From positions 1 through 16,194 of the forward strand of contig JACQZI010000036.1 in the NCBI GenBank assembly GCA_016207825.1: 16,194 nucleotides of DNA, in the 5' to 3' direction. How positions within the stretch are numbered: the stretch's first letter is position 1; every line of letters begins with the position of its first letter. Position numbers and translations under genes: made by a program. The notes below the pieces were generated by a model. It worked only from the letters and a program-made list of their open reading frames with translations. It was not told the origin of the DNA and ran no database searches. Source of the DNA: Planctomycetota bacterium (GTDB lineage Bacteria; Planctomycetota; MHYJ01; JACQXL01; JACQZI01). This document shows positions 1 to 16,194 of the stretch, piece by piece.

Positions 1-70
1 AAAATAAAACGGCTTATAAAAAAGGATTAATCTATCCGTTTTTGGGTGTGGCTATACCACCGTTACTATC

Positions 71-334
71 ATGGAGTCCCTCCGCATATGAGATGGAGTC
101 CAACCGCACTTAAGATGGGGTCTCTCCGCATTAGAGATGGAGTCTCTCTGCATTTGGAATGGAGTCCCTCCGCATTTGGGATGGGGTCTCTCCGCATTTA
201 AGATGGAGCCTCTCTGCATTTGAGATGGGGTCTCACCGCATCTGAGCTGGGGCATCACCGCATTTAAGATGGAGCACCTCCGCATTTGCCATGGAGTCCC
301 TCCGCATTTGAGATGGAGTCTCACCGTATTTATA
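71..334. repeat. 12 x 22-bp imperfect direct tandem repeats
   Basis: Twelve head-to-tail units of exactly 22 bp with no spacers and no indels; units start at 71, 93, 115 and so on to 313. Within the unit, positions 2-6 (TGGRG) and 12-17 (CYGCAT) are almost invariant. Positions 7-11 and 18-22 vary, mostly by transitions. The two conserved blocks lie about one helical turn apart and the period is about two turns, so all blocks face the same side of the DNA. There are no unique spacers, so it is not CRISPR. Function unknown; a protein-binding array (iteron-like or structural) is possible but no replication or partition gene is nearby. Confidence 0.95.
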
Positions 335-343
335 AGTAGTTAG

Positions 344-357
344 CCCTAAGTTTAGGG
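344..357. repeat. small palindrome CCCTAA-GT-TTAGGG
   Basis: A 6-bp perfect inverted repeat with a 2-bp centre, 9 bp after the tandem array and followed by a G-run. It is the first of several palindromes between 340 and 512. A similar shorter CCC-TTTA-GGG lies in the intergenic region upstream of selD (about 2890-2899). No T-tract suggests an intrinsic terminator. Function unknown. Confidence 0.4.
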
Positions 358-373
358 GGGAGTAGCACCACCC

Positions 374-390
374 CCCTGCCTTCGGCAGGG
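374..390. repeat. REP-like palindrome, copy 1
   Basis: CCCTGCC-TTC-GGCAGGG: a 7-bp stem with a 3-nt loop, followed by AC. It shares the layout CCC + 3-4 variable bases + TTC + complement + GGGAC with the palindromes at 417-432 and 1032-1047. Stem bases covary while the TTC loop and the GGGAC flank are kept, which is typical of dispersed REP-like elements. Confidence 0.55.
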
Positions 391-416
391 ACGCCCAAAT
401 CTATCATGGAATGTAT

Positions 417-432
417 CCCGGCATTCGCCGGG
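417..432. repeat. REP-like palindrome, copy 2
   Basis: CCCGGC-ATTC-GCCGGG, followed by AC. Same architecture as the copies at 374-390 and 1032-1047. It lies in the gene-free region downstream of the minus-strand selenium operon and might help 3' end formation, but no T-tract follows on either strand. Confidence 0.55.
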
Positions 433-465
433 ACGTCGCAAGCTCCGTGTGACAGCCCCATCCGC

Positions 466-512
466 CTAAAACTCGCTTATATTGAAATACAAATCAATAT
501 ATGCGTTTTTAG
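466..512. repeat. long imperfect inverted repeat, possible 3' hairpin of the selenium operon
   Basis: Three paired blocks nest around an 8-nt loop: CTAAAA/TTTTAG, CGC/GCG and TATATTGA/TCAATATA, separated by small internal mismatches. It begins about 64 nt beyond the stop codon at 577 when the minus-strand operon is read leftward, so it could form at the 3' end of that mRNA as a terminator or stabilising hairpin. The 3' arm on the minus strand includes TTTT but no further U-run. The rest of 513-576 shows nothing recognisable. Confidence 0.5.
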
Positions 513-576
513 CAATAATTATGCAACTACGGAATGACCCAGAAAAACACTGAATTTAAGCAAGGTTTCGTTTAGG

Positions 577-1797
577 TTAATTATGCGTGACCATTTCCAG
601 CATTGCCTGAACGCGCGTTTTCAGCCTGCCGGAATCCGACGGTGAATAGTCCGTTTCCAACTTCAAATACGGCAGTTTGTGCCTGCCTTTCACATGCTTT
701 TCCAACAGAACCGATTCTACATTATATGTATGACACCCCTGCCAGACCAGTTCTATCACCCCTTGCACCTTATATTGCTTAATCAGCTTATCCAACAAAT
801 CCAAGCGGCGTTTATTGGGAGTCATTACCGAACATGGTATATGGAAATACTTTTCGGCAATGGCAAGCAAGGGGTCGCTGGTTTCCCGGACATCTTCCTC
901 AATCGGTTTTATACCGGTGCAAGATTCTTGCACCACGACCGCCCCACCGGCATCCTCGATTATCTTCATCACCTTTTCCGCCTCGTGAGGCATGGGCACA
1001 CCGGTTACCAAGATTCTAGGACGGGATAAACCCCGACGTTCGTCGGGACAGGCAGATTTCCCTGATAATATCTTCTCATACATCCGGAAATCTTCCGGCA
1101 TGCCGGATATCAGGCTTTTGGCATTGAGTATTTGCAATCCGGAAAGCAAAGGAATCTTTTCCGTGGCAAGTTCCGCTACCTTCCTACGCAGGCGGCGTTC
1201 CTCATTCATAACCCTGATGGCTTCTTTCAGCTTGCAATCGGTTATTTCAGTCTTCAACTCCTTTTCCAGATATTCCTTTAGCTTTACTATTTCCGCGTGC
1301 CAGTGCTTGAAGGCATCCGGGTCGTCGGACTTCTGGGGAAGTTCCATGACATACATCTTTTTACGCTGGGCAAGGAGTTCAAACATCTTCTTTTTCCCAT
1401 CGCAGGTGGTCTCGCCGATTAAGAGTTCGGACATTTCCAGGAACGGATTCGCCTTAAGCTTGGCATAGCCATAGGAACTCTTAATCAAGGGACAAAGGCT
1501 TGAAGGCAAATCCTCTTCCGCCGCGGAGATAGTCTGGTTGCTTCCCCCGCACATACAGACCGGAACGCCTCCGGCTGCCATAATTATTTCGCGCGGAGTG
1601 TATTCGCAAAAGATACCGACTATCTTTTTGTCATGAGCTTTGGCGCTTTGGGCGTATTCAAGGCAGTTGGAAATCATATTGTCAAAATAATCCAAAGGGC
1701 TTGAACATGATTCAGCGCTTTTCACTGTTTTGGAACAGCAAGCAGGATTCTTATTGTCCCATCGCGGGGATATGTTGCTACTACATTTATCTGTCAT
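577..1797 (-). CDS. Double-cubane-cluster / 2-hydroxyacyl-CoA dehydratase-like protein (YjiM/HgdB family)
   Basis: 406 residues. It closely follows the E. coli YjiM pattern of the HgdB/BcrB superfamily, whose double-cubane members bind an 8Fe-9S cluster and receive low-potential electrons from a separate ATPase. Recognisable blocks are FCEYTP (Cys64), LCPLIKSSYG (Cys102), GETTCDGKKKM (Cys132), RILVTG, SCTG, WQGCHTY and the C-terminal LETDYS. The Cys positions expected for cluster ligation are all present. The N-terminal 50 residues are unusually Cys-rich (C5, C20, C21, C31, C45). The start at 1797 lies 1 nt after the selD stop, implying translational coupling; the frame is open to an ATG at 1860 inside selD, but that extension resembles nothing in the family. 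The ATPase activator is not in the window. The natural substrate is unknown, and its place in a selenium operon is notable. A palindromic insertion encodes CPDERRG (about residues 250-256). Confidence 0.85.
   Translation of the reverse strand: MTDKCSSNISPRWDNKNPACCSKTVKSAESCSSPLDYFDNMISNCLEYAQSAKAHDKKIVGIFCEYTPREIIMAAGGVPVCMCGGSNQTISAAEEDLPSSLCPLIKSSYGYAKLKANPFLEMSELLIGETTCDGKKKMFELLAQRKKMYVMELPQKSDDPDAFKHWHAEIVKLKEYLEKELKTEITDCKLKEAIRVMNEERRLRRKVAELATEKIPLLSGLQILNAKSLISGMPEDFRMYEKILSGKSACPDERRGLSRPRILVTGVPMPHEAEKVMKIIEDAGGAVVVQESCTGIKPIEEDVRETSDPLLAIAEKYFHIPCSVMTPNKRRLDLLDKLIKQYKVQGVIELVWQGCHTYNVESVLLEKHVKGRHKLPYLKLETDYSPSDSGRLKTRVQAMLEMVTHN
1032..1047. repeat. REP-like palindrome, copy 3, inside a coding sequence
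   Basis: CCCGAC-GTTC-GTCGGG, followed by AC: the same architecture as the intergenic copies at 374-390 and 417-432. It is read through in frame on the minus strand as CPDERRG within the YjiM-like protein, just before the RILVTG strand. From memory, E. coli YjiM has no matching segment here. It therefore looks like an in-frame palindrome insertion in a loop between the two Rossmann-like halves. Confidence 0.55.
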
Positions 1798-1798
1798 T

Positions 1799-2845
1799 TT
1801 ATTTGGTAAGCAGGATATCTTTTTCCTGTTTGGCAACAACTTTCCCAATAATACAAGCATGCTTAACGCCCTGATTATGCAGTTCTTTCAAGAGTTTCTG
1901 CGCTTTTTTCTCAGGGACGGACATCAATAATCCACCTGAAGTCTGGGCGTCAAAGGCAATATGATGCATTTCCCCTGGAATGCCATCTTCTATATCCACA
2001 AACTGGCTGTAATAATCAATATTAGTAAATGAACCACCGGGCATGATGTTCTCACGCGCGTAGGCTTTGGCTTCCTCAAAGACAGGAAGTTTACTTATGG
2101 AAATCTTGAGAGTTACTTTACTTCCACGGGCGACTTCAGAAGCGTGGCCGATAAGGCCGAAACCGGTTATATCCGTCGCGGCATTTACTCCGACCTTTAA
2201 CATCACTTCCGAGGAGGTTTTATTGAGCGTCGCCATTGATTTGGTAATCTTTTTCATTAACTCATCCGGAATAGGGCTCATGCTATTCGCCATGGTAATA
2301 ATTCCGATACCCAGCGGTTTGGTTAATATCAGGATATCGCCTTCTTTGGCGGCGCTATTGGTAATAATCTTTTTGGGATGTATAAGGCCGGTAACGGACA
2401 TCCCGTATTTTAACTCTGGGTCAAGCATGCTATGCCCGCCGACGATGACTGCACCGGTTTCCATAACTTTTTCCGCCCCACCGCGGAGTATCTCCGCTAT
2501 GATATCGTGGTTTATCTTCTTGGCTGGAAATCCGAGTATGTTCATGATGGTCAGCGGTCTTCCGCCCATGGCATAGACATCACTCAATGAATTCGCCGCC
2601 ACGATAGAGCCGTAATCGTAGGGGTCATCCACTATGGGCGTAAAGATATCGACCGTCTGAACGAGCGCGGTTTCGCTATTCAAGCGATAGACTCCGGCAT
2701 CATCCAGCGTTTCCATGCTAACCAACAGGTTAGCATCCTTAAACTTAGGCAGACGGCGCAGGACCTGCTCCGTGTCCTTAGGGGACATCTTGCCCGCTCA
2801 ACCCACACAGCCGGCGTATTTTGTCAGACGCACTGGTTCGGCCAT
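1799..2845 (-). CDS. selD: Selenide, water dikinase (selenophosphate synthetase), selenocysteine-containing
   Basis: Makes selenophosphate from selenide and ATP, the Se donor for Sec-tRNA (with SelA, encoded upstream). 348 residues if the in-frame TGA at 2798-2800 is read as Sec. The N-terminus reads LTKY-AGCVG-U16-AGK19-MSPKD. U16 aligns with catalytic Cys17 and K19 with Lys20 of the E. coli enzyme (LTQYSHGAGCGCKISPK). Other family blocks are TVDIFTPIVDDPYDYG, NSLSDVYAMGG, VGGHSM, TKPLGIG, DITGFGLIGH and DAQTSGGLLMSV. The true start at 2845 has a strong AAAGGAGG (2849-2856) upstream. An ATG at 2788, downstream of the TGA, would remove the catalytic residues and has no such site. A SECIS-like hairpin follows the TGA. 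It is followed after 1 nt by the YjiM-like gene. Confidence 0.96.
2753..2773 (-). promoter_or_regulatory. Predicted bacterial SECIS element of selD
   Basis: On the minus strand, arms ACGGAGCAG and CTGCGCCGT pair (8 bp plus one A-G mismatch) around the loop GTC. The loop starts 33 nt after the UGA, inside the 16-37 nt window accepted for bacterial SECIS elements, and begins with GU. The tip, GCAG-GTC-CTGC, is nearly the same as the E. coli fdhF SECIS tip (GCAGGUCUGC), where the loop G and U contact SelB. It supports Sec insertion at 2798-2800. A competing AGGAC/GTCCT pairing exists, so folding was not proved. Confidence 0.75.
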
Positions 2846-2939
2846 ATTCCTCCTTTAATATTTCGCCACTAAGACAGAGCTACTGCCTCCCTTTAGGGGC
2901 TAAGGCACAAAGAAATCAGCTAAATCCGCTTACAAAACC
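2846..2939. other. Intergenic region between Sec-lipoprotein and selD with degenerate CTTAG repeats
   Basis: This 94-bp gap holds the selD Shine-Dalgarno site (2849-2856). On the minus strand it also has two related stretches, CTTTGTGCCTTAG and TGTCTTAGTGGCGAAAT, separated by a small palindrome (CCC-TAAA-GGG). Short 'CTTTGTGCCTTAGTGG'-like sequences are familiar as intergenic repeats in many environmental genomes (recollection, not checked). No promoter is evident, so selD is probably co-transcribed with the upstream genes. Confidence 0.35.
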
Positions 2940-3626
2940 TTATTCATTTATCGTAATAGTTTTCTCAGCTTCAAGGTTTCCGGCCAGCGGAGAGGCATCA
3001 AACACTATTTTCATTTTATATTCCTTGGCACCTTTGGGTATTAACCACGAATACCCGTTGCAAGCACCGCCTCACCCATAGGTGGGCTTAATGCCGCCGG
3101 CAGGATTACCGTCACTGTCTTCTATGCTTAATTTCAGCTTTTTGTCAATGCTCCCTATGGAGGAAACATCATATCTCTCGCCGCGCGCGCCTATCACAAC
3201 CGGGTTAACCGTTACCTGCCTTCCCGGCCTGAGTTCAGGCGGATTAAAAGCGATACTCACCTTAAAAGGCTTGCCTAATTTCAGCTCAAATGTTTCCCCC
3301 GGTTTAACGGTAAAAGGCACGGCGGAAGAAAATTCGAACGCGGAATAAACATCTCCGGCCGAGATTAAAACGGCCATTCCGCTTTCAATACGGTAACTAT
3401 CCGCAGGCAGTTTTATCCCGTCAGCAATATTCTCATCGACATATATGGGACGACCTTTTGAATCAACCATCCTCAGATAAGTTATTTTCGCGCCGGGATT
3501 GTCCGCATCCAGTGAGATTTTCAATGCCCCTATATTTTCAGAAGGCGTATTGATGATTAACCTCTCGTGGGATTTTTCGCACCCGATAAGCATAACGAAA
3601 GCTACAATAATGATTAAATTCCGCAT
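2940..3626 (-). CDS. Predicted selenocysteine-containing lipoprotein (novel selenoprotein candidate, TGA read-through)
   Basis: Starts 10 nt after selA with GGAGGT 5 nt before the ATG. Residues 1-16 form a lipoprotein signal (hydrophobic stretch ending L-I-G-C16). The mature part is beta-rich and Ig-like, with no family I recognise. The frame meets TGA at 3072-3074 (codon 185) and continues for 43 sense codons to TAA at 2940, giving 228 residues with ...KPTYG-U185-GGAC189-NGYSW. The read-through part ends in strand-like sequence (YKMKIVFD, EKTITINE), as expected for the closing strands of the same domain. If it stopped at TGA the protein would end mid-domain. A perfect 7-bp hairpin with a G-containing loop lies at SECIS distance. 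U185-x3-C189 resembles a redox pair, so a thiol/selenol function on the outer face of a membrane is inferred. Alternatives are a nonsense mutation or a sequencing error. Confidence 0.82.
3036..3056 (-). promoter_or_regulatory. Predicted bacterial SECIS element of the Sec-lipoprotein
   Basis: On the minus strand GGGTATT and AATACCC pair perfectly (7 bp) around the loop CGTGGTT. The loop starts 22 nt after the UGA at 3072-3074, close to the E. coli fdhF spacing, and has G in its second position, meeting the usual bacterial SECIS rule. A lower CTTG/CAAG pairing could extend the stem through an internal loop. A perfect 7-bp hairpin at exactly this position is strong support for Sec insertion here. 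Confidence 0.75.
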
Positions 3627-3636
3627 GAGACACCTC

Positions 3637-5064
3637 CTATAAAATTGATTTCAAAGCCTTTATTATTTCCGCATCTTCTCCGTCAAGGATGGTTCGGAAA
3701 TCAAATAAGACCCTATCTCCTTTAACTCTGGTAAAAACTGGCAATTCCCTATCGCGTAATTTATCGGCAAGCGCCTGGGCGGAGATTTTATCCAACCTGA
3801 CCGAAACGGCCTTGGTCGGAATATCATAACCGGAAAGCGAGCCGCTGCCGGGCTGAGAATATTCATCAAGCGCCTTAACTTCCAGTTCCGGTAAAGCGGT
3901 CTGCAAGATATTCCTAAAAGATTCGGCTTTTGCCGTAATCGTTTTAATATCCATGGTAAGCATTCTGATGGTTGGATTGGTTCGGAAAAGCGTTTCTTTA
4001 TTACGGAATAGTTTAAAAGTCGCTTCCAGGGCGATTAAGCTAAGTTTGCCGAGCCGGAAAGCGCGCATCAACGGGTTTTTCCTTATCTTTTCTATATATT
4101 TTTTCTTTCCAATGATGATGCCTCCCTGCGGGCCACCCAATAATTTATCGGCGCTAAAGCATATTACATCAGCTCCTGCCTTGATGCTCCCGGAAACAAG
4201 AGGTTCATCTTTAAATCCGTAATCACTTAAATCTACCAGGGCGCCGGAACCGATGTCGTCAATCACCGGTATCTTATGCTTTTTGCCCACCTTGACGAGC
4301 TCTTCCAGTGGAACATCCGCGGTGAACCCGATTATTTTATAATTACTGTTATGGACTCGCAAGAGCGCCCCGGTTTCCTTGGAGATGGCTTTTTCATAAT
4401 CCTTAAGATGGGTGCGGTTGGTGGTCCCTATTTCCACCAGCTTCGCGCCGCTGGTAGACATGATATCCGGAATGCGGAACGAACCCCCGATTTCCACCAT
4501 CTGCCCTCGCGAACAAATCACCTCCCTGCCTTTGGCTAGAGTATTAAGTATGAGAACCGTAGCGGCGGCGTTGTTGTTAGTAATTGTGGCTGCTTCGGCA
4601 CCGGTAATTTCGCAAATCAGTTCTTCCAGTATTTTATCTCTGCTTTGGCGCTTGCCCGTTTCCAGGTCGGCGGCAATTCTGGTATAACCGGCTAATTCTT
4701 TCCCTAATGATTCAAACACCTCGCGCGCCAGGACAGCCCTTCCCAAAGCGGTATGCAACACAATTCCAGCGGCATTTATCGCCCTACGGAATGAAGGCAT
4801 GGACTTTGAATATAATTCTTTTTCTATCTCGGATACTAATTCATTATTACTCGGAATGTTAAACCCGAATGATTCGGCTTTTCCCAGAGATATAATTTGC
4901 TGCCTTAGCGAACCGAGAACCCCCCTTGCAGTATTTGCCACCATGCCGCGGGGAAAAGCCTGCTGAAGGAGTGATATTTTATCCGAGGCAAGCAATTCTT
5001 CTGTTGAAGGGATCTTCCTCAGGATTGATTTTTGCCATTGCGAAACGGTTTCTTTTGCCATCAT
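3637..5064 (-). CDS. selA: L-seryl-tRNA(Sec) selenium transferase
   Basis: PLP enzyme converting Ser-tRNA(Sec) to Sec-tRNA(Sec) with selenophosphate (from SelD); cytosolic homodecamer in characterised bacteria. 475 residues, the usual length. The N-terminal helical part includes IPSTEELL and FPRGMVANTARGVLGSLRQQI. The core has INAAGIVLHTALGRAVL, ITNNNAAATVLILNTLAKGREVICSRGQ split by strands, IGTTNRTHLKDYE, DDIGSGAL and FSADKLLGGPQGG, with the PLP lysine at about K307. The C-terminus ends TRVKGDRVLFDFRT...DAEII. First gene of the minus-strand selenium operon; its TAG stop abuts the Shine-Dalgarno site of the lipoprotein gene. Two adjacent ATGs (5064 and 5061) are possible starts. The promoter spacing suggests a leaderless message beginning at or near either one. 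Confidence 0.97.
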   Translation of the reverse strand: MMAKETVSQWQKSILRKIPSTEELLASDKISLLQQAFPRGMVANTARGVLGSLRQQIISLGKAESFGFNIPSNNELVSEIEKELYSKSMPSFRRAINAAGIVLHTALGRAVLAREVFESLGKELAGYTRIAADLETGKRQSRDKILEELICEITGAEAATITNNNAAATVLILNTLAKGREVICSRGQMVEIGGSFRIPDIMSTSGAKLVEIGTTNRTHLKDYEKAISKETGALLRVHNSNYKIIGFTADVPLEELVKVGKKHKIPVIDDIGSGALVDLSDYGFKDEPLVSGSIKAGADVICFSADKLLGGPQGGIIIGKKKYIEKIRKNPLMRAFRLGKLSLIALEATFKLFRNKETLFRTNPTIRMLTMDIKTITAKAESFRNILQTALPELEVKALDEYSQPGSGSLSGYDIPTKAVSVRLDKISAQALADKLRDRELPVFTRVKGDRVLFDFRTILDGEDAEIIKALKSIL

Positions 5065-5069
5065 ATGTT

Positions 5070-5097
5070 ACGATATATTTTATACTAAGTTTGTCAA
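5070..5097 (-). promoter_or_regulatory. Predicted promoter of the selenium operon (selA)
   Basis: On the minus strand TTGACA (5092-5097), a 16-bp spacer and TATCGT (5070-5075). The -10 end is only 5 nt from the ATG at 5064 and 8 nt from the ATG at 5061, leaving no room for a Shine-Dalgarno site, so a leaderless transcript is predicted. It is divergent from the HEAT/TPR gene promoter about 95 bp away; the sequence between (5098-5193) shows no clear operator. Confidence 0.5.
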
Positions 5098-5193
5098 TAA
5101 AAAGAGCGCTGGAATATCCCAGTGATTATCCGGTAAAAGCCAACCCAAATATAAAACAAGAGGCTTTCATAATAAGATATCGTTTATTAAAGG

Positions 5194-5221
5194 TTGACAA
5201 TATGAAAAGTTATTGTATGAT
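5194..5221 (+). promoter_or_regulatory. Predicted promoter of the HEAT/TPR gene
   Basis: TTGACA (5194-5199), a 16-bp spacer and TATGAT (5216-5221). The -10 ends 8 nt before the ATG at 5230, so transcription should start within a couple of nucleotides of the start codon. No Shine-Dalgarno sequence precedes it. This argues for a leaderless mRNA and against the in-frame TTG at 5221, which overlaps the -10 box. Confidence 0.65.
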
Positions 5222-5229
5222 TGGTTCTT

Positions 5230-8200
5230 ATGAAGATAAAAAATATTTTGCTCATACTTGTTTTAATCACCGGCTTATTTATAAACGGTAAAAACACTGC
5301 ACGGGCGGAAAACACAGCCGAGCTCAAACGGATACAAAAATTAATCGAGCTCTTGGGGGATGAAGACTGGGAAACCAGGGAGAACGCCACCAACGACCTG
5401 ATAAACATCGGCGACGGCGCACTTGAACCGGTCAAAGGAATACTGACTCATCCCGACCCCGAAGTACGCCTGCGAGCCAAGCTGATATTTAAAACCATAA
5501 AATGGGGAGTTTCCCCCGAACTAAGGAATAAAATAGGCAACGTCATGAACGACTTTGAAGAAGGAACGACCGAGGTAAAACAGCAAATCATTAACCAGCT
5601 TATCCAATACGGAGTGTCAGCCGCGCCGATTTATTTTAAAATCTTATTATACGAATCAGACGAAACAGTAAAACAACAGGTTTACAGCCTATTATATACG
5701 TATTTAAACGATGCTGAGTTCCTCAAGAAATTACTCTCGGCATCCACGGATTCTTCGGACTACTGGATTAACAGGCTGATGGGAGACAGTTTCCAGCGGA
5801 CAGCTGATTATACGGAAGCCATCAAATATTATGAAAAAGCATTTAAGGTAAAGCCGGCCGATACTAATTTAGTTCCCATATTGGATTCGGCGTATTCCCA
5901 GGGAAAACAATGGGAAAAAGGCATCGCACTATACGAAAACCTGATTAAACAGGGGAATAAACAGGCTTCTTATTATATCCGGCTGGGAGTGATGTATCAT
6001 AAAGCCGCAAATAAAGATAAAGCAAAGTCGATTTTTGATGATATCCTCTCCACCCAAAAAGCAACGGCTGATGACATCCTTTCAATAAGCCGCTTTTACG
6101 AAGCGCAGGGAAATCTTGCCGAAGCCGTTGAATTCTATAAAAAAGGCGCGGGAACTTTCCCGGAAGATATAAATCTGCTAAATGGATTAACCATGTGTTA
6201 CATGATGCAGGAGGATTATGATAGCGCCATTCCTGCCTTTGAGAAATTATTGAATAAAGCGCCTCCCCTGCCAAACCAGTTTATTTTGGTGGTATTCGAA
6301 AACCTGGGGGAATGCTATTACCAGAAAAACGACCTGCAAAAGGCAAAAGATACATGGTGGCGCATGGTTGATACCCAGGAACCACAACTCATGTATTTCC
6401 AACAGCTTATAAACGTGCTGGAAAACCATGACCTGACCGAAGAAATAATAAAAGCATACCAACTTGCTTTTAAATCGTTTCCGGATGACAGCGATTTTAA
6501 GATAGAATTGGCAAAAACGCACTACCGGCAACAGGATTATAAAACGGCTCTCGAAACATTACTAACCGCCTATCAGGGAACGGCGCCGCACCTGGAAATA
6601 ATCTTTGAAACTTTTATGAACACCATGCTTTTTAATGATCAGACCGGCACTATTGCAAAAGATTTACTGGAAAAGCACGTATCCGAAAACCAAAACAGCA
6701 TTTTCCCGAAGCTTCTTTTGGCCAATACCATGGAAAACCAAGGCAAAAAAGATAAAGCGCTGGAAATACTAAACGGGCTTTTAGATGGAAACAACGAATT
6801 CTCAGAATTTGAATACCGCAAAACCGGCTTGTTGCTCTACCGGCTTAAAAGTTACGACACGGCAATTTCCCTTTATAATAAAATGCTTTCTTTTTACCAG
6901 AATAAAAACAACGACTGCACCGAGGTTTACGAAGCTTTAGGGCAATGTTATTACGCAAAAGGGGATGCTGCAAACGCCCAAAAAACCTGGTTAAAGATAA
7001 CGGCTGAAAATAAGGCACAGGATTTAGCGGCCTGCCTTTCCCAGGGCAGAATATTCCTGGCACATAAAATGTTCCCTGATGCCCAGCAATCATACGAAAC
7101 CGCCCTTAAATTAACAAAGGAGCCGGAACAGCTGCGCGGAATTTATTATTGTTTGGTAAAAACATCATTGGCCGGTAAAAACATTGATGAGGCGATTAAA
7201 TATTTCTGTGCGGCCAAAGAAACGGCGGTTAAAGATGCAGATTATGATATCATGGGTGATTACCTGATTGATATGTCATTGCCGGACCCCGTAACAACCG
7301 CTAATGACCGTGACAAACTGATTGACGGAATAATGACGAAAATCGAACAGGATGTAAACAAACTTAAAGAAAAAGATAAAGCTAACATTTTATTATTACT
7401 TTCACGCTTCTATCAAGCCCAGGAGAAAACAAAAGAATCTGCCGAATCAATCAAAGAAGCCATCAAGCTGCTTCCCGATAATAAAGACATCCGTTACAGA
7501 TTGGGATTCATTTATTATTATTCCGGTGCTTTTGACGATGCAGAAAAAACCTACCGGGAGCTGGGCGAAAAAGAACCTTCTAACCCGCTTCCCTTATACC
7601 TTTTAGGGGAAACATATAAACAGAAAAACCAGAAACAAAAATCAGCCGATATTATCAATAAAGCGCAAAATATAAGCAGCTCTTACCCGGAAAGCGACCA
7701 CTTAAACTGGGGCAGCTATCTTAAGCAAATAGGCTTTAATGAAACCGCCCTCTATGAATTAAACCAGATAATACAAATGCCGCCGCAAAACAGCATTAAC
7801 GACGCCAACGCCTATGAACTGTTAGGGAACCTGATGCTAAAGGATAATAATTTCGAACAGGCTTTGAAATATATCCTGAAAGAACGAAAGATTATCTCTG
7901 ACAGAAATATCATCCTGATGTATGATATGGATAGATTTTTCAGCAAAGGCTATCACACGCTTTCCCAATACCAGAAAACGGATTTTATCAATTCCTATAT
8001 TGAATACCTGAAAGGAAAATCTTATTATCAGTCCAATAAAACAGCCGAAGGCAAAAAATGCCTGGAAAACGCCCTGGAAATCCACCCGGGAAATTTTGCC
8101 GTGGTTAACGGGTTAATCGAACTTGCGGAACAAAATAAATTCCCCGCACAGGAATTAAAGAAACTGTCCGCTGGCGTGATAAAGTATAACGAGATCCAAT

Positions 8201-8469
8201 TAGAACAAAACCCTTCCGATTCCTACCATTACTATGCCTTGGCGGAAACCTACCGTTTGTTTACGGATAAAACCGATGAAGCGCTGGATTTAATTAATAA
8301 AGCATTATTACTGGAACCCGGCGTTTTGGATTATTATTACACACTGGCCGAAATTTATCTCAAGAAAAACGATGTTAAATCAGCCGGGAAAATCGCCCGG
8401 ACGCTCTTAAACCTGAGGCCCAATCAGGAAACATATCGGAAACTAACGGAAAAGACCAAGGATAAATGA
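5230..8469 (+). CDS. Large exported HEAT- and TPR-repeat protein
   Basis: 1079 residues. An N-terminal Sec signal peptide (KIKN, then a hydrophobic stretch, cleavage near ARA-EN) points to export. Residues about 31-92 form a HEAT-type unit (LIELLGDEDWETRENATNDL...DPEVRLRAKLIFK). Most of the rest, from about residue 165, is tandem tetratricopeptide repeats, with many A-x3-Y/F-x3-L/A-x-P signatures such as YTEAIKYYEKAFKVKP, EEAVEFYKKG-like units and EALDLINKALLLEPG near the C-terminus. It is probably an all-helical periplasmic or surface scaffold for protein-protein contacts; no catalytic domain is seen. Its stop overlaps the aroA start (ATGA), so the two are co-translated, though no functional link is obvious. 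A paralogous HEAT module is encoded at about 10735-10920. Confidence 0.85.
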   Translation: MKIKNILLILVLITGLFINGKNTARAENTAELKRIQKLIELLGDEDWETRENATNDLINIGDGALEPVKGILTHPDPEVRLRAKLIFKTIKWGVSPELRNKIGNVMNDFEEGTTEVKQQIINQLIQYGVSAAPIYFKILLYESDETVKQQVYSLLYTYLNDAEFLKKLLSASTDSSDYWINRLMGDSFQRTADYTEAIKYYEKAFKVKPADTNLVPILDSAYSQGKQWEKGIALYENLIKQGNKQASYYIRLGVMYHKAANKDKAKSIFDDILSTQKATADDILSISRFYEAQGNLAEAVEFYKKGAGTFPEDINLLNGLTMCYMMQEDYDSAIPAFEKLLNKAPPLPNQFILVVFENLGECYYQKNDLQKAKDTWWRMVDTQEPQLMYFQQLINVLENHDLTEEIIKAYQLAFKSFPDDSDFKIELAKTHYRQQDYKTALETLLTAYQGTAPHLEIIFETFMNTMLFNDQTGTIAKDLLEKHVSENQNSIFPKLLLANTMENQGKKDKALEILNGLLDGNNEFSEFEYRKTGLLLYRLKSYDTAISLYNKMLSFYQNKNNDCTEVYEALGQCYYAKGDAANAQKTWLKITAENKAQDLAACLSQGRIFLAHKMFPDAQQSYETALKLTKEPEQLRGIYYCLVKTSLAGKNIDEAIKYFCAAKETAVKDADYDIMGDYLIDMSLPDPVTTANDRDKLIDGIMTKIEQDVNKLKEKDKANILLLLSRFYQAQEKTKESAESIKEAIKLLPDNKDIRYRLGFIYYYSGAFDDAEKTYRELGEKEPSNPLPLYLLGETYKQKNQKQKSADIINKAQNISSSYPESDHLNWGSYLKQIGFNETALYELNQIIQMPPQNSINDANAYELLGNLMLKDNNFEQALKYILKERKIISDRNIILMYDMDRFFSKGYHTLSQYQKTDFINSYIEYLKGKSYYQSNKTAEGKKCLENALEIHPGNFAVVNGLIELAEQNKFPAQELKKLSAGVIKYNEIQLEQNPSDSYHYYALAETYRLFTDKTDEALDLINKALLLEPGVLDYYYTLAEIYLKKNDVKSAGKIARTLLNLRPNQETYRKLTEKTKDK

Positions 8470-9752
8470 ATCTTACCGTCACTAAATCCAGAATCACTAA
8501 AAGTAATATAACTATCCCGGGAGACAAATCCATCGCACACCGCGCCCTCATCCTCTGCACGCTTGCAAATGGTGAAAGCATTATCAGAAATATCCCTGAT
8601 TCAAAAGATATCAACGCTACCCTAAATTGCTTGAAACAATTAGGGGTAAAACTTAAACGAGACAAGCATAATTCCATCCGTATTAAGCCATCTCCTTTTA
8701 AACGACCTTCTGCACCTTTGAACACACAAAACTCAGGAACGGCCATGCGATTACTGGCAGGGTTAGTCGCTACTCAGCCGTTTATGTCTGTTTTAACGGG
8801 AGGCTGGCAATTAAACAAACGACCGATGGCTCGCATTATCAAACCATTGCGCCTGATGGACGCATTAATCATGGGTAAAAATAAGGATACCCAGGCCCCG
8901 TTAATAATAAAAGGAGGGATGCTTAAAGGGAAAAGCCATAAAATGCTAATTCCCAGCGCACAGGTCAAATCAGCATTGCTTATTGCGGGGCTCAAGGCAA
9001 AAGGCATCACTCAAATAAAAGAATCACTTCCTACCAGAAATCATACGGAAAACCTGTTAAAAGCAATGGGCGCGGATATAAAAATATCAGGCCTTAACAT
9101 AAAACTTAATCCGGTTAATAAATTAAAACCGCTTGATATAACACTTCCCGGAGATATTTCATCCGCCGCCTATTTCATCGCCGCGGCAATCTTAATACCA
9201 GGCGCTAAAATCGTTATCCACAATCTAGGGTTAAATCCGCGACGCATTGGTTTTATAGAAATACTCCGAAAAATGGGAGCGAAGATAAAAATCAGCTGCC
9301 TTAATCAAACCTATTTCGAACAAATCGGCACTTTAGAAGCATCATATTCCGGAACATTACACGCCACAAAAATTGACGGAATTATTCTGCCTTCGTTAAT
9401 AGATGAAGTTCCGCTCCTGTCCGTTGTCGCAACCCAAGCCGAAGGAATCACCACAATCCGTAAGGCGGGCGAATTAAGATTTAAAGAATCAGACCGCATC
9501 TCGGCGGTTGTTACGGAACTAAAACACCTGAAAGCGGATATAAAAGAACTGCCCGACGGCCTCCTCATCAAAGGGAAATCCCCTTTAGAAGGCGCTGTAT
9601 GCAGCTCCCATCACGACCACAGGATTGCCATGTCTTTAGCCGTAGCTGGTCTTACAGCGAAAGGCAAAACAATCATTCGCAATGCGGAATGTATTTCCAA
9701 ATCGTTTCCAACCTTTGGGAAACAGTTAAAAAAGATAACGACCAAAGTTTAA
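8466..9752 (+). CDS. aroA: 3-phosphoshikimate 1-carboxyvinyltransferase (EPSP synthase)
   Basis: Sixth step of the shikimate pathway: transfers enolpyruvyl from PEP to shikimate-3-phosphate; cytosolic. 428 residues, normal for the family. The two-domain EPSPS signatures are in order: ITIPGDKSIAHRALIL near the N-terminus (PEP/S3P lysine in PGDKS), NSGTAMRLLAG (about residues 88-98), KRPM, IPSAQVKSALLIAGL, LPGDISSAAYFIAAA, LIDEVPLLSVVAT, ELRFKESDRI and DHRIAMSLAVAGL. The catalytic Asp/Glu of LIDE, the Lys/Arg of FKESDR and the DHR motif are intact. It overlaps the preceding TPR gene by 4 bp with no own promoter or clear Shine-Dalgarno site. No other shikimate genes are in the window. Confidence 0.96.
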   Translation: MNLTVTKSRITKSNITIPGDKSIAHRALILCTLANGESIIRNIPDSKDINATLNCLKQLGVKLKRDKHNSIRIKPSPFKRPSAPLNTQNSGTAMRLLAGLVATQPFMSVLTGGWQLNKRPMARIIKPLRLMDALIMGKNKDTQAPLIIKGGMLKGKSHKMLIPSAQVKSALLIAGLKAKGITQIKESLPTRNHTENLLKAMGADIKISGLNIKLNPVNKLKPLDITLPGDISSAAYFIAAAILIPGAKIVIHNLGLNPRRIGFIEILRKMGAKIKISCLNQTYFEQIGTLEASYSGTLHATKIDGIILPSLIDEVPLLSVVATQAEGITTIRKAGELRFKESDRISAVVTELKHLKADIKELPDGLLIKGKSPLEGAVCSSHHDHRIAMSLAVAGLTAKGKTIIRNAECISKSFPTFGKQLKKITTKV

Positions 9753-9800
9753 CAATATTGTATAAAATTAGCTTAAAATATTTCCCTTATTAGTTTCCCA

Positions 9801-9832
9801 TGCTATAATCAGGCTAACAATACGAAGAGGAG
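9801..9832 (+). promoter_or_regulatory. Predicted extended -10 promoter and RBS of the HEAT-domain gene
   Basis: TGCTATAAT (9801-9809) is an extended -10 element with a consensus TATAAT; no good -35 is visible. A start near 9816 would give a leader of about 27 nt. The leader includes AGAGGAG (9826-9832), a good Shine-Dalgarno site 10 nt before the ATG at 9843. Unlike the other TPR genes here, this one has a normal leader. Confidence 0.6.
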
Positions 9833-9842
9833 AAAACATATT

Positions 9843-11144
9843 ATGCTAAAAAAACTGGTGATTGCCTTTTGTTTAATATTAGTGATAACCGGTTTCGTAT
9901 TCAGCCAAATGCAACAGCTTGAAATTGAAATCTTCCCTGAACCGGCCGCACCAACCCCATCTACAAGCCAGGGGAACATGTCTACTTGCGCTGATTTCAA
10001 TAATATTAAAAGCTTATGGACCGCTTCGGTAAACTTTAAACCGGTCGGCAAGGAAGGATTGGAAGAAAAGCGCAAAACCACTCAGCAACAGCTAGATACC
10101 TATGTTAAATCGATGGAAAAGAACTCTTTTTCCGGTCGATGGGTAAGAAATTTCCTTGAATCCGAATTCGACAATCTCTTTTTATTTATAGGCTGCCGGG
10201 AAAAACTGCTGCAGGATAAAAATATTCCTGAGGACGAATCAATAAACGCCTTTAAAAAAGAATTGAACTTCTGCTACGAAGGCGTTAAAACCCTGGAAAC
10301 CTTCAAAGAATATGACTGGTGGATGGGAGAAATGATTGAAAACCGCTGCCAGCGCGCTTTCCAAACCGTGCGTAAAACCTCTTTTAAGAAAAAACTTTCC
10401 ACACTCAACCTAAACACAGAACAATACAAAGAATTCATCATCAAAATAATAGACGGGCTTTTCGATTACAAGCAAAAAATTAAGCCCTCCGCCAAACCGG
10501 CAACCCTTGGAAAAACGAAAGAACCATTAAAAGACGTTAAAATTAAAACCCCGAAAGGCCAATGGACTGAACATAAACGAGAAGGTAATGAACTCTTCGA
10601 AACAGACATACTGGAAATCACTGCCAAGGAAGAACAGAAAATAATGCTGGCAGACAGGCGCTATATCGTCCTGGAAGCTGAAGCCATCATGACCGGATGG
10701 GAAATTTATCCTGCCATACCGGAAACACTGAATAAAGATATTGCCCGCCTGATCGAACTCTTAAACGCCGATGATTGGGAAACCAGGGAAAATGCCACCA
10801 ATGAGCTTATTTCAATCGGCGAGCCGACTATTTCCGCCGTGGAAAAAGCGTGCGCACATGTTGAGCCGGAAGTAAGAATGCGGGCAAATTATATATTAAA
10901 GAAAATCAAACGGGGTAATGTCGACGAACAAGTCCGCGCCGTCTTGGAACCATACTTAAAAACCGGCAGATATCCGAACGGCCAGGAATGGAAACAGCTG
11001 ACTGAACAATTGCTATCCTTGGGCGAAGCAGCACGCATCATAGAAGTGCTCGAAATAATCCAGGGGGAACAAGCCCAAAACACCCAGCAATGGTATATCA
11101 TGCAGCAATTCTTGCAAATGATACGGCCCAGAATGCGCAGGTAA
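9843..11144 (+). CDS. Exported protein of unknown function with C-terminal HEAT module
   Basis: 433 residues. An N-terminal signal peptide (LKK, hydrophobic core, cleavage near VFS-Q) indicates export. Residues about 25-270 are mainly helical and charged and match nothing I recognise; several Cys are scattered there (for example STCADF, IGCREK, NFCYEG, NRCQRA). Residues about 297-360 carry a HEAT-like unit (LIELLNADDWETRENATNELISIG...EPEVRMRANYILKKIKRG) closely matching the N-terminal unit of the large TPR protein upstream, including at DNA level. The C-terminus is Gln-rich helix ending RPRMRR. It has its own promoter and RBS. No catalytic motif is seen; a periplasmic scaffold or adaptor role is a guess. 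Confidence 0.75.
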   Translation: MLKKLVIAFCLILVITGFVFSQMQQLEIEIFPEPAAPTPSTSQGNMSTCADFNNIKSLWTASVNFKPVGKEGLEEKRKTTQQQLDTYVKSMEKNSFSGRWVRNFLESEFDNLFLFIGCREKLLQDKNIPEDESINAFKKELNFCYEGVKTLETFKEYDWWMGEMIENRCQRAFQTVRKTSFKKKLSTLNLNTEQYKEFIIKIIDGLFDYKQKIKPSAKPATLGKTKEPLKDVKIKTPKGQWTEHKREGNELFETDILEITAKEEQKIMLADRRYIVLEAEAIMTGWEIYPAIPETLNKDIARLIELLNADDWETRENATNELISIGEPTISAVEKACAHVEPEVRMRANYILKKIKRGNVDEQVRAVLEPYLKTGRYPNGQEWKQLTEQLLSLGEAARIIEVLEIIQGEQAQNTQQWYIMQQFLQMIRPRMRR

Positions 11145-11271
11145 TACCCCGTGTGCATCTTAATTACCTGCCTACCGTTGCCACGTAACTATAACTTCAG
11201 GCATAAACACATCTAATTATTATGAGATTATACCATGGAAATTAAGAACCGGTTTAAGCAAATCAAATTGC

Positions 11272-11300
11272 TTGACGAAACGTAATATTTCTTTTATAAT
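11272..11300 (+). promoter_or_regulatory. Predicted sigma70-type promoter of the desulfurase-dsrC operon
   Basis: TTGACG (11272-11277), a 17-bp spacer and a consensus TATAAT (11295-11300). Transcription would start near 11307, about 27 nt before the ATG at 11334. It is the best promoter in the window. The rest of the 11145-11271 gap shows no terminator or other element. Confidence 0.75.
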
Positions 11301-11333
11301 AAAACATCTTTAACGTTGAAAGTGCGTACTGAT

Positions 11334-12542
11334 ATGACTAACATTATTTACCTCGATAATGCCGCAACCACTTTCCCCAAACCCCCCGAAATATACGATT
11401 TCATGATTGATTTTTACCGTACAAACGGGGTTAATCCGGGACGGACCGGTTGCGATTTGGCTCTGGCTGCGGAAAAAATGATAAACGATACGCGCCAGAT
11501 GCTTACTAAGTTCTTCGGCGCAAAAGGCGATTATAACCGCCTGGTATTTTCCTATAATGCCAGTGATTCACTCAACATCATTATTAATGGTGTCTTAAAT
11601 AAAGGCGACCATGTGGTTTCTACCGTGATGGAACATAATTCCGTCTTGCGCCCCTTGAATTTCCTGCAGAAGGAAGGCAAAATCACGGTCGATTGGGCAA
11701 AGGCGGATAAAAAAGGCTTGGTCGCACCGGATGAAATCAAACGCCTTATCCGCAAGAACACCAAGCTGGTCATCGTAAACCACGGCTCTAATGTCGTGGG
11801 AAGCATACAGCCGATCAAGGAAATAGGCGCGATATGCCGCGCTAAAGGAATACTTTTTGCCATAGACGCCGCCCAAACCGCCGGCATGGTTCCAATTAAC
11901 ATGGAAGAAATAAATATAGATTTACTGGCTTTTACCGGGCACAAATCGCTTTTCGGGCCAACCGGAATCGGCGGCCTATATGTCCGTGAAGGAGTTGACG
12001 TGAAACCATTACGCCACGGCGGAACCGGCGTTCGTTCGGCTTATCCGTATCATCTGGAAGAATACCCCTGGCGACTTGAATGCGGCACGCTTAATATGGT
12101 CGGCATTGCCGGACTCTATGCCGGCCAAAAATGGATAGCCAAACAGGGATTCGATAATATCAGGCAACACGAGATGAAACTGGCAAAAAAACTGGTCGAG
12201 GGCTTATATGGAATAGAAGGCGTAACCGTTTATTGCCCGAAAAATATGGAAAACAGGCTGCCGGTAATTTCCGTAAATGTTGATGGTTTTGAATCGGCCG
12301 ATGTCGGGGTCCAGCTTGATGTCGACCATGATATCATCACCCGCACCGGACTTCACTGCGCCCCCAAAGTCCATGAAACCATCGGAACAATCAAAGCCGG
12401 CACTACCAGGCTTTCTATCGGACCATTCAATACCATCCAGCATATCGAAACGGCAATAAGCGCCGTTAAGGGAATCGCCCAGGCAGGCTTGCAAAGGGTA
12501 AACCAGAATAAAATAGTTTATGAAACATCGCTGGAATCTTAA
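11334..12542 (+). CDS. Cysteine desulfurase, class V aminotransferase, group II (EF2568-like family)
   Basis: 402 residues. A PLP enzyme that releases sulfur (or selenium) from cysteine (selenocysteine) as an enzyme persulfide. Evidence: NIIYLDNAATTFPKP at the N-terminus, EHNSVLRPL (PLP-stacking His region), NHGSNVVGSIQPI, AIDAAQTAGM (PLP Asp), TGHKSLFGPTGIGG with the Schiff-base Lys at K204, and RTGLHCAPKVHE with the catalytic Cys at C342. The GLHCAP form is typical of the SufS/CsdB side and of a subfamily (am_tr_V_EF2568) often seen near selenium genes. I chose ATG 11334 over an in-frame TTG at 11316 because the NIIYLDN start fits the family. It leads a four-gene operon with dsrC 2 nt downstream, so sulfur transfer to DsrC is the likely job; a selenium role is the alternative. 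Confidence 0.9.
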   Translation: MTNIIYLDNAATTFPKPPEIYDFMIDFYRTNGVNPGRTGCDLALAAEKMINDTRQMLTKFFGAKGDYNRLVFSYNASDSLNIIINGVLNKGDHVVSTVMEHNSVLRPLNFLQKEGKITVDWAKADKKGLVAPDEIKRLIRKNTKLVIVNHGSNVVGSIQPIKEIGAICRAKGILFAIDAAQTAGMVPINMEEINIDLLAFTGHKSLFGPTGIGGLYVREGVDVKPLRHGGTGVRSAYPYHLEEYPWRLECGTLNMVGIAGLYAGQKWIAKQGFDNIRQHEMKLAKKLVEGLYGIEGVTVYCPKNMENRLPVISVNVDGFESADVGVQLDVDHDIITRTGLHCAPKVHETIGTIKAGTTRLSIGPFNTIQHIETAISAVKGIAQAGLQRVNQNKIVYETSLES

Positions 12543-12544
12543 AT

Positions 12545-12877
12545 ATGGAAGAAGGAAAAACAATCATTAAATTGCCCGATGGCAGGGAAATCGAAGTTGA
12601 TAAAGAAGGTTTTATGGTTCACCCTGAATTATGGAGCGAGGAGATTGCCGTATCCTTCGCCAAACTTGAAGGGATTGAAACCTTAACCGAAGAGCACTGG
12701 TCGGTGATAAAATATATCAGGAACCACTATCTGGAAAACGACCTTGCCCCCATGGTCAGAAGTATCTGCAAAACCACCTGCCTGCCGTTAAAAAAGATAT
12801 ACGAACTCTTCCCGGCCGGTCCTGCCAAAGGCGCTTGCAAATGGGCCGGGCTTCCCAAACCTGACGGCTGTGTTTAA
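12545..12877 (+). CDS. dsrC: DsrC/TusE-family sulfur carrier with both redox cysteines
   Basis: 110 residues, the family length. DsrC carries sulfur as a persulfide or trisulfide on its C-terminal arm and exchanges electrons with DsrMK-type membrane complexes; TusE relays sulfur for tRNA thiolation. The C-terminus reads YELFPAGPAKGAC98KWAGLPKPDGC109V. Both the penultimate CysA (C109) and CysB (C98), spaced by ten residues, are present, as in true DsrC, whereas E. coli TusE lacks CysB. The N-terminal half has the usual VDKEGF and PELWSEEIA features. Unusually, two more cysteines (C75, C79, in SICKTTCLPLKK) sit where Desulfovibrio DsrC has SKNTGFKLK. Start 2 nt after the desulfurase stop. No DsrAB, DsrEFH or TusBCD genes are in the window, so a role in dissimilatory sulfite reduction cannot be claimed. 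Confidence 0.93.
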   Translation: MEEGKTIIKLPDGREIEVDKEGFMVHPELWSEEIAVSFAKLEGIETLTEEHWSVIKYIRNHYLENDLAPMVRSICKTTCLPLKKIYELFPAGPAKGACKWAGLPKPDGCV

Positions 12878-12888
12878 CCGAAGTATCT

Positions 12889-13524
12889 ATGGAAACCGTT
12901 GATTTCACCATTCTTACCGCAATCTTGTGTATCCTCACCCTCGGCATAATGATGCTCCTTACCTTTAGCAAACTGCGCAAGGATTTTTCCGAACCTAAAG
13001 GCAGTCCAGCCAAAGGAATTGCTTATGCCCTGACCTTCGGCATGCTCCCGGGCGCAAAGGAAAGCGCTTCCCAACATCTTACCTCATACCTTGCCGGTAT
13101 CTTATTCCATATCGGGATATTCGCCTCGTTTTTATCTACGGCGATTATTTATTTTGGGCTGAATGATACTTTGATAATTCCCGATTGGCCGCTTTACATA
13201 CTAATGGGATTGATTGCCATAGGCCTGTTAAACGGATTGGGTTTGCTGATAAAACGGATTATAAATCAACGGCTCAGGGCTCTCAGCCACTTTGACGACT
13301 ATTTTTCCAATATCCTGGTTAATGTCTTTCTTGCCGCCGCTATGGCCGCCCTGATTGGTAAAACAGAAACCGCTTATAACTTTATGTATCTTATCGAAGG
13401 CATATTATTTTTATACATCCCCCTTGGCAAACTGCGCCATTGCGCGTATTTCTTTGCCACGCGGATAATGTTCGGAATGTTTTACGGGCATCGGGGTGTC
13501 TTGAATAAAATAAAGGCTGGCTGA
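12889..13524 (+). CDS. NarI/DsrM-like membrane cytochrome b subunit
   Basis: 211 residues with five predicted membrane helices (about residues 7-26, 64-89, 102-121, 140-156, 166-198). Histidines H63 and H74 in helix 2 and H184 and H201 around helix 5 are spaced 11 and 17 apart. That nearly reproduces the NarI ligand pattern (about 10 and 18 apart) that binds two b hemes. This family (NarI, DsrM, TmcC, HdrE) exchanges electrons between (mena)quinol and a cytoplasmic partner. The partner here is presumably the HdrD/DsrK-like protein starting 2 nt after its stop. Shorter than typical DsrM; no periplasmic cytochrome c gene adjoins. Sequence identity to DsrM or TmcC was not assessed. Confidence 0.82.
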   Translation: METVDFTILTAILCILTLGIMMLLTFSKLRKDFSEPKGSPAKGIAYALTFGMLPGAKESASQHLTSYLAGILFHIGIFASFLSTAIIYFGLNDTLIIPDWPLYILMGLIAIGLLNGLGLLIKRIINQRLRALSHFDDYFSNILVNVFLAAAMAALIGKTETAYNFMYLIEGILFLYIPLGKLRHCAYFFATRIMFGMFYGHRGVLNKIKAG

Positions 13525-13526
13525 AA

Positions 13527-14825
13527 ATGACCGAAAAGAAACCTGATACCGAAGCGGCTTTCAAGAGGTTCAAGGAGCTTCTGGACGCCAAAATCCATAT
13601 ATACATGAACGCCTGCGTCCATTGCGGACTGTGCGCGGATACCTGCCATTATTCGCTGGCTAATCCGGATGATATTGAAATGATTCCGGCATTCAAGATA
13701 AATAAGATTACTTCCTTTTACCGCAGGTATCATACCGTTCTGGGAAAACTTATCCCCTTCTGGACAGGCGCCAGAAAACTGGATGAAAATTACGCCAAAG
13801 AACTGGTTGATACCGCGTTCGGCAAATGCACGATGTGCGGCCGGTGCGGGATAAACTGCTCAATCGGCTTAAACGCTGGACAGCTGATGCGCGCGGCAAG
13901 AACGGCACTGGTGGAAGCCGGGCTTGTCCCGGATTCGCTCCAGGCAACCGTGGATAACGCCGTTAAGACCGGCAACAATATGGCGATAACCGAAAAAGAC
14001 TTCGTGGATACCATCGAATGGCTGCAGGAAGACCTGCAGATGGAGTTAAAAGACGACAAGGTAAAGCTCCCTATCAATAAACAGGGCGCTGATATAATGT
14101 ATACGCTTAATCCCAGGGAGCCAAAGTTTTTCCCCTTATCCATCTCCGCCATGGGCAAGGTATTCCACGCGGCAGGCGAAAACTGGACTTTTAGCAGCAA
14201 GAACTATGACGTAACCAATTACGCCCTTTTCAGCGGAAACGACCGCGAGGCCCTGGAAATCTCAATAAGGCTCGTTGACGAGGCGAAACAGCTCGGCGTA
14301 AAAAAGATAGTGCTGGCAGAATGCGGGCACGGCTTCCGGGCCACCCGCTGGGAGCTAGCCAACTGGAAAAAAGAAAAACTGGATATAGAAATCGTGAGTG
14401 TCCTGGAGCTTATGGCGGAATATATAAAGACCGGGAGACTGGAACTTGACCCATCAAAAAATAAGGAACGCGTCACCCTGCACGACCCGTGCAACCTGGT
14501 GCGCAACGGCGGTATCATAGAAGAACAGCGTTATATACTGAAGAAAGCGGTTAATGACTTTGTTGAAATGATTCCCAACCGGGCGCAGAACTTCTGTTGC
14601 GGGGGCGGGGGCGGAATGCTCGCCATGGGTGAATATTCCGACCGGCGCAAAAAGGCCGGTAAGATTAAAGCCGACCAGATTAAAGCCACCGGAGCCAAGG
14701 TGGTCGCAACACCCTGCCACAACTGCATTGACCAACTGACCGAACTAAACACGCTTTATAACCTCGGCGTAAAGATTAAAACCGTCAGCGAAGTCCTTGC
14801 CGAAGCCATAGTATTTGACAAATAA
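13527..14825 (+). CDS. HdrD/DsrK/TmcB-like heterodisulfide-reductase-type Fe-S protein
   Basis: 432 residues. Two N-terminal 4Fe-4S ferredoxin motifs (C30-x2-C33-x2-C36-x3-C40 and C101-x2-C104-x2-C107-x3-C111) are followed by two CCG domains. The first is reduced to LAECGHGFR (C266), as in DsrK. The second is complete: C322 (HDPCN), C357-C358 (FCCGGGGG), C397 and C400 (TPCHNC), giving CX34CCX38CXXC, the ligand set of the catalytic noncubane Fe-S cluster that cleaves disulfides in HdrB/HdrD. In DsrMKJOP the DsrK subunit acts on the DsrC disulfide or trisulfide, and DsrC is encoded in this operon. It probably docks on the cytoplasmic face of the upstream cytochrome b. Not glycolate oxidase GlcF or LutA/GlpC, because of the AECGH signature and the neighbours. 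Confidence 0.9.
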   Translation: MTEKKPDTEAAFKRFKELLDAKIHIYMNACVHCGLCADTCHYSLANPDDIEMIPAFKINKITSFYRRYHTVLGKLIPFWTGARKLDENYAKELVDTAFGKCTMCGRCGINCSIGLNAGQLMRAARTALVEAGLVPDSLQATVDNAVKTGNNMAITEKDFVDTIEWLQEDLQMELKDDKVKLPINKQGADIMYTLNPREPKFFPLSISAMGKVFHAAGENWTFSSKNYDVTNYALFSGNDREALEISIRLVDEAKQLGVKKIVLAECGHGFRATRWELANWKKEKLDIEIVSVLELMAEYIKTGRLELDPSKNKERVTLHDPCNLVRNGGIIEEQRYILKKAVNDFVEMIPNRAQNFCCGGGGGMLAMGEYSDRRKKAGKIKADQIKATGAKVVATPCHNCIDQLTELNTLYNLGVKIKTVSEVLAEAIVFDK

Positions 14826-14844
14826 ATATTCCTGTTTAGCCGCG

Positions 14845-16077
14845 CTATAACCTTTTAGGAGAAAAGATAATACTTTCACGCTTGGTAAATACAGGTAATG
14901 GTGTTATCTGTGACATTGCCTCAGGCTTGTAAGCCGTTTCGCCATGCCCGCTTATGGTCGCCATGAGTTTCTGGTTGAATTCCTTGAGCATCTTATTTTC
15001 CGTCTCTAATTCTTTTACCCTGTCTTTTAGTTTCTTTTCTGTAACGGTCTCTTTTGTTCTACCCTTCTTTTTATCCTTCACTTTTACTTTGGATATCGCT
15101 TCCATAATCTTTTCCCGCATCTTATCCATCCTTAGTTTTTCTTCGGCCATCTGGAGCGTTTCCTTTGCCGGCTGGTATTCCGGGTTTATCATAAGCGCGG
15201 TCTTAAATTCCGCCGCGGCCTTTTGGAAATCGCCTTGTAACGCATAGGCAATGCCCAGATTGTGGTAAGCAGAGTATGAATCGGGCGTCAGCTCTATCAC
15301 CTTAAGGAAATCACGCTGTGCCTGTTTGAGCGACCGGGTGTAAATATAATTCATTCCCCGGTAGAAATAAGCCAGATGGTTTTTATCGTCGCGGTCTATT
15401 AACTCGGAGAATGCATCAATGGCGGTTTCGAATTCGCCCAGCGCGTCGTAAACCATCGCCCGTCCGTAATACGCCTCAATATAATCGGGATTAAGATATA
15501 TCGCCTGAGAAAGATCTTTAATAGTCTCTTTAAGCATCGCTTTCACATCATCCTCATCACCCCACGGAGCAAGCTCATACTTAACCTCTGAGCGGTGATA
15601 ATAGGCGTCGGCGTCGTTGGGATTTAATTCTATGGCTTTATTGAAAGCCACCAACGCCTCGCCTGTCATATTCATCTTTTGGTGCACTAATCCCAAATGA
15701 TACCAGACATCGGAGTTCTTCGGCTCTTCCTTTGAAAGTTCGTCAAATATCTTTGCCGCATCGAACCACTTTTCAGCTTTGTATAATCCTATTCCCTGCC
15801 TCATCTTTTTCTGAGTTTCGGTCAGTTCTTTCTCAGGCGGAGGGCCTTTCCTCGCCATCGCCTTTATCTCTTCCATCCGTTTCAGGAATTCCGACGAAGG
15901 CTGATAGTATGCCTCTTTCAACCCGTCGAAAATAGCTTCAAGGTCGAAGTATTTCTCCCGGCACGCCTCACACTCTTTGAGGTGCGTGAGCAAGGCATCC
16001 ATATTCTTGACGTATTTGGATTCACCGCGGGCGTAATCGGTAATATCGGCTTTGAATCTTTCGCAATCTTTTACCAT
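14845..16077 (-). CDS. Zinc-finger (anti-sigma type) protein with TPR repeats and C-terminal coiled coil
   Basis: 410 residues. The N-terminus has C5...H32-x3-C36-x2-C39 (HLKECEAC), the zinc-binding pattern of ZAS/zf-HC2 anti-sigma factor domains. About residues 90-310 contain six or so tetratricopeptide repeats (for example VWYHLGLVHQKMNMTGEALVAFNKAIELNPN and YSAYHNLGIAYALQGDFQKAAAEFKTALMINPE, quoted in part). A Lys/Glu-rich segment at about 325-385 (KLKDRVKELETENKMLKEF) is a likely coiled coil. There is no membrane helix or signal peptide, so it should be cytosolic, unlike classic membrane anti-sigma factors. No sigma factor gene is seen in the window. It may be a TPR adaptor whose zinc domain binds another regulator. 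It converges on the dsr-like operon, with a 19-bp gap to the 14825 stop. Confidence 0.8.
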   Translation of the reverse strand: MVKDCERFKADITDYARGESKYVKNMDALLTHLKECEACREKYFDLEAIFDGLKEAYYQPSSEFLKRMEEIKAMARKGPPPEKELTETQKKMRQGIGLYKAEKWFDAAKIFDELSKEEPKNSDVWYHLGLVHQKMNMTGEALVAFNKAIELNPNDADAYYHRSEVKYELAPWGDEDDVKAMLKETIKDLSQAIYLNPDYIEAYYGRAMVYDALGEFETAIDAFSELIDRDDKNHLAYFYRGMNYIYTRSLKQAQRDFLKVIELTPDSYSAYHNLGIAYALQGDFQKAAAEFKTALMINPEYQPAKETLQMAEEKLRMDKMREKIMEAISKVKVKDKKKGRTKETVTEKKLKDRVKELETENKMLKEFNQKLMATISGHGETAYKPEAMSQITPLPVFTKRESIIFSPKRL

Positions 16078-16084
16078 ATTTTAG

Positions 16085-16113
16085 ATTATACAATATTTTA
16101 TAACGGGAGACAA
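16085..16113 (-). promoter_or_regulatory. Predicted promoter of the zinc-finger/TPR gene
   Basis: On the minus strand TTGTCT (16108-16113), a 17-bp spacer and a consensus TATAAT (16085-16090). The -10 ends 7 nt before the ATG at 16077, placing the expected transcription start on the start codon itself: another predicted leaderless mRNA. The remaining 16114-16194 contains no gene; a weak plus-strand TTGACA at 16148 has no good -10. Confidence 0.65.
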
Positions 16114-16194
16114 GGATTTAAATTTAAAATTCGGGCTAAAATCTTACTTGACAAACTACAGCTGTTTTGTTAATCTTTCAATATTGTATTACTG

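Follow-up and report, generated by a model that had tools for sequence, protein, structure and literature searches.

Prokaryotic selenoproteins have been inventoried as 119 families, and most of the characterized ones are thioredoxin-like (PMC13188914). In bacterial selenoproteins such as FdhA, SelD and GrdB, the UGA codon is followed at a distance of 16-37 nt by a hairpin with a G in the first loop positions (bSECIS), the genome carries selA, selB, selC and selD, and variants with Cys exist. The family reported here has these properties in common with them. It differs in that Sec is located in a predicted Ig/macroglobulin-like sandwich outside the cytoplasm, that Sec forms far outnumber Cys forms among the copies found, and that no curated selenoprotein model is matched over its cut-off. 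A second point of comparison is provided by the SAO/Tso operons (Haft and Gwadz; PMC13188914). As in SAO, selenoproteins are clustered with SaoA/P/X-like ABC transporter parts. However, the neighbours of our family score below the cut-offs of the SAO models, no model exists for the family, and selA, selB and selD occur in the cluster. With the hypothetical protein DG (NF049953), the family shares the short string G-U-x-G, whereas the weak matches of the DG model fall at other loci. Macroglobulin and bacterial alpha-2-macroglobulin Ig-like domains (PF01835 and kin) may resemble it in predicted fold, at Z values near the background for Ig folds, and by weak MG2 matches, but the Sec loop has no known counterpart there. 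The gene analysed here belongs to a large, apparently undescribed family of bacterial selenoproteins that offers a new setting for Sec.

According to a preliminary description of this DNA, no selenoprotein with such an architecture is known to have been described. This agrees with our searches: no curated model in Pfam or NCBIfam (June 2026) matches the family over its cut-off, and none of the 119 families in the 2026 inventory (PMC13188914) has its motif and architecture. The known GUxG families DG and OS_HP2 (NF041425) were considered as its identity and rejected after both models had been tested. In ten family-bearing genomes nothing exceeded the DG cut-off of 130 bits, and the best OS_HP2 match reached 54 bits (cut-off 100 bits), with none at a family locus. 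The literature search revealed no paper that deals with Sec in this family or in any Ig-like domain of bacteria; a mention in Haft and Gwadz 2023 or in subscription papers is possible.

The window, i.e. the whole analysed stretch of 16,194 nucleotides from a Planctomycetota bacterium, carries on its minus strand, in this order, selA, the Sec lipoprotein gene, selD and the gene for a double-cubane reductase (Table 1). The first two gaps comprise 10 and 94 nt, and the last two genes overlap. The location between selA and selD had been recognized before, and both neighbours are now matched by profiles. ATG 3626 is regarded as the start codon because a strong ribosome-binding site, AGGAGGTG, is present just 5' of it. 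As originally described, the frame is interrupted only once, by the TGA, after which 43 sense codons follow up to the TAA. Translation of 2943-3626(-) with TGA as Sec yields 228 residues with one U, at 185; the peptide across this site reads, for example, KPTYG-U-GGACNGYSWLIPK. At the N-terminus, a signal peptide and the lipobox LIGC, whose last residue is C16, mark the protein as a predicted lipoprotein. The proposed lipid tether on C16 fits this motif and its retention in a homolog from the same genus. The listed ORF of the adjacent selD starts too late, past TGA 2798-2800(-); when this TGA is read through, the SelD sequence reads M...KYAGCVGUAGKMSPKD.

Table 1. Features of the selA-selD region in the window. 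Positions refer to the window.
Feature	Position	Strand	Basis or detail
Sec-containing lipoprotein gene	2940..3626	(-)	228 aa read-through, TAA 2940-2942
In-frame TGA read as selenocysteine, U185	3072..3074	(-)	U column in homologs
Signal peptide and lipobox LIGC, residues 1-16	3579..3626	(-)	Sequence; LIGC kept in homolog G001
C-terminal Ig/macroglobulin-like beta-sandwich, residues 118-228, with Sec loop 181-191	2943..3275	(-)	AlphaFold2 model, structure comparison
SECIS-type hairpin	3036..3056	(-)	7 bp, 7-nt loop, G at loop position 2, loop 22 nt past TGA
selA	3637..5064	(-)	PF03841, 463 bits; 10 nt upstream of Sec gene, co-directional
selD, itself encoding a Sec protein (TGA 2798-2800, C-V-G-U)	1799..2845	(-)	TIGR00476, 370 bits; translation
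Double-cubane-cluster anaerobic reductase gene	577..1860	(-)	NF040772, 440 bits, over cut-off

Other parts of the window deserve mention. At 71-331, a tandem array of about 12 copies of the 22-bp unit ATGGAGTCTCTCCGCATTTGAG is present, which was also scored as a 66-bp higher-order unit. A TPR protein (5221-8469) and a second secreted protein (9843-11144) have the stretch DWETRENATN(D/E)LI.IG in common, probably a HEAT-like repeat. The region 11316-14825(+) encodes a cysteine desulfurase family protein (TIGR01977; 353 bits to the Sec lyase SclA model, which is below cut-off) followed by DsrC/TusE-like, HmcE-like membrane and HmcF/DsrK-like iron-sulfur proteins. A sulfur or selenium relay with an electron-transfer complex is a possible role of these genes.

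The sequence of the window is by itself only suggestive, and the case for Sec is decided by the homologs. A protein search that did not require a TGA detected homologs from the same phylum in 11 of 149 related genomes, and most of them are read with exactly one TGA. A profile was built from nine homologs with Cys written in the Sec column, which again made no TGA necessary. It matched 98 of 392 Planctomycetota genomes. Many of the weaker stop-less matches span only the N-terminal part of the domain and were left out of the counts. In Verrucomicrobiota, 6 of 240 genomes contain the family, and all nine matches there have one TGA. Furthermore, one genome per species was scanned with a DNA pattern that includes the TGA (GGNTGAGGNGGNNNNTGYNNNYWBTCNTGG). 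It was found in at least 113 stretches; among those listed, 105 are family members by profile, and 8 (6 of the first 80 loci and 2 of the next 33) were dropped as chance matches. According to the record titles, the 105 members listed originate from Planctomycetota (about 70), Verrucomicrobiota (16), Hydrogenedentota (6), Sumerlaeota/BRC1 (5), Lentisphaerae (2), Omnitrophota (2, one genome), Riflebacteria (1) and an 'Actinomycetes' MAG (1), and single MAG records of the rarer phyla may be mis-binned. Scans of viral and genome contigs with the single window protein yielded no matches, whereas the DNA pattern with TGA did find members. Probably, the former is due to the divergence of the window member and to the back-translation of its Sec codon as Cys.

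In the 223 domain copies collected, the Sec column is occupied by U in 213 cases and by C in 5, whereas T, Y and G occur once each. A set that owes nothing to the TGA pattern comprises 67 distinct U copies. The consensus around Sec is (Y/F)-G-U-G-G-x-C-x-Y-S-W-x-x-P, and the conserved end of the protein that comes after it contains G-P-F. The relatives do not end at the TGA, and conservation past it is high. The in-frame TGA is flanked on both sides by conserved coding sequence, as in bacterial selenoproteins in general. The recurrence of the TGA at the same column in many genomes bears out the original assignment, and from this comparison it is virtually certain that Sec is encoded at the window TGA. 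The proposed extracytoplasmic selenol/thiol site U185-G-G-A-C189 is supported with respect to its location, but the Cys partner is common rather than universal: 168 of 208 members have Cys at +4 (C189 in the window), compared to only 30 of the 67 copies found without the DNA pattern. Judged from the alignments, the constant core of the motif is G-U-G and not U-x3-C. This means that a pure U-x3-C redox pair is not the sole possible chemistry.

Codons were compared with those of G001, a homolog from the same genus. Of the 64 codons preceding the TGA, 15 are identical, 17 synonymous and 32 nonsynonymous; for the 42 codons that follow it, these numbers are 27, 8 and 7, respectively, with 12 of 16 base differences in third positions. 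Therefore, the protein constraint on the frame is stronger after the TGA than before it. Homologs with Cys at the Sec site exist, too: five rows from four genomes. One form is clear (QCCGNYRLSW in L029/L066), and the other three are weak matches. The clear form comes from a genome that lacks selB and is reported to be 99% complete. Since it nests inside the Sec sequences of the tree, it looks like a case in which Sec was replaced after loss of the machinery. At another locus (L084, G071:C186), two family copies are adjacent, one with U (GUGGYCGYSW) and the other with Y and a changed motif (EYGGRFGHCGYWW); by its sequence, this pair reads as the loss of Sec in a duplicate, in a genome still using Sec.

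The hairpin of the window, GGGTATT-CGTGGTT-AATACCC, had been proposed to fit the bacterial SECIS rules. This applies to its position, loop size and loop G, but its energy of -6.1 kcal/mol does not reach the -7.5 demanded by the published bacterial model, and its folding z-score is close to 0. In the family, 51% of the TGAs (55% in the set found without the TGA pattern) are followed by a hairpin that obeys the SECIS rules at <= -7.5 kcal/mol, compared to 11% in upstream control windows of the same genes. For covariation analysis, ungapped alignments of 48 nt from the TGA were used, in which stem columns 17-24 pair with 28-35. Stem pairing was found in 75% of the cells for 30 profile-found copies and in 86% for 60 pattern-found copies, with 40 and 49 two-sided stem changes, respectively. 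The covariation scores of 0.43 and 0.28 were reached by none of 500 shuffles, and sliding the partner destroys the signal. Part of this covariation could result from correlated codons, since the same bases code for protein and the rows are related. On the other hand, stem variants at one and the same place, such as GCTCTC/GAGAGC, GGTACTC/GAGTACC, GGTTCTC/GAGAACC and GGCTAC/GTAGCC, would be hard to explain without a covarying hairpin.

The genome itself possesses the Sec machinery: selA and selD are located in the window, and selB (C10:44896-46791) and tRNA-Sec (C10:44713-44805, 70.3 bits) lie side by side at another place of the genome. A second HGD-like protein, which is double-cubane-related (56 bits), is encoded together with them (C10:44713-48885), apart from the window operon. 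In 50 of 57 genomes with a TGA-containing member, selB is present, compared to 235 of 392 overall (Fisher p = 1.6e-6), and six of the seven TGA-bearing genomes without selB are less than 85% complete. For member loci mostly outside Planctomycetota, selB exceeded the cut-off in 15 of the 19 genomes behind them. The TGA might be explained without Sec, by a nonsense mutation, a sequencing error or genome-wide recoding of TGA to Trp or Gly. In fact, TGA is only one base away from TGG or TGY, and Sec in the window is read from sequence. However, about 200 distinct copies from several phyla share the TGA at this column, and the most common replacement is Cys, never Trp. In addition, the hairpin covaries and selB is associated with the family. 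Genome-wide recoding is ruled out, as TGA is an ordinary stop elsewhere in this genome: it terminates 2 of the 11 genes in the window and, in the surroundings of selB, 2 of 12 long frames. A simple nonsense mutation or sequencing error is ruled out by the homologs. The conserved TGA column refutes all these alternatives to Sec, and their probability is negligible.

AlphaFold2 predicts two beta-sandwich domains for the window protein (mean pLDDT 82), with a poorly defined Sec loop; for a short form encoded in another sel operon (L144), the pLDDT is 94. The best structural matches of the Sec domain are macroglobulin (MG) domains with Z values of 8.7 (window) and 8.0 (L144). Since these values are near the background for Ig folds, no function follows from the fold. 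A Foldseek/VIA comparison returned only generic Ig/FN3/macroglobulin matches, with neither a catalytic analogue nor a thioredoxin-like fold, and comparison of the profile with the sequences of solved structures gave only weak, unrelated matches. The MG2 profile matches 10 of 58 members weakly. The Ig-like region recognized earlier is consistent with both model and structure comparison.

The initial description can be refined: the Sec lipoprotein is not an isolated one, but represents a small member of a large family. Most other members are secreted or membrane proteins of 400-700 aa with plain signal peptides or membrane anchors at their N-termini. From these N-terminal features and the lipobox, the Sec sites are expected outside the cytoplasm, in line with the preliminary description. 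In a large clade, the Sec domain is followed by several hydrophobic stretches that apparently span the membrane (L124, L128, L139, L164). At one locus (L116:1740-7841), a BlaR1-type M56 peptidase and leucine-rich repeats are joined in a single frame to two copies of the domain, of which the first has T in place of Sec and the second has Sec. This fusion, together with the apparently multi-pass segments of L124, L128 and L139, could point to a sensing domain, with an oxidant or a selenium species outside the cytoplasm being detected by the Sec loop and the signal being passed on via the attached modules. As the fusion was seen only once and the short lipoprotein of the window lacks a transducer, we consider sensing very unlikely.

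The neighbourhood was studied at the 105 member loci listed from the pattern scan, with at most 8 kb each, chosen without regard to the neighbours. Among them, selB was found at 19, selA at 18, selD at 12 and any of the three at 28. By chance, linkage to sel genes would be expected at about 0.6% per locus (binomial 1.5e-37, with relatedness ignored). On the tree, linkage requires 25 changes, at least 17 of them forced by well-supported branches, compared to 40 in shuffles. This means, linkage occurs in many lineages, yet it is clustered. Other recurrent neighbours are the double-cubane reductase, its activase, a second HGD-like protein, a DVU_1556-like methyltransferase, an SsuA/SaoX-like ABC transporter and a NapH-like membrane ferredoxin. 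A dicubane protein and a CoA-enzyme activase have been provisionally tied to selenium metabolism (PMC5322559, PMC10418091). A protein of about 290 aa without Pfam match (L163:2491-3366) recurs between the Sec gene and the ABC transporter (L123, L130, L148, L158, L163). At L070, L128 and L192, runs of family genes of the membrane and the secreted type precede a gene for a large secreted protein with carboxypeptidase-regulatory-like and macroglobulin-like domains (L192:5806-7998). The cluster of this secreted protein was seen in 22 loci, and the NapH-like ferredoxin is also present at L070 and L128.

Among the neighbours, there are matches to SaoA (246 bits), SaoP (160 bits) and SaoX (34 bits), and the methyltransferase is distantly related to ArsM. 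This would suit a role in organometal or metalloid handling in which Sec serves as ligand for the metal, by analogy with the Sec-assisted organometallic (SAO) operons. All Sao and methyltransferase scores are, however, below the curated cut-offs and indicate relatives only, and the most common linked genes are selA and selB, which makes this role improbable. Alternatively, the family might be real Sec proteins for general extracytoplasmic redox or metal chemistry, e.g. the handling of disulfides or peroxide, that adjoin selA and selD only as a main client of the Sec machinery. Such a function is compatible with the 77 of the 105 listed loci without sel linkage, with the occurrence of members in paralog arrays and with the NapH-like membrane ferredoxin, and with the view that most known selenoproteins are redox proteins (PMC13188914). 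It leaves aside that the sel-linked loci also bring selenium-associated enzymes and an ABC transporter, and that the fold is not thioredoxin-like. We regard it as rather unlikely.

What the comparisons demonstrate at the level of genes is a UGA that acts as a Sec codon with a bacterial SECIS, a large Sec family, and an operon that the gene shares with selA, selD and the gene for a double-cubane reductase; in the product, Sec is located in a loop of a predicted Ig/macroglobulin-like domain. With high confidence, the best explanation is that the gene encodes a true selenoprotein. For the Sec site taken separately, we favour, at slightly less than an even chance, that it captures or reduces extracytoplasmic selenium species for the adjacent selenium-assimilation genes. 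Sec would be inserted at U185 by SelB and tRNA-Sec, and the chain would be exported and lipidated on C16, so that its domain resides outside the cytoplasm. The selenol, often together with the Cys four residues on, might bind or reductively open extracytoplasmic selenium species. Where an SsuABC-like ABC transporter is present, it could mediate uptake, and the double-cubane enzyme may then carry out a low-potential reduction that provides selenide for SelD. On the other hand, the operon linkage may reflect only co-regulation, most members are not located beside sel genes, many divergent members lack the Cys at +4, and the fold is a widespread scaffold without a known active site for comparison.

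The family comprises more than 200 distinct Sec copies from several phyla of mostly uncultured bacteria, often with several copies per genome. When read with the standard code, these genes stop at the Sec codon, whereby the last strands and everything beyond them are lost, which in some members includes a whole membrane part. In 2024, no specific selenium transporter had been identified according to the authors of PMC11097638. The repeated location beside selA, selB, selD, a double-cubane reductase and an ABC transporter makes the family a concrete candidate in this open question. Tentatively, and with rather low confidence, it could be the extracytoplasmic part of a dedicated selenium-acquisition (or -sensing) system in Planctomycetota and related phyla, in which capture or reduction of outside selenium by Sec would be followed by transport, double-cubane reduction and transfer to SelD. 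If acquisition is indeed its task, this would be the first known Sec protein for obtaining selenium from outside the bacterial cell and the first protein with Sec in an Ig-like domain.
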